64,000 bases of DNA from contig CP074381.1 of NCBI GenBank assembly GCA_022041995.1, positions 558,001 through 622,000 on the forward strand, written 5' to 3'. The notes below the pieces were generated by a model that was not told where the DNA came from, did no database searches, and saw only the letters and a list, made by a program, of their open reading frames with translations. The position numbers and the translations under genes were made by a program. This DNA is from Cupriavidus necator. Lineage in GTDB: Bacteria; Pseudomonadota; Gammaproteobacteria; Burkholderiales; Burkholderiaceae. Below, piece after piece: positions 1 to 64,000 of this stretch. How positions within the stretch are numbered: the first letter of the stretch is position 1; every line of letters starts with the position of its first letter.

Positions 1-1093
1 TCGGCGTGTAGTAGTACGCGATGGTCAGCTTGATGCCGGTGTCGTTGGTCAGCGGGCGCACGGTCTGCACCGAGCCCTTGCCGAAAGTGGTCTTGCCCAT
101 GATCTGCGCGCGGTGATGATCCTGCAGCGCGCCGGCCACGATCTCGGAGGCCGAGGCCGAGTAGGCGTTGGTCAGCACCACCATCGGGATCTTCTTGTAG
201 ATCGCGGGCAGGCCCTTGAGCGGATCATCTTCCAGCGACGACAGGCGGTAGTTGTTGTACGAGGCCTTGTACACGCGCTTGGCATCGGGCACCTGGCCGT
301 TGGTGGACACCACCGTGGCGTCTTCCGGCAGGAAGGCCGCGGCCACGCCGACCGCGCCCTGCAGCACGCCGCCGCCGTTGTTGCGCAGGTCCAGCACCAG
401 GCCCTTCATGTTGGGGTTCTTCTGCGCCAGCTCGGCCAGCTTGCGGGACAGGTCGGAGATGGTGCGTTCCTGGAAGCTGGTCAGGCGGAGCCAGCCGATA
501 TTGTTGTCCAGCATCTTGGCCTTGACCGACTGCACGCGGATCTCGGCGCGCGTGATCGAGACCGGGAAGGTGCGTTCCTCGCTCTTGCGGTAGATGGTCA
601 GCGTGACCTTGGTGCCGGGCTCGCCGCGCATGCGCTTGACCGCCTGCTCCAGCGGCAGGCCGCGCACGGGCTTGTCGTCGATGCGGGTGATCAGGTCGCC
701 CGGCTGGATGCCGGCGCGGAAGGCAGGGGTGTCCTCGATCGGGTTGATCACCTTGACCAGGCCTTCTTCCTGCGAGATCTCGATGCCCAGGCCGGCAAAG
801 CGCCCGCGCGTGCCTTCCTGCAGTTCCTTGAAGTCTTTCTCGTCGAGGTAGGACGAATGCGGGTCGAGGCTGGCGACCATGCCCTTGATGGCTTCGGTCA
901 GCAGCTTCTTGTCATCGACCGGCTCCACGTACTCGCGCTTGATCTGCCCGAAGATATCGGCCATCAGGCGCAACTGGTCCAGCGGCAAGGGCCCCGATGA
1001 ATTCTGGGCGGTCGCCGAAATCTGCAGCGTGGCGAGCACGCCGGCGACGAGGCCGACAGAAACTAGGCTGATGTTCTTGAGCGTCTTGCGCAT
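1..1093 (-). CDS. ctpA: S41 family C-terminal processing peptidase (CtpA/Prc type), C-terminus cut by window edge
   Basis: Serine peptidase of the periplasm that trims the C-termini of exported proteins. The start at 1093 gives a signal-anchor-like N-terminus (MRKTLKNISLVSVGLVAGVL). After it come a PDZ domain (about residues 90-165, with GLGIEI and AGIQPGDLI) and the S41 core. The core shows LDLRNNGGG, the nucleophile region NAYSASASEIVAGAL and the general-base lysine in GKTTFGKGSVQT. About 364 codons are visible and the gene continues past position 1. It lies downstream of gpmA on the same strand, an order I know from Ralstonia and Cupriavidus. The family assignment is firm; the physiological substrate is unknown. 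Confidence 0.93.
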   Translation of the reverse strand, partial: MRKTLKNISLVSVGLVAGVLATLQISATAQNSSGPLPLDQLRLMADIFGQIKREYVEPVDDKKLLTEAIKGMVASLDPHSSYLDEKDFKELQEGTRGRFAGLGIEISQEEGLVKVINPIEDTPAFRAGIQPGDLITRIDDKPVRGLPLEQAVKRMRGEPGTKVTLTIYRKSEERTFPVSITRAEIRVQSVKAKMLDNNIGWLRLTSFQERTISDLSRKLAELAQKNPNMKGLVLDLRNNGGGVLQGAVGVAAAFLPEDATVVSTNGQVPDAKRVYKASYNNYRLSSLEDDPLKGLPAIYKKIPMVVLTNAYSASASEIVAGALQDHHRAQIMGKTTFGKGSVQTVRPLTNDTGIKLTIAYYYTP

Positions 1094-1204
1094 GAGGGCT
1101 GCCTGAACGTGTACTCGAAGTACTGGTGTACGGTAGGGAGATTATGCCGGCTGCGGCCGCCCGGCGCCGGGCGATTTGTCCGACAGTATAAGTGCGTGTG
1201 GTGA

Positions 1205-1263
1205 AAAGGGCCTGTCCCGTCCCTTCTCAGGGTGGGCGGCCGCACATCCGCGCGCGGCCGCCC
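1205..1263 (-). terminator. hairpins downstream of gpmA
   Basis: A perfect 10-bp stem (1234-1243 with 1254-1263, GGGCGGCCGC and its complement) lies just past the gpmA stop. Further on, in the minus direction, a short AAGGG/CCCTT stem (about 1205-1223) runs into TTTT. This is a plausible intrinsic terminator between gpmA and ctpA; its strength is not certain. Confidence 0.45.
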
Positions 1264-1272
1264 CGGCCGGCT

Positions 1273-2018
1273 TCAGCGTGCCTTGCCCTGGCTGGCCACG
1301 GCCGCCAGCGAGGCGGCGATGGCGTCCTGGTCACCCAGGTAGTAGTGGCGCAGGGGCGCAGGTCGGCGTCCAGCTCATAAACGAGCGGGGTGCCATTGGG
1401 GATATTGAGTCCGACGATATCGTCATCCGAGATCTGGTCCAGGTATTTCACCAGCGCGCGGATGCTGTTGCCATGGGCGGCAATGACCACGCGCTTGCCG
1501 GATTGGATGTCGGGGGCAATGGATTCGTTCCACAGCGGCATCACGCGGGCCACGGTGTCCTTCAGGCACTCGGTCAGCGGAATCTCGTTGCGCGGCACAT
1601 TGGCGTAGCGCGGATCGTCGTACGAGGAACGCGGATCAGTGGGTTCCAGCGCGGGCGGCGGCGTGTCATAGCTGCGGCGCCACACCAGCACCTGCTCGTC
1701 GCCGAACTTGGCGGCGGTTTCTGCCTTGTTCAGGCCGGCCAGCGCGCCGTAGTGGCGCTCGTTCAGGCGCCATTCGTTGCGCACGGGGACCCACATCAGG
1801 TCCATTTCATCCTGCACGTGCCACAGCGTGCGGATGGCGCGCTTGAGCACCGAGGTATAGGCCACGTCAAAGCCCAGGCCGGCATCCTTGAGCAGCTTGC
1901 CGGCCTGGCGCGCCTGGTCGGCGCCGGTTTCAGTCAGGTCGACATCGACCCAGCCGGTAAAGCGGTTTTCAAGGTTCCACGTGGATTCGCCGTGGCGGAT
2001 GAGGACAAGCTTATACAT
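1273..2018 (-). CDS. gpmA: 2,3-bisphosphoglycerate-dependent phosphoglycerate mutase, apparent frameshift near the C-terminus
   Basis: Glycolytic and gluconeogenic enzyme that interconverts 3- and 2-phosphoglycerate in the cytoplasm. The start at 2018 gives [15 protein letters not shown] with the phospho-accepting RHG motif. The second catalytic histidine is in [14 protein letters not shown], and [15 protein letters not shown] is typical of dPGM. After ELDADLRP the frame breaks: the run at 1353-1356 (GGGG on plus) needs one more base. With it, the protein continues [17 protein letters not shown] and stops at 1273, about 248 residues, the normal length. As read, a spurious tail runs to 1227. 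I treat this as an under-called base, not a pseudogene. Confidence 0.92.
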
Positions 2019-2170
2019 GCTGCTGCTTCCAGAGAGTAAGTAACCTGCATGCGTCCGCGCCGTCACCTGGAGGGGGCCGATGGGTTCCTTGTGGACATCC
2101 CATGTCTCAGACAGGCGACAATGGCGGATGGCCATGCGACGGCAGGGCCTGGACGCCAAACCGCGTATTT

Positions 2171-2176
2171 TATAAT
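2171..2176 (+). promoter_or_regulatory. candidate -10 box (TATAAT) upstream of the rhodanese gene
   Basis: A perfect TATAAT at 2171-2176 lies 30 bp before the GTG start at 2207. No good -35 hexamer is seen at 16-18 bp spacing, so the call rests on the -10 alone. Divergent gpmA begins at 2018. Confidence 0.45.
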
Positions 2177-2206
2177 GCCGCCGACCCAACCTACCGGAAT
2201 GCCAAC

Positions 2207-2620
2207 GTGAATTTCTTCGCCGACTACAACAACCTCGCTCTGATCGCCCTTGCCGTGGTCTCGGGCGGCCTGCTGGCCTGGCCCGCGATCTCGCGCAGCA
2301 CCGGCGGCAAGACCGTCAATACGGCCGCCGCGACCCAGCTGATCAACAAGCGCGGCGCGGTCGTGGTCGACATCCGCGAGCCCGCCGAGTATGCCAAGGG
2401 TCACCTGCCGCAAGCCAAGAGCGCGCCGCTGGCCGATTTGGCCTCGCGCGCGGCCGGCCTTGCAAAGGACAAGGCTGCCCCCATCATTGTCGTATGCCAG
2501 ACCGGCCAGCGCTCGGGCAAGGCCCAGGCAGCGTTGAAGGAAGCCGGTTACAGTGAGATCTACGCGCTCGAGGGCGGCATCGCCGCCTGGCAGCAGGCAG
2601 GCCTGCCGCTGGTGAAGTAA
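2207..2620 (+). CDS. membrane-anchored rhodanese-like domain protein
   Basis: Single-domain rhodanese (sulfurtransferase fold). One N-terminal membrane segment (about residues 8-25, [16 protein letters not shown]) anchors it, followed by the rhodanese domain. The active-site cysteine is in [12 protein letters not shown], with [17 protein letters not shown] upstream. I chose the GTG start at 2207 because it gives the compact N-terminus [12 protein letters not shown] just after a TATAAT box; the longer ATG at 2102 adds implausible sequence. It sits ahead of grxC and secB, a common beta-proteobacterial order that suggests thiol chemistry near secretion. The exact sulfur acceptor is unknown. Confidence 0.88.
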
Positions 2621-2702
2621 TCTCGGGCGGCGCCGCCGTATCCGTCACAGCGCGCGCCCCCGCCAGGCCGGCGCGCGCGCATTGCATTCAAGGAGAACCC
2701 GC

Positions 2703-2960
2703 ATGGCCCGTGTCGTCATGTACAGCACCGTGGTGTGCCCGTATTGCCTGATGGCTGAACGCCTGCTCAAGTCCAAGGGCGTGGAAATGATCGAGAAGAT
2801 CCTGATCGACCGCGAACCCGGCAAGCGTGAAGAAATGATGGCCCGTACCGGTCGCCGCACCGTGCCGCAGATCTACATCGACGAGACCCACGTGGGCGGC
2901 TTCGACGACCTCTCGGCGCTGGACCGCCAGGGCGGCCTGGTGCCGCTGCTGGCCGCCTGA
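2703..2960 (+). CDS. grxC: glutaredoxin 3
   Basis: Small cytoplasmic dithiol oxidoreductase that reduces protein disulfides and glutathione mixed disulfides. The 85-residue product has the glutaredoxin active site CPYC (residues 12-15, in [13 protein letters not shown]), the cis-proline segment [10 protein letters not shown] and the GSH-binding [10 protein letters not shown] strong ribosome site (AAGGAG, 2690-2695) supports the ATG at 2703. It lies between the rhodanese gene and secB and is probably cotranscribed with the former. Confidence 0.95.
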
Positions 2961-2978
2961 GCCGGTTGCGCCGGCGCT

Positions 2979-3004
2979 GGCCCGGAATCCTCTGATTCCG
3001 GGCC
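2979..3004 (+). terminator. perfect hairpin after grxC
   Basis: An 11-bp perfect inverted repeat (GGCCCGGAATC, loop CTCT, and its complement) lies 18 bp after the grxC stop. It has no T tract, so it may be a weak terminator or an mRNA 3'-end stabiliser. Confidence 0.5.
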
Positions 3005-3153
3005 GGGCTGGTTCCGGCACACCCCAGGCGCGGGTGAATTCGCCACCCGCGTCATGTACCATATGCGTTTTCCAACCGGGCACCGGCCAGCCTTGCAAGG
3101 GCTGCAGCCGCCGCGCCCGATGCACATCCAGCCCATCCTCCCGGAAGCCTTTC

Positions 3154-3672
3154 ATGAGCGACCAGCAAAACACCCAGCAGGACGATCAACCCTTCTTCAA
3201 CATCCAGCGCGTCTACCTGAAGGACATGTCGCTGGAGCAGCCCAATTCGCCTGGCATCTTCCTGGAATCGGAAGCCCCGTCGGTGGAAGTGCAGGTCAAC
3301 GTCGGCGCTTCGCAGCTGCAGGAAGGGATCTTCGAAGTGGTGGTGACGGGCACCGTGACGACCAAGGTACAGGACAAGGTTGCCTTCCTGGTGGAAGCGC
3401 ACCAGGCCGGCATCTTCGACATCCGCAACGTGCCGGTGGAGCAGCTGGACCCGCTGCTGGGCATCGCCTGCCCGACCATCCTGTACCCGTACCTGCGCGG
3501 CAATATCGCTGACGTGATCACCCGCGCCGGCTTCCAGGCCATCCACCTGTCGGAAATCAACTTCCAGGCGCTGTATGAGCAACGCCTGCAGGCCGCCATG
3601 GAAGAAGGCCAGGGTGCCGAAGGCGGCAACAGCGGCATCGTGATGCCCGACGGCAGCCAGGCCCGCCACTGA
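3154..3672 (+). CDS. secB: protein-export chaperone SecB
   Basis: Tetrameric cytosolic chaperone that keeps preproteins unfolded and hands them to SecA. The 172-residue product begins [20 protein letters not shown]. It contains the family segments [44 protein letters not shown] and [20 protein letters not shown]. The ATG at 3154 is chosen because the SecB fold starts there; the in-frame extension to 3034 has no family similarity. A good terminator follows at 3697, so secB probably ends its transcript. Confidence 0.97.
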
Positions 3673-3696
3673 TCCGGGCGTCCGGACCATGCACGG

Positions 3697-3719
3697 AAAC
3701 GGGGCTGCGGCCCCGTTTT
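3697..3719 (+). terminator. rho-independent terminator after secB
   Basis: A 9-bp perfect stem (AAACGGGGC / GCCCCGTTT, loop TGCG) runs directly into TTTT at 3716-3719. It lies 25 bp after the secB stop. Confidence 0.85.
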
Positions 3720-3765
3720 GCCTTTGGGCTACCATCGATTGCGTCCATCCTCGGATCGAGCTGCC

Positions 3766-4781
3766 ATGAAACTGACTTTCCTCGGTGCCGGTGCCTGGGG
3801 CACCGCCCTCGCCAGCCATGCCGCGGCCACCAATGACGTGGTGCTGTGGGGGCGCGACACCGCACAACTCGCGGCCATAGCGGCCACGCGTGAGAACGCC
3901 GCCTACCTGCCCGGCGTGACGCTGTCCGGGCGGCTCGCGGTGCAGGCGGATTTCGAGCAGGCCGTGGCGCATGCCGCCGACGATCCCGACGGCATCGTGG
4001 TGGTGGCAACGCCGGTGGCGGGCTTGCGCGAGATGACGCGCCGGCTGGCCGCGCGCGGCGCCAGGCCGGTGTCGATGCTGTGGTTGTGCAAGGGCTTCGA
4101 GTCCGGCACCCACCTGCTGCCGCATCAGATGGTGCGCGCCGAACTCGATGCCGCCGGGCGCACCGGGGGCTTTGCCTACGGCGTGCTGACCGGCCCCAGC
4201 TTCGCGCGCGAGGTGGCGCTGGGGCTGCCGTGCGCGCTGACCGTGGCGGGCAACGAGCCGTCGCTGGCAGAGCGCGCGCAGGCGGCCTTCCACCACCATG
4301 CGATGCGCATCTACGGCAGCGACGACCTGACCGGCGTGGAAGTCGGCGGTGCGGTCAAGAACGTGCTGGCCATCGCCACCGGCGCCAGCGACGGGCTGGG
4401 CCTGGGCCTGAACGCGCGCGCCGCGCTGGTGACGCGCGGCTGGCCGAGATGACGCGTCTGGGGTTGGCGCTGGGCGGCCGGGTCGAGACCTTCATGGGCC
4501 TGGCCGGCGTGGGCGACCTGATCCTGACCGCCACCGGCGACCTGTCGCGCAACCGCAAGGTCGGCCAGCAGCTGGCGGCGGGGCAGAGCCTGGAGCAGAT
4601 CCTGGCCGGGCTGGGCCACGTCGCCGAAGGCGTGCGCTGCGCCCAGGCGGTGGCCGAGCTGGCCGCCACGCACGGCGTCGAAATGCCGATCGCCCGCGCG
4701 GTCTGCGCGGTACTGTTCGACGGGCTGAGCGCCGCCGATGCCGTGGCGCAGCTGCTGCAGCGCGACGCGCGCGACGAATAA
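3766..4781 (+). CDS. gpsA: NAD(P)H-dependent glycerol-3-phosphate dehydrogenase, apparent frameshift
   Basis: Makes sn-glycerol 3-phosphate from dihydroxyacetone phosphate for phospholipid synthesis. The N-terminal Rossmann domain opens [16 protein letters not shown]. Family motifs [15 protein letters not shown] and [17 protein letters not shown], with the catalytic lysine, follow. After [11 protein letters not shown] the reading stops early; the GG at 4438-4439 should be GGG. With one base added the protein runs on as [18 protein letters not shown] through [14 protein letters not shown] to 4781, about 338 residues, normal for GpsA. The break splits a normally single, essential enzyme, so an assembly error is more likely than a true mutation. 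Confidence 0.92.
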
Positions 4782-4814
4782 CAACCATACCCACCTTCTG
4801 ATCCTCTGCACCGC

Positions 4815-5791
4815 ATGCCCACACGACGACAAGCGCTGATCGCGCTGGCTGCTGCCTGCGCCGCCGTCACTGCCGGCAGCGTCTTCGCCCAACCCTGGCC
4901 CGCGCGGCCGATCCGCATGGTGGTGCCGTTCCCGCCGGGCTCGTCGCCCGACCTGATCGCGCGCATCGTGACCGAAAAGCTGGCCGCCGCGCTGGGCCAG
5001 CCGGTGCTGGTGGAAAACCGTCCCGGCGCCGGCGGCAATATCGGCACCGGCATGGTGGCGCGCGCGCCCCCGATGGCTATACGCTGCTGTTCACCATCAA
5101 CGGCCCGCTGGTGACCGCGCCGACGCTGTCGCGCAATCTGAACTACGACCCGTTCCGGCAACTGGCGCCGGTCACGCTGGTGGCGACCTCGCCCAACGTG
5201 CTGGTGGTGGATGCACGCCTGCCGGTGCACAACCTGCGCGAGTTCGTTGCGCTGGCACGGTCCAGGCCGGCTGAGTTGAACTATGGCTCGCCCGGCAACG
5301 GCAGCGCCTCGCACCTGGCGATGGAGCAACTGAAGGCGATGGCGGGCATCGATCTGCAGCACGTGCCGTACCCCGGCTTCCCGCAGATCACCACGGCGAT
5401 GGTGGGCGGGCAGGTGCAGGCGGGCTTCATGGTGCCGGCGATCGCGATGCCGCAGGTCAACGCGGGCAAGCTGCGCGTGCTGGCCGTGACCACGACGGGG
5501 CGCACGGCGGTGTTGCCGTCGGTGCCGACGGTGGCGGAATCCGGCTACCCGGGCTTCGAGGCGATTTCCTGGCAGGCGGTGCTGGCGCCGGCGGGCACGC
5601 CGCAGGCTGTGATCGACCGGCTCTACCGCGAGCTGGTAGCGATCATCGGCAGCGCCGATGTGCGCGACAAGATGCGCGCGCAATATTTCGTGCCGGCCGG
5701 CACCGCGCCTGCCTCGCTGCGGCAGACCATGGTGAGCGAGAAGGCACGCTGGGACAAAGTGATCCGCGCCGCCGGCGTGCAGCCCGAGTAG
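4815..5791 (+). CDS. Bug/TctC-family tripartite tricarboxylate transporter substrate-binding protein, apparent frameshift
   Basis: Periplasmic solute-binding protein of the very large Bug family of Burkholderiales. A signal peptide (MPTRRQALIALAAACAAVTA, cleaved near VFA-QPWP) precedes PARPIRMVVPFPPGSSPDLIAR, the family hallmark. VLVENRPGAGGNIGTG, ELNYGSPGNGSASHLAMEQL and VPTVAESGYPGFEA follow. The frame breaks at the C run 5067-5071, which needs one extra C to restore PDGYTLLFTINGPLV. No TctA or TctB membrane genes are adjacent, as is usual for orphan Bug proteins. The ligand cannot be told from sequence. Confidence 0.88.
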
Positions 5792-5807
5792 GCGCTCGCC
5801 GGTCGGC

Positions 5808-6278
5808 TCAGCTGCCGCCTTCGAACCCGTTCTGGCGCCACGCCTCGAACACCACCACGGCGACCGTGTTCGACAGGTTCAGGCTGCGGTTGTCGGGCCG
5901 CATCGGCAGACGGATGCGCTGCGCGGGCGGGAACCAGTCGCGCCGCTCCGGGGATAGCCCGCGCGTTTCGGAGCCGAACACGAACCAGTCCCCGGGCCGG
6001 AACGCCACCTGGCCGAACGGCGTCGAGCCGCGCGTGGTCAGCGCGAACATGCGCGCCGGGTCGGGCTGCTCGCTGGCCATCAGCGCGTCCCAGCTTTCAT
6101 GCACGCGCATGGTGGCGTACTCGTGGTAATCCAGTCCCGCGCGGCGCATGCGCGCATCTTCCAGCGGAAAACCCAGGGGCTTGACCAGGTGCAGCTGCGC
6201 GCCGGTGTTGGCGCACAGGCGGATCACATTGCCGGTATTGGGCGGGATTTCCGGTTCGACCAGGACGACGTTGAACAT
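5808..6278 (-). CDS. trmL: tRNA (cytidine(34)-2'-O)-methyltransferase
   Basis: SPOUT-class methyltransferase that 2'-O-methylates the wobble base of some leucine tRNAs. The 156-residue product starts MFNVVLVEPEIPPNTGNVIR, exactly the TrmL N-terminus. It carries the three SPOUT motifs: NTGNVIRLCANTG, WFVFGSETRGL and the C-terminal trefoil-knot segment RIRLPMRPDNRSLNLSNTVA. It converges on the tctC-like gene with only 16 bp between the stops. Length is normal for the family. Confidence 0.93.
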   Translation of the reverse strand: MFNVVLVEPEIPPNTGNVIRLCANTGAQLHLVKPLGFPLEDARMRRAGLDYHEYATMRVHESWDALMASEQPDPARMFALTTRGSTPFGQVAFRPGDWFVFGSETRGLSPERRDWFPPAQRIRLPMRPDNRSLNLSNTVAVVVFEAWRQNGFEGGS

Positions 6279-6362
6279 GATGCGGGAGGATGGCGGGCGC
6301 GCGGCGCCCTTCGTCAGAAGGTGCGCAGCTTACCGCGCGCACCCGCCACTGTCATCCGGCTG

Positions 6363-7139
6363 CTACGGCGTGCGCAGCGCGACGATCACGCTGACGCAGG
6401 CTGCGCCATGCGCCTTGAGCACGCTGGCGGCCTCGTGCAGGGTGGCGCCGGAGGTCATCACATCGTCCACCAGCGCCACGTGCAGGCCGTCCAGCCGCGC
6501 GGCGCGCGTCAGCCTGAAGGCGCCGCGCAGGTTCACCTGCCGGGCGGCCAGGTCCAGCGCACGCTGGCTGCCGGTGTCGCGCTGGCGCTGTAGCAGCACC
6601 GGGTCGGCGCGCAGGCCCAGGTGGCGCGCCAGCGGCCGCGCGATTTCCCAGGCCTGGTTGAAGCCGCGCGCGGCCAGCCGCTGCGGTGACAGGGGGACTG
6701 GGGCGATCAGGTCGGGCGGCGCCTGCCGGGCGCCGGCCCAGGCCCCCGGCAGCCCGCGGCCAGCCGGGCCGCGAGCCAGCCCGCCAGTGGCAGCGCGTGG
6801 CCGAACTTGAGCGCCAGCACCAGCTGGTCCTGGGCGACGCGTAGTCGCCCAGCGTGTGGGCGTGATCGAAGGCCGGGGGCGATGCCGCGCAGGCCGGGCA
6901 GTGGAAGTGGCGCCCCAGCGCCAGCGCGCAGGCGGGGCAGCGCCGCACCGCGGGCAGCAGGTCGGCGGCGCAGTCTGTGCAGACCACCTGCCGCTGCACC
7001 GCCCCGCACAGCGCGCAGGCACTTGGCAGCAGCAGCTCGCGGGCGCCGGCCAGCACCTTGCCGGCGGCGCCGGCAGCCAGCGCGGCGCGCGCGTATACTT
7101 GCCGTCCGGCCGCACCCCATCGGGCGCGGCGGCCGTGTT
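6363..7139 (-). CDS. comF: ComF/GntX-family phosphoribosyltransferase-like protein, two apparent frameshifts
   Basis: ComF-type protein with an N-terminal four-cysteine zinc-finger region (ACALCGAVQRQVVCTDC, then RRCPACALALGRHFHCPAC) and a C-terminal PRTase domain with the PRPP loop HVALVDDVMTSGATLHEAA. It is linked to DNA uptake in competent bacteria. The coding line jumps frame twice: near 6838-6842 (before VAQDQLVLALKFGHALPLAG) and at the CCC 6753-6755 (before LPGAWAGARQAPPDLIAP). Each is cured by adding one base. The start is uncertain: an ATG at 7139 would need a third missing base, otherwise a GTG near 7060 would serve. The gene is divergent from the BioC-like methyltransferase. Confidence 0.8.
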   Translation of the reverse strand, partial: NTAAAPDGVRPDGKYTRAPRWLPAPPARCWPAPASCCCQVPARCAGRCSGRWSAQTAPPTCCPRCGAAPPARWRWGATSTARPARHRPRPSITPTRWATTRRPGPAGAGAQVRPRAATGGLARGPAGRGLPGAWAGARQAPPDLIAPVPLSPQRLAARGFNQAWEIARPLARHLGLRADPVLLQRQRDTGSQRALDLAARQVNLRGAFRLTRAARLDGLHVALVDDVMTSGATLHEAASVLKAHGAACVSVIVALRTP

Positions 7140-7212
7140 CATCCGGCGCCCGGGCTTGATCCTGTATCTGTCCTCGCGCCGGTTCCTGGTTCTCTTGCTG
7201 CCCTGTCTGCCC

Positions 7213-8165
7213 GTGTCCCTGCATGCCGCTGATTCCCCCGATGCCTTCCTGCCGCCCGCGCGCCTGACCCGGCTCGCCTTCGACCGGCGCAGCCGCGGCT
7301 TCGGCCAGCTGGACTTCTTGCTGGGCGAGATCGGCCGCCGCATGCAGGAGCGCATGGAAGTGATCCGCCTGGCGCCGCAGCGCGCGCTGGATATCGGCTG
7401 CGGCCACGGCCAGGGCCTGGCCGGGCTGCGCGCGCGCTTTCCGGATGCGCAGATCGCTGGCCTGGATATCTCCGGTGCGATGCTGGCCGAGGCCGGCCAG
7501 CGCGACCCGCAGCGCCGGCCCGGCTGGATCGGCCGCATGCTGGGCAAGCGGCCGCTCTTTGACCTGGTCCAGGGCGATCTTGCCACACTGCCCTTTGCGC
7601 CCGCGAGCTTCGACCTGCTGTGGTCCAACCTGGCGCTGCACTGGCATCCGGAGCCGCACCGCGTGTTCCCCGAGTGGCACCGCGTGGCGCGCGACGAAGG
7701 GCTGGTGCTGTTCTCGCTGTTCGGTCCGGACACCCTGAAAGAGCTGCGCGCGGCCTTTGCCGAAGTCGACCATGCACACCATACGTTGCGCTTTGTCGAC
7801 ATGCACGATATCGGCGACATGCTGGTGCACAGCGGCTGGTCCACCCCGGTGATGGACATGGAGACGCTGACCGTGACCTACGAGTCCCCGCCACGCTGCT
7901 GCGCGAGGTGCAGGCCTTCGGCGGCCTGCGCGGACCGGCCGGGGCGCTGCCGCAGGGCCTGCGCGGCCGCGGCTGGTACCAGGCGCTGGCGCAGGCCCTG
8001 GAGCGGCGGCGCAACGCCGATGGTGTGATCCCGCTGACCTTCGAGATCGTCTACGGCCACGCCTGGAAGCTGGCCCCGCGTGGCGGCCAGGCGGTCGACG
8101 CCCAGGGCCGCGCGGTGGTGCCGCTGGACCAGATCGGCCGTGCAAGGCCGCGTCGGACAAGTTAA
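7213..8165 (+). CDS. BioC-like SAM-dependent methyltransferase, apparent frameshift
   Basis: Class I SAM-dependent methyltransferase resembling BioC, which masks malonyl-ACP by O-methylation at the start of biotin synthesis. Motif I is ALDIGCGHGQGLAGL, the acidic SAM ligand is in IAGLDISGAML, and FDLLWSNLALHWHPEP and LFSLFGPDTLKEL are BioC-like. At the C run 7886-7889 one C is missing; adding it restores SPATLLREVQAFGGLRG and the gene ends at 8165. The start is uncertain: in-frame GTG at 7213, or ATG at 7223 (MPLIPP) if the C run at 7234-7238 is also one short. The other biotin genes are not in the window, so the role is inferred. Confidence 0.78.
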
Positions 8166-8180
8166 AACAGAGTTAACTTG
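8158..8180. repeat. 8-bp inverted repeat at the end of the BioC-like gene
   Basis: CAAGTTAA and TTAACTTG, separated by 7 bases, overlap the stop codon at 8163-8165. There is no T tract. Function unknown; it may be a weak 3'-end hairpin. Confidence 0.4.
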
Positions 8181-8295
8181 CGCCGGTGCGGGATTGCCGC
8201 AAACATAGCGTCGGCGCGGCGGGCAGGGCGATGGCGGGGCTCTTCCCTATGCACAGATTCAAGCGGCGCGCAAGCCGTCCGGTCAAGGCGCGCCC

Positions 8296-8324
8296 TTGTC
8301 CGTGTATGGGAAGCGCCCTATAAT
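8296..8324 (+). promoter_or_regulatory. sigma-70-type promoter ahead of the cytochrome oxidase locus
   Basis: TTGTCC (8296-8301), a 17-bp spacer and a perfect TATAAT (8319-8324) form the best vegetative promoter I see in the window. It lies 114 bp before the DUF2244 gene start and could drive that gene and the ctaC-ctaE operon. Confidence 0.7.
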
Positions 8325-8437
8325 GCGCCAGTTTGTCGCAGTGGTCCCCTGGCACAAGAACGTCCTGGTTTTGCACTTGCACTGTGCGGCCCGGACGCCA
8401 TCGTCCCGGGTGTGCATCCGATGCAGAGTGGTTGGCG

Positions 8438-8947
8438 ATGCAAGACTTGGGTATCGCATTCCAGACGGCAGGTGGTGACTCCGGCGGAAATCTCGACGGA
8501 CCTCTCCCCGCGCCCCACGACTGGCTGATGAAGCGGAATTGCTCGCTGAGTCCACGCCAGGTCGGCTGGTTTTACCTCTCGATCCTCACGGTTTCGCTTG
8601 CCATCGCGTTGTTTTTTGCGTGGCAAGGGTCCTGGCTCGTGCTGCCGTTCGCGAGCATCGAGCTGATGGGGCTGGGCATCGCACTGCTGGTGTATGCGCG
8701 CCATGCGACAGACTATGAGCGCGTCAGCATCACCGACGGCACGCTGGTCGTGGAGACAGCCAGCGCCGGACGGGTGACGCGCCAGGAATTCAATCCGCGC
8801 TGGGTGCGGATCGAACTGGGTGAATCGTTCCGCGCGCTGGTGACGCTGCGCTCGGGCGGGCGTGAGGTACAGGTGGGGTGTCACGTGGACCCGTACCGGC
8901 GACGCAAGTTCGCGCAGGAGCTCGCAGCGGCCTTGCGCCGCCTCTGA
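8438..8947 (+). CDS. DUF2244 family membrane protein
   Basis: About 169 residues with two adjacent membrane segments (roughly VGWFYLSILTVSLAIALFFAW and LVLPFASIELMGLGIALLVY) followed by a soluble beta-rich domain ending HVDPYRRRKFAQELAAAL. This is the DUF2244 pattern, often found just before cytochrome c oxidase subunit II in Burkholderiales and alpha-proteobacteria. The start at 8438 is chosen from frame and distance to the promoter; a shorter start at 8528 (MKRNCSLS) is possible. An assembly or accessory role for the oxidase is inferred from position only. Confidence 0.82.
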   Translation: MQDLGIAFQTAGGDSGGNLDGPLPAPHDWLMKRNCSLSPRQVGWFYLSILTVSLAIALFFAWQGSWLVLPFASIELMGLGIALLVYARHATDYERVSITDGTLVVETASAGRVTRQEFNPRWVRIELGESFRALVTLRSGGREVQVGCHVDPYRRRKFAQELAAALRRL

Positions 8948-8971
8948 GAGGCGGCGGGAGCGGCGGCGGGG

Positions 8972-8987
8972 ACAGATTTGAATCTGT
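8972..8987. promoter_or_regulatory. 16-bp palindrome upstream of ctaC, candidate operator
   Basis: ACAGATT-TG-AATCTGT is a perfect inverted repeat whose right end lies 18 bp before the ctaC start codon. It has no terminator features, so a protein-binding site or translational element is possible. I do not recognise the regulator. Confidence 0.4.
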
Positions 8988-9005
8988 AAATTGGGTAGAT
9001 AACAA

Positions 9006-10268
9006 ATGAAAATGTGGAAGAAGGCATCCGCAGTTTGTCTGGCCGGCGCGTCCCTGCTTGCCAGCCAGGCGGCGTCCGCGGTCAGCGACATGCCCGGCGG
9101 CCCCGCCGTGCGCCAGCTCAACCTGACCGAGCCGGTTACCAAGATCGCCGAACAGATTCACTGGCTGAACTGGATGATGCTGATCATGTGCACCGTGATC
9201 TTCATCGCGGTATTCAGCGTGATGTTCTATTCCGTCTTCAAGCACCGCAAGTCCAAGGGTGCCAAGCCTGCTGCCTTCCATGAGAGCATCACGGTCGAAG
9301 TGATCTGGACCATCGTCCCGTTCATCATCGTGATTGCGATGGCCCTGCCGGCGACCAAGACCGTTGTGGCGATGAAGGACACCACCAACTCCGACATCAC
9401 CATCAAGGCCACCGGCTACCAGTGGAAGTGGGGCTATGACTACCTGAAGGGCGAAGGCGAAGGCATTTCCTTCGTGTCGACCCTGACCACCCCGCGCGAG
9501 CAGATCAACAACGAGCAGCCCAAGTCGAACACCTACCTGATGGAGGTGGACAACGAGCTGGTCGTGCCGGTCAACAAGAAGATCCGCGTCGTCACCACTG
9601 CCAACGACGTGATCCACGCCTGGATGATCCCGGCCTTCGGCGTCAAGCAGGATGCGATCCCCGGCTTTGTGCGCGACGCCTGGTTCAAGGCCGAGAAGAT
9701 CGGCGTGTACCGTGGCCAGTGCGCCGAGCTGTGCGGCAAGGAACACGCCTTCATGCCGATCGTGGTGCGCGTGGTGTCCGACGCCGACTACACCAAGTGG
9801 GTCGACGGCAAGAAAAAGGAACTGGCGGCCAAGGCCGACGACCCCAACAAGACCCGGACCCTGGACGAGTCGAAGGTGCGCGGCGAGAAGATCTACGCCG
9901 CCAACTGCGCGGTCTGCCACCAGCCCAACGGCAAGGGCGGCGGTGCCTTCCCGGCACTGGACGGCTCCAAAGTCGTGAACGGCCCGAAGGCCGGCCAGAT
10001 GCACATCCTGCTGGAAGGCAAGGGCGGCATGCCGTCGTGGAAGCAGCTCTCGGACACCGAGCTGGCCGCGGTCATGACCTATACGCGCAACGCCTGGAGC
10101 AACAAGACGGGTGAAGTGATCCAGCCGGGCGACTTCGTGGGTGCCCGCGCGGGCAAGTTCCCCGAAGGCGGCGGCGCGGCCGGCGGCGAAGCGCCGAAGG
10201 CCGAAGCCAAGCCGGCCGACAAGGCTGACAAGCAGGCCAGCCTCGCGGGCAACCGCGTCGCGGGCTGA
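9006..10268 (+). CDS. ctaC: cytochrome c oxidase subunit II with fused C-terminal cytochrome c domain (caa3 type)
   Basis: Receives electrons at the CuA centre of the aa3-type terminal oxidase. A signal peptide (cleaved near SAVSD) is followed by two membrane helices (about residues 48-75 and 98-118). The cupredoxin domain has the CuA ligands in YRGQCAELCGKEHAFMP and the distal histidine in ANDVIHAWMIPAFG. A cytochrome c domain follows, with heme site CAVCH (about residue 304) and a likely axial methionine in GKGGMPSW. The final 45 residues are Ala/Lys/Gly-rich. At 420 residues it fits a caa3-type CoxB. It opens the oxidase operon. Confidence 0.96.
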   Translation: MKMWKKASAVCLAGASLLASQAASAVSDMPGGPAVRQLNLTEPVTKIAEQIHWLNWMMLIMCTVIFIAVFSVMFYSVFKHRKSKGAKPAAFHESITVEVIWTIVPFIIVIAMALPATKTVVAMKDTTNSDITIKATGYQWKWGYDYLKGEGEGISFVSTLTTPREQINNEQPKSNTYLMEVDNELVVPVNKKIRVVTTANDVIHAWMIPAFGVKQDAIPGFVRDAWFKAEKIGVYRGQCAELCGKEHAFMPIVVRVVSDADYTKWVDGKKKELAAKADDPNKTRTLDESKVRGEKIYAANCAVCHQPNGKGGGAFPALDGSKVVNGPKAGQMHILLEGKGGMPSWKQLSDTELAAVMTYTRNAWSNKTGEVIQPGDFVGARAGKFPEGGGAAGGEAPKAEAKPADKADKQASLAGNRVAG

Positions 10269-10306
10269 CCCGCTGAAGACAGAACAGGATTAGAGGAGCA
10301 TTTGCG

Positions 10307-11914
10307 ATGAGTACTGCTACCCCGGACGCGCTCGCCCATCCGCACGATCACGCGCATGACGACCACGCGCACGACCACCCGCATGGCTGGCGCCGCTGGC
10401 TGTTCGCCACCAACCACAAGGACATCGGTACGCTGTACCTGCTGTTCTCGTTCATCATGCTGCTGTCGGGCGGCGTGCTGGCACTGCTGATCCGCCTGGA
10501 GCTGTTCGAGCCGGGCCTGCAGTTCTTCCGCCCCGAACTGTTCAACCAGTTCACCACCATGCACGGCCTGGTGATGGTGTTCGGCGCGATCATGCCGGCC
10601 TTCGTCGGCTTCGCCAACTGGATGATCCCGCTGCAGATCGGCGCCTCCGACATGGCGTTCGCGCGCATGAACAACTTCAGCTTCTGGCTGTTGCCGCCAG
10701 CCGCGCTGCTGCTGGCCGGCTCGTTCCTGGTCCCGGGCGGCGCCACCGCCGCCGGCTGGACCCTGTACGCGCCGCTGTCGGTGCAGATGGGCCCGGGCAT
10801 GGACATGGCCATCTTCGCGATGCACATCATGGGTGCGTCGTCGATCATGGGCTCGATCAACATCATCGTGACCATCCTCAACATGCGCGCCCCTGGCATG
10901 ACGCTGATGAAGATGCCGATGTTCTGCTGGACCTGGCTGATCACCGCCTACCTGCTGATCGCCGTGATGCCCGTGCTGGCCGGCGCCATCACCATGGTGC
11001 TGACCGACCGCCACTTCGGCACGAGCTTCTTCTCGGCCGCCGGTGGTGGTGATCCGGTGATGTACCAGCATATCTTCTGGTTCTTCGGCCACCCCGAGGT
11101 GTACATCATGATCCTGCCGGCGTTCGGGATCGTCTCGCAGGTGGTGCCGGCGTTTGCCCGCAAGCGCCTGTTCGGCTACAGCTCGATGGTGTATGCCACC
11201 GCCTCGATCGCCATCCTGTCGTTCATCGTGTGGGCCCACCACATGTTCACGACCGGCATGCCGGTGACCGGCCAGCTGTTCTTCATGTACGCGACCATGC
11301 TGATCGCGGTGCCCACGGCCGTGAAGATCTTCAACTGGATCGCCACCATGTGGCGCGGCTCGATGACCTTCGAGACCCCGATGCTGTTCTCGATCGGCTT
11401 CATCTTCGTGTTCACCATCGGCGGCTTCACCGGCCTGATGCCGGCCGTGGCCCCGATCGACATCCAGCTGCAGGACACCTACTTCATCGTGGCGCACTTC
11501 CACTATGTGCTGGTGGCCGGCTCGTTGTTCGCGCTGTTCGCGGGCTTCTACTACTGGGGTCCGAAGTGGAGCGGTTTCATGTACAACGAAACCCGCGGCC
11601 AGATCCACTTCTGGGGCTCGATCATCTTCTTCAACGTCACCTTCTTCCCGATGCACTTCCTGGGCCTGGCCGGCATGCCGCGACGCTACGCCGACTACCC
11701 GACCCAGTTCGCGGACTTCAACGCGATCGCGTCGATCGGCGCGCTGGGCTTCGGCCTGATGCAGGTGTACTTCTTCTTCTTCGTGGTGCTGCCGTCGTAC
11801 CGCGGTGGCGAGAAGGCCGCCGACAAGCCCTGGGATGGCGCCGAGGGCCTGGAGTGGACCGTGCCGTCGCCGGCACCGTTCCACACCTTTGAAGTTCCCC
11901 CGCAGGTCCGCTAA
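10307..11914 (+). CDS. ctaD: cytochrome c oxidase subunit I
   Basis: Catalytic heme-copper subunit that reduces O2 to water and pumps protons. The 535-residue product has twelve predicted membrane helices after a histidine-rich N-terminus (HPHDHAHDDHAHDHPHG). Diagnostic segments are TTMHGLVMVFG (low-spin heme ligand region), IFWFFGHPEVYIMILPAFGI (CuB histidine and His-Tyr crosslink), WAHHMFTTG (CuB histidines) and the C-terminal heme ligands in FIVAHFHYVLVAG. RBS GAGGA lies about 10 bp before the ATG. It follows ctaC by 38 bp. Confidence 0.97.
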   Translation: MSTATPDALAHPHDHAHDDHAHDHPHGWRRWLFATNHKDIGTLYLLFSFIMLLSGGVLALLIRLELFEPGLQFFRPELFNQFTTMHGLVMVFGAIMPAFVGFANWMIPLQIGASDMAFARMNNFSFWLLPPAALLLAGSFLVPGGATAAGWTLYAPLSVQMGPGMDMAIFAMHIMGASSIMGSINIIVTILNMRAPGMTLMKMPMFCWTWLITAYLLIAVMPVLAGAITMVLTDRHFGTSFFSAAGGGDPVMYQHIFWFFGHPEVYIMILPAFGIVSQVVPAFARKRLFGYSSMVYATASIAILSFIVWAHHMFTTGMPVTGQLFFMYATMLIAVPTAVKIFNWIATMWRGSMTFETPMLFSIGFIFVFTIGGFTGLMPAVAPIDIQLQDTYFIVAHFHYVLVAGSLFALFAGFYYWGPKWSGFMYNETRGQIHFWGSIIFFNVTFFPMHFLGLAGMPRRYADYPTQFADFNAIASIGALGFGLMQVYFFFFVVLPSYRGGEKAADKPWDGAEGLEWTVPSPAPFHTFEVPPQVR

Positions 11915-11937
11915 GGCGCGGCCAGCGTAATCAGGCA

Positions 11938-11965
11938 GCGGGAGGCGGCAGCGTCCGCCTCCCGC
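11938..11965 (+). other. intercistronic hairpin after ctaD
   Basis: A perfect 11-bp stem (GCGGGAGGCGG with its complement, loop CAGCGT) lies 23 bp after ctaD inside the operon. With no U-tract it is better read as an mRNA processing or stability element than a terminator. It may help make ctaCD message more abundant than the assembly genes. Confidence 0.55.
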
Positions 11966-11988
11966 GCCGGCAGGTAACAGAAGCAGCT

Positions 11989-12120
11989 ATGCAGTCTCCA
12001 GACAAAAGCCCGTCACGCCCGGACCAGAAGGCCGCCAACCGGCGCCTTGGCCTGATCCTGCTGTCGATCGTGGTGGTTTTCTTTCTGGGGTTCTTCGCCA
12101 AGATGATGTTTCTTGGCTGA
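11989..12120 (+). CDS. small single-span cytochrome oxidase assembly peptide
   Basis: A 43-residue reading frame between ctaD and ctaG. A charged N-terminus (QSPDKSPSRPDQKAANRR) is followed by one membrane helix (LGLILLSIVVVFFLGFFAKM). Small proteins of this form at this place are annotated in many Burkholderiales as cytochrome oxidase small assembly protein. The start at 11989 follows a purine-rich stretch (AACAGAAGCAG). Function is inferred from place and topology; no catalytic motif exists. Confidence 0.82.
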   Translation: MQSPDKSPSRPDQKAANRRLGLILLSIVVVFFLGFFAKMMFLG

Positions 12121-12137
12121 GGCGGCAGGGTAGCGAG

Positions 12138-12749
12138 ATGAGCATCGACCAGCAGGCTGGCAGGGAAGCGGAGAAGCGATTCAACCGCGGCATGATGCTG
12201 CGCCTGGTCGTGATCGTGGCCGTGATGTTCGGCTTCGGCTATGCACTGGTGCCGCTGTACAAGAAGATCTGCGAGATCACCGGCATCAACGTGATCACCA
12301 CGCGCGAGCTGCACGGCGCGGCGAAGAACACGCAGGTCGACAAGAGCCGCACCATCACGGTGGAGTTCGACTCCAACGCGCGAGGGCCCTTCGCCTTCCG
12401 GCCGGTGAAGAACAGCATGGAAGTGCATCCGGGCGAGATGGCAACGATCGTCTATGAGGTGGCCAACGGGCAGCCGCGCGATATCTCGGCGCAGGCCATC
12501 CCGAGCTACGCGCCCAAGCAGGCGACCCAGTATTTCATGAAGCTGGAGTGCTTCTGCTTCAAGCAGCAGACGCTCAAGGCGAAAGAGGCGCGCGAGATGC
12601 CGGTGGTGTTCGTGATCGATCCCGCGCTGCCCAAGGATGTGAAGAATATTACGCTGTCGTACACCTTCTTCGAGGTGGGTGCGCCGGTGGCGCAGGCGCC
12701 TGAGGGCCAGCTGGCGCCGCAGCCGGCACTGGCCGGCAAGGGCATCTGA
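12138..12749 (+). CDS. ctaG: cytochrome c oxidase assembly factor CtaG/Cox11 (CuB chaperone)
   Basis: Inserts copper into the CuB site of subunit I. The 203-residue product has one N-terminal membrane anchor (about residues 19-40, MMLRLVVIVAVMFGFGYAL). The periplasmic immunoglobulin-like domain holds the copper-binding motif ECFCFKQQ, FNRG and the PVVFVIDPAL segment typical of Cox11. The C-terminus ends in a short Ala/Pro/Gln tail. It starts 17 bp after the small assembly peptide gene and is cotranscribed. Confidence 0.95.
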   Translation: MSIDQQAGREAEKRFNRGMMLRLVVIVAVMFGFGYALVPLYKKICEITGINVITTRELHGAAKNTQVDKSRTITVEFDSNARGPFAFRPVKNSMEVHPGEMATIVYEVANGQPRDISAQAIPSYAPKQATQYFMKLECFCFKQQTLKAKEAREMPVVFVIDPALPKDVKNITLSYTFFEVGAPVAQAPEGQLAPQPALAGKGI

Positions 12750-12788
12750 GGCGGCCGCGGTGCATGCAGGGGCTGAGGAGGACGGGCG

Positions 12789-13013
12789 ATGGATGAGATG
12801 AAGGACGCGGTCAAGCGCAAGATGTCATTCGGGCAGACCATGCGCGCGGTGCTGTGGTCGTTCATCGGCCTGCGCAAGGGCGCTGAGCACGAGCGCGACA
12901 TGGCCCGGCTGAACCCGGTGCATGTGGTGATTGCCGGAGTGATCGCGGCGGCCATCTTCATCGCGGTGCTGGTGGTCATCGTACGCACCGTGGTGGGACA
13001 GGCGGCGGGATAG
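12789..13013 (+). CDS. DUF2970 domain small membrane protein
   Basis: A 74-residue protein with an amphipathic N-terminal half (MSFGQTMRAVLWSFIGLRKG, then EHERDMARLNPVHV) and one C-terminal membrane helix (IAGVIAAAIFIAVLVVIVRT). This matches DUF2970, found almost only between ctaG and ctaE in beta-proteobacterial oxidase operons. GAGGA precedes the ATG. No biochemical role is known to me; an oxidase-associated accessory subunit is plausible from synteny. Confidence 0.85.
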   Translation: MDEMKDAVKRKMSFGQTMRAVLWSFIGLRKGAEHERDMARLNPVHVVIAGVIAAAIFIAVLVVIVRTVVGQAAG

Positions 13014-13157
13014 CAGGGCAGGAAGGGTAGACAACAAAAGCAGTCGCAGAACAAAGCAACCGCGGCGGCGGGGCTGGCCCAGAGGAGGGGGCGGCCCGCA
13101 GTGCCAAAGCGCGGATCACGAATACTGAATCAAAGACTCTGAGCTGGAGATAAAAGA

Positions 13158-14018
13158 ATGAGTGCGAATCGCGCAAACGCTCCGTACTACTTCGTACCGG
13201 GCCCGTCGCGCCACCCAGTCACGGCAAGCTTCGGCCTGCTGTTGACGGGCGCGGGCGCCGCCGGTTGGGTAAACGGGCAGCCCTGGGCGCCGTACATGTG
13301 CGGCTTCGGCCTGCTGTGGTTCCTGTTTGTGCTCAAGAGCTGGTTTGGCGACGCCATCAGCGAGTCCGAAGGCGGCATGTACGGCAAGAACATCGACCTG
13401 TCGTACCGCTGGTCGATGGGCTGGTTCATCTTCTCCGAAGTAATGTTCTTCGCGGCCTTCTTCGGCGCGCTGTTCTACGCCCGCACCATCGCCATGCCGT
13501 GGCTGGGCGACCTGAACAACAAGATCCTGTGGCCCGACTTTGCCGCCGTGTGGCCCAACACCGGCCCGGCCGGCGTGGTGGACAGCTTCCAGACCATGGG
13601 TCCGTGGCCAATCCCGACCATCAACACCGCGCTGCTGCTGATGTCCGGCCTGACGCTGACCTGGGCGCACCACGCGCTGCTGGCCGGCAAGCGCAGCCAG
13701 CTGATCCAGGGCCTGGTGCTGACCATCCTGCTGGGCGCCATCTTCATGTGCTTCCAGGCGTACGAGTACATGCACGCCTACTCGGAACTGAACCTGAAGC
13801 TGAGCTCGGGCATCTACGGCTCGACCTTCTTCCTGCTGACCGGCTTCCATGGCTTCCACGTGACCATGGGCGCGATCATGCTGACCGTGGTGCTGGTCCG
13901 CGTGCTGAAGGGCCACTTCACGCCGGACCACCACTTTGCATTCGAAGGCGCTGCCTGGTACTGGCACTTTGTTGACGTGGTGTGGCTGTTCCTCTACGTC
14001 GTGGTGTACTGGCTGTAA
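13158..14018 (+). CDS. ctaE: cytochrome c oxidase subunit III
   Basis: Seven-helix subunit that stabilises the catalytic subunit and its proton uptake. The 286-residue product contains RWSMGWFIFSEVMFFAAFFGA with the conserved glutamate, TWAHHALLAG, FQAYEYMHAY, LTGFHGFHVTMG and the C-terminal WYWHFVDVVWLFLY, all subunit III signatures. It lies 144 bp after the DUF2970 gene and a strong bidirectional terminator follows, closing the oxidase structural operon. Confidence 0.97.
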   Translation: MSANRANAPYYFVPGPSRHPVTASFGLLLTGAGAAGWVNGQPWAPYMCGFGLLWFLFVLKSWFGDAISESEGGMYGKNIDLSYRWSMGWFIFSEVMFFAAFFGALFYARTIAMPWLGDLNNKILWPDFAAVWPNTGPAGVVDSFQTMGPWPIPTINTALLLMSGLTLTWAHHALLAGKRSQLIQGLVLTILLGAIFMCFQAYEYMHAYSELNLKLSSGIYGSTFFLLTGFHGFHVTMGAIMLTVVLVRVLKGHFTPDHHFAFEGAAWYWHFVDVVWLFLYVVVYWL

Positions 14019-14077
14019 ATCCGGCTGCCGTACCCGCCGGCGCGCCCTTCGGGGGCGCCGGCGCCAACGCAAAAGAG

Positions 14078-14112
14078 AAACGCCGCAGGAGGTTGTCCAG
14101 CCTGCGGCGTTT
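14078..14112. terminator. bidirectional terminator between ctaE and the DUF2909 gene
   Basis: AAACGCCGCAGG (14078-14089) pairs with CCTGCGGCGTTT (14101-14112) across an 11-base loop. A/T runs on both sides let it serve ctaE on plus and the converging DUF2909 gene on minus. Confidence 0.8.
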
Positions 14113-14146
14113 GTCTTTTGCGAGCCTGCTGCCCGCGTCCTGGCGT

Positions 14147-14356
14147 TCAGGGCGCCATGCGGATGCCCGTGCTGTGGATCCAGCCCATCCAGTTCGAGAA
14201 CAGGATGAACAGGAACAGCGCCACCGAGAAACCGACGCGCAGCATCAGCGAGCGCATCATGTTGGGCGTTGTGCCGCGGTCGCGCATCATGAAGTACAGG
14301 GCGGAGGCCAGGCTGGCGATGATCAGGATGAAGGCAACGATGATGACAAAGCGCAT
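14147..14356 (-). CDS. twin transmembrane protein, DUF2909 family
   Basis: A 69-residue protein with two membrane helices (about residues 3-22, VIIVAFILIIASLASALYFM, and 43-58, VALFLFILFSNWMGWI) joined by a basic loop (RDRGTTPNMMR). DUF2909 proteins occupy this place in many beta-proteobacterial cox loci, on the opposite strand to ctaE and surf1. It diverges from surf1 with 26 bp between starts. Function is unknown; an assembly role is only suggested by position. Confidence 0.82.
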   Translation of the reverse strand: MRFVIIVAFILIIASLASALYFMMRDRGTTPNMMRSLMLRVGFSVALFLFILFSNWMGWIHSTGIRMAP

Positions 14357-14382
14357 GGCGGGGCAGGTCGGGGCAAAGAGCG

Positions 14383-15198
14383 GTGGAGAAACCCATTATC
14401 GCACCGGCCGCGTTGTGGTCCCGCCTGCCGATGACAGTGCGCCGCTTTTTCAGCCCGCTGCCGCTGGCCGCCGCACTGGTGGTGATCGCCGTGACCTGCG
14501 CGCTGGGCAACTGGCAGCTCAACCGCGCGCACGACAAAGAGGCGCGCGCGGCGCGGCTGCAGGCGCTGTCGGCGCAGCCGCCGGTGGTGCTGGGCACGGC
14601 CCCGCTGCCGCAAGCCGTGACCGACCGCACGGTCCACGTGACCGGGCGCTTTGACACGGCCCGCACCGTATTGCTGGATAATCGCCCCCACGGCAATGGC
14701 AGCAGCCCCGGGGATAGCCGCGCCGGCTTCCTGGTGCTGACGCCGCTACGGATTTCAGCCACCTCGCCGGCGCCCGCAGGTAGTGCCGGCGCCACGCGGG
14801 CGGTGCTGGTGCTGCGCGGCTGGCTGCCGCGCGATGCCCGGGACCGCACCCGGATTGCGCCGTTCCCCACGCCCGAGGGCGAGGTCACGATCGAAGGCAC
14901 GGCACTGGCGGCCGTGCCGCGTGTCTTTAGCCTGGGCCAGGACGCCGCCGGCAGCAAGATCCGCCAGAACCTGGACATCGCTGCCTATGCCGCCGAAACC
15001 GGCCTGGCGCTGCACCCGCTGGTGCTGGAGCAGCGCAGCGATACCGGCGATGGCCTGGCGCGCGACTGGGCCCCGGCCGACCTGGGCGCGGACCGGCACT
15101 ACGGCTATGCCTTCCAGTGGTTCGGGCTGGCCGCGCTGACGGTGGTGCTGGTGGTTGTGCTGGGCTGGCGCCGCGCGCGCCGGGTGGCGGCACCGTAA
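14383..15198 (+). CDS. SURF1-family cytochrome oxidase biogenesis protein
   Basis: SURF1 helps deliver heme a to subunit I. The protein has the expected topology: an N-terminal helix (PLAAALVVIAVTCALGNWQL with the GxWQL motif), a large periplasmic domain (VTGRFDTARTVLLDNR, LVLRGWLPRDARDR) and a C-terminal helix (AFQWFGLAALTVVLVVVLGW). The GTG start at 14383 is the longest; ATG at 14431 (MTVRRFFSPLP) is equally plausible, and neither has a strong RBS. It begins the assembly-factor half of the locus, followed closely by the thioredoxin-like gene and ctaA. Confidence 0.92.
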   Translation: MEKPIIAPAALWSRLPMTVRRFFSPLPLAAALVVIAVTCALGNWQLNRAHDKEARAARLQALSAQPPVVLGTAPLPQAVTDRTVHVTGRFDTARTVLLDNRPHGNGSSPGDSRAGFLVLTPLRISATSPAPAGSAGATRAVLVLRGWLPRDARDRTRIAPFPTPEGEVTIEGTALAAVPRVFSLGQDAAGSKIRQNLDIAAYAAETGLALHPLVLEQRSDTGDGLARDWAPADLGADRHYGYAFQWFGLAALTVVLVVVLGWRRARRVAAP

Positions 15199-15251
15199 CT
15201 CGAATGAACCGGGCGCATGCGCTCGCTGAAGACAAAGGACAGACGTAATCC

Positions 15252-15902
15252 ATGGCACAGCAAGACTCCGCCCCGGCCGCCGCGGCCTCGCCGCCGGATA
15301 CCCGTATCGATGCGCGCACGCGCCGCGGCCGCCTGCAGATGCTGATGCTGTTGCTGGTGTGCGCGTCGCCGGTGATTGCCTCTTACTTCACCTACTACGT
15401 CATCAAGCCGCGCGGCGGCGCCACCAACTATGGCGCGCTGGTCGACCCGCAGCGGCCGATGCCGCCGGTGCGCGTCACCGACGAGCAGGGCCGGGCCGTG
15501 CCGCTGGAGCAGTTCCGCGGCAAGTGGCTGCTGGTGAGCGCCGATCCGTCCGCCTGCGACGAGGCCTGCGCGAAGAAGCTCTTCACCATCCGCCAGATCC
15601 GTGCCGGCCAGGGCCAGGACCGCGAACGCATCGTGCCGGTGTGGCTGGTGACCGACGACGGCAACATCGACGAGCGCCTGACCGCCGCCTATAACGAGCC
15701 CTACGCCGGTGTGCGCTTCCTGCGCATCGACCGCCAGGCCGCGCAGCAGTGGCTGCCGGCCGAACCCGGCAAGCGCGCCGAGGACACCCTGTTCCTGGTC
15801 GACCCGCTGGGCAACCTGATGATGCGTTTCCCGCAGGACCCGGACCCCAAGAAGATGAGCGGCGACCTGAAGAAGCTGCTCAAGGTCTCACGCATCGGCT
15901 AA
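15252..15902 (+). CDS. membrane-anchored thioredoxin-like protein of the cox locus
   Basis: A 216-residue protein with one N-terminal membrane helix (about residues 30-50, MLMLLLVCASPVIASYFTYY) and a periplasmic thioredoxin-like domain. RGKWLLVSADPSACDEACAKK resembles the Sco/SenC core: it keeps a CxxxC pair (ACDEAC) but has no obvious distal copper-binding histidine. DTLFLVDPLGNLMMRFPQDPDP is the Sco-type cis-proline region. It lies between surf1 and ctaA. A redox or copper-relay role in oxidase assembly is inferred. It differs from the true Sco gene at 18094. Confidence 0.8.
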   Translation: MAQQDSAPAAAASPPDTRIDARTRRGRLQMLMLLLVCASPVIASYFTYYVIKPRGGATNYGALVDPQRPMPPVRVTDEQGRAVPLEQFRGKWLLVSADPSACDEACAKKLFTIRQIRAGQGQDRERIVPVWLVTDDGNIDERLTAAYNEPYAGVRFLRIDRQAAQQWLPAEPGKRAEDTLFLVDPLGNLMMRFPQDPDPKKMSGDLKKLLKVSRIG

Positions 15903-15912
15903 AGGGGACGGC

Positions 15913-17025
15913 ATGCTGCTGCAACTGGCCATCATCGGCATCCTGGTCGCGCTGTTCCCGCTGTCCTACGTGCTGGTGAAAGGGGACCGCAACAAGTACC
16001 GCAAGCTCGCCTGGATCACGGCGTTCCTGACGCTGGACCTGATCATGTTCGGCAGCTTCACGCGCCTGACCGACTCCGGCCTGGGCTGCCCGGACTGGCC
16101 CGGCTGCTACGGGCACTCCAACCCGCACGCCGCGATGGAGCCGATCCGCGCGGCCGAGACCGCGCTGCCCAGTGGCCCGGTAACGCTGGCCAAGGCGTGG
16201 ATCGAGATGATCCACCGTTACTTCGCCATGGCGGTCGGGGTGCTGATCATCACGCTGATGGTGCTGGCGTGGGTCAAGCGGCGCGAGTTGAAGCAGTCGC
16301 CGTGGTTCGCCACCGGGGTGCTGCTGCTGGTGTGCGTGCAGGGGGCGTTCGGCGCCTTCACCGTGACCCTGAAGCTGCAGCCCGTCATCGTGGTCACGCA
16401 CCTGATGCTGGGCATGGCCCTGCTGGCCGTGCTGATCCAGCTGGGCTCGCGCAACGATCCGCCGCACCCGGTCGCGGCGCAGGCCGCGCGGCTGCGCTGG
16501 CCGGTGCGCATCGGCCTGCTGCTGCTGGTGATCCAGATCTTCCTGGGGGGTTGGGTCAGCACCAACTACGCGGTGCTGGCCTGTACCGACTTCCCGCTGT
16601 GCAACGGCCAGCTGGTGCCCGAGATGGATTTCCGCCACGGCTTCACGCTGTGGCGCCAGCTGGGCATGACCGCCGACGGCGATTACATCCCGCATGCGGC
16701 GCTGGTGGCGATCCATTGGGTGCACCGCGGCTTTGCCTTGGTCGTGCTCGGCTACCTGGCCTGGCTCGGCCTGCGCGCGCGCCGGCTTGAAGGGCTCGCG
16801 CGCGCGGCCGGCTGGCTGCTGGCCGCGCTGGTGCTGCAACTGGCCACCGGGATGTCCAATATCGTGTTCGACTGGCCGCTGGTGGCGGCGGTTGCGCACA
16901 ATGGCGGCGCTGCGCTGCTCCTGCTGCTGCTGGTCCGCCTCCACTACAATACAGGGCTCGCAGGGCTCACGATGCGGGCCGCCGGCGCCCCCGCTGCCGT
17001 GCCGAACGCCGCCCGCGCCACATGA
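15913..17025 (+). CDS. ctaA: heme A synthase (COX15/CtaA)
   Basis: Oxidises heme O to heme A in the membrane. Eight predicted helices carry the paired heme-ligand histidines: [32 protein letters not shown] and [12 protein letters not shown]. The first-loop cysteine region [16 protein letters not shown] and the second cysteine pair [14 protein letters not shown] mark the COX15 family. At 370 residues its length is normal. It overlaps ctaB by an ATGA junction (17022-17025), which implies translational coupling of heme A and heme O synthesis. Confidence 0.95.
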
Positions 17026-17965
17026 AAGACAAGATCCCTTCCGTGGTTACCGCTACCCACCCCCATTCGCTGGGCAAGTTGAGCCGGATACGGCACCTTG
17101 CCCGACAATATGCCGCCCTGACCAAGCCGCGCGTGACGCAGCTGGCCGTGTTCTGCGCCATCATCGGCATGTTCCTGGCTACGCCCGGCATGGTGCCGTG
17201 GCGCGTGCTGATCGGCGGCGCCGCCGGCATCTGGCTGCTGGCCGGTGCGGCCTTTGCCATCAATTGCCTGGTCGAGCAGAAGATCGACGCGCTGATGCGC
17301 CGCACCGCGTGGCGCCCGTCGGCCACCGGCGAGATCACCACGCCGCAGACCCTGGTGTTCTCCGCCATCCTGGGCGGCGCCGGCATGTGGCTGCTGCATG
17401 TCTACGCCAATGACCTGACGATGTGGCTGACCTTTGCCACCTTCCTCGGCTACGCGGTGGTCTACACCATCCTGCTCAAGCCAGCCACGCCGCAGAACAT
17501 CGTGATCGGCGGGCTGTCCGGGCGATGCCGCCGGCGCTGGGCTGGGCCGCGGTGGCGGGCGAGGTGCCGGCCGAAGCCTGGTTCCTGGTGCTGATCATCT
17601 TCACCTGGACCCCGCCGCACTTCTGGGCCCTGGCGCTCTACCGCCGCGCCGACTACGCCAAGTCCGGCCTGCCGATGCTGCCGGTCACGCACGGCGAGCG
17701 CTATACGCTGCTGCATATCCTGCTGTACACGCTGATCATGATCGCCGCGACGCTGCTGCCCTTTGTCTACGGCATGAGCGGCTATATCTACCTGGCGGCC
17801 GCGCTGGCGCTGGGCGCGGGTTTCCTTGCCTACGCCTGGAAGATGTACCGCAACTATTCAGACGAGCTGGCGCAGCGCACCTTCCGCTTTTCGATCCTGT
17901 ACCTGTCGCTGCTGTTCGCCGCGCTGCTGGTCGATCACTATTTCAAGTTCGTGCCGCAGGTCTGA
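17022..17965 (+). CDS. ctaB: protoheme IX farnesyltransferase (heme O synthase), apparent frameshift
   Basis: UbiA-family prenyltransferase that adds a farnesyl group to protoheme IX. The aspartate-rich prenyl-diphosphate site appears as [19 protein letters not shown], followed by [12 protein letters not shown]. Later segments are [34 protein letters not shown] and [18 protein letters not shown]. The frame breaks at GGG 17520-17522; one more G restores [20 protein letters not shown]. The corrected length is about 314 residues, normal for CyoE/CtaB. Translation is coupled to ctaA by the ATGA overlap. Confidence 0.93.
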
Positions 17966-18093
17966 CCGGTGGCCCACCGGCTGCGGCATCTTGTCGCGGC
18001 CGGCGCAGCGTGGCGGTACGATCGGCGATACTGCGTGATGTCGCCGCCCTCCGGTGCCGCTGTTTCCTCCCACCCCTGACCGGTTTCCGCCGC

Positions 18094-18714
18094 ATGTCCC
18101 GCCTAAGCCCCGCCTCCGGCCTGTTCGCCGCCTTCCGCCGCTTTTCCCTGCTGGCCGCGCTTGCGCTGGCCGTGGCTGCCTGCGGGCAGCAGAAGGCCTC
18201 GTTCCGCAATGTCGACATCACCGGCGCGGCGGACTTCGGCAAGGACTTCTCGCTGGCCGACCATCACGGCAAGGTGCGCACCATTGCCGACTTCAAAGGC
18301 AAGGCGGTGGTGATGTTCTTCGGCTACACCCACTGCCCGGACGTGTGCCCGACAACGATGGCCGAACTGAAGGCGGTGATGGAGAAACTGGGCCCGGACG
18401 CCGACCGCGTGCAGGTGCTGTTCGTCACGGTCGACCCGGAACGCGACACGCAGGCGCTGCTGGCCCAGTACGTGCCGGCCTTCGATGCGCGCTTCCTGGG
18501 GCTGCGCCCGGCCGACGAAGCCGCACTGCAGAAGGTGACCAAGGACTTCAAGGTGTTCTACGCCAAGGTGCCGGGCAGCTCCCCGGGCAACTACACGGTG
18601 GACCACTCCGCGGGCAGCTATGTGTTCGACCCGGAGGGCAAGCTGCGGCTGTTCATCCGTCACGGCCAGGGTCCGGATCCGATCGCGCACGACCTGAAAC
18701 AGCTGCTGTCGTGA
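18094..18714 (+). CDS. SCO1/SenC-family copper chaperone lipoprotein
   Basis: Delivers copper to, or reduces, the CuA site of subunit II. A lipoprotein-type signal (LLAALALAVAACG) gives a mature N-terminal cysteine. The copper-binding CPDVC motif lies in GYTHCPDVCPTTMAEL, and the distal histidine is in YTVDHSAGSYVFDPEGKLRL. The start at 18094 (MSRLSPASG) gives a normal signal length; the upstream extension to 18010 is not needed. It is the last cox-assembly gene before a strong terminator and converges on rpoH. Confidence 0.94.
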   Translation: MSRLSPASGLFAAFRRFSLLAALALAVAACGQQKASFRNVDITGAADFGKDFSLADHHGKVRTIADFKGKAVVMFFGYTHCPDVCPTTMAELKAVMEKLGPDADRVQVLFVTVDPERDTQALLAQYVPAFDARFLGLRPADEAALQKVTKDFKVFYAKVPGSSPGNYTVDHSAGSYVFDPEGKLRLFIRHGQGPDPIAHDLKQLLS

Positions 18715-18772
18715 TGTGAAAGCGAGGGGAGGGGTGCGGCATAACGTCGCACCCGGCCTCTCGCGGGCAACA

Positions 18773-18801
18773 AAAAGGCCGGTCCAGTGGACCGGCCTTT
18801 T
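18773..18801. terminator. bidirectional terminator between sco and rpoH
   Basis: AAAAGGCCGGTCC and GGACCGGCCTTTT form a perfect 13-bp stem with an AGT loop between two convergent genes. The stem-end A/T runs fit termination in both directions. Confidence 0.88.
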
Positions 18802-18820
18802 GCATGGCTGGACGCGCGGA

Positions 18821-19746
18821 TCAGGCGAACGCCTGCAGCGCCCCCTTCATCTTCTTCATGGCCGCGGCTTCAATCTGGCGGATGCGCTCGGCCGAGACGC
18901 CGAACTCGTCAGCCAGCTCATGCAGCGTGGCGCCGCCCGAGCCGTCGTCCTCGACGTGCAGCCAGCGCGCCTCGATGATGCGGCGGCTGCGTTCGTCCAG
19001 CTTGGCCAGCGCTTCTTCCAGGCCTTCGACCTGCATGCGGTCGTGGCGCTTGGCCTCCAGCACGCGGGTGGGCTCGTTGTGGTTGTCCGCCAGGTAGGCG
19101 ATGGGGCGAATTCCTCTTCGCCGTCGTCGATCTGGCCTTCCAGCGCCAGGTCGCCGCCCGACAGGCGGGTTTCCATCTCCATCACTTCTTCGGGCTTGAC
19201 GTTCAGCTCGCGCGCCACGGCCTCGATCTGCTCCGGCGTGAACGTGTGCGCGCCCTGCTTGTGGCTGCGCAGGTTGAAGAACAGCTTGCGCTGGGCCTTG
19301 GTGGTGGCCACCTTGACCATGCGCCAGTTCTTCAGCACGTATTCGTGGATCTCGGCCTTGATCCAGTGCATCGCGTACGACACCAGGCGCACGCCTTGTT
19401 CGGGGTCGAAGCGCTTCACGGCCTTCATCAGGCCGATATTGCCTTCCTGGATCAGGTCGGCGTGCGGCAGGCCGTAGCCCAGGTACTGGCGGGCGATCGA
19501 CACCACCAGGCGCAGGTGGGACATCACCATCTGGCGGGCCGCATCAACGGAATCGTGGTCGCGGAGCTCGCGCGCCAGGCGCTGCTCTTCCTCCGCGGTC
19601 AGCAGCGGAATCCGGTGGACAGCCTGGATATAGCTGTCGAGGTTGCCAACGGTGGCCGGGAAGGTCAGCGCAAAGCTGCCCGTGCTCCGGGGTGCCGTTG
19701 GCAGACGGTTATTCAGGGTTTGGTCGGCAGACAAGACTGCGTTCAC
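18821..19746 (-). CDS. rpoH: RNA polymerase sigma factor RpoH (sigma-32), apparent frameshift
   Basis: Heat-shock sigma factor. Region 2 appears as [40 protein letters not shown] and [20 protein letters not shown]. The RpoH-specific box is QRKLFFNLR. Region 4.2 ends the protein with [20 protein letters not shown]. The frame breaks at 19103-19106 (GGGG on plus, needs five), which restores [20 protein letters not shown]. Corrected length is about 308 residues. A perfect CIRCE operator about 80 bp upstream indicates HrcA control. rpoH is a core regulator, so the break is most likely an assembly error. Confidence 0.94.
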
Positions 19747-19823
19747 TCAATGGCTCCTTTCGCATCCGGCGGTTCGGTTGCCGGGGTGCCGCGCCGTTTG
19801 GGGCGGTGGCACTGCAACACATA

Positions 19824-19850
19824 TTAGCACTCAGGCCGGGTGAGTGCTAA
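19824..19850 (-). promoter_or_regulatory. CIRCE element (HrcA operator) upstream of rpoH
   Basis: TTAGCACTC-N9-GAGTGCTAA matches the CIRCE consensus at every base. Read on the minus strand, the arms overlap a possible promoter: TTAGCA as a poor -35 and TAATAT at the inner edge as -10, 18 bp apart. Bound HrcA would then block rpoH transcription. The site itself is certain; the promoter overlap is inference. Confidence 0.95.
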
Positions 19851-20086
19851 TTGGAGCCCCGATGGCCGTGATAGTTCCTCTCGATTGCTCTCGCAGATAG
19901 CATAGCTACTTACCACCTTGAGCGGCGGGAAAGATACCCACGGTTCGGCGCACTGGATATTAGAGCGGTGCGGGGCATTGGGGTTCTGTCCGCTGCTGCA
20001 ATGATTTGTTGCATCAGCGGCTACACTCGACCAAGCTGCGGCGCGCTGGCATGCTTGCGAGCCTCTCTCATTCCACCGGAGGAGTT
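19851..20086. other. intergenic region between the CIRCE element and the pirin gene
   Basis: The divergent rpoH-pirin gap is 340 bp in total. Besides CIRCE, I see only an A/T-richer stretch (about 19870-19920) that could hold promoters, with no clear -35/-10 pair, and a strong ribosome site (CCGGAGGAG) at 20077-20085 before the pirin start. No small gene is supported. Confidence 0.5.
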
Positions 20087-20961
20087 ATGTCTGCTATCGA
20101 ACACTTGCTCAAGCCGCATGTGCGCGACCTTGGCGATTTTACCGTGCGCCGGTTGTTGCCCGCCGCCGCGACCCAGACCGTCGGGCCGTTCATCTTCTTC
20201 GACCATATGGGGCCGGTGCAGCTGCCGCCGGGTGGCGGCGCTGATGTGCGTCCGCACCCACATATCGGGCTGGCCACCGTCACCTACCTGTTCGAAGGCG
20301 AGATCATCCACCGCGACAGCCTGGGCAGCGACCAGGCGATCCGCCCGGGCGACGTCAACTGGATGACCGCCGGGCGTGGCATCGTGCACTCGGAACGCTC
20401 GCCCGAGCATGTGCGCCCCGCCGGTGCCCGCCTGCATGGCATCCAGACCTGGGTGGCACTGCCGCAGGAGCATGAGGGTGCCGAGCCGTCGTTCTTCCAT
20501 CATCCCGCCGCCACGCTGCCGCGGATCGAGCGGCCGGGCGTGCGCATGGTGGTGATTGCGGGCGATGCCTTTGGCCAGATCTCTCCGGTCAAGGTCTTCA
20601 GCCGCACCCTGTATGTGGCGATCGAGCTGGATGCGGGCGCGAGCGTGGAGATCCCGGCCGATCATGCCGAGCGTGGCATCTATCCGGTGGATGGCGCGGT
20701 GGCGCTCGACGGCGAGCCGCTGCCGGCCGAGCACATGGTGGTGCTCACGCCGGGCCAGCCCGCGACGCTGACGGCCACGGCGCCGTCGCGCGTGATGCTG
20801 CTGGGCGGCGACCCGACCGACGGGCACCGCTTTATCTACTGGAATTTCGTTGCCAGCAGCAAGGTGGCGATCGAAGCCGCCGCCCAGCGCTGGGAGGACG
20901 ATCAGTTCCCGCACGTGCCGGGCGAGACCGAGCGCATCCCGCTGCCCCGCGCAAGGCCTGA
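20087..20961 (+). CDS. pirin family protein, apparent frameshift at the C-terminus
   Basis: Bicupin of the pirin family; some members have quercetin 2,3-dioxygenase activity, others are regulatory. The metal-binding residues lie in DVRPHPHIGLATVTYLFEGE (HxH) and in IVHSERSP. The C-terminal cupin shows GDPTDGHRFIYWNFVASSK. The start at 20087 has an excellent RBS. As read, the frame runs on to 21295 into the convergent ybiB gene. Adding one C to the run 20945-20948 gives ERIPLPPRKA and a stop at 20959-20961, 18 bp short of ybiB, so I annotate the corrected end. The physiological role is unknown. Confidence 0.88.
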
Positions 20962-20979
20962 CAGCGGTCCCGGGGCTGC

Positions 20980-21972
20980 TCAGACCGGACTGGCCCAGAT
21001 CACGCGGGTGCCTTGCCGCAGGCATTCGCGGATGGCCTCGACCTGGATCGCAAGCGGTGCCGGCACCGGCACCGCGCCGTCCAGCACGCGCCGGATCCAG
21101 GCCACGGTCTGGCCGGCGTCGCTGCCGGGCGGCAGTTCAGGTACTTCGGCCAGCGAACCCACGGCCGGATCGACCAGCGTCTGCTGGTGGCCTTCATGCA
21201 GCCAGTCGATGCGGCTGGTGCGGCGCGCATCGGCCACCACTTCGCCCTCGGTGCCGCGTGCCAGCAGCACGTTGGCGGGCTCATGCGAGAAGTAGTCGGT
21301 CAGCGTCTCGCGGTATTCAGGGTGGGTGTAGCTGTACAGCCGCAACCCTTCAGCGGGCGAATGCTCGCCCACTGGCTGCAGCATCTTGGCCACCGTATGC
21401 GCCGAATTGCGCAGGCCGATCACGGTGCGCCGCTCCAGCAGCTGCGACAGCCCGGGCGACAGCACATCCACGGGCAGCACCGCCAGCGGCCCGAGGCCGC
21501 TGCCCTCGCGCAGCCGTGCCGAGGCCTCGTCGGTAGTCGCGCACAAGGGCACGCCCAGCGCCTCGAACAGCGTCATGCTGGTCACGCGGCCATTGAACAG
21601 CCGCGTGCCGTGCACCAGCACGGGAACATCTTCGCGCGCCAGCAGCAGCGCCAGCAGCGGCACCAGGTTGGGTTGCTTGCGCGCGCCGTTGTAGCTGGGG
21701 ATTACCACCACCTGCCGGTCAGGCGGCGCCGGCAGTGGCTGGCAGTGCGCATGGGCGGCTTCCAGCATGCCTGCCAGTTCGTGCGGGGCCTCGCCCTTGA
21801 TGCGATAGGCCATCAGGATGGCGCCAAGCTCCAGGTCGGAGACGCGCCCGGCCAGCATGGCGCCGAACAAGGCCTGCGCGTCTTCGCGGGGCAGCGCCCG
21901 CGCGCCGTTGACGCCGCGGCCAATCTCCTTGATATAGCGGGCAGCAGGGAAGGACGTGGCTGGCGTGGTCAT
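20980..21972 (-). CDS. ybiB: YbiB/TrpD2-family DNA-binding protein (anthranilate phosphoribosyltransferase-like fold)
   Basis: Resembles anthranilate phosphoribosyltransferase in fold (AAARYIKEIGRG-type start, GRVSDLELGAILMAYRIKGE, VPVLVHGTRLFNGRVTS) but belongs to the YbiB/TrpD2 branch, whose E. coli member binds nucleic acid and is under LexA control. The catalytic GTGGD-type loop of TrpD is replaced by IPSYNGARKQPNLVPLL, which argues against TrpD activity. The start at 21972 (MTTPATSFPAAR) is preferred to 22032. About 330 residues. No LexA box was recognised upstream. Confidence 0.85.
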   Translation of the reverse strand: MTTPATSFPAARYIKEIGRGVNGARALPREDAQALFGAMLAGRVSDLELGAILMAYRIKGEAPHELAGMLEAAHAHCQPLPAPPDRQVVVIPSYNGARKQPNLVPLLALLLAREDVPVLVHGTRLFNGRVTSMTLFEALGVPLCATTDEASARLREGSGLGPLAVLPVDVLSPGLSQLLERRTVIGLRNSAHTVAKMLQPVGEHSPAEGLRLYSYTHPEYRETLTDYFSHEPANVLLARGTEGEVVADARRTSRIDWLHEGHQQTLVDPAVGSLAEVPELPPGSDAGQTVAWIRRVLDGAVPVPAPLAIQVEAIRECLRQGTRVIWASPV

Positions 21973-22067
21973 GGCGGCGTGGGGGTAGTCTGTTCTGGGT
22001 TCATGATAGCGGAGCCAGGCCGCCGCGCCCACCGCCGCCGGTCACCGCCCATTGCCTCCTGAGGACA

Positions 22068-22871
22068 CTACGCGGCTTCCTGCAGCGCCGGGTTGCGCTG
22101 CTTGCGGTAGAGGAAGTCCAGCACCGCGGTGCGGCAGGCGTGGTAGGCCTTGTCGTCGGCCAGCGCGACGCGGTCGCGCGGGCGCGGCAGGCCCACCTTC
22201 AGGATCTCGCCGATGGTCGCGGCCGGGCCGTTGGTCATCATGACGATGCGGTCGGCCAGCAGCACGGCCTCGTCGACGTCGTGGGTCACCATCACCACGG
22301 TGCTGCGGGTACGCGCCACGATCTTGATCAGCTCGTCCTGCAGGTGCGCGCGCGTGAGCGCATCGAGCGCGCCGAAAGGCTCGTCCATCAACAGCACCTT
22401 GGGCGACATCGCCAGCGCGCGGGCAATGCCCACACGCTGCTTCATGCCGCCGGAGATTTCATGCGGATACTTGTTCTCGGCGTGCGTCAGGCCCACCAGC
22501 GCCAGCGTGTCGTGCGTGCGCGCCTTGAGCTGCGGCTTGCTCTCGCTGGCGGCGAAGACGCGCTCCACGCCCAGGTAGACGTTTTCGAAGCACGTCAGCC
22601 ACGGCAGCAGCGAATGGTTCTGGAACACCACCGCGCGCTCCGGCCCCGGTCCGGCGATCTCGCGCCCGGCGCAGATCAGCGCGCCGGTGGTGGGCGTGGC
22701 CAGTCCCGCGACCAGGTTCAGCAGCGTGGACTTGCCGCAGCCGGAATGGCCGATCAGCGTGATGAACTCGCCCTCGGCGATATGCAGGTTGATATCGCGC
22801 AGGGCGACGAACGGGCCCTTGCGGGTCTTGAAGGTCTGGCCGACGTTTTCGATGCTGACGAACTTGTCCAT
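22068..22871 (-). CDS. nrtD: nitrate ABC transporter ATP-binding protein
   Basis: Cytoplasmic ATPase of a NitT/TauT-type importer. Walker A is IGHSGCGKSTLLNLVAG, the Q-loop VVFQNHSLLPW, the signature ISGGMKQRVGIARALAM, Walker B VLLMDEPFGALDAL and the H-loop VVMVTHDVDEAV. At 267 residues it is the NrtD rather than the fused NrtC form. It ends the nrtABD operon, 18 bp after nrtB. Nitrate specificity is inferred from NrtA and from the upstream nasT. Confidence 0.92.
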   Translation of the reverse strand: MDKFVSIENVGQTFKTRKGPFVALRDINLHIAEGEFITLIGHSGCGKSTLLNLVAGLATPTTGALICAGREIAGPGPERAVVFQNHSLLPWLTCFENVYLGVERVFAASESKPQLKARTHDTLALVGLTHAENKYPHEISGGMKQRVGIARALAMSPKVLLMDEPFGALDALTRAHLQDELIKIVARTRSTVVMVTHDVDEAVLLADRIVMMTNGPAATIGEILKVGLPRPRDRVALADDKAYHACRTAVLDFLYRKQRNPALQEAA

Positions 22872-22889
22872 GGCGATTCTCCCCGCGTA

Positions 22890-23795
22890 TCAGTTGGTGC
22901 CGTAGCTGAAGCGCCGGGCCAGCGCCAGCAGCGCGTGCTCGAGCAGCAGCCCGATGATGCCGATCACGAAGATCGCGATCACGATGTGCTCGACCTTCAG
23001 GTTGTTCCATTCGTCCCAAAGCCAGAAGCCGATGCCGGTGCCGCCGGTCAGCATCTCGGCCGCGACGATCACCAGCCACGCGGTGCCGATCGACAGCCGC
23101 ACGCCGGTCAGCATGTAGGGCAGCACCGCGGGGAACAGCACCCGCGTGAACACCTTCCATTCCGACAGGTCCAGCACGCGTGCCACGTTCAGGTAGTCCT
23201 GCGGCACGCGCGTGACGCCCACCGCGGTGTTGATCACCATCGGCCAGATCGAGCAGATAAAGATCGCCCAGATCGCGGCCGGGTTGGCGGCCTTGAACAG
23301 CAGCAGGCCGATCGGCAGCCACGCCAGCGGCGAGACCGGGCGCAGCAGGCTGATCACCGGCGCGGTCATCGCATTCAGGAAGGCAAAGCGCCCGATCAGG
23401 AAGCCGGCCGGGATGCCGACCAGCGCGGCCAGGCCGAAGCCCGCCGCGACGCGCGCCAGCGATGCCAGCACGTTCCAGCCGATGCCCTGGTCATTGGGCC
23501 CGTTGCGGTAGAACGGGTCGGCAAACAGCGGCACCGCGGCGTTCCATGTGGCCTGCGGCGTGGGGATGGCCGGGATCATCGTGGCGATGCCGTGCCAGGC
23601 CAGCACGAACAGGGCAAAGCCCAGCACCGGCGGCACGGCCTTGAGCACCAGCGCGGCGACTGCCTCGCGGCGTTGCGCGCGCCGGGCCTGCGCGGCGATT
23701 TCCTGTTCGCGCCGGCGGGCCCGCTCCTTGATGTCGGGGTCGGCGGGGGTGGCTATGGTTGCACCATCGGGCGTGGGGTGGGCAATGGCATTCAC
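22890..23795 (-). CDS. nrtB: nitrate ABC transporter permease
   Basis: Inner-membrane permease with about six helices after a long polar N-terminus (about 55 residues, rich in Arg/Ala/Glu). The BPD_transp_1 core shows SLLRPVSPLAWLPIGLLLFK, the EAA-type loop YLNVARVLDLSEWKVFTRV and FPAVLPYMLTGVRLSIGTAW. The NrtB-like segment GTGIGFWLWDEWNNL is typical. It lies between nrtA and nrtD, 50 bp after nrtA, and forms one operon with them. Confidence 0.92.
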   Translation of the reverse strand: MNAIAHPTPDGATIATPADPDIKERARRREQEIAAQARRAQRREAVAALVLKAVPPVLGFALFVLAWHGIATMIPAIPTPQATWNAAVPLFADPFYRNGPNDQGIGWNVLASLARVAAGFGLAALVGIPAGFLIGRFAFLNAMTAPVISLLRPVSPLAWLPIGLLLFKAANPAAIWAIFICSIWPMVINTAVGVTRVPQDYLNVARVLDLSEWKVFTRVLFPAVLPYMLTGVRLSIGTAWLVIVAAEMLTGGTGIGFWLWDEWNNLKVEHIVIAIFVIGIIGLLLEHALLALARRFSYGTN

Positions 23796-23845
23796 GTCTG
23801 GCTCCTTTCGTCAGGGGCACTGCGGATCAGTGGGGAAGGCTTGTG

Positions 23846-25156
23846 TCAGGCCTTGATCTTGAAACCATCGGCGTAGGCCTTGGGGTCCTTGCCGTCCCAG
23901 ACCACGCCGTCGATCAGCTTGGCGCTGCGCATGTCGCTCTTGGGCAGCGGCACTTGCGCCGCCGTGGCGGCCTGCTTGTAGACGTCGATGCGGTTGACCT
24001 GCTTCGCCACCGCGAGATAGTCCGGATGTTCCTTCAGCAAGCCCCAGCGCTTGTGCTGCGTCAGGAACCACATGCCATCGGACAGGTACGGGTAGTTGGC
24101 GCTGCCGTCCTGGTAGAACTTCATCGCGTCCGGGTCGTCCCAGGTCTTGCCCAGGCCATTGGTGTAGCGGCCCAGCATGCGATCCAGGATGATGTCCATG
24201 TCGGTGTTGACGTAGGACTTGGCGGCAATGGTCTCGGCGGTCTTGCGGCGGTTGGAGGCCGACGCATCAATGAACTTCGATGCCTCCAGCACCGCGGCCA
24301 CCATCGCGCGCGCGGTGTTGGGATACTTCTGCACGAATTCGGCGGTGGTGCCCAGGGTCTTCTCGGGGTGGCTCTTCCAGATGGCCTGCGTGGTCTCGGC
24401 GGTGAAGCCGATCTTGTCGGCGATGGCGCGCGCGCCCCAGGGCTCGCCCACGCAGAAGCCGTCCATATTGCCCACGCGCATATTGGCCACCATCTGCGGC
24501 GGCGGCACCGTGATCGCCTTGGCGTCCTGCATCGGGTTGATGCCGTTGGCCGCCAGCCAGTAGTACAGCCACATCGCATGCGTGCCGGTGGGGAAGGTCT
24601 GGGCGAAGGTGTAGTCGCGCTTCTCCTTCATCATCAGCGCCTTCAGGCTGGCGCCGTCCTTGACGCCTTTCTCGGCGAGCTTGGACGACAGCGTGATGGC
24701 TTGGCCGTTGTGGTTCAGGTTCATCAGCACGGCCATGTCCTTCTTCGGGCCGCCGATGCCCAGCTGCACGCCGTAGATCAGGCCGTACAGCACGTGCGCC
24801 GCGTCCAGCTCGCCATTGACCAGCTTGTCGCGCACGCCGGCCCATGAGGCTTCCTTGGTCGGCGTGATCTTGATGCCGTACTTCTTGTCCAGCCCGAGGG
24901 TGGCGGCCATCACCACCGAGGCGCAGTCGGTCAGCGGGATAAAGCCGATGCGCACGTCAGTCTTCTCTGGCGCGTCCGAGCCCGCAGCCCACGCACCAGC
25001 GCGCACCAGCGGATCGACCAGCGTCATCACGCTGGCGCCGGCGATGGTGGCCAGCACGCGGCGGCGGCCGCTGCTGGCCGGCACGGCGTCGGCAGCGGCG
25101 TCGGAAACGTGGACGGCTGCGTGCAGCGGCTTGGCAATCCTGAGGCGAGAGGGCAT
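23846..25156 (-). CDS. nrtA: nitrate ABC transporter substrate-binding protein
   Basis: Periplasmic nitrate-binding protein of the NrtA/CmpA family. The start at 25156 (MPSRLRIAKPL) gives a twin-arginine type signal (SGRRRVLATIAGASVMTL). The mature domain begins DVRIGFIPLTDCASVVMAAT and has NrtA segments ASWAGVRDKLVNGELDAAHV, TFPTGTHAMWLYYWLAANG and MDGFCVGEPWGARAI. The signal sequence argues against this being the cytoplasmic sensor NasS. It sits downstream of a leader with a strong terminator and of nasT, so expression probably needs antitermination. Confidence 0.92.
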   Translation of the reverse strand: MPSRLRIAKPLHAAVHVSDAAADAVPASSGRRRVLATIAGASVMTLVDPLVRAGAWAAGSDAPEKTDVRIGFIPLTDCASVVMAATLGLDKKYGIKITPTKEASWAGVRDKLVNGELDAAHVLYGLIYGVQLGIGGPKKDMAVLMNLNHNGQAITLSSKLAEKGVKDGASLKALMMKEKRDYTFAQTFPTGTHAMWLYYWLAANGINPMQDAKAITVPPPQMVANMRVGNMDGFCVGEPWGARAIADKIGFTAETTQAIWKSHPEKTLGTTAEFVQKYPNTARAMVAAVLEASKFIDASASNRRKTAETIAAKSYVNTDMDIILDRMLGRYTNGLGKTWDDPDAMKFYQDGSANYPYLSDGMWFLTQHKRWGLLKEHPDYLAVAKQVNRIDVYKQAATAAQVPLPKSDMRSAKLIDGVVWDGKDPKAYADGFKIKA

Positions 25157-25170
25157 TGCATGGCTCCAAG

Positions 25171-25230
25171 AAAAAAGGCGTCCCTGCCGCGACCGGCTTC
25201 GCCAGAAGACCGGTGCGGCACAGGGACGCC
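25171..25230 (-). terminator. leader terminator (attenuator) directly upstream of nrtA
   Basis: GGCGTCCCTG (25177-25186) pairs perfectly with CAGGGACGCC (25221-25230). CCGC/GCGG and ACCGG/CCGGT extend the stem across a two-base bulge. On the minus strand the stem runs into TTTTTT (25176-25171), 15 bp before the nrtA start. It is a textbook intrinsic terminator placed inside the leader, not at an operon end. Confidence 0.88.
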
Positions 25231-25521
25231 GTTGTCCGTGGCGTGGCACAGCCCGCGTTGGCCGTGCCCGCCGAAATTGTTGGTCGGCCGCCGTTGGCCG
25301 ATACCTGCATTACGCAAGGCGTGTGCCAGCCTGTGCAGTGCAGCATTCGTGGGCGGATTTGTGACGGATCGGGAGGAAATGGCCGGATGCGGTGCGCGCG
25401 CGGCAGCCGCTGCCGCATTCGCGGGAGAAGGGGAGGGAGGTGACGCAGCGCGGCAGCGCCAGGAACGTGCATTGCACCAGTCGTGTGCGGCAGCGCACCA
25501 CGGCTGGCAGGCGGGAGCGGC
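25231..25521 (-). promoter_or_regulatory. nrtA leader region with a hexaloop hairpin, candidate NasT (ANTAR) RNA target
   Basis: The 365-bp nasT-nrtA gap holds no gene. At 25284-25301 the minus-strand RNA forms a 6-bp stem (UCGGCC/GGCCGA) with hexaloop AACGGC. Its A at loop position 1 and G at position 4 fit the loop rule known for ANTAR-bound hairpins. I could not place the second hairpin of the usual pair. The promoter was not identified. Confidence 0.55.
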
Positions 25522-26168
25522 TCAGCCCATCACGTCGATCACGCGCTGGGCCGCGTCCACCAGCTTCAGGCCGCGCTCCATCGCCATGCTGCGCAGGCGC
25601 TTGTAGGCCTCGTCCTCGCTGAGGCCGCGCGCCTGCATCAGCAGCCCCTTGGCGCGCTCGACCACCTTGCGCTCGGCCAGCTTGAGCCGGGTGGCATCGA
25701 GCTCGGCGCGCAGCTGCTGGTCCAGTTCAAAGCGCGCGTAGGCCACGTCGAGCACGGTCTTGACGCGCTCGGCGCGCAGGCCGTCGACGATATAGGCGGT
25801 GATCCAGCCGTCAGCGCTGCCTTGATGCGCTGGCTGTCGTCGTTATCGGTGAACAGCACGATCGGGCGCGGCGCATGCTGGGTCGAGACGCAGACATGCT
25901 CGATGGTGTCGCGCGCGGCGGATTCAGACGCGATGATCAGCATGTCGGGTTGGGTGGCCGTGATCACATCCGGCAGGCGCAGGTCGGCATCGACGATCTG
26001 GATCTCGGTAAAGCCGGCGCTCACCAGCCCGCCGCGGATGGTTTCGACGTTCAGCGGGTCGGCGTCATGCGGGTCGCGCACGAGCAGGATCCGCAACACC
26101 CGGCCGCCGGCAGTCGGCGGGGCAAGTGCGGCGGGCGTGGGCGATGGGGGCGGGTGGTGTCGTGTCAT
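25522..26168 (-). CDS. nasT: NasT-like ANTAR-domain antitermination regulator, apparent frameshift
   Basis: RNA-binding response-regulator-like protein that relieves transcription termination in nitrate assimilation leaders. An N-terminal pseudo-receiver ([45 protein letters not shown]) precedes a C-terminal ANTAR domain ([39 protein letters not shown]). The frame breaks near 25804-25805 and one added base restores [20 protein letters not shown]. The start at 26168 ([10 protein letters not shown]) is uncertain within the Pro-rich leader. No nasS sensor gene lies in the window. Confidence 0.88.
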
Positions 26169-26422
26169 GGCTAGGCTCTGTTGCAGTGCGCCATGCAAGA
26201 TTCGCGCCGGGTAAGTATCCGGTCATCTGCGCCAGTCCGGTGCGGTGGCGCTGCGAGGATGCCTGGATTCATTGTATGCGGTCGTCCGCAGAGCCAACTC
26301 TCGCGGTGTATCCTGTTGCCCTGCTGCGCCGGGCGCGTCTGCTGGCGACGCCGCGCATGGCTGCATCCCGCAACCCCGCATCCCGCGCCGCAGCACCGAT
26401 CAGAACAAATCTGGAGAGATGC

Positions 26423-27124
26423 ATGACCGAATTCGTGTTCGCCCCGCCCGCGCCCGTTGGCGTGCCGGTGCGCGGCAGCAACGCTAGCTTCCCGGTCCGG
26501 CGCGTGTACTGCGTCGGCCGCAACTATGCTGCCCACGCCCGTGAAATGGGCTCGGACCCCGACCGCGAGCCGCCGTTCTTCTTCTGCAAGCCGTCCGACG
26601 CGGTCAGCTACGTCGCCGACGGCAGCGAAGGCGCCTTCCCGTACCCGCCGGGCACCAGCAACTGCCACTATGAAGTGGAGCTGGTGGTGGCGATCGGCAA
26701 GGGCGGCCGCGACATCCCGGTCGACCAGGCAGCCGGCCACGTGTTTGGCTACGCCGTAGGTCTGGACATGACCCGCCGCGACCTGCAGAACGAATCGAAG
26801 AAGACCGGTCGCCCCTGGGAGACCGGCAAGGCCTTCGACCAGTCCGCGCCGATCGGCCCGATCGTGCCGGTGTCGGCCATCGGCCATCCGGAGAAGGGCG
26901 CGGTGACGCTGGCGGTCAACGGCGTGGAGAAGCAGCGCGGCGACCTGTCCGACCTGATCTGGTCTGTGCCGGAGATGGTGTCGTACCTGTCGAAGCTGTT
27001 CGAGCTGCAGCCGGGCGACCTGATCTTCAGCGGCACGCCCGAAGGCGTGGGCCCCGTGGTCAAGGGCGATGTCATGCAGTGCCACGTCGGCGGCGTGGGC
27101 GATCTCACCATCAAGGTAGTCTGA
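26423..27124 (+). CDS. fumarylacetoacetate hydrolase family protein (fumarylpyruvate/acylpyruvate hydrolase type)
   Basis: FAH-fold hydrolase that cleaves a C-C bond of acylpyruvate products in aromatic ring degradation. Metal-binding and catalytic segments are [57 protein letters not shown] and [15 protein letters not shown]. At 233 residues it is the short, single-domain type like NagK/FAHD1. It is followed after 4 bp by a zeta-GST-type isomerase, which suggests a gentisate or homogentisate branch. The ring-cleaving dioxygenase is not in the window, so the substrate is open. Confidence 0.9.
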
Positions 27125-27128
27125 TCCG

Positions 27129-27776
27129 ATGCTCAAGCTCTACAGCTATTTCCGCAGCTCGGCCTCGTTCCGCGTGCGCATCGCGCTGGAGCTCAAGGGG
27201 CTGTCCTATGACTATGTGCCGGTGCACCTGCTCAAGGAAGGCGGCCAGCAGCTCAAGCCAGAGTTCCGCGCCGTGAATCCAGACGGCCTGGTGCCTGCGC
27301 TGGCCGACGGCGAGCATGTGCTGCAGCAATCGCTGGCGATCGTCGAATACCTGGATGAGGTCCATCCCGAGCCGAAGCTGCTGCCCGGCACGGCGCTGGA
27401 CCGCGCCTACGTGCGCGGACTGGCCCAGGAGATCGCGTGCGAGATCCACCCGCTGAACAACCTGCGCGTGCTGAAGTACCTGAAGCACACCGTGGGCGTG
27501 ACCGACGAGGTCAAGGACGCGTGGTACCACCACTGGATCGAGCTGGGCTTTGCGTCGCTGCAGGCCAACCTGGAGCGCGGCGGCAAGGCCGGGCGCTTCT
27601 GCTTTGGCGACACCCCCACGCTGGCCGATATCTGCCTGGTGCCGCAGGTGTTCAACGCGCAGCGCTTCAATATCGACCTGGCCCGCTACCCGGCGATCGC
27701 GAAGATCTATGAGGCCTGCATGGCACTGCCGGCCTTCCAGAAGGCACAGCCGAAGTCGCAGCCTGACGCGGAATAA
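27129..27776 (+). CDS. maiA: maleylacetoacetate/maleylpyruvate isomerase (zeta-class GST)
   Basis: Glutathione-dependent cis-trans isomerase acting before the FAH-type hydrolase. An N-terminal thioredoxin-like GST domain starts MLKLYSYFRSSASFRVRIAL; the family motif is usually SSCS, here SSAS. It has VNPDGLVPALADGEHVLQQS, the GSH-binding QSLAIVEYLDE, and the C-terminal helical domain with CFGDTPTLADICLVPQVFNA. At 215 residues it is normal. Together with the hydrolase gene it forms a two-gene operon closed by a strong terminator. Confidence 0.92.
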   Translation: MLKLYSYFRSSASFRVRIALELKGLSYDYVPVHLLKEGGQQLKPEFRAVNPDGLVPALADGEHVLQQSLAIVEYLDEVHPEPKLLPGTALDRAYVRGLAQEIACEIHPLNNLRVLKYLKHTVGVTDEVKDAWYHHWIELGFASLQANLERGGKAGRFCFGDTPTLADICLVPQVFNAQRFNIDLARYPAIAKIYEACMALPAFQKAQPKSQPDAE

Positions 27777-27791
27777 GCATTCGCAGGCCTG

Positions 27792-27832
27792 CAAAGCAAA
27801 ACGCCCCGGCAGTGCCGGGGCGTTTTGCTTTG
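27792..27832. terminator. bidirectional terminator between maiA and ftsY
   Basis: CAAAGCAAAACGCCCCGGCA and its complement form a 20-bp near-continuous palindrome with T-rich ends on both strands. It lies between two convergent genes, 16 bp from each. Confidence 0.9.
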
Positions 27833-27848
27833 CGCGGGTTGCCGGGCC

Positions 27849-28991
27849 TTACCCCAGCAGCGCGTCGGCGAACTCGTCCGCCTTGAACGGCTGCAGGTCC
27901 TCCACCTTCTCTCCAACGCCGATGAAGTAGACCGGCACCGGGCGCTGGCGCGCGATCGCCGCCAGGATACCGCCCTTGGCGGTGCCGTCGAGCTTGGTCA
28001 CGATCAGCCCGGTCAGGCCCAGCGCGTCGTCGAAGGCGCGGGTTTGCTGCAAGGCGTTCTGGCCGGTATTGGCGTCGATCACCAGCAGCACCTCGTGCGG
28101 CGCGCTCGGCATGGCCTTGCTGATCACGCGCTTGACCTTCTTGAGCTCTTCCATCAGGTGCAGCTGCGTCGGCAGGCGGCCGGCGGTGTCGGCCATGACG
28201 ATGTCGAGGCCGCGCGCCTTGGCCGCATTGACGGCGTCGAAGATCACCGCCGCCGGGTCGCCGCTTTCCTGCGCCACCACGGTGACGTTGTTGCGCTCGC
28301 CCCAGATTGTCAGCTGCTCGCGCGCGGCCGCGCGGAAGGTGTCGCCGGCGGCCAGCAGCACCTTCTGGTCATAGCGCTGGAAGTGCTTGCACAGCTTGCC
28401 GATGCTGGTGGTCTTGCCGGCGCCGTTGACGCCCGCGATCATCATCACCATCGGCTGCTCGCGGCCCAGCGCCATGGTCTTTTCCAGCGGGCGCAGCAGC
28501 TGGGTCAGCAGTTCGCGCAGTGCCGCCTTGACGCCTTCGGCGGTCTCGATGCGCTCGGCCTTGACGCGCTTGCGCAGCTCGCCCAGCAGGTATTCGGTGG
28601 CTTCGACGCCGGCATCGGCCATCAACAGCGCGGTTTCCAGTTCCTCGAACAGGGCCTCGTCGACCTTGACGCCGACGAACAGCGTGCCGATGTTGCGGCT
28701 GGTCTTGGACAAGCCGGTACGCAGCCGCTGCATCCAGCCCTGCCTGGCTTCCACGCTGGGCGCGGGCGGCGGCACCAGCTCGAGCGCCTCGGCCGGTGCC
28801 GCGGCGGGCGCCGGGGCAGGGGGTGGCACCTGGGCCGGGACCGGCACCGGGGCTGGCACCGGAGCGGGGGCCGGGACGGGTGCCGGCGCGGGCGCCGGGG
28901 TGGGTGCAGGCGTCGCGACCGGAGCGGGGGCCGGGGCTGGCGCCTCGACGGGCGCGGGCTCGGCCTTGCGCTTCTTCCAGAAACTAAACAT
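27849..28991 (-). CDS. ftsY: signal recognition particle receptor FtsY
   Basis: SRP-GTPase that docks ribosome-nascent chain complexes to SecYEG. The first 80 residues are a Pro/Ala/Val-rich low-complexity stretch (after MFSFWKKRKAEPAPVEAP) in place of the acidic A-domain of E. coli. The N domain follows (LRTGLSKTSRNIGTLFVGV), then the G domain with GVNGAGKTTSIGKLCKHF (G1), LLAAGDTFRAAAREQL, VMADTAGRLPTQLHLMEEL (G3) and TKLDGTAKGG (G4). At 380 residues it is normal. It diverges from the M16 peptidase pair, as in Burkholderiales generally. Confidence 0.96.
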   Translation of the reverse strand: MFSFWKKRKAEPAPVEAPAPAPAPVATPAPTPAPAPAPVPAPAPVPAPVPVPAQVPPPAPAPAAAPAEALELVPPPAPSVEARQGWMQRLRTGLSKTSRNIGTLFVGVKVDEALFEELETALLMADAGVEATEYLLGELRKRVKAERIETAEGVKAALRELLTQLLRPLEKTMALGREQPMVMMIAGVNGAGKTTSIGKLCKHFQRYDQKVLLAAGDTFRAAAREQLTIWGERNNVTVVAQESGDPAAVIFDAVNAAKARGLDIVMADTAGRLPTQLHLMEELKKVKRVISKAMPSAPHEVLLVIDANTGQNALQQTRAFDDALGLTGLIVTKLDGTAKGGILAAIARQRPVPVYFIGVGEKVEDLQPFKADEFADALLG

Positions 28992-29208
28992 GGGGGAATG
29001 GGGTCAATACCGTGGCCGTTACCCTGGCGGCAACCAATGCCAGCAGGCAACCGGTTAATAATCAAGGGGTTACGCAGGTATCGCGATGGCTGGGGAGAAA
29101 CCGTTGTGGTCCCGGCCGGCGATTGCGTATAGTTCGCTACATGGCAGATTCATGCGCGCAGCCTTGCGCACGTGAGTCGATCGGCAAAATTCTAGCAGAC
29201 GGGGTCGC

Positions 29209-30744
29209 ATGAACCATTGCGCTGTCCTGACCGCAGCGGGCGCCGAAGGTGCCCAAACGCGCATCCAACGCCTTTCACCACACTCAGAACCGCTTCCCTC
29301 CCGCGCCGCGCATCTTGCCCGGCATGTCATTCCCGCGCTGCTGCTGGCCTTGCTGCCCTGGTCGATGCCGGCGGGCGCGCAGGGCGTGGTCGCGTCGCCC
29401 ATGCCCGGCATGCAGACCGCCCCGGTGGGCGCCACCGTCCAGGACACGACCGAATACCGCCTGTCCAACGGGCTGAGGCTGATCGTCAAGGAAGACCACC
29501 GCGCGCCCACAGTCGCGCACCAGATCTGGTATCGCGTGGGCGGCATCGATGAGGTCAGCGGCACCACCGGCGTGGCCCACATGCTCGAGCACATGATGTT
29601 CAAGGGCACGCCCAAGGTCGGCGTGGGTGAATTCTCCAAGCAGGTGGCCGCGCTGGGCGGGCGTGAGAACGCCATGACCAACCGCGACTTCACCATGTAT
29701 TACCAGCAGATCGGCAAGCAGTACCTGCCGAGGATGATGGAGCTGGAGGCCGACCGCATGGCCAACCTCATCATCACCAAGGACGAGTTCGAACGCGAGA
29801 TGAAGGTGGTGATGGAAGAACGCCGCCTGCGCACCGACGACTCCGCGCGCGGCACCGTCTACGAGCAACTGCTGGCCACCGTCTACACCGCGGCCGCGTA
29901 CCGCCACCCGGTGATCGGCTGGATGGACGACCTGGTCAATATGCGCGTGGACGACGTCAAGGCGTGGTACCGCCACTGGTACGTGCCCAACAACGCCATG
30001 GTGATTGTCACCGGCGACGTCAAGGCCGAGGAAGTGCGCGCCCTGGCCGAGCGCTATTACGGCAAGATCAAGCCGCGCACGCTGCCGCTGCGCAAGGACC
30101 AGGAAGAGCCGGCGCAAAAGGGCATCAAGCGTATCTGGGTCAAGGCGCCGGCCGAGAACCAGTACATGGTGATGGCTTACAAGGTGCCGCGCCTGCGCGA
30201 TATCGAGAAGGACGTCGACCCCTACGCGCTGGAGGTGCTGTCGGCCGTGCTCAACGGCTACGACAACGCGCGCCTGACGCGCGAACTGGTGCGCGAGCAG
30301 CGCCTGGCCGACGACGTCAACGTCGGCTACGACAGCATCAACCGCGGCGAGTCGCTGTTCGTGCTCGACGGCACGCCGGCTGCGGGCCACAACACCGACG
30401 AGATCGAGCGCGCGCTGCGCGCCGAGGTCCAGCGCATCGCCAAGGAAGGCGTATCGCCAGAGGAGCTCAAACGCGTCAAGGCGCAGGTGGTGGCCGGCCA
30501 GATCTACAAGCGTGATTCGGTGTTCGGGCAGGGCATGGAAATCGGTGTGTCCGAGATCTCGGATATCTCCTGGCGCCAGATCGACCGCATGCTCGACAAG
30601 ATCAAGGCTGTCACGCCGGCGCAGGTACAGGCCGTCGCCGCGAAGTATTTCAACGACGACAACCTGACCGTGGCCACCCTTGTGCCGCAGCCGATCGATC
30701 CGAACAAGCCCAAGGCCCAGGCCCCCTCGGGCCTGCGCCACTGA
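29209..30744 (+). CDS. M16 family zinc metallopeptidase (catalytic subunit)
   Basis: Periplasmic pitrilysin-type peptidase. An N-terminal signal (about residues 38-57, ARHVIPALLLALLPWSMPAG) is followed by the inverted zinc motif HMLEH in GVAHMLEHMMFKGTPK; the third ligand lies in MMELEADRMANLI. The C-terminal R/Y region includes YDNARLTRELVREQRLADDV. At 511 residues it is a typical one-half M16. The start at 29209 gives a long pre-signal region, so a later start is possible. The paired gene follows after 9 bp, and both probably act as a heterodimer. Confidence 0.93.
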   Translation: MNHCAVLTAAGAEGAQTRIQRLSPHSEPLPSRAAHLARHVIPALLLALLPWSMPAGAQGVVASPMPGMQTAPVGATVQDTTEYRLSNGLRLIVKEDHRAPTVAHQIWYRVGGIDEVSGTTGVAHMLEHMMFKGTPKVGVGEFSKQVAALGGRENAMTNRDFTMYYQQIGKQYLPRMMELEADRMANLIITKDEFEREMKVVMEERRLRTDDSARGTVYEQLLATVYTAAAYRHPVIGWMDDLVNMRVDDVKAWYRHWYVPNNAMVIVTGDVKAEEVRALAERYYGKIKPRTLPLRKDQEEPAQKGIKRIWVKAPAENQYMVMAYKVPRLRDIEKDVDPYALEVLSAVLNGYDNARLTRELVREQRLADDVNVGYDSINRGESLFVLDGTPAAGHNTDEIERALRAEVQRIAKEGVSPEELKRVKAQVVAGQIYKRDSVFGQGMEIGVSEISDISWRQIDRMLDKIKAVTPAQVQAVAAKYFNDDNLTVATLVPQPIDPNKPKAQAPSGLRH

Positions 30745-30753
30745 GGAAAGGCG

Positions 30754-32136
30754 ATGACTCAGTACGTCCCCACCCCGCAGCGTGCGCTGCGCAAACTGGC
30801 CGGCGCCGCATTGGGCGCCGTCGTCCTCCTGGCTGCGCAGCTGGCGCAGGCCGCGATTCCGATCGAGCACTGGACTGCGTCCACCGGCGCCAAGGTGTTC
30901 TTCGTGCACAGCCCGTCGATCCCGATGCTCGACGTCAATATCGACTTCGACGCCGGCAGCCGCTATGACCCGCCGGGCAAGGCCGGGCTGGCCACGCTGA
31001 CCGCCGCGCTGCTGGACAAGGGCGCCGCGGCGCTGGCGGGCCAGCCGGCGCGCGATGAAGCAAAGATCGCCGATGGCTTTGCCGATACCGGTGCCGCCTT
31101 CGGCGGCGCTGCCGGCGGCGATCGCGGCGGCATCGGGCTGCGCACGCTGACCGCGCAGCCGGAGCTGGACCAGTCGGTCGCGCTGGCCGCGCAGCTGATC
31201 AAGGCGCCGACCTACCCGGACGCCGTGGTCGGGCGCGAGAAGCAGCGCCTGATCACAGCCATCCGCGAAGCCGACGCCAAGCCCGGCGTGATCGCCGACA
31301 AGGCGCTGGCCAAGGCCATGTATCCTGACCACCCCTACGGCGTGGCCGCGACCCCGGACAGCGTGGCGTCGATCACGCGCGACGACATCGTCAGGTTCTG
31401 GCGCGACAACTACAGCGCGCAGCGCGCGGTGGTGACGCTGATCGGCGCGGTCGACCGCAAGCAGGCCGAAGCCATTGCCGAGCAGCTCACGGGCGGGCTG
31501 CCGCCCGGCAGCGCGGCGCCGGCCATGCCGCAGGTGCGCCTGAACATTGCGCCGAGCGAGCAGCGCATGCCGCATCCGGCACAGCAGTCCAGCGTGGCCA
31601 TCGGCCAGCCGGCCATTGCCCGCGGCGATCCCGATTACTTTGCGCTGCTGGTGGGCAATTACGTGCTGGGCGGCGGTGGCTTCAGCTCGCGCCTGACTGA
31701 CGAGGTGCGCGAGAAGCGCGGCCTGACCTACGGCGTGGACAGCTACTTCGCGCCGTCCAAGCAGCCGGGTCCGTTCGGCATCAGCCTGCAGACCAAGAAG
31801 GCGCAGACCGACGAAGCGCTGGCGCTGGTGCGCCAGGTGCTGGCGCGCTTTGTCGCCGAGGGCCCGACCGAGAAAGAGTTGCGCGCGGCCAAGGACAATC
31901 TCATCAACGGTTTCCCGCTGCGCATCGACAACAACCGCAAGCTGCTGACCAACGTCGCCAACATCGGCTGGTACGGGCTGCCGCTGGATTACCTGGACAC
32001 CTGGACCGCCAAGATTGGCAAGGTCACGCGCGAGCAGGTCAGGGCCGCTTTCCAGCGCCATGTGCGCCCGGACAATATGGCGACGGTGATCGTCGGCGGC
32101 CCGGTCGCAGCGCCTGCGACCGCCGCCAGGCAGTGA
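30754..32136 (+). CDS. M16 family peptidase-like protein (non-catalytic subunit)
   Basis: Partner of the preceding M16 peptidase. A signal peptide (LAGAALGAVVLLAAQLAQAA) precedes an M16 domain in which the zinc motif is lost: the HxxEH place reads GLATLTAALLDKGA. The substrate-binding R/Y motif is kept (FSSRLTDEVREKRGLTYGVD). This split of zinc-bearing and R/Y-bearing subunits is known for M16B heterodimers. At 460 residues it is normal. It is translated just after its partner (9 bp gap), fitting equal stoichiometry. Confidence 0.93.
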   Translation: MTQYVPTPQRALRKLAGAALGAVVLLAAQLAQAAIPIEHWTASTGAKVFFVHSPSIPMLDVNIDFDAGSRYDPPGKAGLATLTAALLDKGAAALAGQPARDEAKIADGFADTGAAFGGAAGGDRGGIGLRTLTAQPELDQSVALAAQLIKAPTYPDAVVGREKQRLITAIREADAKPGVIADKALAKAMYPDHPYGVAATPDSVASITRDDIVRFWRDNYSAQRAVVTLIGAVDRKQAEAIAEQLTGGLPPGSAAPAMPQVRLNIAPSEQRMPHPAQQSSVAIGQPAIARGDPDYFALLVGNYVLGGGGFSSRLTDEVREKRGLTYGVDSYFAPSKQPGPFGISLQTKKAQTDEALALVRQVLARFVAEGPTEKELRAAKDNLINGFPLRIDNNRKLLTNVANIGWYGLPLDYLDTWTAKIGKVTREQVRAAFQRHVRPDNMATVIVGGPVAAPATAARQ

Positions 32137-32218
32137 TGCCAGCACCGCTTGGGGCCGTCATGGGCGCCGGGACTCCGGCGCGTGCGGCGAACCGGCCCGC
32201 AGGCTCTACAATCACGGG

Positions 32219-33954
<1,736 letters not shown>

Positions 33955-33981
33955 TCTGCAGCTTCAGCCAGGCAAAAAAAG

Positions 33982-34010
33982 CCCCCGGCACCGCAAGGTG
34001 ACGGGGGTTT
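33982..34010 (+). terminator. intrinsic terminator after the ferredoxin gene
   Basis: CCCCCG pairs with CGGGGG, with an inner CACC/GGTG stem and GCAA tetraloop, followed by TTTAACTTTT. It sits 27 bp after the stop. Confidence 0.8.
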
Positions 34011-34055
34011 AACTTTTCCCCAGTTACTGCTGGTACTACCTACAACACTGCGCGG

Positions 34056-35909
34056 TCACGCACCCATCGGCTTGCCGTCGCTACGGCGCACCACGATGGT
34101 GGACGAGCGCGGCAGCTTGGCCGCGTCCGGCCACTTGCCGGTGGGGTGCTGGATATTGATGAAGCAGGTGGTCAGGTCCGGCGTGTAGGCAATGCCGGTG
34201 ATCTCGCAGCCGGTCGGGCCTGCCAGGAAACGCTTGGACTGCCCCGTCGGCGAGATGTTGTACATGCTGTTGTTGCCGAACGTGCCGGTATAGGCGGCGC
34301 TGGTGCTGGAGTCGGTCTGCACCCACAGGCGGCCCCTGGGGTCGACGCGCAGGCCGTCCGGGCTGGAAAAGGTGTCGCCGATGATGTTGCCCTTGAGGTT
34401 GTCGGTGGCCAGCGACGGGTCGCCCGCCTGCAGCAGGATGCTCCACGTGAAGGTCGTTGCCAGCGGCGAATTGCCGGCCTCGTTCCACTTGACGATATGG
34501 CCGTGCAGGTTGCTCTTGCGCGGGTTGGCGGCATCGGTCTGCTGGCGCCCGCTGTTGTTGGTCAGCGTGCAATAGAGCGTGTTGTCCGGTGCGGCCGTGA
34601 TCCACTCGGGGCGGTCCATCAATGTGCCGCCGGCCACGCGCGCGGCGGACTTGGTGTTGATCAGCACATCCGCCTGGCTGGCGAAGTCGACCGTGGTCGG
34701 CGCCGGCGACACCGCCGACTGGGTCCAGTTGCCCGGATCCGATGCGCCGACGGTCAGGCCGTTCTTGCCCTGGGTCAGCTCGATCCATTGGCCGCTGCCG
34801 TCGGCGTTGAACTTCGCCACGTAGAGCGTGCCGCTGTCCAGCAGGTTGGCGTTGGCGGCGCGGTTGTTCGGATCGAACGCCTTGCTCGGGATGAACTTGT
34901 AGATGCAGCCCGGGGTGCCGTCGTCGCCCATGTAGAAGGCGACGTTGTTGCTGGCATCGGTCAGGAAGGCGACGTTCTCATGGTCGAAGCGGCCCATCGC
35001 GGTGCGCTTGGCCGGCGCGCCCAGCGTGCCGTAGGGGTCGACCTCCACCACCCAGCCGTAGCCGTTTTCGGCCTGGATCGGGTCGATGTAGTTGTCCGTG
35101 CTTTCTTCGCAGGTCAGGTAGGTGCCCCACGGCGTATGGCCGCTCGAGCAGTTGTTGAGCATGCCGACCACGGTCGAGCCCACCACCGATGCGGCCGGCC
35201 CGCCCACGCGGTACAGCGTGTTGCCGGTGTAGCGCTTGTTGTAGATCGAGTCGCGCTTGACTTGCCACTTGCCGCTGGCGGCCAGTTCCACCTCGATCAC
35301 CGAGATGCCCACCGCCGAAAGGGCGATGCGCTTCTGCTCCGGGCTCGCGGTGGCGGCATTGTAAGCGGTCGGGAACAGGATGTTGTAGTCCGGCAGCTCG
35401 TGGTTGATCGCGAGCAGGCCGCCCTTCTGCGGATCGATGCCCGGCAGCGCAAAGTAGTGCATGCCGTCGTGGTTGCCGCCGGCCTGGCGCTCGGTTTCGG
35501 CCGAGGACTGGAAGGCGCCGGCATAGCCGGTGGCGCCGGCTTCGACCGGGTCTCCGGCGGAGAACAGCACGTCGACGCTGTAGCCGTTGGGCACGACCAC
35601 GGTATCGGCGGTCGACTTGGCGATCGGCTCGAAGGTGACGTCGTAGCTCGGGGCGACCGCGGCGGGCGCCGGGGCCGGAGCGGGTGCGGGGGCCGGTGCC
35701 GGTGCCGGTGCGGGATCGTCATCGCCGCCACAGGCCGCCAGCAGGCCGCTGCCAAACGCCGAGGCCAGCGACAGGCCCAGGCCGCCGCGCAGCACCCGGC
35801 GGCGGGCCGGGTTGGCGGCTACGATGTCTTCGAGCATCTGGCCGGGCACGTCAACATCGGGCTTGGCGGCGCGGCTGGCGGCACGCGCTTCGTCGGTCAG
35901 GTACGACAT
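34056..35909 (-). CDS. phoX: PhoX family phosphatase (DUF839), Tat-exported
   Basis: Calcium/iron-dependent alkaline phosphatase family. The N-terminus has a twin-arginine signal (ARRRVLRGGLGLSLASAFG) that ends in a lipobox-like LLAACGG, so it may be a Tat lipoprotein. A (Pro-Ala) repeat spacer follows (about residues 66-84). PhoX-type segments include LLAINHELPDYNIL, TPWGTYLTCEESTDNY, MGRFDHENVAFLTDASNN and FSSPDGLRVDPRGRLWVQTD. At 617 residues length is normal. A candidate Pho box lies 86 bp upstream, fitting phosphate-starvation control. The substrate is inferred from family only. Confidence 0.9.
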   Translation of the reverse strand: MSYLTDEARAASRAAKPDVDVPGQMLEDIVAANPARRRVLRGGLGLSLASAFGSGLLAACGGDDDPAPAPAPAPAPAPAPAPAAVAPSYDVTFEPIAKSTADTVVVPNGYSVDVLFSAGDPVEAGATGYAGAFQSSAETERQAGGNHDGMHYFALPGIDPQKGGLLAINHELPDYNILFPTAYNAATASPEQKRIALSAVGISVIEVELAASGKWQVKRDSIYNKRYTGNTLYRVGGPAASVVGSTVVGMLNNCSSGHTPWGTYLTCEESTDNYIDPIQAENGYGWVVEVDPYGTLGAPAKRTAMGRFDHENVAFLTDASNNVAFYMGDDGTPGCIYKFIPSKAFDPNNRAANANLLDSGTLYVAKFNADGSGQWIELTQGKNGLTVGASDPGNWTQSAVSPAPTTVDFASQADVLINTKSAARVAGGTLMDRPEWITAAPDNTLYCTLTNNSGRQQTDAANPRKSNLHGHIVKWNEAGNSPLATTFTWSILLQAGDPSLATDNLKGNIIGDTFSSPDGLRVDPRGRLWVQTDSSTSAAYTGTFGNNSMYNISPTGQSKRFLAGPTGCEITGIAYTPDLTTCFINIQHPTGKWPDAAKLPRSSTIVVRRSDGKPMGA

Positions 35910-35994
35910 GGGCTTTCCTCCTGTGGGTTGTCATGCGCATCGGCCACCATGCGATACCGACGCGATTCGAAACCACGGAATGTAGGTGCTGCCC

Positions 35995-36012
35995 ATGGCA
36001 CTTTGATGACAG
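35995..36012 (-). promoter_or_regulatory. candidate Pho box upstream of phoX
   Basis: Minus strand CTGTCAT-CAAA-GTGCCAT: the first heptamer is a perfect PhoB half-site, the second matches 5 of 7, with the required 4-bp A-rich spacer. It lies 86 bp before the phoX start. Confidence 0.55.
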
Positions 36013-36118
36013 CATGTCTGCAACAGCAGTCTTTAGTGCCGCCCAACGACGACGGGCCGCAAATGCGGCCCGTTCCATGCTGCTGTCCCAGGAGTGTGGC
36101 TGTGCGCCGTTGGCTGTC

Positions 36119-36715
36119 TCAGCGCGTGGTATGCAACTGCGCCATGGCGCGTTCGGCATCGCCGCGCGCCAGCAGGCCGAGCGGGTCGATGCAGCGGTCG
36201 ATGGCGGCATCGATGGCTTCCTGCTCCTCGCGCCGCGGTGGCTTGAGCACGAAGTTGACCACGTCCTCGCGGCCCGCGCCGGCGCCGCCGGGTGCGTTGC
36301 GCGGATGGCCCACGCCCAGGCGCAGGCGCCAGTAGTCCTGCGTGGACAGATGGGCCGAGATGTCCTTGAGCCCATTGTGGCCGCCCGCGCCGCCGCCGCG
36401 CTTGAGCTTGGCTGCGCCTGCGGGCAGGTCCATCTCGTCGTGCGCGACCACGATCTCGTCGGGGAGGACCTTGTAGAAGCGCGCGAGCGACACCACGGCC
36501 AGGCCGGAGCGGTTCATGAAGGTCGACGGCTTGAGCAGCCAGATGTCCAGGTCCCACAGCCGCGCACGCGCGGCCAGGCCGTGGAAGCGGCCTTCCACGC
36601 GCATCGTGGCGCCGCCCATGCGGGCCAGCTGGTCCACCAGCCAGAAGCCGGCGTTGTGTCGGGTGGCCTCGTATTCCGCACCGGGATTGCCGAGGCCGAC
36701 GATGAGCTTGATCAT
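36119..36715 (-). CDS. pth: peptidyl-tRNA hydrolase
   Basis: Frees tRNA from stalled peptidyl-tRNA; essential in bacteria. The start at 36715 (MIKLIVGLGNPGAEYEATRH) gives the standard N-terminus. The catalytic histidine is in RHNAGFWLVDQL, the substrate-binding asparagine in KPSTFMNRSG, and the catalytic aspartate in VVAHDEMDLPAG. GGGAGGHNGLKDISAHL and RLRLGVGHPRN follow. At 198 residues it is normal. It lies downstream of rplY, beyond a strong U-tailed terminator, so read-through or its own promoter must supply its message. Confidence 0.97.
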   Translation of the reverse strand: MIKLIVGLGNPGAEYEATRHNAGFWLVDQLARMGGATMRVEGRFHGLAARARLWDLDIWLLKPSTFMNRSGLAVVSLARFYKVLPDEIVVAHDEMDLPAGAAKLKRGGGAGGHNGLKDISAHLSTQDYWRLRLGVGHPRNAPGGAGAGREDVVNFVLKPPRREEQEAIDAAIDRCIDPLGLLARGDAERAMAQLHTTR

Positions 36716-36796
36716 GCGTTTGACTGGGTCGTTGGCGCGCAAGGCTGCACCACAAGCGCCAAGGATACCGAAAAACCGGCAGACGGCTGCCGGGCG

Positions 36797-36826
36797 AAAA
36801 AAAACCGCCGCAAGAAGCGGCGGTTT
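36797..36826 (-). terminator. terminator between rplY and pth
   Basis: On minus: AAACCGCCGC, loop, GCGGCGGTTT, followed by a run of eight T in all. It is a perfect 10-bp stem located 41 bp after the rplY stop. Confidence 0.88.
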
Positions 36827-36866
36827 CTTCGTGGCGCGGCCGGCAGGCCGCAACCGCTGCTGCAGC

Positions 36867-37484
36867 TTAGGCAGCCGGCGTTTCGCCAGCGGCTTCGCCA
36901 CCTTCGGCAGCTTCCGACACGGCACCAGCCGGTTGCGAGACGCTGGCGATGGCCGGGTTGTCGTCACCGTGGGTGATCACGGTCACGCCCTTCGGCAGCT
37001 TGATGTCCGACAGGTGGACGGTCTGGTTCAGCTCGACGGCGGCCAGGTCCACTTCGATGAACTCGGGCAGGTCGGCCGGCAGGCACGACACTTCCAGGTC
37101 GTTCAGGATGTGGTTGACGATGCCGTGGCCCAGCTTCACGCCAGGAGCGGTTTCCTGGTTCATGAAGTGCAGGGGCACCTTGACGTGGATCTTGTCGTTG
37201 GCCGACACGCGCTGGAAATCGACGTGCAGCACCAGCGGCTTGAACGGGTGCATCTGGAATGCGCGCAGCAGGGCCTGTTCCGACTTGCCAGCGACTTCCA
37301 GTTCCAGGATCGACGAGTGGAACGCTTCCTTCTTCAGGGCGTGCCACAGCGCGTTGTGATCCAGTTCGATCATCTTCGGCTCGGCGGCGCCGCCGTAGAT
37401 GATGCCGGGGGTCTTGCCCGAATTGCGCAGGCGGCGGCTCGCACCCGTTCCCTGTACGCTACGCTCGAAAGCGACAACTTTCAT
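36867..37484 (-). CDS. rplY: 50S ribosomal protein L25/general stress protein Ctc
   Basis: Long (Ctc/TL5-type) L25 that binds 5S rRNA. The start at 37484 ([20 protein letters not shown]) is fixed by the family. The N-terminal 5S-binding domain includes [10 protein letters not shown] and [18 protein letters not shown]. The C-terminal beta domain has [20 protein letters not shown] and [20 protein letters not shown]. It ends in an acidic Ala/Glu/Gly-rich tail. At 205 residues length is normal for Ctc. It follows prs by 133 bp, the widespread prs-rplY-pth order. Confidence 0.96.
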
Positions 37485-37617
37485 GATGACTCCAAAAAGT
37501 AAGAAGGCTGTCCGCGACCAGACAGCCTCGTTGCGGCGCAAACTGAAAAATATGCGCCGGTCAGGTCACGTTGATCGCTAAAAAACGGCGATCAACGCAG
37601 TAAAGCCCTAAATTCTA

Positions 37618-38571
37618 TCAGGAACCCGCGAACAGCGACATGATCGAGTCGCCCTTGACGATGCGCGTGAAGGTCTCGGCCAGCAGCGGCGCGGTCGAGA
37701 GCTGGCGGATCTTGGTGCATTTGGCGGCTTCTTCGGACAGCGGGATGGTGTCGCACACCACCACTTCGTCCAGCGCCGAGTCCGCGATGCGGGCGGCCGC
37801 GCCACCCGACAGCACCGGGTGCGTGCAGTAGGCGAAGACCTTCAGCGCGCCGCGCTCCTTCAGCACCTGGGCGGCCTTGCACAGCGTGCCGCCGGTGTCG
37901 ATCATGTCATCCATGATGACGCAGTTGCGGCCGTCGACTTCACCGATGATGTTCATCACCTCGGCCACGTTGGCCTTGGGACGACGCTTGTCGATGATCG
38001 CCAGGTCGCAGTTCAGTTCCTTGGCCAGTGCGCGGGCACGGACCACGCCGCCGACGTCCGGCGACACCACCAGCAGGTCGCCGTAGTTCTTCTCGCGCAG
38101 GTCGCCCAGCAGTACCGGCGAAGCGTAGATGTTGTCGACGGGAATATCGAAGAAGCCCTGGATCTGGTCGGCGTGCAGGTCCATCGTCAGCACGCGCTCG
38201 ACACCGGCGACTTCCAGCATGTTGGCCACAACCTTGGCCGAGATCGCGACGCGCGCCGAACGCGGGCGGCGATCCTGGCGGGCATAGCCGAAGTAGGGCA
38301 TGGCGGCGGTGATGCTGCGTGCCGAAGCGCGCTTGAGCGCGTCGACCATCACCATCAGTTCCATCAGGTTGTCGTTGGTCGGCGCGCAGGTGGACTGCAG
38401 CACGATGACGTGCTTGCCGCGAACGTTTTCCTGGATGTCAACTTGAACTTCGCCGTCGGAGAAACGGCCAACCAACGCCTTGCCCAGCGGAATGCCGAGG
38501 TGCTGTACGACAGCCTCCGCGAGTTTGGGGTTGGCGTTGCCGGTAAATACCATCAAGCCTTCGCTGCTCAT
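37618..38571 (-). CDS. prs: ribose-phosphate pyrophosphokinase
   Basis: Makes PRPP from ribose 5-phosphate and ATP for nucleotide, histidine and tryptophan synthesis. The start at 38571 ([20 protein letters not shown]) is chosen over GTG at 38580. Key segments are [21 protein letters not shown]-binding [20 protein letters not shown], catalytic [18 protein letters not shown] and the PRPP loop [14 protein letters not shown]. At 317 residues it is normal. It follows the tRNA-Gln gene on the same strand. Confidence 0.97.
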
Positions 38572-38606
38572 TCGGGGCACCTGTCTTGCTGCTGGGGGAG
38601 CTTGGC

Positions 38607-38650
38607 GTCACCGGCAAAGCCGGTGACTGATACAGAGGGTCCGTAAGGAC
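38607..38650 (-). other. two hairpins between tRNA-Gln and prs
   Basis: GTCACCGGC/GCCGGTGAC (38607-38627, 3-base loop) and GTCC-GTAA-GGAC (38639-38650) lie in the 94-bp gap. Neither has a U-tract. They may mark RNA processing after the tRNA or a weak terminator. Confidence 0.45.
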
Positions 38651-38665
38651 ACTATAGGAATGTAA

Positions 38666-38742
38666 TGGCAGGGGAAGAAGGATTCGAACCTTCGAATGCC
38701 GGAATCAAAATCCGGTGCCTTGACCAACTTGGCGACTCCCCT
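38666..38742 (-). tRNA. tRNA-Gln (anticodon UUG)
   Basis: Folds as a full cloverleaf on the minus strand: acceptor AGGGGAG/TTCCCCT, anticodon loop with TTG inside GGATTTTGATTCC, T arm GAAGGTTCGAATCCTTC, discriminator G and an encoded CCA. It is 77 bases including CCA. It sits between ispE and prs, as in many beta-proteobacteria. Confidence 0.97.
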
Positions 38743-38801
38743 ACACAACCGGGCCGTTCTTCGTGGTACCAGACTACCGTACCGCGCCGAACGAAAACTT
38801 G

Positions 38802-39679
38802 CTACGCGAGCGCTGCGAGCGGATGACGTGCCAGACTGCGCACACACCTGCCATCCCATTCGGGGGGCAACCTTTCCAAAACCTGCTGCGCTGTTGCTGC
38901 GTCGGAAAAACGCGCAAACACGCAGGCTCCGGAACCGGTCATCCTGGCATGTTGATTGTGTTGCTTCAGCCATGCCAGGGCTCGGGCGACTTCGCCGAAC
39001 TTCGCTGTTGCTATCGGTTCCAGGTCGTTGCGACCGAAATCGAATTTGTTTGTGCGAGCAGCGAAGACCGCAATTATGGAGAGCGGCGTATCCCTTGTCA
39101 AGCACTCGTCCGAAAAAATTTCAGCGGTGGGGACATGCTGCTTCGGGTGGATGACCACGAACCAGCTGTCGGGCAACTCGACTGGCGTCAGGTCCTCGCC
39201 GATGCCCTGTGCAAAGGCGTTCTGGCCAAACACGAACACTGGCACGTCGGCGCCCAGCGCCAGGCCGATGCGCATCAGTTCGGCACGCGCAAGTCCCAGT
39301 CCCCACAGGTGATTCAGCGCCAGCAGCGTGGTGGCCGCATCGGACGAGCCGCCACCGATGCCGCCGCCCATCGGCAGCACCTTGTCGATGGCGATATCGG
39401 CGCCGAACGCGGTGCCGGTGGCGGCCTGCAAGGCGCGCGCGGCGCGCACCACCAGGTCGGTCTCGGCCGGCACGCCGGGCACGTCGGTGACGCGCGCGAC
39501 CACGCCGTCGTCGCGCCGGCGGAAATGCAGGGTGTCGCACCAGTCGACCAGCTGGAACACGGTCTGCAGCGTGTGGTAGCCGTCGGCGCGGCGGCCGGTC
39601 ACGTGCAGGAACAGGTTGAGCTTCGCTGGCGCGGGGCAGTCGCGCAGTTCGGGCGGGGCAGGGGTTGGCTGCGATGCAT
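38802..39679 (-). CDS. ispE: 4-diphosphocytidyl-2-C-methyl-D-erythritol kinase, probable one-base deletion at the start
   Basis: GHMP kinase of the non-mevalonate isoprenoid pathway. The ATP motif is [36 protein letters not shown] and the C-terminal [12 protein letters not shown] are typical. The clean reading frame starts only at GTG 39602, which would lose the conserved N-terminus [12 protein letters not shown]. That segment is encoded just upstream in frame but has no start codon. Adding one base at the ATG at 39677-39679 (giving [15 protein letters not shown]) restores a start 8 bp after lolB and a 292-residue protein, normal for IspE. Confidence 0.88.
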
Positions 39680-39687
39680 GGCGTGGT

Positions 39688-40281
39688 TCACGGCGTCTGG
39701 GGATCGATCACAAGGCGCACCGACAGCGGATTGCTGCCGGCGTCGCGCGCCAGGTCGATGCGGCGTGGCACCTGGGCGGCCGCGTCCTGCCAGGCGACGT
39801 AGCGCACGGTCCAGCCGTTCTGCGCCAGCGTGGCCAGCCGGCCCTGCTCGTCGCGCGTGGTGCGCGCGGGCGCGCCCTGCGTGGCGCGGCCGTGCAGCCA
39901 GTCGCGCATGCCTGCCACGGGCAGCGCAAAGCCAAGCGCTTCTTCCATCAGGGTGTCGACCTCAGGCGCGTTGCGCGGCGGCTGGTTGGGCAGGTCCAGC
40001 GTGGCGCCGGACGGCGTGGCGGTCACCACGGCCAGGGTCTGGCCAAGCGGGGACACCAGGTCCAGCCGCACGTTGCGGCCCTGCTCTTCCCAGCGGAAGC
40101 TTCCCTGCACGCCTTCGTCGCGCCCGTAGCGCACGTAGTTGGCGGAGAAGCGGCCGGTGTATTGCTGGCTGGCGGCGGCCTGGTCGCCATCAAAGCTGCG
40201 CGACGGTGCCACGCTGGCACACGCCTGCAGCAGCAGCGGGGCGCCAAGGCAGAAGAGCGCCAGGCGTCGGGATTGATTCAT
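39688..40281 (-). CDS. lolB: outer-membrane lipoprotein LolB
   Basis: Outer-membrane receptor that accepts lipoproteins from LolA. A lipoprotein signal ([20 protein letters not shown], lipobox LLQAC) is followed by the LolB fold: [40 protein letters not shown] and [12 protein letters not shown]. At 197 residues it is normal. It lies between the TPR gene and ispE on the same strand; this lolB-ispE-tRNA-prs order is conserved in beta- and gamma-proteobacteria. Confidence 0.93.
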
Positions 40282-40374
40282 GGGCTTGATCGTGAGAACG
40301 GCGGCGCGGCGGCGGCCGCCGGCTGACGGGAATCCGCCGCCGCGGCCCGGGGCTGCGGGCCGCGGCGGGCGGGG

Positions 40375-42330
40375 TTACTTGGCCAGTTGCACGTTGACCT
40401 TGTAGCGGCGCAGCGTGTCGACCAGGGTCTCGTTCTCGGGATCGGTGCGGACGGCCTCGGTCCAGGTCTTGCGCGCTTCGTCGTGCTCGCCGAGCTGCCA
40501 CAGCACCTCGCCCAGGTGCGCGCCGATCTCGGCCTCGGGCGCCTTGGAATAGGCGTTGCGCAGCAGGTCGGCCGCCGGGCGCAGGTCACCCATGCGGAAT
40601 TTGACCCAGGCCAGGCTGTCCATGATGTACGGATCGTCCGGCCCCAGCTCGGAGGCGCGCTCCAGCAGCTTGAGCGCCTCGGGCAGGCGCTCGTTGCGGT
40701 CGGCCAGCGAGTAGCCCAGCGCGTTGTAGCCCTGCTTCTGCTGCGGCTGCAGCGCGATCACCTTCCGCAGGCCCTTTTCCATGCTGTCGTAGCGCTTCTG
40801 GCGCTCGTCGAGCATGGCCAGCTCGTAGATCCAGTCGGCGTTGTCGGGCTCGGCCGTGACGCGGTCATTGAGCAGCTTGCGGGCGCGGTCATAGGCCTTG
40901 CTTTCCATCAGCGTGGCCACCTCGGCCTGGCGGATGGCGGTCACGCGCTGCGTGCGCTGGCCGGGATCGGGGATGTCCTCGGCGTCGGTGAGCATCTCGC
41001 CGAAGAGCGCCTGGGCGTCGTCGAGCTTGCCCATTCGCGCCAGCAGCTGCGCGCGCTTGGCGGTGGCCGCGGGCGCCAGCCGGATGTCCTCGATGCGGTC
41101 CAGCCACTGGATGGCGCCGGCGTAGTCCTTGCGCTCCTCGGCGATCTGCGCCAGGTACTGGTAGGCAATGTCGGGGTTGGCGGTGGGCTGCTTCTCGACC
41201 AGCTGCAGGTATTCCTTCAGGTACTGCTCGGCCTCGCTGTAGCTCTTGGCCTGCAGGCTGGTCAGGCCCAATGCCAGCGGCACGCGCGGGTCGCCCGGAG
41301 CTACCTTGCGCAGTGTCTCGAACTCTTCCCGGGCCGACTGCATGTCGTTGCGCAGCAGGTACAGCCGCGCCAGCGTGATATGGCCGTTGACCGAATCGGG
41401 TGTTTTGTCCAGGAAGCGCTTCAGGATGGCGACGGCTTCGTCGGGCTGCTTCTCGGCGCGCAGCTCGGCCGCCATCAGCGCGGCCGCTTCATAGCCCGGG
41501 CGCAGCCGCAGCGCCTGGTCGAGCGCGGCGAGCGCGCCGGCTTCGTCGCCGGCGACTTCCCTGGCGCGCGCCAGGGCCAGCTGCGTTTCAGGCAGCTTGG
41601 CGTCATTCCTGGTCAGGTCCTGCAGCAGTGTGGCCGCGCCGGCCGGATCGCTGGTGCGCGACAGTTGCTGCTGCAGCTGCAGGATGGCCTCGCCGCGATG
41701 GTTGGCCGGCACCGCCGCCAGCTGTTGTTGCAGCAGGGGCCGGGCATCGTCCCAGCGGCCGTTGAGCACCAGCAGCGTCGACAGCACCTGCGTTGCCGCG
41801 GGCGAAGTCGGCGAAATCTCCTTCCACAGGCGCGCGGAGTCCAGCGCCTGCTGCGGGATGCGCGCATTGAAGGCGATTTCGGTGGCGCGCTGCGCGAAGC
41901 GCGGGTCGCGGGTCTGCCGGGCCAGTTCCATATAGGTCCGGTAGGCCGGGCCGACCAGGCCGCGCTGCATGGAAATCTCTGCGGCCAGCACCATATAGAC
42001 GATGTCGTCGGTCAGCTCCAGCGATGGCAGCGCGCTGCGTGCCGGCTTGCCGGCGGCGGGGCGCTCGCCTTCGGCCGCGGCCAGCTGCCGTGCCGCTGGC
42101 AATGGCATGGCGCCGGCAGGCGGCGCGGCGTGGCTGGCGCCGGCAGCCAGGGCCAGCAATGCCGAGGCGGCCAGTGCACGCGCATGGCGGCGGGGCGCCT
42201 GGAAAAACAGGGCCAAGGCGCCAGCCGTGCGCGCTGTGCGGGAAACGGCGCCTGGAAATGCGATCGGGAGGCCGCCCGCGGTGGCTTGCAATGTGGAGTC
42301 CGGCATCAGGTCCGGCATGAGGTCCGACAT
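40375..42330 (-). CDS. tetratricopeptide-repeat protein, exported
   Basis: A large TPR protein of about 650 residues. After an Ala-rich signal (ALAASALLALAAGASHA) come many helical repeats, clearest at DAQALFGEMLTDAEDIPD, GYNALGYSLADRNERLPEAL, YIMDSLAWVKFRMGDLRPAA and ELGPDD. The start is uncertain: ATG 42330 (MSDLMPD) has GGAG upstream. ATG 42390 is unlikely because a TACAAT -10 box overlaps it. Proteins of this type precede lolB in Burkholderiales, so a scaffold role in the envelope is plausible. No catalytic domain is seen. Confidence 0.85.
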   Translation of the reverse strand: MSDLMPDLMPDSTLQATAGGLPIAFPGAVSRTARTAGALALFFQAPRRHARALAASALLALAAGASHAAPPAGAMPLPAARQLAAAEGERPAAGKPARSALPSLELTDDIVYMVLAAEISMQRGLVGPAYRTYMELARQTRDPRFAQRATEIAFNARIPQQALDSARLWKEISPTSPAATQVLSTLLVLNGRWDDARPLLQQQLAAVPANHRGEAILQLQQQLSRTSDPAGAATLLQDLTRNDAKLPETQLALARAREVAGDEAGALAALDQALRLRPGYEAAALMAAELRAEKQPDEAVAILKRFLDKTPDSVNGHITLARLYLLRNDMQSAREEFETLRKVAPGDPRVPLALGLTSLQAKSYSEAEQYLKEYLQLVEKQPTANPDIAYQYLAQIAEERKDYAGAIQWLDRIEDIRLAPAATAKRAQLLARMGKLDDAQALFGEMLTDAEDIPDPGQRTQRVTAIRQAEVATLMESKAYDRARKLLNDRVTAEPDNADWIYELAMLDERQKRYDSMEKGLRKVIALQPQQKQGYNALGYSLADRNERLPEALKLLERASELGPDDPYIMDSLAWVKFRMGDLRPAADLLRNAYSKAPEAEIGAHLGEVLWQLGEHDEARKTWTEAVRTDPENETLVDTLRRYKVNVQLAK

Positions 42331-42386
42331 GTAGTGATTGCTCCGGCGCGCGCTGGCGAAGGATGGGAGAAAGCGCATTGATAAGG

Positions 42387-42411
42387 GCATTGTAGCCTGC
42401 CGCTACAATGC
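42387..42411. promoter_or_regulatory. divergent promoter palindrome between the TPR gene and mutM
   Basis: GCATTGTAGC-CTGCC-GCTACAATGC is a perfect 10-bp inverted repeat. Each arm contains TACAAT, one on minus (42389-42394) for the TPR gene and one on plus (42404-42409) for mutM, so two -10 boxes point outward 9 bp apart. No clear -35 for either. Confidence 0.6.
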
Positions 42412-42483
42412 GCTGCTTGGCGCCGCAGGGCGGTGCCCGCAGGCGCCGCAAGAGTTTTGAGCGGTAACCAACGGAGAGGTTCG

Positions 42484-43349
42484 ATGCCAGAATTGCCCGA
42501 GGTCGAGGTGACCCGGCGCGGCTTGCTGCCGCATGTGGTGGGGCGGCGCATTGCCGTGGTCACGGTGCGCCACCGCGGCCTGCGTTGGCCGGTCGATCCG
42601 GAACTGGAAACGCGGCTGGCCCAGCGCGTGGTGCGCCGGATCGAGCGCCGCGGCAAATACCTGCTGCTGGAATGCGTGAGCGAGGCGGCGGGCGAGCCGG
42701 CCGGCTGGCTGCTGGTCCACCTGGGCATGACCGGCACGCTGCGGGTGCTGCCCGACGCGCCGCCGCCTGGCGCGCACGACCACCTTGACCTGGTGCTGGC
42801 CCCCGGGCCCGGCGCCGCAGCGGACACCATCGTGCTGCGTTTCCGCGATCCGCGCCGCTTCGGCGCCATCCTGTGGAGCACGCTGCCCGAGGCCGAACTG
42901 CCGTCGCATCCGCTGCTGCGCACGCTCGGCATCGAACCCTTCGATCCTGCCTTCGACGGCGCCTGGCTGCACCGCCACACGCGCGGGCGCAGCGCCGCCA
43001 TCAAGACCGTGCTGCTGGCCGGCGGCATCGTGGTGGGGGTGGGCAATATCTATGCGTCCGAAAGCCTGTTCCGCGCCGGCATCCGCCCGACCACCCCGGC
43101 CGGGCGCCTGAGCCGCGCGCGCTGCGACCGCCTGGCGCAGGCGGTGCGCGAGACCCTGGCGCAGGCGATCGAGCGCGGGGCAGCACGCTGCGCGACTTTG
43201 TCGGCAGCGACGGCGCCAGCGGCTATTTCCAGCTTGATTGCCTGGTCTACGACCGCGCCGGCCAGCCGTGCCGGGTCTGCGCCACGCCGGTGCGCCAGAT
43301 CGTGCAGGGCCAGCGCTCTACCTTCTACTGCCCGAACTGCCAGCACTGA
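42484..43349 (+). CDS. mutM: bifunctional DNA-formamidopyrimidine glycosylase/AP lyase, apparent frameshift
   Basis: Excises 8-oxoguanine and FapyG. The N-terminal [14 protein letters not shown] supplies the catalytic Pro and Glu. The H2TH region includes [20 protein letters not shown], and the C-terminal zinc finger is [21 protein letters not shown]. The run GGGG at 43177-43180 needs one more G to pass from QAIERG into [18 protein letters not shown]. Corrected length is about 288 residues. As read, the protein would lose its zinc finger and activity. It is divergent from the TPR gene. Confidence 0.94.
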
Positions 43350-43628
43350 GCCTTGGCGGCCGCCCCGGGCAGGCGCCGTGTGGCGCACAATGCGCGTCGC
43401 CGGCGATTGTCGATGGGTCGGCGCAACACTCCTTGCGCAAGGCATGAACGAGGGACGTGAATTCCACAAAACTACCGTGGAAACCTGTATCGTGTGCGCA
43501 GTTATAAAAAGTTACAAAATCGCCCAGGCGCTTGCAGGTAGACCGTGGTCGGGCCGGCATTGCGCAAACACGGGCGCAGCGCGAAAGCGGCGTGCCCCGA
43601 GGTAATACCAAGTCAGCCGAACAGCTCC

Positions 43629-45581
43629 ATGACAACGCTCGCCCACCAATTCGAACAATACGGCGCCTGGAGAACCGGGGTCCTCCAGTCACTGGCCGAA
43701 TTCCAGTCCTGGCTGCAGGAGCACGACCTGTATGACGCCCAGGCCGATGACCGCGTGCAGCGCATCCAGAGCGTGCTGCGCAGCGACCGCCTCAAGGTCG
43801 CGTTCATTGCCGAGTTCTCGCGCGGCAAGAGCGAGCTGATCAACGCCATCTTCTTTGCCGACTACGGGCGCCGCATCCTGCCGTCGTCGGCAGGGCGCAC
43901 CACAATGTGCCCGACCGAGTTGCGCTATGACGAGGCCGAGCCGCCGAGCATCCGGCTGCTGCCGATCGAGACACGCCTGCAGGAAGCCTCTACCGCTGAC
44001 TTCCTGGAGGCCGGCACCTCGGCTTCGCACTGGCATTCGGTGCCGCTGGACCCGTCTTCGCCCGAGGGCATGCTGGCTGCGTTCCAGCACGTGGTGCAGA
44101 CTGTGCGCGTGCCGCCCGCGCAGGCTGAGGCGCTGGGCCTGTACCACGAGAACGATCCCGATGCCGCCTACGCGGTCGATGCCGAGGGCATGGTCGAGAT
44201 CTCGCGCTGGCGCCATGCCGTCATCAATTTCCCGCACCCGCTGCTGCGCCAGGGCCTGGTGATCCTGGACACGCCGGGCCTGAACGCGATCGGCACCGAG
44301 CCCGAGCTGACGCTGCGGCTGATCCCCGACGCCCATGTGGTGGTGTTCGTGCTGGCCGCAGATGCGGGTGTCACCAAGAGCGACCTGGAACTGTGGCGCA
44401 GCCATGTCGGCGCCGGCCACCGGCGCGGCTGCCTGGCGGTGCTCAACAAGATCGACGGGTTGTGGGATCCGCTGCGCGAGCCGGGCGAGATCGCGCAGGA
44501 GATTGCGCGGCAGGTGTCCACCACCGCGCAGGTGCTGGGTATCGAGCAGTCGCGCGTCTATCCGGTGTCGGCGCAGAAGGGCCTGGTGGCCAAGGTCACG
44601 CACGACGACGAGCTGCTCGCGCGCAGCGGCCTGCCCGAGTTCGAGCACGTGCTGTCCGACCAGCTGATCCCGCGCCGGCGCGAGATCGTTTCAGACCAGG
44701 CGCACCGGCTGGTGCAGGACATGGCGCGCGCCGCGCAGCAGCTGCTGCAGAGCCGCCGCCGCGATATCGTCGAGCAGCTGTTCGAGCTGCGCGGCCTGCG
44801 CGGCAAGAACCACGCGATGGTCAAGCACATGCTGATGCGGGTGCAGGGCGAGAAGGAAGAGTTCGAGCAGAGCATCAGCAAGTTCCAGGCGCTGCGCCTG
44901 GTCTTCGGCCGCCACAGCGCCGACATCATCAAGAGCCTGCAGCTGCGCGACGTGCGCCACACCATGCGCAGCGCGCGCGAGCAGATGAAAGAGCGCTTCT
45001 TCTCACGCGGCCTGCGCGAGGACATGGACGCGCTGTTTGCGCAGCTGACCAGGCTGGTGACCGATGCCGACAACAAGATCGGCCAGCTGCACCAGCTGAT
45101 CGAAAGCATGTACCGGCGCTTCAACGCCGAGCACGGCTTCACGCTGCCCGCGCCGATGCAGTTCACTTCCGAGCGCTACGTGGCCGAGCTCGAAGAAACG
45201 CTGCGCCTGGTGCATGCGCATTTCGGCACGGTCAGCATGCTGACGCGCTCGCGCCCGCAGCTGGTGCAGAGCGCCTTCAGCACCATGGCCAGCCGCGTGC
45301 TGGAGAACTTCCGCGACCTGAACCGCGATATCGAGGTCTGGCTCAAGTCGGTGATGACGCCGCTGGAAGCGCAGGTGCGCGAGCACCAGAAGCAGTTGCG
45401 CCGGCGCGTCGATTCGATCGAGCGCATCCACGAGGCCACCGACACGCTGGAAAGCCGCATTGCCGAGCTCGAGGAAGTGCTCAATGGCCTTGACGAGCGC
45501 AGCGGCCGCATCGAGGGCTACGCGCAGCGGCTGCTGCGGCCGACGGCCGCCGCCGACAGCGCGAGCCTTGCGGTGGCCTAG
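43629..45581 (+). CDS. dynamin-family large GTPase
   Basis: A 650-residue bacterial dynamin-like GTPase. The P-loop is AEFSRGKSELINAIF (GxxxxGKS type), switch I threonine region SSAGRTTMCPTEL, G3 LDTPGLNA and G4 LNKIDGLWD. After about residue 360 the protein is helical with coiled-coil-like stretches (ELRGLRGKNHAMVKHMLMRV, EHQKQLRRRVDSIERIHE, LESRIAELEEVLNGLDE). I chose ATG 43629 (MTTLAHQFEQYG), since earlier in-frame sequence is unlike protein. It lies between mutM and mutY and ends with its own terminator. Membrane remodelling is known for some relatives; the role here is unknown. Confidence 0.88.
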   Translation: MTTLAHQFEQYGAWRTGVLQSLAEFQSWLQEHDLYDAQADDRVQRIQSVLRSDRLKVAFIAEFSRGKSELINAIFFADYGRRILPSSAGRTTMCPTELRYDEAEPPSIRLLPIETRLQEASTADFLEAGTSASHWHSVPLDPSSPEGMLAAFQHVVQTVRVPPAQAEALGLYHENDPDAAYAVDAEGMVEISRWRHAVINFPHPLLRQGLVILDTPGLNAIGTEPELTLRLIPDAHVVVFVLAADAGVTKSDLELWRSHVGAGHRRGCLAVLNKIDGLWDPLREPGEIAQEIARQVSTTAQVLGIEQSRVYPVSAQKGLVAKVTHDDELLARSGLPEFEHVLSDQLIPRRREIVSDQAHRLVQDMARAAQQLLQSRRRDIVEQLFELRGLRGKNHAMVKHMLMRVQGEKEEFEQSISKFQALRLVFGRHSADIIKSLQLRDVRHTMRSAREQMKERFFSRGLREDMDALFAQLTRLVTDADNKIGQLHQLIESMYRRFNAEHGFTLPAPMQFTSERYVAELEETLRLVHAHFGTVSMLTRSRPQLVQSAFSTMASRVLENFRDLNRDIEVWLKSVMTPLEAQVREHQKQLRRRVDSIERIHEATDTLESRIAELEEVLNGLDERSGRIEGYAQRLLRPTAAADSASLAVA

Positions 45582-45608
45582 CCAGATCCTGAAGCCGGTA
45601 TATCATGT

Positions 45609-45634
45609 GGCGCCGCACTTAGCGGCGCCTTTTT
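45609..45634 (+). terminator. intrinsic terminator after the dynamin-like gene
   Basis: GGCGCCGC, 5-base loop, GCGGCGCC, then TTTTT. It lies 27 bp after the stop. Confidence 0.88.
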
Positions 45635-45680
45635 CTTTGGTGCGCCGCCGCGCCCCCGCGCTTCAGAACGTTTCACCCAG

Positions 45681-46858
45681 ATGCCCCGCAAACCAGCCCC
45701 CCGCGCCGTTCCCGCCATCCCCGACGATATCCGCGTGCCGCCCGGCTTCGGCGCCCGCGTGGTTGACTGGCAGCGCCAGCATGGCCGGCACGACCTGCCG
45801 TGGCAGAACACGCGCGACCCGTACCGCATCTGGCTGTCGGAGATCATGCTGCAGCAGACCCAGGTGAGCGCGGTGATCGACTACTTCCAGCGCTTTGTCT
45901 CGCAGCTGCCCACGGTGCAGGCGCTGGCGGCGGCGCCTGCCGACCATGTCATGGCGCTATGGGCGGGGCTGGGCTATTACTCGCGCGCACGCAACCTGCA
46001 CCGTTGCGCCATGCAGGTGGTGAGCGAGCACGGTGGCCATTTCCCGACCGATCCCGCGGTGCTGGCCACGCTGCCCGGCATCGGCCGCTCCACCGCTGCG
46101 GCGATTGCCGCGTTCAGCGCCGGCGTGCGCTCGCCGATCCTGGACGGCAACGTCAAGCGCGTGTTCGCGCGCTGCTTCGGCATCCACGGTCATCCGGGCG
46201 GGCGCGTGGTGGAAACGCGCATGTGGCAGCTGGCGGAGGTGGCATTGCCGGTGGCAGGCCCGCGCCAGGCCGAGGACATGATCGCCTATACGCAAGGGCT
46301 GATGGACCTGGGCGCCACGGTGTGTTCGCGCGGCAAGCCGGCCTGCCTGGCCGATGCCGGCGCGTGCCCGCTGTCGGCCGACTGTGTGGCGCGCCGCGAC
46401 GGGCTCACCGGCGTACTGCCCACGCCCAAGCCACGCGCGGCCATCCCGAGCGCAGCACGGTAATGCTGCTGGTGCGGCGCCAGCGCGAAGTGCTGCTGCG
46501 CCTGCGCCCCGGCAGCGGCATCTGGGGCGGATTGTGGAGCCTGCCGGAGATGCCGGTCGACACCGTGCCCTTCGACGCGGAAGCTGCCGAGGCGGCGGCG
46601 CTCGACTATGCCCGCGCCTTCGGCAAGCCCGCGCGCGCCGCGCTGACCGGCGAGCTGACCCATGTGTTTACGCATTTCCGCCTGCTGATCCGTGCCATCC
46701 GGGTCGATGTGAGCGCGGACGGCGCAAGCCTGATGGCGCGGGACAGCGCCGCGGAAGCCGCGCAGCGCTGGATCTCGCTTGATGATCTCGATGCGGTGGG
46801 GACGCCCGCGCCGGTGCGCAGGCTGCTGGAGGACCAGGCGCGCGGCGGGCTGTTCTGA
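45681..46858 (+). CDS. mutY: A/G-specific adenine glycosylase, apparent frameshift
   Basis: Removes adenine mispaired with 8-oxoguanine, the partner of MutM. The catalytic Glu lies in IWLSEIMLQQTQVSAVIDYF and the catalytic Asp in the HhH region LPGIGRSTAAAIAAFSAGVR / SPILDGNVKR. The iron-sulfur cysteines are C-x6-C-x6-C-x5-C (CSRGKPACLADAGACPLSADC region), where the textbook pattern is C-x6-C-x2-C-x5-C. A C-terminal NUDIX-like domain follows (LLRLRPGSGIWGGLWSLPEM). CCC at 46445-46447 lacks one C; adding it restores RAAIPERSTVMLLVRRQ. Confidence 0.93.
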
Positions 46859-46886
46859 GGCCTGGCGGGGTCTCGGGGATCCGCGC

Positions 46887-47546
46887 CTAGAGCATGTGGT
46901 TCTGGCGCATGTAGCGGTGCACGATCTCGATGCGCATGCCGGCATCGGGCAGCGCCATCAGCATCTGCTTGGCCTTGAGCGGAACCGGCAGCAACTCGCA
47001 CAGCCGGTTGGCGACCCAGCTCGGGTCGTCCCACAGGTAGGGCTCGTCGAACGGCAATCGGTCGGGGTGCTCGGCATGCAGCCGCGTGACAATGCGCCGC
47101 AGCGCATCCAGGCATTCGCCCAGCAGCTCCAGCTTGCAGTCGATGATGTCGGGGGGCAGCACCTCGGCGCGGGCGACCAGCAGGCCGTCGTCGCGGGTGT
47201 CATGGCTGACAATATGGAAGCGCTCGCGGCCGCGCGCGCGGATCAGGAGCACGCCCAGCTGTTCCATGTTGCAGTCGACGATCTCTGCCAGGCAGCCAAC
47301 CAGCTCGGGCACGGTGGGCTGGTCCGGCCGGGCCACTTCCTCGCCGCTTTCGATCAGGCAAACGCCAAAGGGTGTGCTATCGCGCAGGCAGTTGCGCACC
47401 ATGTCGACATAGCGCGCCTCGAACACGCGCAATGGCAGCCGTCCACCGGGAAAGAGCACGGTGTGCAACGGGAACAGCGGCAGGTTGTCGAGCGTCCGTG
47501 GCGGATCTTCTGATGCCGTGGGACGGTAGAGGTCGGTCGAGGACAT
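46887..47546 (-). CDS. LON peptidase substrate-binding domain protein
   Basis: Stand-alone LON N-terminal domain, without ATPase or protease parts. Family segments are LDNLPLFPLHTVLFPGGRLP, LRVFEARYVDMVRNCLRD, TPFGVCLIESGEEV and ERFHIVSHDTRDDGLLVARA; the C-terminal half is helical. The start at 47546 (MSSTDLYRPTASED) is preferred to 47591. About 219 residues. Such proteins are widespread in beta-proteobacteria and have no settled function. It converges on mutY (28 bp). Confidence 0.88.
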   Translation of the reverse strand: MSSTDLYRPTASEDPPRTLDNLPLFPLHTVLFPGGRLPLRVFEARYVDMVRNCLRDSTPFGVCLIESGEEVARPDQPTVPELVGCLAEIVDCNMEQLGVLLIRARGRERFHIVSHDTRDDGLLVARAEVLPPDIIDCKLELLGECLDALRRIVTRLHAEHPDRLPFDEPYLWDDPSWVANRLCELLPVPLKAKQMLMALPDAGMRIEIVHRYMRQNHML

Positions 47547-47628
47547 GCAGTGCCAGCTTGGGTATCGCGCAGCAATGGGCCAGCCGGCCAACGCGGCGCG
47601 CAGATGCCAGTTGGCAGTCCCGCCTGCG

Positions 47629-48513
47629 TCAGCCCGCCGGTGCGAGCTCTCGGTGTCTCACTAGCACATTACCATGCGCCCGGAAGTAGTTGGCAAGCCT
47701 TTCGGCAATATAGACCGAGCGATGCTGGCCGCCGGTGCAGCCGATCGCCACGGTCAGGTAGCTGCGGTTGTCGGCAATGAAACTTGGCAGCCACTTTTCC
47801 ACATAGGCGCGAATATCCTCGGCCATTGCCAGCACCATTGGCTGGGCCTGCAGGAAGTCGATCACCGGCGTGTCGCGCCCCGTCAGCGGGCGCAAGGCCA
47901 AGTCGTAATAGGGGTTGGGCAGCGAGCGCACGTCGAACACCATGTCCGCATCGCTGGGCACGCCGTGCTTGAAGCCGAACGACTCGAACAGCAGCGTCAG
48001 CCGCTGGCTGTCTTCGCGGATCAGCTCCTTGATCCAGCTGCGCAGCGTATTGGTGCGCACATTGCTGGTGTCGATGCGGTGCGCGGCCTCGGCCAGCGGG
48101 CTCAACAGCGCGCGCTCCATCTCGATCGCTTCCATCAGCGCGGTGTCGTTGAAGGCGGGTTCACCGCCCGGGCCCGGCACGCCGTCGGTACGCACCGACA
48201 GCGGGTGGCGGCGGCGCGTCTCGGAGTAGCGCTGCACCAGTGCGTCGGTGCTGGCGGTCAGGAACACCACCTCGACCTGGTGCTCCGCGGCCAGCGCGCG
48301 CACGGTGTCGGGCAACTGGTCGAGGGACTCGCGGCTGCGGATGTCAGTGGCGACGCCCAGGTGCGTATAGCCCTGGCTGTCGAGGTAGCGGGTCAGTTCC
48401 GGGATGAACTGAGCCGGCAGGTTGTCCACGCAGTAGTAGCCTGCGTCTTCAAGCACGTTCAGTGCGACGGACTTGCCGGAACCGGATATGCCGGTGATGA
48501 GGATGATGCGCAT
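47629..48513 (-). CDS. rapZ: RNase adapter protein RapZ
   Basis: Nucleotide-binding adapter which in E. coli guides GlmZ small RNA to RNase E and senses glucosamine 6-phosphate. The P-loop is [18 protein letters not shown], followed by [15 protein letters not shown] and the C-terminal domain [20 protein letters not shown] and [18 protein letters not shown]. At 294 residues it is slightly longer than E. coli RapZ. It belongs to the rpoN-hpf-ptsN-hprK-rapZ cluster, here separated from hprK by a PsiF-like gene. Whether a GlmZ-like RNA exists here is unknown. Confidence 0.95.
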
Positions 48514-48630
48514 AGCAACTGAAGCATAGCATCACGTGATGAAGGCGTCATGACACCACGCGCAAAGCAAGCATGGCGAACCTTGCGGTTCGCCATGCTC
48601 TTGTCGTCAGGTTGCGGCGCTGGCTGCGGC

Positions 48631-49026
48631 TCAGGCTGCCTTGGACAGGCATTCCTTCATGTAGGCCTTGTATTCGTCGCCCTTCTTGCCCTTGCCCGAC
48701 TTGCTGCAGGAAGCCATTTTCTCCTGCTGGCTCTTGGACGCGCCCTTGGACAGGCATTCCTTCATGAACGCCTTGCGTTCGTCGCCCTTCTTGCCGGCGG
48801 CTTGCGTGTTGCAGGCCTTCATCTTGTCCTGCTGCGTATTGGCTGCCGCGGGCTTGTCGGGGGTAGCCGGGGTGGCGGGCGTGGCGGGCATGGCCGGCGT
48901 TGCCGGTGCGGTGGCCGCTGGCTTGGCCGGTGTAGCGGGGCTTGCCGGCGTGGCGGTGGTCTGCGCAAAAGCGCTGGCGGCAATCATCGGGGTGACCAGC
49001 GCGCACATCGCGATCAGTTTCTTCAT
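48631..49026 (-). CDS. PsiF-repeat exported protein
   Basis: A 131-residue periplasmic protein with a signal peptide (MKKLIAMCALVTPMIAASAF, cleaved after AFA). A Pro/Ala/Thr-rich linker (about residues 25-65) precedes two PsiF repeats: QQDKMKACNTQAAGKKGDER / KAFMKECL and QQEKMASCSKSGKGKKGDEY / KAYMKECL. E. coli psiF is phosphate-starvation inducible, but no Pho box was seen here. A good ribosome site (AGGAGA) precedes ATG 49026. It lies between rapZ and hprK, which are usually adjacent. Function unknown. Confidence 0.9.
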   Translation of the reverse strand: MKKLIAMCALVTPMIAASAFAQTTATPASPATPAKPAATAPATPAMPATPATPATPDKPAAANTQQDKMKACNTQAAGKKGDERKAFMKECLSKGASKSQQEKMASCSKSGKGKKGDEYKAYMKECLSKAA

Positions 49027-49188
49027 GCTTGCTCTCCTGGCTGTGGAAAACTTCATGGCCGCGCGCCATTGCCGGCGTTGCAGCTTCCATAACGGGCGCC
49101 ATGCCCATTACAGCACAAAACGGAGCACGCCTGAAGAACGTTGACGTTCTGTGTCAACGCCGTTGTAAGCAAATGAAAACGCTGGCGC

Positions 49189-50160
49189 TCAGAGCAGGCG
49201 GCCCTGGCCTCGCGAAACCGCATCGGCCTGCATCGCGGCGCGCTGCCGGTCCATGAAGTCGCGCAGCGTATCGATGCCGCGCAAGCGCAGGATGGTGTTG
49301 CGCACCGCGGCCTCGACCAGTACGGCCAGGTTGCGGCCGGCCGCCACCTGGATCTTGACCATGTGGATCGGCAGGCCCAGCACGTCCAGGTATTGCGAAT
49401 CGAGCGGCAGCCGCTCGAACTCGCCGTCGTTGCGGCGCACCAACTGCACCACCAGCTTGATCTTCATCTTCCGGCGCACCGCGGTCTCACCGAAGATGGT
49501 CTTGATGTCGAGCAGGCCCAGGCCGCGTACTTCAAGCAGGTTCTGCAGCAGCGGCGGGCAGCGGCCTTCGATGAAATCCGGCCCCAGGCGCACGAAGTCC
49601 ACCGCATCGTCGGCGACCAGCCCGTGGCCGCGCGAGATCAGTTCCAGGCCCAGTTCGCTCTTGCCCAGGCCCGATTCGCCCATGATCAGCACGCCCATGC
49701 CCAGGATGTCGAGGAATACCCCGTGCATGGTCACGCGCGGCGCGGAGATGCGCGACAGGTACAGGCGCAGGTGGTCGATCACCGCGGCCGACGACACCGG
49801 CGTGGTGAACAGCGGCGTGGACGAGCGCGTGCAGCGCAGCTCCAGGTCGGGCGGCGGCTCCATGCCGTCGGCGATCACCAGGAAGGGCGGCTCCAGCAGG
49901 ATCAGCTCGCCCATCTGGCGCTTGCGGGTCTCGTCGTCCAGCCGCTGGTAATAAGTGATCTCAGGCTTGCCGAGCACCTGGATGCGGTTGGGGTGGATCA
50001 GGTTCAGGTGGCCCACCAGGTCGGCGGCTGAGGTGGCTTCGCGGGCGAACTCCACGTCGAAGGCGCGGTCCGCGCCCTCCAGGCCGGCCACCCACGAGAG
50101 TTTGATGTCGGCTGCGTTGTCGTCGAAGATGGACTGGGAGGTGACGCCGGTGAGTTCCAT
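49189..50160 (-). CDS. hprK: HPr kinase/phosphorylase
   Basis: Phosphorylates and dephosphorylates HPr on its regulatory serine. The N-terminal DRTGG-like domain ([33 protein letters not shown]) leads to the kinase P-loop [20 protein letters not shown], followed by [16 protein letters not shown], the HprK signature [20 protein letters not shown] and [11 protein letters not shown] near the C-terminus. At 323 residues it is normal. In beta-proteobacteria HprK accompanies a PTS without sugar permease, so it likely tunes nitrogen/carbon signalling through ptsN next door. Confidence 0.96.
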
Positions 50161-50239
50161 GCGCTATGACTGGTGGGGCGGTTTGCGAAGCGCCTGGCGC
50201 CTGCCCGGTCTGGTGCCGGCCCGCTTGGGGATCAGGGGA

Positions 50240-50695
50240 TCAGGGATGCCATGCGATCAGCAACTGATGGACGGCATCGGGCGTGGGCAGCGTGGCCAGC
50301 CCTTCACGCATGTCGCGGTCGGAAAGCAGTTGCGCGATTTCTGACAGGATTTCCAGGTGTTGCTGCGTAGCCTGTTCGGGCACCAGCAGGAAGATCAGCA
50401 GCGATACCGGCTTGCCATCCGGCGATTCGAACGGAATCGGCTCGGCCAGGCGCATGAAGGCGGCCAGCGGCTGCTTCAGGCCCTTGATGCGGCCGTGCGG
50501 GATCGCCACGCCGGCGCCCAGGCCGGTGGATCCCAGCGACTCGCGCGCGAACAGGTTGTCCGTCACGATGGCGCGCGCCACGCCATGGTTGTTCTCGAAG
50601 AGGAGCCCGGCCTGCTCGAATACACGCTTCTTGCTGGTGACGCTGACGTCGAGGTTGATGTTGCCGGGTGGCAGCAATTTGGCCAAACGATTCAT
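50240..50695 (-). CDS. ptsN: PTS IIA-like nitrogen regulatory protein PtsN
   Basis: Phosphate acceptor of the nitrogen PTS. The 151-residue product starts MNRLAKLLPPGNINLDVSVT. The phosphorylated histidine lies in GLGAGVAIPHGRIKGLKQPL, with PIPFESPDGKPVSLLIFLLV and the C-terminal LSEIAQLLSDRDMREGLATL completing the EIIA-fructose/mannitol fold. A terminator after hpf and a TATAAT box at 50792-50797 suggest its own promoter. It is followed by hprK after 79 bp. Confidence 0.95.
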   Translation of the reverse strand: MNRLAKLLPPGNINLDVSVTSKKRVFEQAGLLFENNHGVARAIVTDNLFARESLGSTGLGAGVAIPHGRIKGLKQPLAAFMRLAEPIPFESPDGKPVSLLIFLLVPEQATQQHLEILSEIAQLLSDRDMREGLATLPTPDAVHQLLIAWHP

Positions 50696-50791
50696 GGGCG
50701 ATGCGCAGGATTTCAGTTAGCGGGCGGATCGTTCCGCCGGGCAGGGGCTGGCTCCGGGGCTGCCGTTGGCCTGGCCGGAGGCGTCCGGCCC

Positions 50792-50797
50792 ATTATA
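50792..50797 (-). promoter_or_regulatory. candidate -10 box for ptsN
   Basis: Perfect TATAAT on minus, 97 bp before the ptsN ATG. No -35 hexamer of quality at 16-18 bp, so confidence is moderate. Confidence 0.4.
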
Positions 50798-51073
50798 GAG
50801 CAGCGACTACCCCCGCATTGTGCAGCGCAGCGGAGCAAGCCGGTGCAGAACGATACATAGTGATGCAATCGTGCCTCCGGGCCGGGAGCCGGCGCACCGG
50901 TGTGGGGCGCGGCCAGGATTCCCTCTCTTTGTATGGCGCAGCATACACCTTGGCGCCGCGCTTGCGAACACTCTTGCCCATTCGGGTGAAAAGCGTTGGC
51001 TCCGGCGCCACAGCCGGGCCGCACCACCAGTGCGGGCGCGGCATGCCGGCGGCAACCCGGATCGCGAGGGCGC

Positions 51074-51100
51074 AAAAAAGCCGCGCTTGGTGCGCGGCTT
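51074..51100 (-). terminator. intrinsic terminator after hpf
   Basis: On minus: AAGCCGCGC, 5-base loop, GCGCGGCTT followed by TTTT, 50 bp after the hpf stop. Confidence 0.88.
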
Positions 51101-51149
51101 GCCTGTTGAATCCTGATTCAGCAGCCCGCTGCGGGGCTGCCGGGCACGG

Positions 51150-51500
51150 TCATTGCTGCATTTGCGCTGCGGCCATCTGGTACTTGACCGCTTCGCGGTC
51201 GTGGCCTTGCACGCGATCCTTGTAGCGGATCACCTGACGGTCCAGCTTGTCGACGAGTGCGTCGATCGCTGCATATAGGTCTTCGTGATGCGCCTCGACA
51301 AAGATGTCCTTGCCCTTGAGATGTAGATTGATTTCCGCGTACTGCCGCCGGTCCTTTTCCTTGTGGTTGTCGACAGAGAGCAGCACGCTAACGCCAATGA
51401 CCTGATCGAAATGCCTGACGATTCGCTCCAGCTTCGTTTCCACGTACTCACGCAGAGGGGGCGTGATGTCCAGGTGGTGTCCACTGATCTTGAAGTTCAT
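51150..51500 (-). CDS. hpf: ribosome hibernation-promoting factor (HPF/YfiA family)
   Basis: Binds the 30S decoding region to silence ribosomes in stationary phase. The 116-residue protein begins [20 protein letters not shown], with [40 protein letters not shown] and [20 protein letters not shown], the full sigma-54 modulation domain. It lacks the long-HPF dimerisation domain. It lies 48 bp after rpoN, in the classic rpoN-hpf order, and is closed by a terminator. Confidence 0.96.
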
Positions 51501-51548
51501 AGCGCTTCTCCTTCTGAAAGAGCCTCACCAGGCAGGCGGTGGGCTCGG

Positions 51549-53030
51549 CTACAAAGACTTGCGGAGATTGACTGCGGGGATCTTCAGGGCTTCGCGATAC
51601 TTGGCAACAGTGCGGCGCGCAACAACAAAGCCTTGCTCACCCAGCAGTTCGGCAATGCGACTGTCGGAAAGGGGATTCCTCGGGTCTTCGGCTCCTATCA
51701 GTTGCTTGATCAAGGCGCGGATGGCCGTTGATGAAGCCGCGCCACCGGTTTCGGTGGACACGTGGCTGCCGAAGAAGTACTTCAGTTCGAAAGTACCCAT
51801 CGGCGTTGCCATGTATTTATTGGTCGTCACCCGGGAGATGGTTGACTCGTGTAAACCCAGTGTATCGGCAATCTCCCGCAAAACCAAGGGGCGCATGGCG
51901 ATTTCGCCGTGGCTGAAAAAGTTCTTTTGACGCTCGACAATGGCCTGCGAGACACGCAGGATTGTGTCGAACCTTTGCTGGATGTTCTTGATCAGCCAGC
52001 GAGCTTCCTGCAGCTTCTGCTGCAGCCCGGCCGTGCCGGACTCACCCTTCGCGCCACGCAGGATCTGTGCATACATATCATTGATGCGCAGCCTCGGCAT
52101 CACATCCGGATTGAGCTGCGCGATCCAGCCGCCGCCGCTCTTGCGCACGAACACGTCCGGCACCACGAAGTCGGCCTCCGGGCGGCTGTATGCATGGCCG
52201 GGGTAGGGCGCCAGCGAGCGGATCAGTTCGTGTGCGGACTTCAGCGCCACTTCATCGACCTGCAACGCCTTCTTCAGCCGCGTGTAGTCGCGTACTGCCA
52301 GCAACTCGAGGTGGTTGGTGACGATGTTCAGTGCCAGTTCGCGCTGCGGGTGCGTCAGGCGCCGCAACTGCAGGCCCAGGCATTCGGCGGCGTTGCGCGC
52401 GCCCACGCCGGGCGGGTCGAAGCTCTGCAGCAGCGTAAGAACTGCGTGGACTTCCTCGATCTCGAACTCGAGTTCTTCCGGCAACTCCGTGCAGATCTCC
52501 TCAAGCGATGCGCTCAGGTAGCCATCGTCGTCGAGCGATTCGATCAGGAAGATGGCCAGGCCCTTGTCGCGTGTCGAGATCTTCAGCGGCGTGAGCTGCT
52601 CCATCAGGTACTCGCGCAGCGTGGGCTCGGCTTCGCGCAGCTGCATCGGTGTTTTTTCGTCCTCGTCGCCCTGGGGGCGGCGGGCAAAGTCGTCCAGGCT
52701 CCAGTCGCCGCTGCCATAGTCGTCGCCGTTGCCGCTGTCGCCATAGCTGTCATCGTCACCCGCGCCGTCGGCGCGGGCGTCGCCATTGCCCTGGGGCTCT
52801 GCCGGGGCGGGCGCCGGTGCGCTCTGCAGGTTCACCGAGCCGTCGGGCGCAACGCGCAGCGGGCTTTCAATCCAGTCGTTCTCGCGCTCGAGCAGCGGGT
52901 TTTCCGTCAGCGCCTGTTCGACCTCTTGCTGCAGTTCCAGCGTGGAGAGCTGCAGCAGCCGGATCGACTGCTGCAGTTGCGGGGTCAGGGCCAGATGCTG
53001 GGAAAGGCGGAGCTGTAGCGACGGTTTCAT
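51549..53030 (-). CDS. rpoN: RNA polymerase sigma-54 factor
   Basis: Alternative sigma factor for nitrogen and other enhancer-driven genes. Region I is glutamine/leucine-rich ([20 protein letters not shown]). Region II is acidic and Gly/Asp-rich (about residues 70-115). The core-binding part includes [20 protein letters not shown]. The C-terminus has the HTH ([20 protein letters not shown]) and the RpoN box [17 protein letters not shown]. At 493 residues it is normal. It lies after lptB (134 bp). Confidence 0.97.
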
Positions 53031-53164
53031 GCGACCTATTCTATGCGCATCTTTCCGTTGTTGGAACGGAAATTGCTATCGCTTGTGCGGTCTGATCGCC
53101 GCTGGCTGTGGGAGGTCCCACGCGCGCCCGCGAAGAGGCCTGCCGCTCCGGGCAGGCCGCTGCA

Positions 53165-53965
53165 TCACATGCGGAAGTTCTCGCCCAGGTAGACGCGCCG
53201 CACTGCGTCATTGGCGATGATTTCCTCGGGCTGGCCCGCGGCCAGCACCGTGCCTTCGCTGATGATGTAGGCGTGGTCGCAGATGCCGAGCGTCTCACGC
53301 ACGTTGTGGTCAGTGATCAGCACGCCGATATTGCGTGCCTTGAGGAAGCTGACGATGCGCTGGATCTCGCCCACGGCGATCGGGTCCACGCCGGCGAAGG
53401 GTTCGTCCAGCAGGATGAAGCGCGGCGACGACGCCAGCGCGCGCGCGATTTCCACGCGGCGGCGCTCACCGCCCGACAGCGACAGCGCCGGGTTGTTGCG
53501 CAGGTGCGCGATCTGCAGGTCGTCCAGCAATGTATCCAGGCGGCGCTCGATCTCGGCCTTGGCCAGAGGCTTGCCCTTGTCCAGCTGCAGCTCCAGCACC
53601 GCGCGGATGTTCTCTTCGACATTGAGCTTGCGGAACACCGAGGCTTCCTGCGGCAGGTACGACAGCCCCATGCGCGCGCGCTCATGGATCGGCAGGCCGC
53701 TGATGTGATCGCCGTCGAGCACAATATCGCCTTCGTCCAGCGCCACCAGGCCCACGATCATGTAGAACGACGTGGTCTTGCCCGCGCCGTTGGGGCCGAG
53801 CAGGCCGACCACCTCGCCGCTCTTCACGTCGAGCGAGACGTCCTTGACCACCGTGCGCGAGCCATAGCGCTTCTTCAGGTGGCGCACGACCAGCGTGCTG
53901 CCCCCGGGAAGGATCGAGGAGGCTTCGACGGAAGGCTTGTCGGCGATGGTTGCGGTATCGGTCAT
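53165..53965 (-). CDS. lptB: LPS export ABC transporter ATP-binding protein LptB
   Basis: Powers lipopolysaccharide extraction from the inner membrane with LptFG. Walker A is GPNGAGKTTSFYMIVG, signature LSGGERRRVEIARAL, Walker B FILLDEPFAGVDPIAVGEIQ, and H-loop GVLITDHNVRETL. The start at 53965 (MTDTATIADKPS) adds a short polar N-terminus compared with E. coli; 53971 is an alternative. About 266 residues. It follows lptA closely. lptF and lptG are not in the window, as is usual. Confidence 0.96.
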   Translation of the reverse strand: MTDTATIADKPSVEASSILPGGSTLVVRHLKKRYGSRTVVKDVSLDVKSGEVVGLLGPNGAGKTTSFYMIVGLVALDEGDIVLDGDHISGLPIHERARMGLSYLPQEASVFRKLNVEENIRAVLELQLDKGKPLAKAEIERRLDTLLDDLQIAHLRNNPALSLSGGERRRVEIARALASSPRFILLDEPFAGVDPIAVGEIQRIVSFLKARNIGVLITDHNVRETLGICDHAYIISEGTVLAAGQPEEIIANDAVRRVYLGENFRM

Positions 53966-54022
53966 AGGCACAGTCAGGCGTTCAGGCGTTTCTGGCGCGG
54001 GCAGGCAGGCCGGCGCCAGGCG

Positions 54023-54673
54023 TCAGGGTTTGTTGGCAGGCGCGGGCGCCGGCTTCAGGTCCAGCGGCGAGCCGCCGCTGCCCGTGGCGCCGGCCTTCTG
54101 GTCCTGGCGCGGCGACAGCACCGCGCGCACGCGGCCGGACGGATTGGCGGCCGCGGCGTCGCCACTACCGCCGCCGGCGGCCGTGTAGAACTCCTTGCGG
54201 CTGTCGTAGGTCAGCACCGCGCCGCGGATCTCGTCGACCTGCTTGGCACCCTGCAGGCGCGCCATGCGGGCATTGCCGATCAGCTTGGAGTACTCCTGCT
54301 TGCCGTCGTACTCGATGCGGTCGCCCCAGCCGTCGATGTATTCGTCGACGCCTTCACGCTTCTGCCGGATGTAGGCCTGCTTGCCCGGCTTGGCGGTGGC
54401 CACCGCGAACTGGTAGCCCTCGGGGTCGGTGCGCAGTTCGGCGGCGTCGGACTTCAGAATCATGGTGCCCTTGGTCAGCACCACGTTGCCGCTCAGCGTA
54501 TAGATCTGCTTGACGTCGTCGTAGCTGGCGTTGTCCGCCTCCAGCACCATCGGCTTGTCGCGGTCCGCGCGCTCGGCCAGGGCGGGCTGGGCCAGCAGGC
54601 CGAAGGCCATGGCCAGGGCGAGCAGGGCCGGGGCGGTGCGTCGACGGGACGATGTCGTCAGGGAAGCAGTCAT
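54023..54673 (-). CDS. lptA: lipopolysaccharide transport periplasmic protein LptA
   Basis: Periplasmic bridge protein for LPS. The start at 54673 (MTASLTTSSRRRT) gives a normal signal (APALLALAMAFGLLAQPALA). The OstA domain shows KPMVLEADNASYDDVKQIYT, LSGNVVLTKGTMILKSDAAE and EGVDEYIDGWGDRIEYDGKQ. An unusual Gly/Ala/Pro-rich C-terminal tail (about 60 residues) extends beyond the E. coli protein. The longer frame to 54829 overlaps lptC and has no family similarity. Confidence 0.93.
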   Translation of the reverse strand: MTASLTTSSRRRTAPALLALAMAFGLLAQPALAERADRDKPMVLEADNASYDDVKQIYTLSGNVVLTKGTMILKSDAAELRTDPEGYQFAVATAKPGKQAYIRQKREGVDEYIDGWGDRIEYDGKQEYSKLIGNARMARLQGAKQVDEIRGAVLTYDSRKEFYTAAGGGSGDAAAANPSGRVRAVLSPRQDQKAGATGSGGSPLDLKPAPAPANKP

Positions 54674-54773
54674 GTTGGCAGGGGTTGCTTGAGGGCGTCT
54701 GGGTACGTTGGTGCGGGTTCGTGCGGACCGGCCGCGCATGCCGGCACTGCGTGCGCGGCCCCCGGGCCGGGGC

Positions 54774-55403
54774 TCAGGACCCCGGCGCGCGGCCCGGGGT
54801 CGGCCCGGTGATAATGGTGCCGCGTACATTGCCGAGCAATTGTACTTCGCGCGTGACGTTGTTGAAGATCAGGCCGTTGGCGGTCATCACCGACGGGCCG
54901 CGCGTAAGCTTGACCGGCTTGTCGGTCTTGACGATGTCGTCATTGACCAGCAGCTGGAAATAACTGGATGCGGCGGTCAGCTGCGGGTCCTTGGACACGT
55001 CCACGCCCTGCTGGCGCATGACGAAGCCGTTGCCGTACAGGTCGATCACCGAGCCCTCGGCGTTCATGCGGCCCATATCGGCGCGGGCTGTGACCGGCGG
55101 GCGGTCCGGCTCGTACGCGCGCATGGCGGGCCGGGTCACCTCGTAGGTCTGGTCGTCCTCGAAATGGACCATGCGATCGCCGGTGAAGCGGATCTTGGTG
55201 CTGCCGTCCGGCGCCAGCTCGGTGGCCGAGAAGCGGTCCATGAAGTAATCAGGCTCGTGCTTCCTGGTGCTTTGCGCGGCCAGGTCTTCCTTGGGGGAGT
55301 TGATCTGGACCAGCCAGAACGTGCTGCCCGCCACGAAGGCCATCAGCAGCAGCGGCAGCAGCCGCATGACGATGCCGCTGAGGGAGGCGAGGAGTGCCTG
55401 CAT
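54774..55403 (-). CDS. lptC: LPS export ABC transporter periplasmic protein LptC
   Basis: Single-span protein that passes LPS from LptFGB to LptA. One N-terminal helix (MRLLPLLLMAFVAGSTFWLV) precedes the LptC domain (EPDYFMDRFSATELAPDGST, YEPDRPPVTARADMGRMNAE, GSVIDLYGNGFVMR). At 209 residues it is normal. It starts 43 bp after kdsD, where a kdsC phosphatase gene is often found. Confidence 0.92.
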   Translation of the reverse strand: MQALLASLSGIVMRLLPLLLMAFVAGSTFWLVQINSPKEDLAAQSTRKHEPDYFMDRFSATELAPDGSTKIRFTGDRMVHFEDDQTYEVTRPAMRAYEPDRPPVTARADMGRMNAEGSVIDLYGNGFVMRQQGVDVSKDPQLTAASSYFQLLVNDDIVKTDKPVKLTRGPSVMTANGLIFNNVTREVQLLGNVRGTIITGPTPGRAPGS

Positions 55404-55446
55404 GGTGTCCTTGGCGTTGTGCCGGTTGCGGCGGGCCCGCGCCCGC

Positions 55447-56430
55447 TCAGATGACCTTGGCGCGGGTCAGGTCGTGGATATGCAGCGCGCCCGTCAGGCG
55501 GCCGTCGTCATCCACCACCAGCAGCTGGTTGATGCGGTTGGCTTCCATCACCTGCACCGCTTCGACGGCGAGCTGGTTCTCGTTGACCACGTGCGGGCTG
55601 CGGTGCATGACCTCGCCGATGGGCACGGTCTTCCAGTCGCGCGGGGTTTCCAGCAGGCGGCGCAGGTCGCCGTCGGTGAAGACGCCGATGGCGTGTCCGT
55701 CCGGGTCCACCACGGCAGTCATGGCCATGCCCTTGCGGGTGATTTCCATCAGCGCCTGGGCCAGCGGCGTGTTCTCACGCACCTCGGGCACGGCGTTGCC
55801 GGTGCGCATCACGTCGCGCACATGGGTCAGCAGCTTGCGCCCGAGCGCACCGCCGGGGTGCGAGCGGGCGAAGTCTTCCTCGCCAAAGCCGCGCGCATCC
55901 AGCACCGCCACCGCCAGCGCATCGCCCAGTGCCAGCGCCGCGGTGGTGCTGGCCGTCGGCGCCAGGTTCAGCGGGCAGGCTTCTTTTTCGACCGCCGCGT
56001 CCAGGTGGACGTCGGCCAGCTTGGCCAGGTTGGAGTCGGGGTTGCCGGTGACCGAGATCAGGCGCGCGCCGATGCGCTTGACGATCGGGATGATCGACAG
56101 CAGCTCGCCGGTCTCGCCGGAATTTGAGAAGGCGATCAGCACGTCGTCGCGCGTGACCATGCCCAGGTCGCCGTGGCTGGCTTCGGCAGGGTGCACAAAG
56201 AACGCCGGCGTGCCGGTAGAGGCCAGCGTGGCTGCGACCTTGCGTCCGATATGGCCGGACTTGCCGATGCCAGAGACGACCACGCGGCCGGTGCATTGCA
56301 GGATCAGCTGCACGGCACGCGCAAAGTCGCCGTTCAGGCGTCCGGAAAGTGCGGAAACCGCATCGGCTTCGGTCTGGAGAGTGTCGCGGGCGAGTCTGAG
56401 TGCTCGATCCGCATCGAAATTGGCTATCAT
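55447..56430 (-). CDS. kdsD: D-arabinose 5-phosphate isomerase (KpsF/GutQ family)
   Basis: Makes arabinose 5-phosphate, the precursor of the KDO sugar of lipid A core. An N-terminal SIS domain (GRVVVSGIGKSGHIGRKVAA, ASHGDLGMVTRDDVLIAFSN, SNSGETGELLSII) is followed by the SHPGGALG signature and two CBS domains (VDPDGHAIGVFTDGDLRRLL; VMEANRINQLLVVDDDGRLT). The start at 56430 (MIANFDADRALR) is the family one. About 327 residues. It is divergent from the CPA2 antiporter gene and heads the lpt-rpoN cluster. Confidence 0.95.
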   Translation of the reverse strand: MIANFDADRALRLARDTLQTEADAVSALSGRLNGDFARAVQLILQCTGRVVVSGIGKSGHIGRKVAATLASTGTPAFFVHPAEASHGDLGMVTRDDVLIAFSNSGETGELLSIIPIVKRIGARLISVTGNPDSNLAKLADVHLDAAVEKEACPLNLAPTASTTAALALGDALAVAVLDARGFGEEDFARSHPGGALGRKLLTHVRDVMRTGNAVPEVRENTPLAQALMEITRKGMAMTAVVDPDGHAIGVFTDGDLRRLLETPRDWKTVPIGEVMHRSPHVVNENQLAVEAVQVMEANRINQLLVVDDDGRLTGALHIHDLTRAKVI

Positions 56431-56571
56431 GGCGACGAAGTATACCAACGAATGCGATGGCGCCTGGCCCGACCCATGGCGCACGTCGTGCTAGCCGTGC
56501 TCGCCGTATTTTGCCGGCAGGGTGCCCGTGCCGGGTCGGACGCGCGCCTGGCCGGTCACCCAGACCGCCTG

Positions 56572-58551
56572 ATGCATTCTCCGCTGGAACTGACCCTGGT
56601 GCTGCTGGCCGCCGCCGTCTTCGGCGTGGTCGCATTCCGCATGCTGCAGCTGCCGCCGATGCTGGGCTACCTGGCCGTTGGCATCCTGATCGGCCCGCAT
56701 GCGCTGGGGCTGGCCAGCGACACCGCGCAGACCAAGTATCTGGCCGAATTCGGCGTGGTCTTCCTGATGTTCTCGATCGGGCTGGAGTTCAACCTGACCA
56801 AGCTGCGCTCGATGAAGCGGCTGGTGTTCGGCCTGGGCGGCTCGCAGGTGGTGCTGTCGATGCTGGCAGTGGTGCCGGCCAGCTGGGCTTTCAACTGGCT
56901 GTTCCCGCTGTCCTGGCAGGCGTCCGTGGCGCTGGGCGGGGCGCTGGCGATGTCTTCCACCGCGATCGTCTCCAAGATGCTGTCCGAGCGCATGGAGCTG
57001 GAAAGCGAGCAGGGCCGCAATATCATCAGCATCCTGCTGTTCCAGGATCTGGCGGTGGTGCCGCTGCTGATCGTGATTCCGGCGCTGTCGCGCGATCCGG
57101 GCGACCTGATGGTGGCGCTGGGCCTGGCCACGGTCAAGATCGTGGTGGCCCTGGGCGCCATCTTCTTCCTGGGCCAGCGCCTGATGAGCCGCTGGTTCCA
57201 CGTGGTGGCGGCGCGCCGCTCGCAGGAACTGTTCATGCTGAACCTGCTGCTGGTGACGCTGGGCATGGCGGCGCTGACCGAGCGGCTGGGCCTGTCGATG
57301 GCGCTGGGCGCCTTCATGGCGGGCATGCTGATCTCCGAGACACCCTACCGCCACCAGGTGGAAGAGGACATCAAGCCGTTCCGCGACGTGCTGCTGGGGC
57401 TGTTCTTTGTCACCATCGGCATGCTGCTCAATATCCGCGTGGTGCTGGACCACGTGTGGCTGGTGCTGGCGCTGCTGGTGGTGCCGGTGCTGTTCAAGCT
57501 GGTGCTGATCGCGCTGCTGGCGCGGGTCTTCGGCTCGCGCCAGGGGGTGGCCATCCGCACCGGGCTGGGGCTGGCGCAGGCGGGTGAATTCGGTTTCGTG
57601 CTGCTGAACCAGATCGACGGCCTGAACCTGGTCGACCCGGTGCTGATCCAGGTGATCCTGGCGTCGATGCTGCTGTCGATGCTGGCCGCGCCATTCCTGA
57701 TCCAGTACAGCGACGCCATCGTGCTGCGCTTTGCCGCCAACGAATGGCTGATGCAGTCGCTGAACATGACCCGCATCGCCGCGCAGAGCCTGCAGACCGA
57801 GAAGCACGCCATCATCTGCGGCTTCGGCCGCAGCGGGCAGAACCTGGCGCACATGCTGGAGCGCGAGGGCATCAACTACGTGGCGCTGGACCTGGATCCC
57901 GACCGCGTGCGCGAGGCCGCCGCGGCCGGCGATACCGTGGTCTACGGCGACGCGGGCCGGCGCGAGGCACTGATCGCCGCCGGCATCCACCGGGCCGCCG
58001 CCCTGATCGTCACCTATGCCAACACGCCGTCGGCGCTCAAGGTGCTGCACCACGTGCAGGAGCTGGCGCCGGCGCTGCCGGTGATCGTTCGCACGGTGGA
58101 CGATTCAGAGCTCGACACGCTGCAGAAGGCCGGCGCCACCGAAGTGGTGCCCGAGATCATCGAGGGCAGCCTGATGCTGGCCTCGCACGCGCTGGTGCTG
58201 CTGGGCGTGCCGATGCGGCACGTGCTGCGCGGCGTGCAGGAAGCGCGCGACGCGCGCTACAGCCTGCTGCGCGGTTATTTCCACGGCCGCGACGATGAGG
58301 AGGACATGGTCGAGCGCGATTCGGTGCGGCTGCATTCCGTGTCGCTCGGGCCGCAATCCACGGCGGTGGGGCGGCGCCTTGGCGTGCTGGGGCTGGAGCG
58401 GATCGGCGTGGAAGTGACCGCGGTGCGCCGGCGCGGCATCCGCGCCTTCGACCCGGAGCCCGAGACCGTGCTGGAACCGGGCGACATCGTAGTGCTGCGC
58501 GGCCCGCCCGAGGCGCTTGAGGCCGCGGAAACGCGCATCCTGAACGGCTGA
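56572..58551 (+). CDS. monovalent cation:proton antiporter-2 (CPA2/Kef type) with TrkA domains
   Basis: Inner-membrane K+ or Na+/H+ antiporter. About twelve helices start at LELTLVLLAAAVFGVVAFRM, with GYLAVGILIGPHALGL, EFGVVFLMFSIGLEFNL and LGAFMAGMLISETPYRHQVE, followed by a cytosolic RCK N domain with the NAD-binding AIICGFGRSGQNLAHMLERE and a C-terminal RCK_C (VGRRLGVLGLERIGVEVTAV). At 659 residues it is like KefB/YbaL. I start it at ATG 56572; the frame upstream overlaps kdsD. Whether it is glutathione-gated is not clear. Confidence 0.93.
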   Translation: MHSPLELTLVLLAAAVFGVVAFRMLQLPPMLGYLAVGILIGPHALGLASDTAQTKYLAEFGVVFLMFSIGLEFNLTKLRSMKRLVFGLGGSQVVLSMLAVVPASWAFNWLFPLSWQASVALGGALAMSSTAIVSKMLSERMELESEQGRNIISILLFQDLAVVPLLIVIPALSRDPGDLMVALGLATVKIVVALGAIFFLGQRLMSRWFHVVAARRSQELFMLNLLLVTLGMAALTERLGLSMALGAFMAGMLISETPYRHQVEEDIKPFRDVLLGLFFVTIGMLLNIRVVLDHVWLVLALLVVPVLFKLVLIALLARVFGSRQGVAIRTGLGLAQAGEFGFVLLNQIDGLNLVDPVLIQVILASMLLSMLAAPFLIQYSDAIVLRFAANEWLMQSLNMTRIAAQSLQTEKHAIICGFGRSGQNLAHMLEREGINYVALDLDPDRVREAAAAGDTVVYGDAGRREALIAAGIHRAAALIVTYANTPSALKVLHHVQELAPALPVIVRTVDDSELDTLQKAGATEVVPEIIEGSLMLASHALVLLGVPMRHVLRGVQEARDARYSLLRGYFHGRDDEEDMVERDSVRLHSVSLGPQSTAVGRRLGVLGLERIGVEVTAVRRRGIRAFDPEPETVLEPGDIVVLRGPPEALEAAETRILNG

Positions 58552-58572
58552 GCCGGGGGCGCCGGGGCGGCG

Positions 58573-58947
58573 TCAGTGCGCACGCGCCTCGACCCAGGAT
58601 TCCGGCAGGTTGTCGAGCACGGCGCGTGGGTCCAGCGAGCGGATCGGCACGCTGGTATCGGCCGGGATACGGCCCTCGCCCTGCAGCATCAGGTAGCGCA
58701 GGCAGCACACGCGCAGGAAGGACGAGAAATTGCCCGCCACCGCCTCGCTGCCGCGATGTTCGGTCAGTTCATCGTGCAGGCGCGTGATCAGCTGGTTGAC
58801 GGACATGTTGTCGCGCCGCGCCAGTTCTTCCAGCACTTCCCAGAACAGGCTCTCCAGCCGGATGCTGGTGGCCACGCCATGCAGGCGCAGCGAGCGCGAC
58901 TGGCTTTGGTACGACGCCGGGTTGGCGCGGATAAAGATTTCACACAT
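58573..58947 (-). CDS. ribbon-helix-helix domain protein
   Basis: A 124-residue protein with a central RHH-type DNA-binding fold: [40 protein letters not shown] and [10 protein letters not shown]. The C-terminal part ([20 protein letters not shown]) is conserved in the RHH_4 family. It may be a small transcription factor; no operator was recognised. Start at 58947. It converges on the antiporter gene, 21 bp apart, and lies near the DJ-1 family gene. Confidence 0.8.
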
Positions 58948-59050
58948 GGATGCTCCCGAGCGGGCGGCGCGGCCGGCGGTCATGGGCACGGCTCGCCTTA
59001 TGGGGCGGACCGTGCCTTCACGCATGGGGGGGCGCCGCGTGCGGAAAGCT

Positions 59051-59629
59051 CTAATGTACGATCCGCGTGCCCAGCACGGCAAGGAACTGCGCCAGCCAGG
59101 CCGGATGCGCGGGCCAGGCCGGGGCGGTGACGAGGTTGCCGTCGGTATGGGCCTGGTCGACGGGAATATCGGCATAGGCGCCGCCGGCCAGCTTCACCTC
59201 GGGCGCACAGGCCGGGTAGGCGGAGCAGGTCTTGCCTTCGAGCACGCCTGCCGCGGCCAGCAACTGGGCGCCGTGGCAGACCGCGGCGATCGGCTTGTCC
59301 GCCTGGGCGAAGTGGCGCACGATCTCCAGCACGCGCGCGTTCAGGCGCAAGTATTCCGGGGCGCGGCCGCCGGGGATGACCAGCGCGTCGTAATCGGCAG
59401 GGTCGATTTCGGCAAAGGTCGCGTTGAGGGTGAAGTTGTGGCCGCGCTTCTCGGTGTAGGTCTGGTCGCCCTCGAAGTCATGGATCGCGGTGGCGCAGGC
59501 GTCGCCCGCTTCTTTGTCCGGGCAGGCCGCGTGGACGGTGTGCCCGACCATCTGCAGTGCCTGGAACGGCACCATGGTTTCGTAGTCTTCGGCGTAGTCG
59601 CCCACCAGCATCAGAATCTTTTTTGCCAT
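59051..59629 (-). CDS. DJ-1/PfpI family protein
   Basis: DJ-1/PfpI-fold protein, 192 residues. It opens [20 protein letters not shown]. The nucleophile elbow is in [16 protein letters not shown] (AVCHG) with the supporting glutamate in [29 protein letters not shown] is typical of the PfpI branch. Members include glyoxalase III-like and chaperone-like enzymes, so the role is open. A good RBS (AGGAG) precedes the ATG. It is divergent from apt by 222 bp. Confidence 0.9.
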
Positions 59630-59851
59630 CGCGGTCTCCTGTATGGTTACGGGTGTCCGGCGGGTGCCGGACGCGGCAGCCGGCCCCCTGGCAGACTGTC
59701 GGGCCGGGAGGGCCGGCAGGGCCATTGTGCTGGCCGTCCCGGTGGCGCGGGTGGTAACTGGTTACCGCGCCGGCGGCCACCCTGCCGCGATCCACTGCGG
59801 CCCATTTCCGACCGGCGCGCCACGCTGCGCGCCTACCGTTTCCAGATCCCT

Positions 59852-60424
59852 ATGGCAGATTCCATCATCCAGTCCCCCGAGCTCGGCGACGTCACCGGCT
59901 ACCTGCGCGAGCGCATCCGCACCGTGCCGGACTGGCCCATGCCGGGCGTAATGTTCCGCGACATCACCCCGCTGCTGCAGAACCCCAAGACGCTGCGCGT
60001 GCTGATCGATGTCTTCGTGCACCGCTACATGGATGCGCAGCTCGACCTGGTGGCGGGCATCGACGCGCGCGGATTTATCCTGGGCGCGATCGTCGCGTAT
60101 GAGCTGAACCTGGGCTTCGTGTCGATCCGCAAGAAGGGCAAGCTGCCGTTCCAGACCGTGGCCGAGGAGTATGAGCTGGAATACGGCAGCGCCACCGTCG
60201 AGATCCATGCCGACGCCTGCAAGGCCGGCGACCGCGTGCTGCTGGTCGACGACCTGATCGCCACCGGCGGCACCATGATGGCCGGACGCAAGCTGCTGGA
60301 GCGCCTGGGCGCGACGGTAGTGGAGGGCGCGGCCATCGTCGACCTGCCCGAGCTGGGCGGCTCGAAGCTGCTGCAGGACGGCGGGCTGCCGCTGTTCACC
60401 GTGTGCAAGTTTGAAGGTCACTGA
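59852..60424 (+). CDS. apt: adenine phosphoribosyltransferase
   Basis: Purine salvage: adenine plus PRPP gives AMP. The 190-residue product begins [20 protein letters not shown], then [40 protein letters not shown] and the PRPP loop [20 protein letters not shown]. The start at 59852 excludes long upstream in-frame sequence without family similarity. It lies 43 bp before the LysE exporter gene, with which it may be cotranscribed. Confidence 0.96.
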
Positions 60425-60467
60425 GCCACGCTGACCGGCCTGCAAGATTTCCACGCAAGGAGACCCC

Positions 60468-61078
60468 ATGCCTGACCTGCTGCTGTTCCTGCTGACTTCG
60501 ATCGCGGTCACCGTGGCCCCCGGGCCGACAACCTGCAGGTGCTGGCGCGCGGCATGGCGCAGGGACGGCGCGCGGGGCTGGTGGCGGCACTGGGCTTTTC
60601 GGTCGGGTGCCTGTTCCACACCGTGATCGCGGCGGTGGGGCTGGCCGCGGTGCTGCGCTCGTCGCCGCTGGCGTTCCAGCTGATCAAGTACGCGGGCGCG
60701 GCCTACCTGATCTGGATCGGCATCCAGGCGCTGCGCGCCAGGGGTGGGCTGGCGCAGGGCGGCGATGTCGACGCGGTGCCGCTCGCGCGCGTGTTCCGCC
60801 AGAGCGTGCTGGGCAACATCATGAATCCCAAGGTGACGCTGTTCTTCCTGGTGTTCCTGCCGCAGTTCGTGCGCGCCGATGCCGCGCACCCGGGGCTGCA
60901 GTTCCTGCTGCTGGGCGTGGTGTTCATGCTGCAGACGGCGGTCGTGTTCTCGCTGTTCGGGCTGTGCGCGGGCTGGCTGGGCGCCTGGCTGCGCCGCCGC
61001 CCGGCCACTGGCCGCTGGCTGGACCGCGCCGCCGGGGCGATCTTCGTCGGTCTGGGGATCAAGGTCGCGCTGCCCTGA
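60468..61078 (+). CDS. LysE/RhtB-family amino-acid exporter, apparent frameshift
   Basis: Inner-membrane exporter with five to six helices. The N-terminal signature reads VAPGPDNLQVLARGMAQGRR only after one C is added to GGGCCGAC at 60525-60526; as read the frame closes early. The rest follows normally: GLVAALGFSVGCLFHTVIAA, AYLIWIGIQALRAR, SVLGNIMNPKVTLFFLVFLP and a C-terminal helix. Corrected length is about 203 residues. ATG 60468 has a good RBS (AAGGAG). The substrate cannot be told. Confidence 0.9.
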
Positions 61079-61269
61079 GCGCCGTCGGCTGGTGCGCACC
61101 CGGGAGCTCGTTGCGGCATGCTTTGCCGGTATTGCCCGTGTTGCCCGCACGCTGCACCCATGCCGTTGCCGCTGTCGGGTGACGGGCGCATAATGCCCCA
61201 TTGACAACTACACGATGACCGGGCCGAGCCTCCAGGGTTTTGCCGGCACTGGTCACACAAAGGCGCACA

Positions 61270-62949
61270 ATGGGCGTACTCCTTCACCTGTTATCAGGCG
61301 TTGCCCTGCTCGTCTGGGGCACCAACATCGTCAAGGTCGGCATCCTGCGTGTCTACGGCGCGAACCTGCGCCATGTCCTGTCGACCAGCGTCTCCAACCG
61401 CTTCACCGCCTTCCTTGCCGGGCTCGGCGTCACCGGGCTGGTCCAGAGCAGCAACGCCACCGCGGTCATCGTGAGCTCCTTCGTCGGCCAGGGCCTGATC
61501 GCCGTGGCGCCGGCGCTGGCCATCATGCTCGGCGCCAACGTCGGCACCGCGCTGATGGTGCAGGTGTTCTCGCTGGACCTGTCATGGCTGTCGCCGTTGC
61601 TGATCTTCATTGGCGTGATCTGCCACCTGACCTGGAAGGGCAGCAAGCCCGGCCATGTCGGCCGCGTGCTGATCGGCCTGGGCCTGATCACGCTGGCGCT
61701 GGAACTGATCTCCATCGCCACCCGTCCCGTGGTGCAGGCCGCCGGCGTCAAGGTCCTGTTCGCCTCGCTGACCGGCGACTCGGGGCTGGACATGCTGGTC
61801 GGCGCCTTCCTGACCATCCTGTGCTATTCCAGCCTGGCCGTGGTGCTGTTCTGCGGCGCGCTGGCCTCGGCCGGCGTGGTGTCGATCCACGTGGCGCTGG
61901 CGCTGGTGCTGGGGGCCAACCTGGGTTCGGGCATCTCGGCGCTGCTGACCACCTCGGGCAACAACCAGCCGGGCAAGCGCGTGACGCTGGGCAACCTGCT
62001 GTCGCGCCTGCTGGGCTGCCTGGTGGCGCTGCCGCTGCTGGGCCAGGCCGAGGAGCTGCTGGCGCTGCTGGACCATGACCCGCAACGGCTGATCGTCAAT
62101 TTCCACCTGCTGTTCAACGTCGCGCTGGCGGTGCTGCTGCTGGGCGCCACCGCGCCGCTGGCGCGCCTGTGCGAGAAGGTGCTGCCCGGGCGCAATACCG
62201 GCGACAGCCAGGTCACGCCGCGCCACCTCGATACGGCCGCGCTGTCCACGCCCACGCTGGCGCTGGCCAACGCCGCGCGCGAAGTGCTGCGCATCGGCGA
62301 CCGCGTCGAGCAGATGCTGGACAACATGCTGCGCGTGCTGCGCACCAACGACGCCAAGCTGGCCGATGCCACCTGCCGCATCGACAACGAGGTGGACGAC
62401 CTCTACACCGCGATCAAGCTCTACCTGACCCGCATCAGCCTGGAAGCGCTGGACGAGCGTGACGGCCAGCGCTGGACCGAGATCATCTCGCTCACCATCA
62501 ACCTGGAACACGCGGGCGACATCATCGAGCGCATCCTGCTCGATACCAAGGACAAGAAGATCGCCCACAACCTGATGTTCTCCGAGGCGGGCATGCAGGA
62601 AATCGCCGAGATGCACGCACGCCTGGTCGCCAACCTGCGGCTGGGCTTGTCGGTGTTCCTCAACGGCGACCTCAAGAGCGCGCAGGCGCTGATGGCCGAG
62701 AAAGCGAACTTCCGCGAACTGGAGCGCAAGTACGCGCGCACCCACCTGCAGCGCGTGGCGGTGCAGACTGCCGAGAGCATTGAAACCAGTTCGCTGCACC
62801 TGGATGTGATCAGCGAACTGAAGCGGCTCAATTCGCTGTTCTGCGCGACGGCTTACCCAGTGCTGGAGCAGGCCGGTATTCTCAACCGCAGCCGGATGAA
62901 GGAAGACGATATGCCGCCGGTGCCCACGGTGCAGGCGGCACAGCACTGA
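61270..62949 (+). CDS. Na/Pi cotransporter family protein (YjbB type) with C-terminal PhoU-like domain
   Basis: A phosphate (or anion) symporter. The N-terminal half has two NptA/Na_Pi repeats: FLAGLGVTGLVQSSNATAVI and, in the second half, GAFLTILCYSSLAVVLFCGA, with ANVGTALMVQVFSL and ANLGSGISALLTTSGNNQPG. The C-terminal 200 residues are PhoU-like helices (AAREVLRIGDRVEQMLDNML, INLEHAGDIIERILLDTKDK). At about 559 residues it matches E. coli YjbB. I chose ATG 61270 (MGVLLHLLSGVALLVWGTNI). No Pho box was seen upstream. Confidence 0.92.
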   Translation: MGVLLHLLSGVALLVWGTNIVKVGILRVYGANLRHVLSTSVSNRFTAFLAGLGVTGLVQSSNATAVIVSSFVGQGLIAVAPALAIMLGANVGTALMVQVFSLDLSWLSPLLIFIGVICHLTWKGSKPGHVGRVLIGLGLITLALELISIATRPVVQAAGVKVLFASLTGDSGLDMLVGAFLTILCYSSLAVVLFCGALASAGVVSIHVALALVLGANLGSGISALLTTSGNNQPGKRVTLGNLLSRLLGCLVALPLLGQAEELLALLDHDPQRLIVNFHLLFNVALAVLLLGATAPLARLCEKVLPGRNTGDSQVTPRHLDTAALSTPTLALANAAREVLRIGDRVEQMLDNMLRVLRTNDAKLADATCRIDNEVDDLYTAIKLYLTRISLEALDERDGQRWTEIISLTINLEHAGDIIERILLDTKDKKIAHNLMFSEAGMQEIAEMHARLVANLRLGLSVFLNGDLKSAQALMAEKANFRELERKYARTHLQRVAVQTAESIETSSLHLDVISELKRLNSLFCATAYPVLEQAGILNRSRMKEDDMPPVPTVQAAQH

Positions 62950-62958
62950 CCGGCGCGG

Positions 62959-63444
62959 CTACAGCTTGTAGCCAAACTTCCGCAACAGCGCCTTGCGATC
63001 CGCCACATCTGCGTCGGTCTCGATCCCCAGCGGCGAGGCCCCATCGATCACGCCCACCACGCCGCGCCCGGCATCGGTCTCGGCCACCAGCACCTGGGTC
63101 GGGTTGGCGGTCGCGCAGAAGATGCGGCAAACCTCCGGCACCGCCCGCACCGCGGCCAGCACGTTGACCGGGAAAAACCCGTCCCCCAGGAAGATCACGA
63201 AGGTATGCCCGGCGCCGATGGCGCGGGCGTTCTCGCAGGCGAGGTCGATCAGGTCTTCATCGGTGCCGGACCAGCGCACCAGGCGCTTGCCCGAGGCCTC
63301 GCAGAACGCCAGGCCGAAGCGGATGCCCGGCACGGTGCTTACCAGCGCTTCGTGCAGGTCTTCCACGGTCTTGATGAAGTGCGAATGGCCGAAGATGAAG
63401 TTGGTGGCTTCCGGCTTGGTGACCGGCACGACCGACAGTTCCAT
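62959..63444 (-). CDS. adenosine-specific kinase-like protein (DUF355)
   Basis: A 161-residue protein of the DUF355 family, annotated adenosine-specific kinase from structural work on an archaeal member. It begins MELSVVPVTKPEATNFIFGH, then SHFIKTVEDLHEALVSTVPG, GLAFCEASGKRLVRWSGTDE, AGHTFVIFLGDGFFPVNVLA and CRIFCATANPTQVLVAETDA. The enzymatic claim is weak in bacteria, so I keep the family name. Start at 63444. It converges on the symporter gene (9 bp) and lies next to uvrA. Confidence 0.88.
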   Translation of the reverse strand: MELSVVPVTKPEATNFIFGHSHFIKTVEDLHEALVSTVPGIRFGLAFCEASGKRLVRWSGTDEDLIDLACENARAIGAGHTFVIFLGDGFFPVNVLAAVRAVPEVCRIFCATANPTQVLVAETDAGRGVVGVIDGASPLGIETDADVADRKALLRKFGYKL

Positions 63445-63554
63445 GGCAGGCTCCCGAATGGCCGCAGGGCTTGCCGCCATCGGGTTCATGGTAGGGCGCG
63501 GGGTAGCGAATGCAAGCCGCGCGGCGGCGCCGGCCTGCATGCGCCTACACATGC

Positions 63555-64000
63555 TTATGCGCGCTTGAGCAGCGGCGCCAGGTACTTGCCGGTAAAGCTC
63601 GCCTTGCTCCTGGCGACATCTTCCGGCGTGCCGCGCGCGATCACCTGCCCACCGCCGGCGCCGCCTTCCGGCCCCATGTCGATGAGCCAGTCCGCGGTCT
63701 TGATGACATCGAGGTTGTGCTCGATGATGACCACGGTATTGCCCTGGTCGCGCAGCTTGTGGATGACCTTGAGCAGCAGTTCGATATCGTGGAAGTGCAG
63801 CCCGGTGGTCGGTTCGTCCAGGATATAGAGCGTGCGCCCGGTGTCGCGCTTGGACAGCTCCAGCGACAGCTTGACGCGCTGTGCCTCGCCGCCGGACAGC
63901 GTGGTCGCCGACTGCCCCAGCCGGATATAGCCCAGCCCCACGTCCAGCAGCGTCTGCAGCTTGCGCCGCACCACCGGCACCGCGCTGAAGAACTCATGCG
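63555..64000 (-). CDS. uvrA: excinuclease ABC subunit A, C-terminal part (cut by window edge)
   Basis: Damage-recognition ATPase of nucleotide excision repair. Only the last 148 codons are visible. They hold [20 protein letters not shown], the ABC signature [17 protein letters not shown], Walker [17 protein letters not shown] and the H-loop [20 protein letters not shown] of the second ABC domain. The C-terminus is YLAPLLKRA. The gene continues beyond position 64000. Confidence 0.96.

Follow-up and report, generated by a model that had tools for sequence, protein, structure and literature searches.

The heat-shock sigma factor gene rpoH of this genome lies behind a perfect CIRCE palindrome, and we consider it highly probable that this palindrome is an HrcA operator which represses rpoH, set over a weak sigma-70-type promoter and, in the genus, a sigma-E-type promoter as well, within a feedback loop governed by the titration of GroE. 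HrcA/CIRCE and sigma-32 are usually shown as parallel or alternative heat-shock circuits, with Escherichia coli as the model for sigma-32. Here the two appear to be joined. What we observe directly is the site itself, an intact hrcA, the conservation of the site and its co-occurrence with hrcA, promoter-like bases that fall outside the palindrome, and a further site at groES.

Throughout, we use the window to denote the whole stretch of DNA that was analysed, 64 kb in length. The sequence TTAGCACTC-N9-GAGTGCTAA, at positions 19824-19850, agrees with the CIRCE consensus at 18 of 18 arm bases, that is, with 0 mismatches, and it is the sole match at three or fewer mismatches within the window. 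When the window is shuffled so as to preserve its dinucleotides, a CIRCE appears in none of 100 trials. The gene rpoH is read from the minus strand, and 77 bp separate the operator from its start, a GTG at 19746 preceded by the Shine-Dalgarno motif AAAGGAG. The preliminary description of this DNA had claimed a perfect CIRCE before rpoH, and the claim is borne out by the arm match, by the shuffles, and by the downstream gene, which profile search identifies as sigma-32. The elements to which we refer below are the following.

19824-19850, minus strand: CIRCE operator, a palindrome of 27 bp; 18/18 arm positions, kept across the genus.
19845-19850, minus strand: candidate sigma-70 -35 box TTAGCA, within the left arm of CIRCE; from the sequence and its relatives.
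19821-19826, minus strand: candidate sigma-70 -10 box TAATAT, made of the three last right-arm bases and three bases outside, with TGC before it (extended -10).
19872-19878, minus strand: candidate sigma-E (ECF)-type -35 element GGAACTA; 39/39 genus sequences, own included.
19851-19855, minus strand: candidate sigma-E (ECF)-type -10 element TCCAA, abutting the left arm of CIRCE, 16 nt past GGAACTA; TCNAA in 39/39.
19754-19760, minus strand: Shine-Dalgarno AAAGGAG of rpoH; the motif is in our own sequence and in all of 30 genus loci.
18821-19746, minus strand: rpoH (sigma-32), GTG start; frames 18856-19746 and 18821-19063, with a frameshift near 19106.
20087-20990, plus strand: pirin-family gene, the divergent neighbour (PF02678, PF05726); domain part, the frame being open past 20990.

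Just 3' of the candidate sigma-70 -10 box, on the minus strand, we also note a block GTTGCARTGC (19809-19818), most of whose columns are at least 90% conserved in the 39 genus sequences.

In the profile search, the first rpoH frame matches the sigma-32 model NCBIfam PRK06596 over residues 28-215 (E 1.2e-95), and the second frame matches the same model with E 4.8e-24. Neither frame is a full-length sigma-32 by itself; the two together span the family model, and the gene is frameshifted in the assembly, with one base missing near 19106 relative to 6 of 6 aligned relatives. This is the single sigma-32 gene above the cut-off in the genome. Since a one-base frameshift splits the sole rpoH, it might be supposed that rpoH is a pseudogene in this strain and its operator a vestige. 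We find this improbable: the operator has been preserved, as have the Shine-Dalgarno sequence and the two promoter-like elements; each of the 38 other genus genomes with a match has rpoH as a single open frame; and the closest of the six aligned relatives is 97.7% identical over the stretch. A sequencing or assembly error seems the likelier source of the frameshift.

The palindrome is symmetric and lies in an intergenic region shared with the divergent pirin-family gene (Pfam PF02678, E 2.3e-36; PF05726, E 8.5e-23), 236 bp before the pirin start, so that it could serve this neighbour and not rpoH. The distance to the rpoH start is only 77 bp, however; in other families the site precedes the start of the rpoH profile match by a median of 61 bp (range 23-205, n=139); and both the T of the -10 box and the sigma-E-like boxes, discussed below, point towards rpoH. 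We give hardly any credence, therefore, to an operator that belongs to the pirin gene. The pirin frame itself (20087-21295) stays open well past the pirin domains and overlaps an ORF on the opposite strand, possibly as a result of another assembly indel.

An operator for HrcA presupposes an HrcA. Presence of the gene had been set beforehand as a test, and the case of a genome with no hrcA is excluded: there is one intact copy, 344 aa in length, which scores 306.5 bits against the TIGR00331 equivalog cut-off of 197.2, and whose flanking ORFs are presumably nadK and hemH. Judged by its gene content and size, the genome (9.6 Mb, ten contigs) is presumably that of a Cupriavidus-like member of the Burkholderiaceae. 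As a whole it contains three CIRCE-like sites at three or fewer mismatches, namely those at rpoH (0 mismatches), at groES (0) and on another contig (1). A reversed control pattern yields one match per strand genome-wide at that same threshold, and three-mismatch matches at this scale mean little; none of the three sites is that weak. The perfect site before groES (L003) places groESL under CIRCE in the same genome; we take a CTTGAAA before the groES promoter to be a sigma-32-like motif.

The third CIRCE, with 17 of 18 arm bases, is found at L004:1501-1527 (G000:C3:30844-30870), near a promoter that we judged by eye to be sigma-70-like. It lies 59 bp before a broken ORF of 49 aa (L004:1587-1733), whose start resembles a CBASS phospholipase effector (PADLOC PDLC00757, E 8e-6; NCBIfam CBASS_lipase, E 0.003, far under its cut-off) and which is followed by a KfrA-type plasmid gene. 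A Pfam search with this ORF gave no match, and neither did plasmid DNA and protein searches with the site and the ORF. Control of an anti-phage effector by a GroE-sensing repressor would, if true, be novel, but the case is a single broken instance. Near the third CIRCE, a gene of 778 aa (L363:4187-6520, minus strand) weakly matches a candidate defence model of PADLOC (PDC-M28C, E 7e-5).

Within the genus, 39 of the 40 genomes searched, our own included, have rpoH; the remaining genome (G012) is 54% complete and stands outside the counts. When the upstream regions are read, the rpoH CIRCE is present in all 38 of the other rpoH-bearing genomes, in 34 of them perfectly and in 4 with one mismatch. 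At one mismatch or fewer, these 38 genomes contain 78 CIRCE sites in total: exactly two in 36 genomes, and three in 2. Among the matches listed, which cover 30 of the 78 loci, 19 are at rpoH and 11 at groES, while about 29 second or third sites fall outside the loci read, two extra ones apart. Judging from these sites, the HrcA regulon of the genus is probably rpoH plus groESL. As for the extra sites, the one in G030 (L362) has no heat-shock context that we could see, and the one in G019 (L361) lies near a contig end, behind what by eye is a groES-like promoter.

The order to which the genus belongs allows a comparison of genomes with and without the repressor. Our sample consists of 110 genomes from 50 families, of which 107 besides our own have rpoH, in 108 copies, and all of the upstream regions were read; two genomes without an rpoH match (G068 and G083) are out of the counts. 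Where hrcA is intact, 97 of 97 rpoH copies have a CIRCE at four or fewer mismatches (95 at three or fewer), and most of these sites are close to the consensus: 40 are perfect, 35 have one mismatch, 19 two, 1 three and 2 four. By contrast, the site occurs in 0 of the 11 genomes without an intact hrcA, ten of which have no hrcA match and one of which has a degenerate copy (G122, a 154-aa frame with one stop). The association gives a Fisher p of 2.9e-15, with genomes treated as independent and shared ancestry ignored. Since genomes are not independent, joint losses within families are a cleaner argument than such p-values. Two families provide them: in each, one member has neither hrcA nor the site (G091 in family f4, G072 in family f33), whereas its sampled siblings have both. 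The genome G072 has a decayed rpoH site at 5 mismatches, which is the best among the 11 order genomes without intact hrcA.

The same pattern, with exceptions, extends to the class outside the order, where we read 62 rpoH copies using a site cut-off of three or fewer mismatches; five genomes without an rpoH match were excluded, and one with its hrcA match truncated at the end of a contig (G200) was counted as hrcA-positive. The site is found at 40 of 45 rpoH copies with hrcA versus 2 of 17 without (Fisher p 1.8e-8, genomes again taken as independent). On one side of the exceptions, five rpoH copies in four genomes have hrcA but no site (G158, G169, G174 with two copies, G203); on the other, G161 and G206 have a site with no hrcA detected. 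These seven are either true counter-examples or incomplete assemblies. Mononucleotide shuffles of the upstream regions produce a site at three or fewer mismatches in 0 of 1700 trials, and at four in 1 of 1700. The site is mostly lost, then, where the repressor is lost, both in the order (97/97 versus 0/11) and in the class (40/45 versus 2/17). Since site and repressor mostly co-occur, the rpoH CIRCE is very likely a working HrcA operator. Together with the intact hrcA, this tracking across order and class supports what the preliminary description had proposed, namely that HrcA controls rpoH.

A separate set of named relatives, the best 80 of at least 589, stands outside the hrcA tables. In this set, 55 of the 80 rpoH loci have the site at three or fewer mismatches, and the relatives with it include Trinickia, Pandoraea, Variovorax, Nitrosomonas communis, Dyella flagellata and Pseudoalteromonas luteoviolacea. 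Among the same best 80 of at least 589, we did not see an rpoH CIRCE in the records of Vibrio penaeicida, Haemophilus parainfluenzae, Pantoea (two), Photorhabdus, Halomonas and Pseudomonas (two). In Xanthomonas pisi (5 mismatches) and a Lysobacteraceae record (2), both arms of the rpoH palindrome are changed symmetrically, to GCAGTC...GACTGC, and the palindrome of Luteimonas has a related form with 3 mismatches (records L261, L295, L259). Such symmetric changes may perhaps reflect a shifted specificity of HrcA.

It is important to ask how the operator is arranged with respect to the promoter of rpoH. The likely promoter named earlier, TTAGCA-18-TAATAT, is present on the minus strand, and the T of its -10 box is conserved. 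Its agreement with the sigma-70 consensus is limited to 8 of 12 positions, however, and scanning both strands from 19700 to 20100 for that consensus returns nothing at 9/12. Because our own promoter is this weak, the claim of a promoter rests on comparison. For this purpose we counted bases at 147 rpoH sites (97 from the order, 42 from the class and 8 from the genus, without the other 30 genus loci and our own site), and we used groES as a control. The groES control starts from 30 loci (the best matches, one per genome), of which 29 were read, one being too short upstream; 21 of the 29 have a site at four or fewer mismatches and were used for their flanks, and the other 8 comprise three without hrcA and five with it.

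The sixth base of the -10 box, a T, lies outside the palindrome. It is nonetheless kept at 144 of the 147 rpoH sites (96/97 in the order, 40/42 in the class, 8/8 in the genus) versus 1 of the 21 groES sites. The -10 hexamer at rpoH sites is mostly TAANNT or TAGNNT, with the arm's TGC directly before it in the manner of an extended -10, and the first hexamer is TTAGCA in 85 of the 147, TTGGCA in 34, CTAGCA in 12 and CTGGCA in 11. Numbered along the site, the promoter bases T25, A26 and the outside T30 are retained in 146, 147 and 144 of the 147, respectively. The arms themselves vary asymmetrically: T25 is found in 146/147 versus 99/147 for its mirror base A3, whose change to G is the commonest in the left arm (46/147) and shifts TTAGCA towards TTGACA. 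All 21 of the 21 groES sites have a TATAAT-like box (one mismatch or fewer) at the left arm or immediately before it; of the rpoH sites, 10 of 146 do. These patterns support the view that the rpoH palindrome may double as a promoter: the -35 would lie within the left arm and the -10 at the right one, with a spacer of 18. HrcA bound to the operator would then cover this sigma-70-type promoter almost entirely. The earlier suggestion of direct occlusion is likewise supported, by the -10 T that is kept outside the palindrome at rpoH (144/147) and not at groES (1/21).

Directly upstream of the operator lies a second candidate promoter. The consensus of sigma-E (ECF) promoters resembles GGAACTT-N16-TCTRA, and all 39 of the 39 genus sequences contain GGAACTA-N16-TCNAA, always with the 16-nt spacer, as against 0.75 expected in mononucleotide shuffles. 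The pair is separated from the left arm of CIRCE by 0 or 1 bp, and many of the bases between its boxes vary. A stricter pattern, which we used first, is found in 37/39 genus, 2/97 order and 2/42 class sequences; the looser score was adopted after the genus sequences had been seen, and we limit the sigma-E claim to the genus. With the looser score, the order is at background (3/96 versus 1.7 in shuffles), and the class (4/42 versus 0.65) and the named set (5/55 versus 1.25, from the best 80 of at least 589) are somewhat above it. Trinickia and Pandoraea have close forms of the pair a few bases further upstream. By its position, the start site of this candidate would lie inside CIRCE, and bound HrcA should block both candidate promoters in the genus.

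Given that the spacing of GGAACTA-N16-TCNAA is invariant in 39 of 39 genus sequences and that the sigma-70 candidate matches at 8/12, one could hold that the sigma-E-type promoter alone is real, that HrcA acts as a roadblock at its start, and that the sigma-70 boxes are an accident of the palindrome. We think this unlikely. The sigma-E-like pair is rare outside the genus, whereas the outside T is kept in 96/97 order and 40/42 class sites, and the arms of CIRCE vary asymmetrically, as a promoter would require. A different possibility is that CIRCE works in the leader of the rpoH mRNA, as a stem-loop that affects stability or translation, and not as a DNA operator. A transcript from the sigma-E-type promoter would indeed carry most of the palindrome, but one from the sigma-70-type promoter would exclude it; conservation of the palindrome tracks the presence of hrcA; and the leader 3' of the palindrome folds like its shuffles (z -0.57), with the Shine-Dalgarno sequence unpaired in the centroid structure. 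A role in the leader is, accordingly, very improbable. An RNA thermometer as the main control of rpoH was rejected, too, given this same z and a Shine-Dalgarno sequence that is not masked in the centroid.

We return to the preferred reading, that of a DNA operator fused to the promoter region of rpoH. HrcA is known from other bacteria as the repressor that acts at CIRCE. In other species, according to PMC6032397, GroE keeps HrcA active and misfolded protein titrates GroE, and HrcA sites lie near or over the -35 and -10 elements. For the organism at hand, we infer binding, repression, promoter use and the loop as follows. In unstressed cells, GroE would keep HrcA active, and HrcA on the palindrome would cover the rpoH promoter region: it would block the sigma-70-type promoter, whose boxes are largely made of CIRCE arms, and in the genus it would also cover the start region of the sigma-E-type promoter, since the -10 of the latter lies directly against the left arm. 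Misfolded protein would draw off GroE, HrcA would be released, and sigma-32 would be made. HrcA would leave the groESL operator as well, so that groESL would rise both directly and by way of sigma-32. Newly made GroE would then re-activate HrcA and restore repression, which would close the loop. One published observation sits uneasily with this scheme: according to PMC3224663, nitrogen starvation of Xylella fastidiosa raises hrcA four-fold and rpoH two-fold later, which is not as simple repression of rpoH predicts. For the family of Xylella, which is poorly covered here, our records (L259, L261, L295) show an rpoH site that is divergent or weak.

If HrcA binding is shown, sigma-32 synthesis in these bacteria would be coupled transcriptionally to the supply of GroE; and if the sigma-E-type promoter is real, HrcA would also gate the input of envelope stress to rpoH. 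Such a circuit would bear on the heat tolerance of industrial and environmental members of the order and on the reading of their transcriptomes, and the fused promoter-operator pinpoints the exact bases for testing. More tentatively, and at somewhat less than even chances, we suggest that in the Gammaproteobacteria (as GTDB defines them, with the beta group included) the heat-shock wiring ancestrally had HrcA placed above sigma-32, that the arrangement of E. coli, where HrcA does not act on rpoH, derives from it by repeated joint loss of hrcA and operator, and that the genus operator also gates a sigma-E-type promoter. Envelope stress could then raise sigma-32 only when GroE is titrated as well, as in an AND gate with two stress sensors.

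How does this arrangement compare with known systems? Permina and Gelfand are said, by the title of their work, to have treated the HrcA/CIRCE and sigma-32 regulons of beta-, gamma- and epsilon-proteobacteria (doi 10.1159/000077248), and theirs may be the comparative genomics to which the preliminary description alluded. The preliminary description had allowed that the idea is not new, and rightly so: CIRCE before rpoH has been in print since 2004. Table 8 of Rodionov et al. (2004, PMC545781) lists a perfect CIRCE before rpoH of Geobacter sulfurreducens, at -51, and groESL is a member of the same regulon. The present genome is like it in both respects; Geobacter sulfurreducens differs in having a CIRCE before hrcA-grpE-dnaKJ too (PMC545781), whereas the genus here has essentially two sites per genome. 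Within the excerpts of CC-licensed PMC literature that our search covered, PMC545781 is the only source to state a CIRCE upstream of rpoH, and neither the fusion of operator and promoter nor the sigma-E pairing nor a table of co-loss came up there, although subscription papers could hold them. Thus the CIRCE-rpoH link is not itself new, and it is the breadth of the link and the layout of the promoter that are now clearer. In the class, most of the sampled lineages with hrcA also have a CIRCE over the promoter region of rpoH, and where either the site or the repressor is missing, the other mostly is too.

The classical groESL operators, that of our own genome included, share with the rpoH site both the palindrome and the repressor. 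They differ from it in layout: the groES palindrome has the TATAAT-like box at its left arm or immediately before it, whereas the rpoH palindrome itself reaches from the candidate -35 to the candidate -10. Escherichia coli is not known to have a CIRCE at rpoH, and it does not figure among the control genomes with an hrcA match. If the element described here is real, E. coli and the genus would have in common a sigma-E promoter before rpoH.
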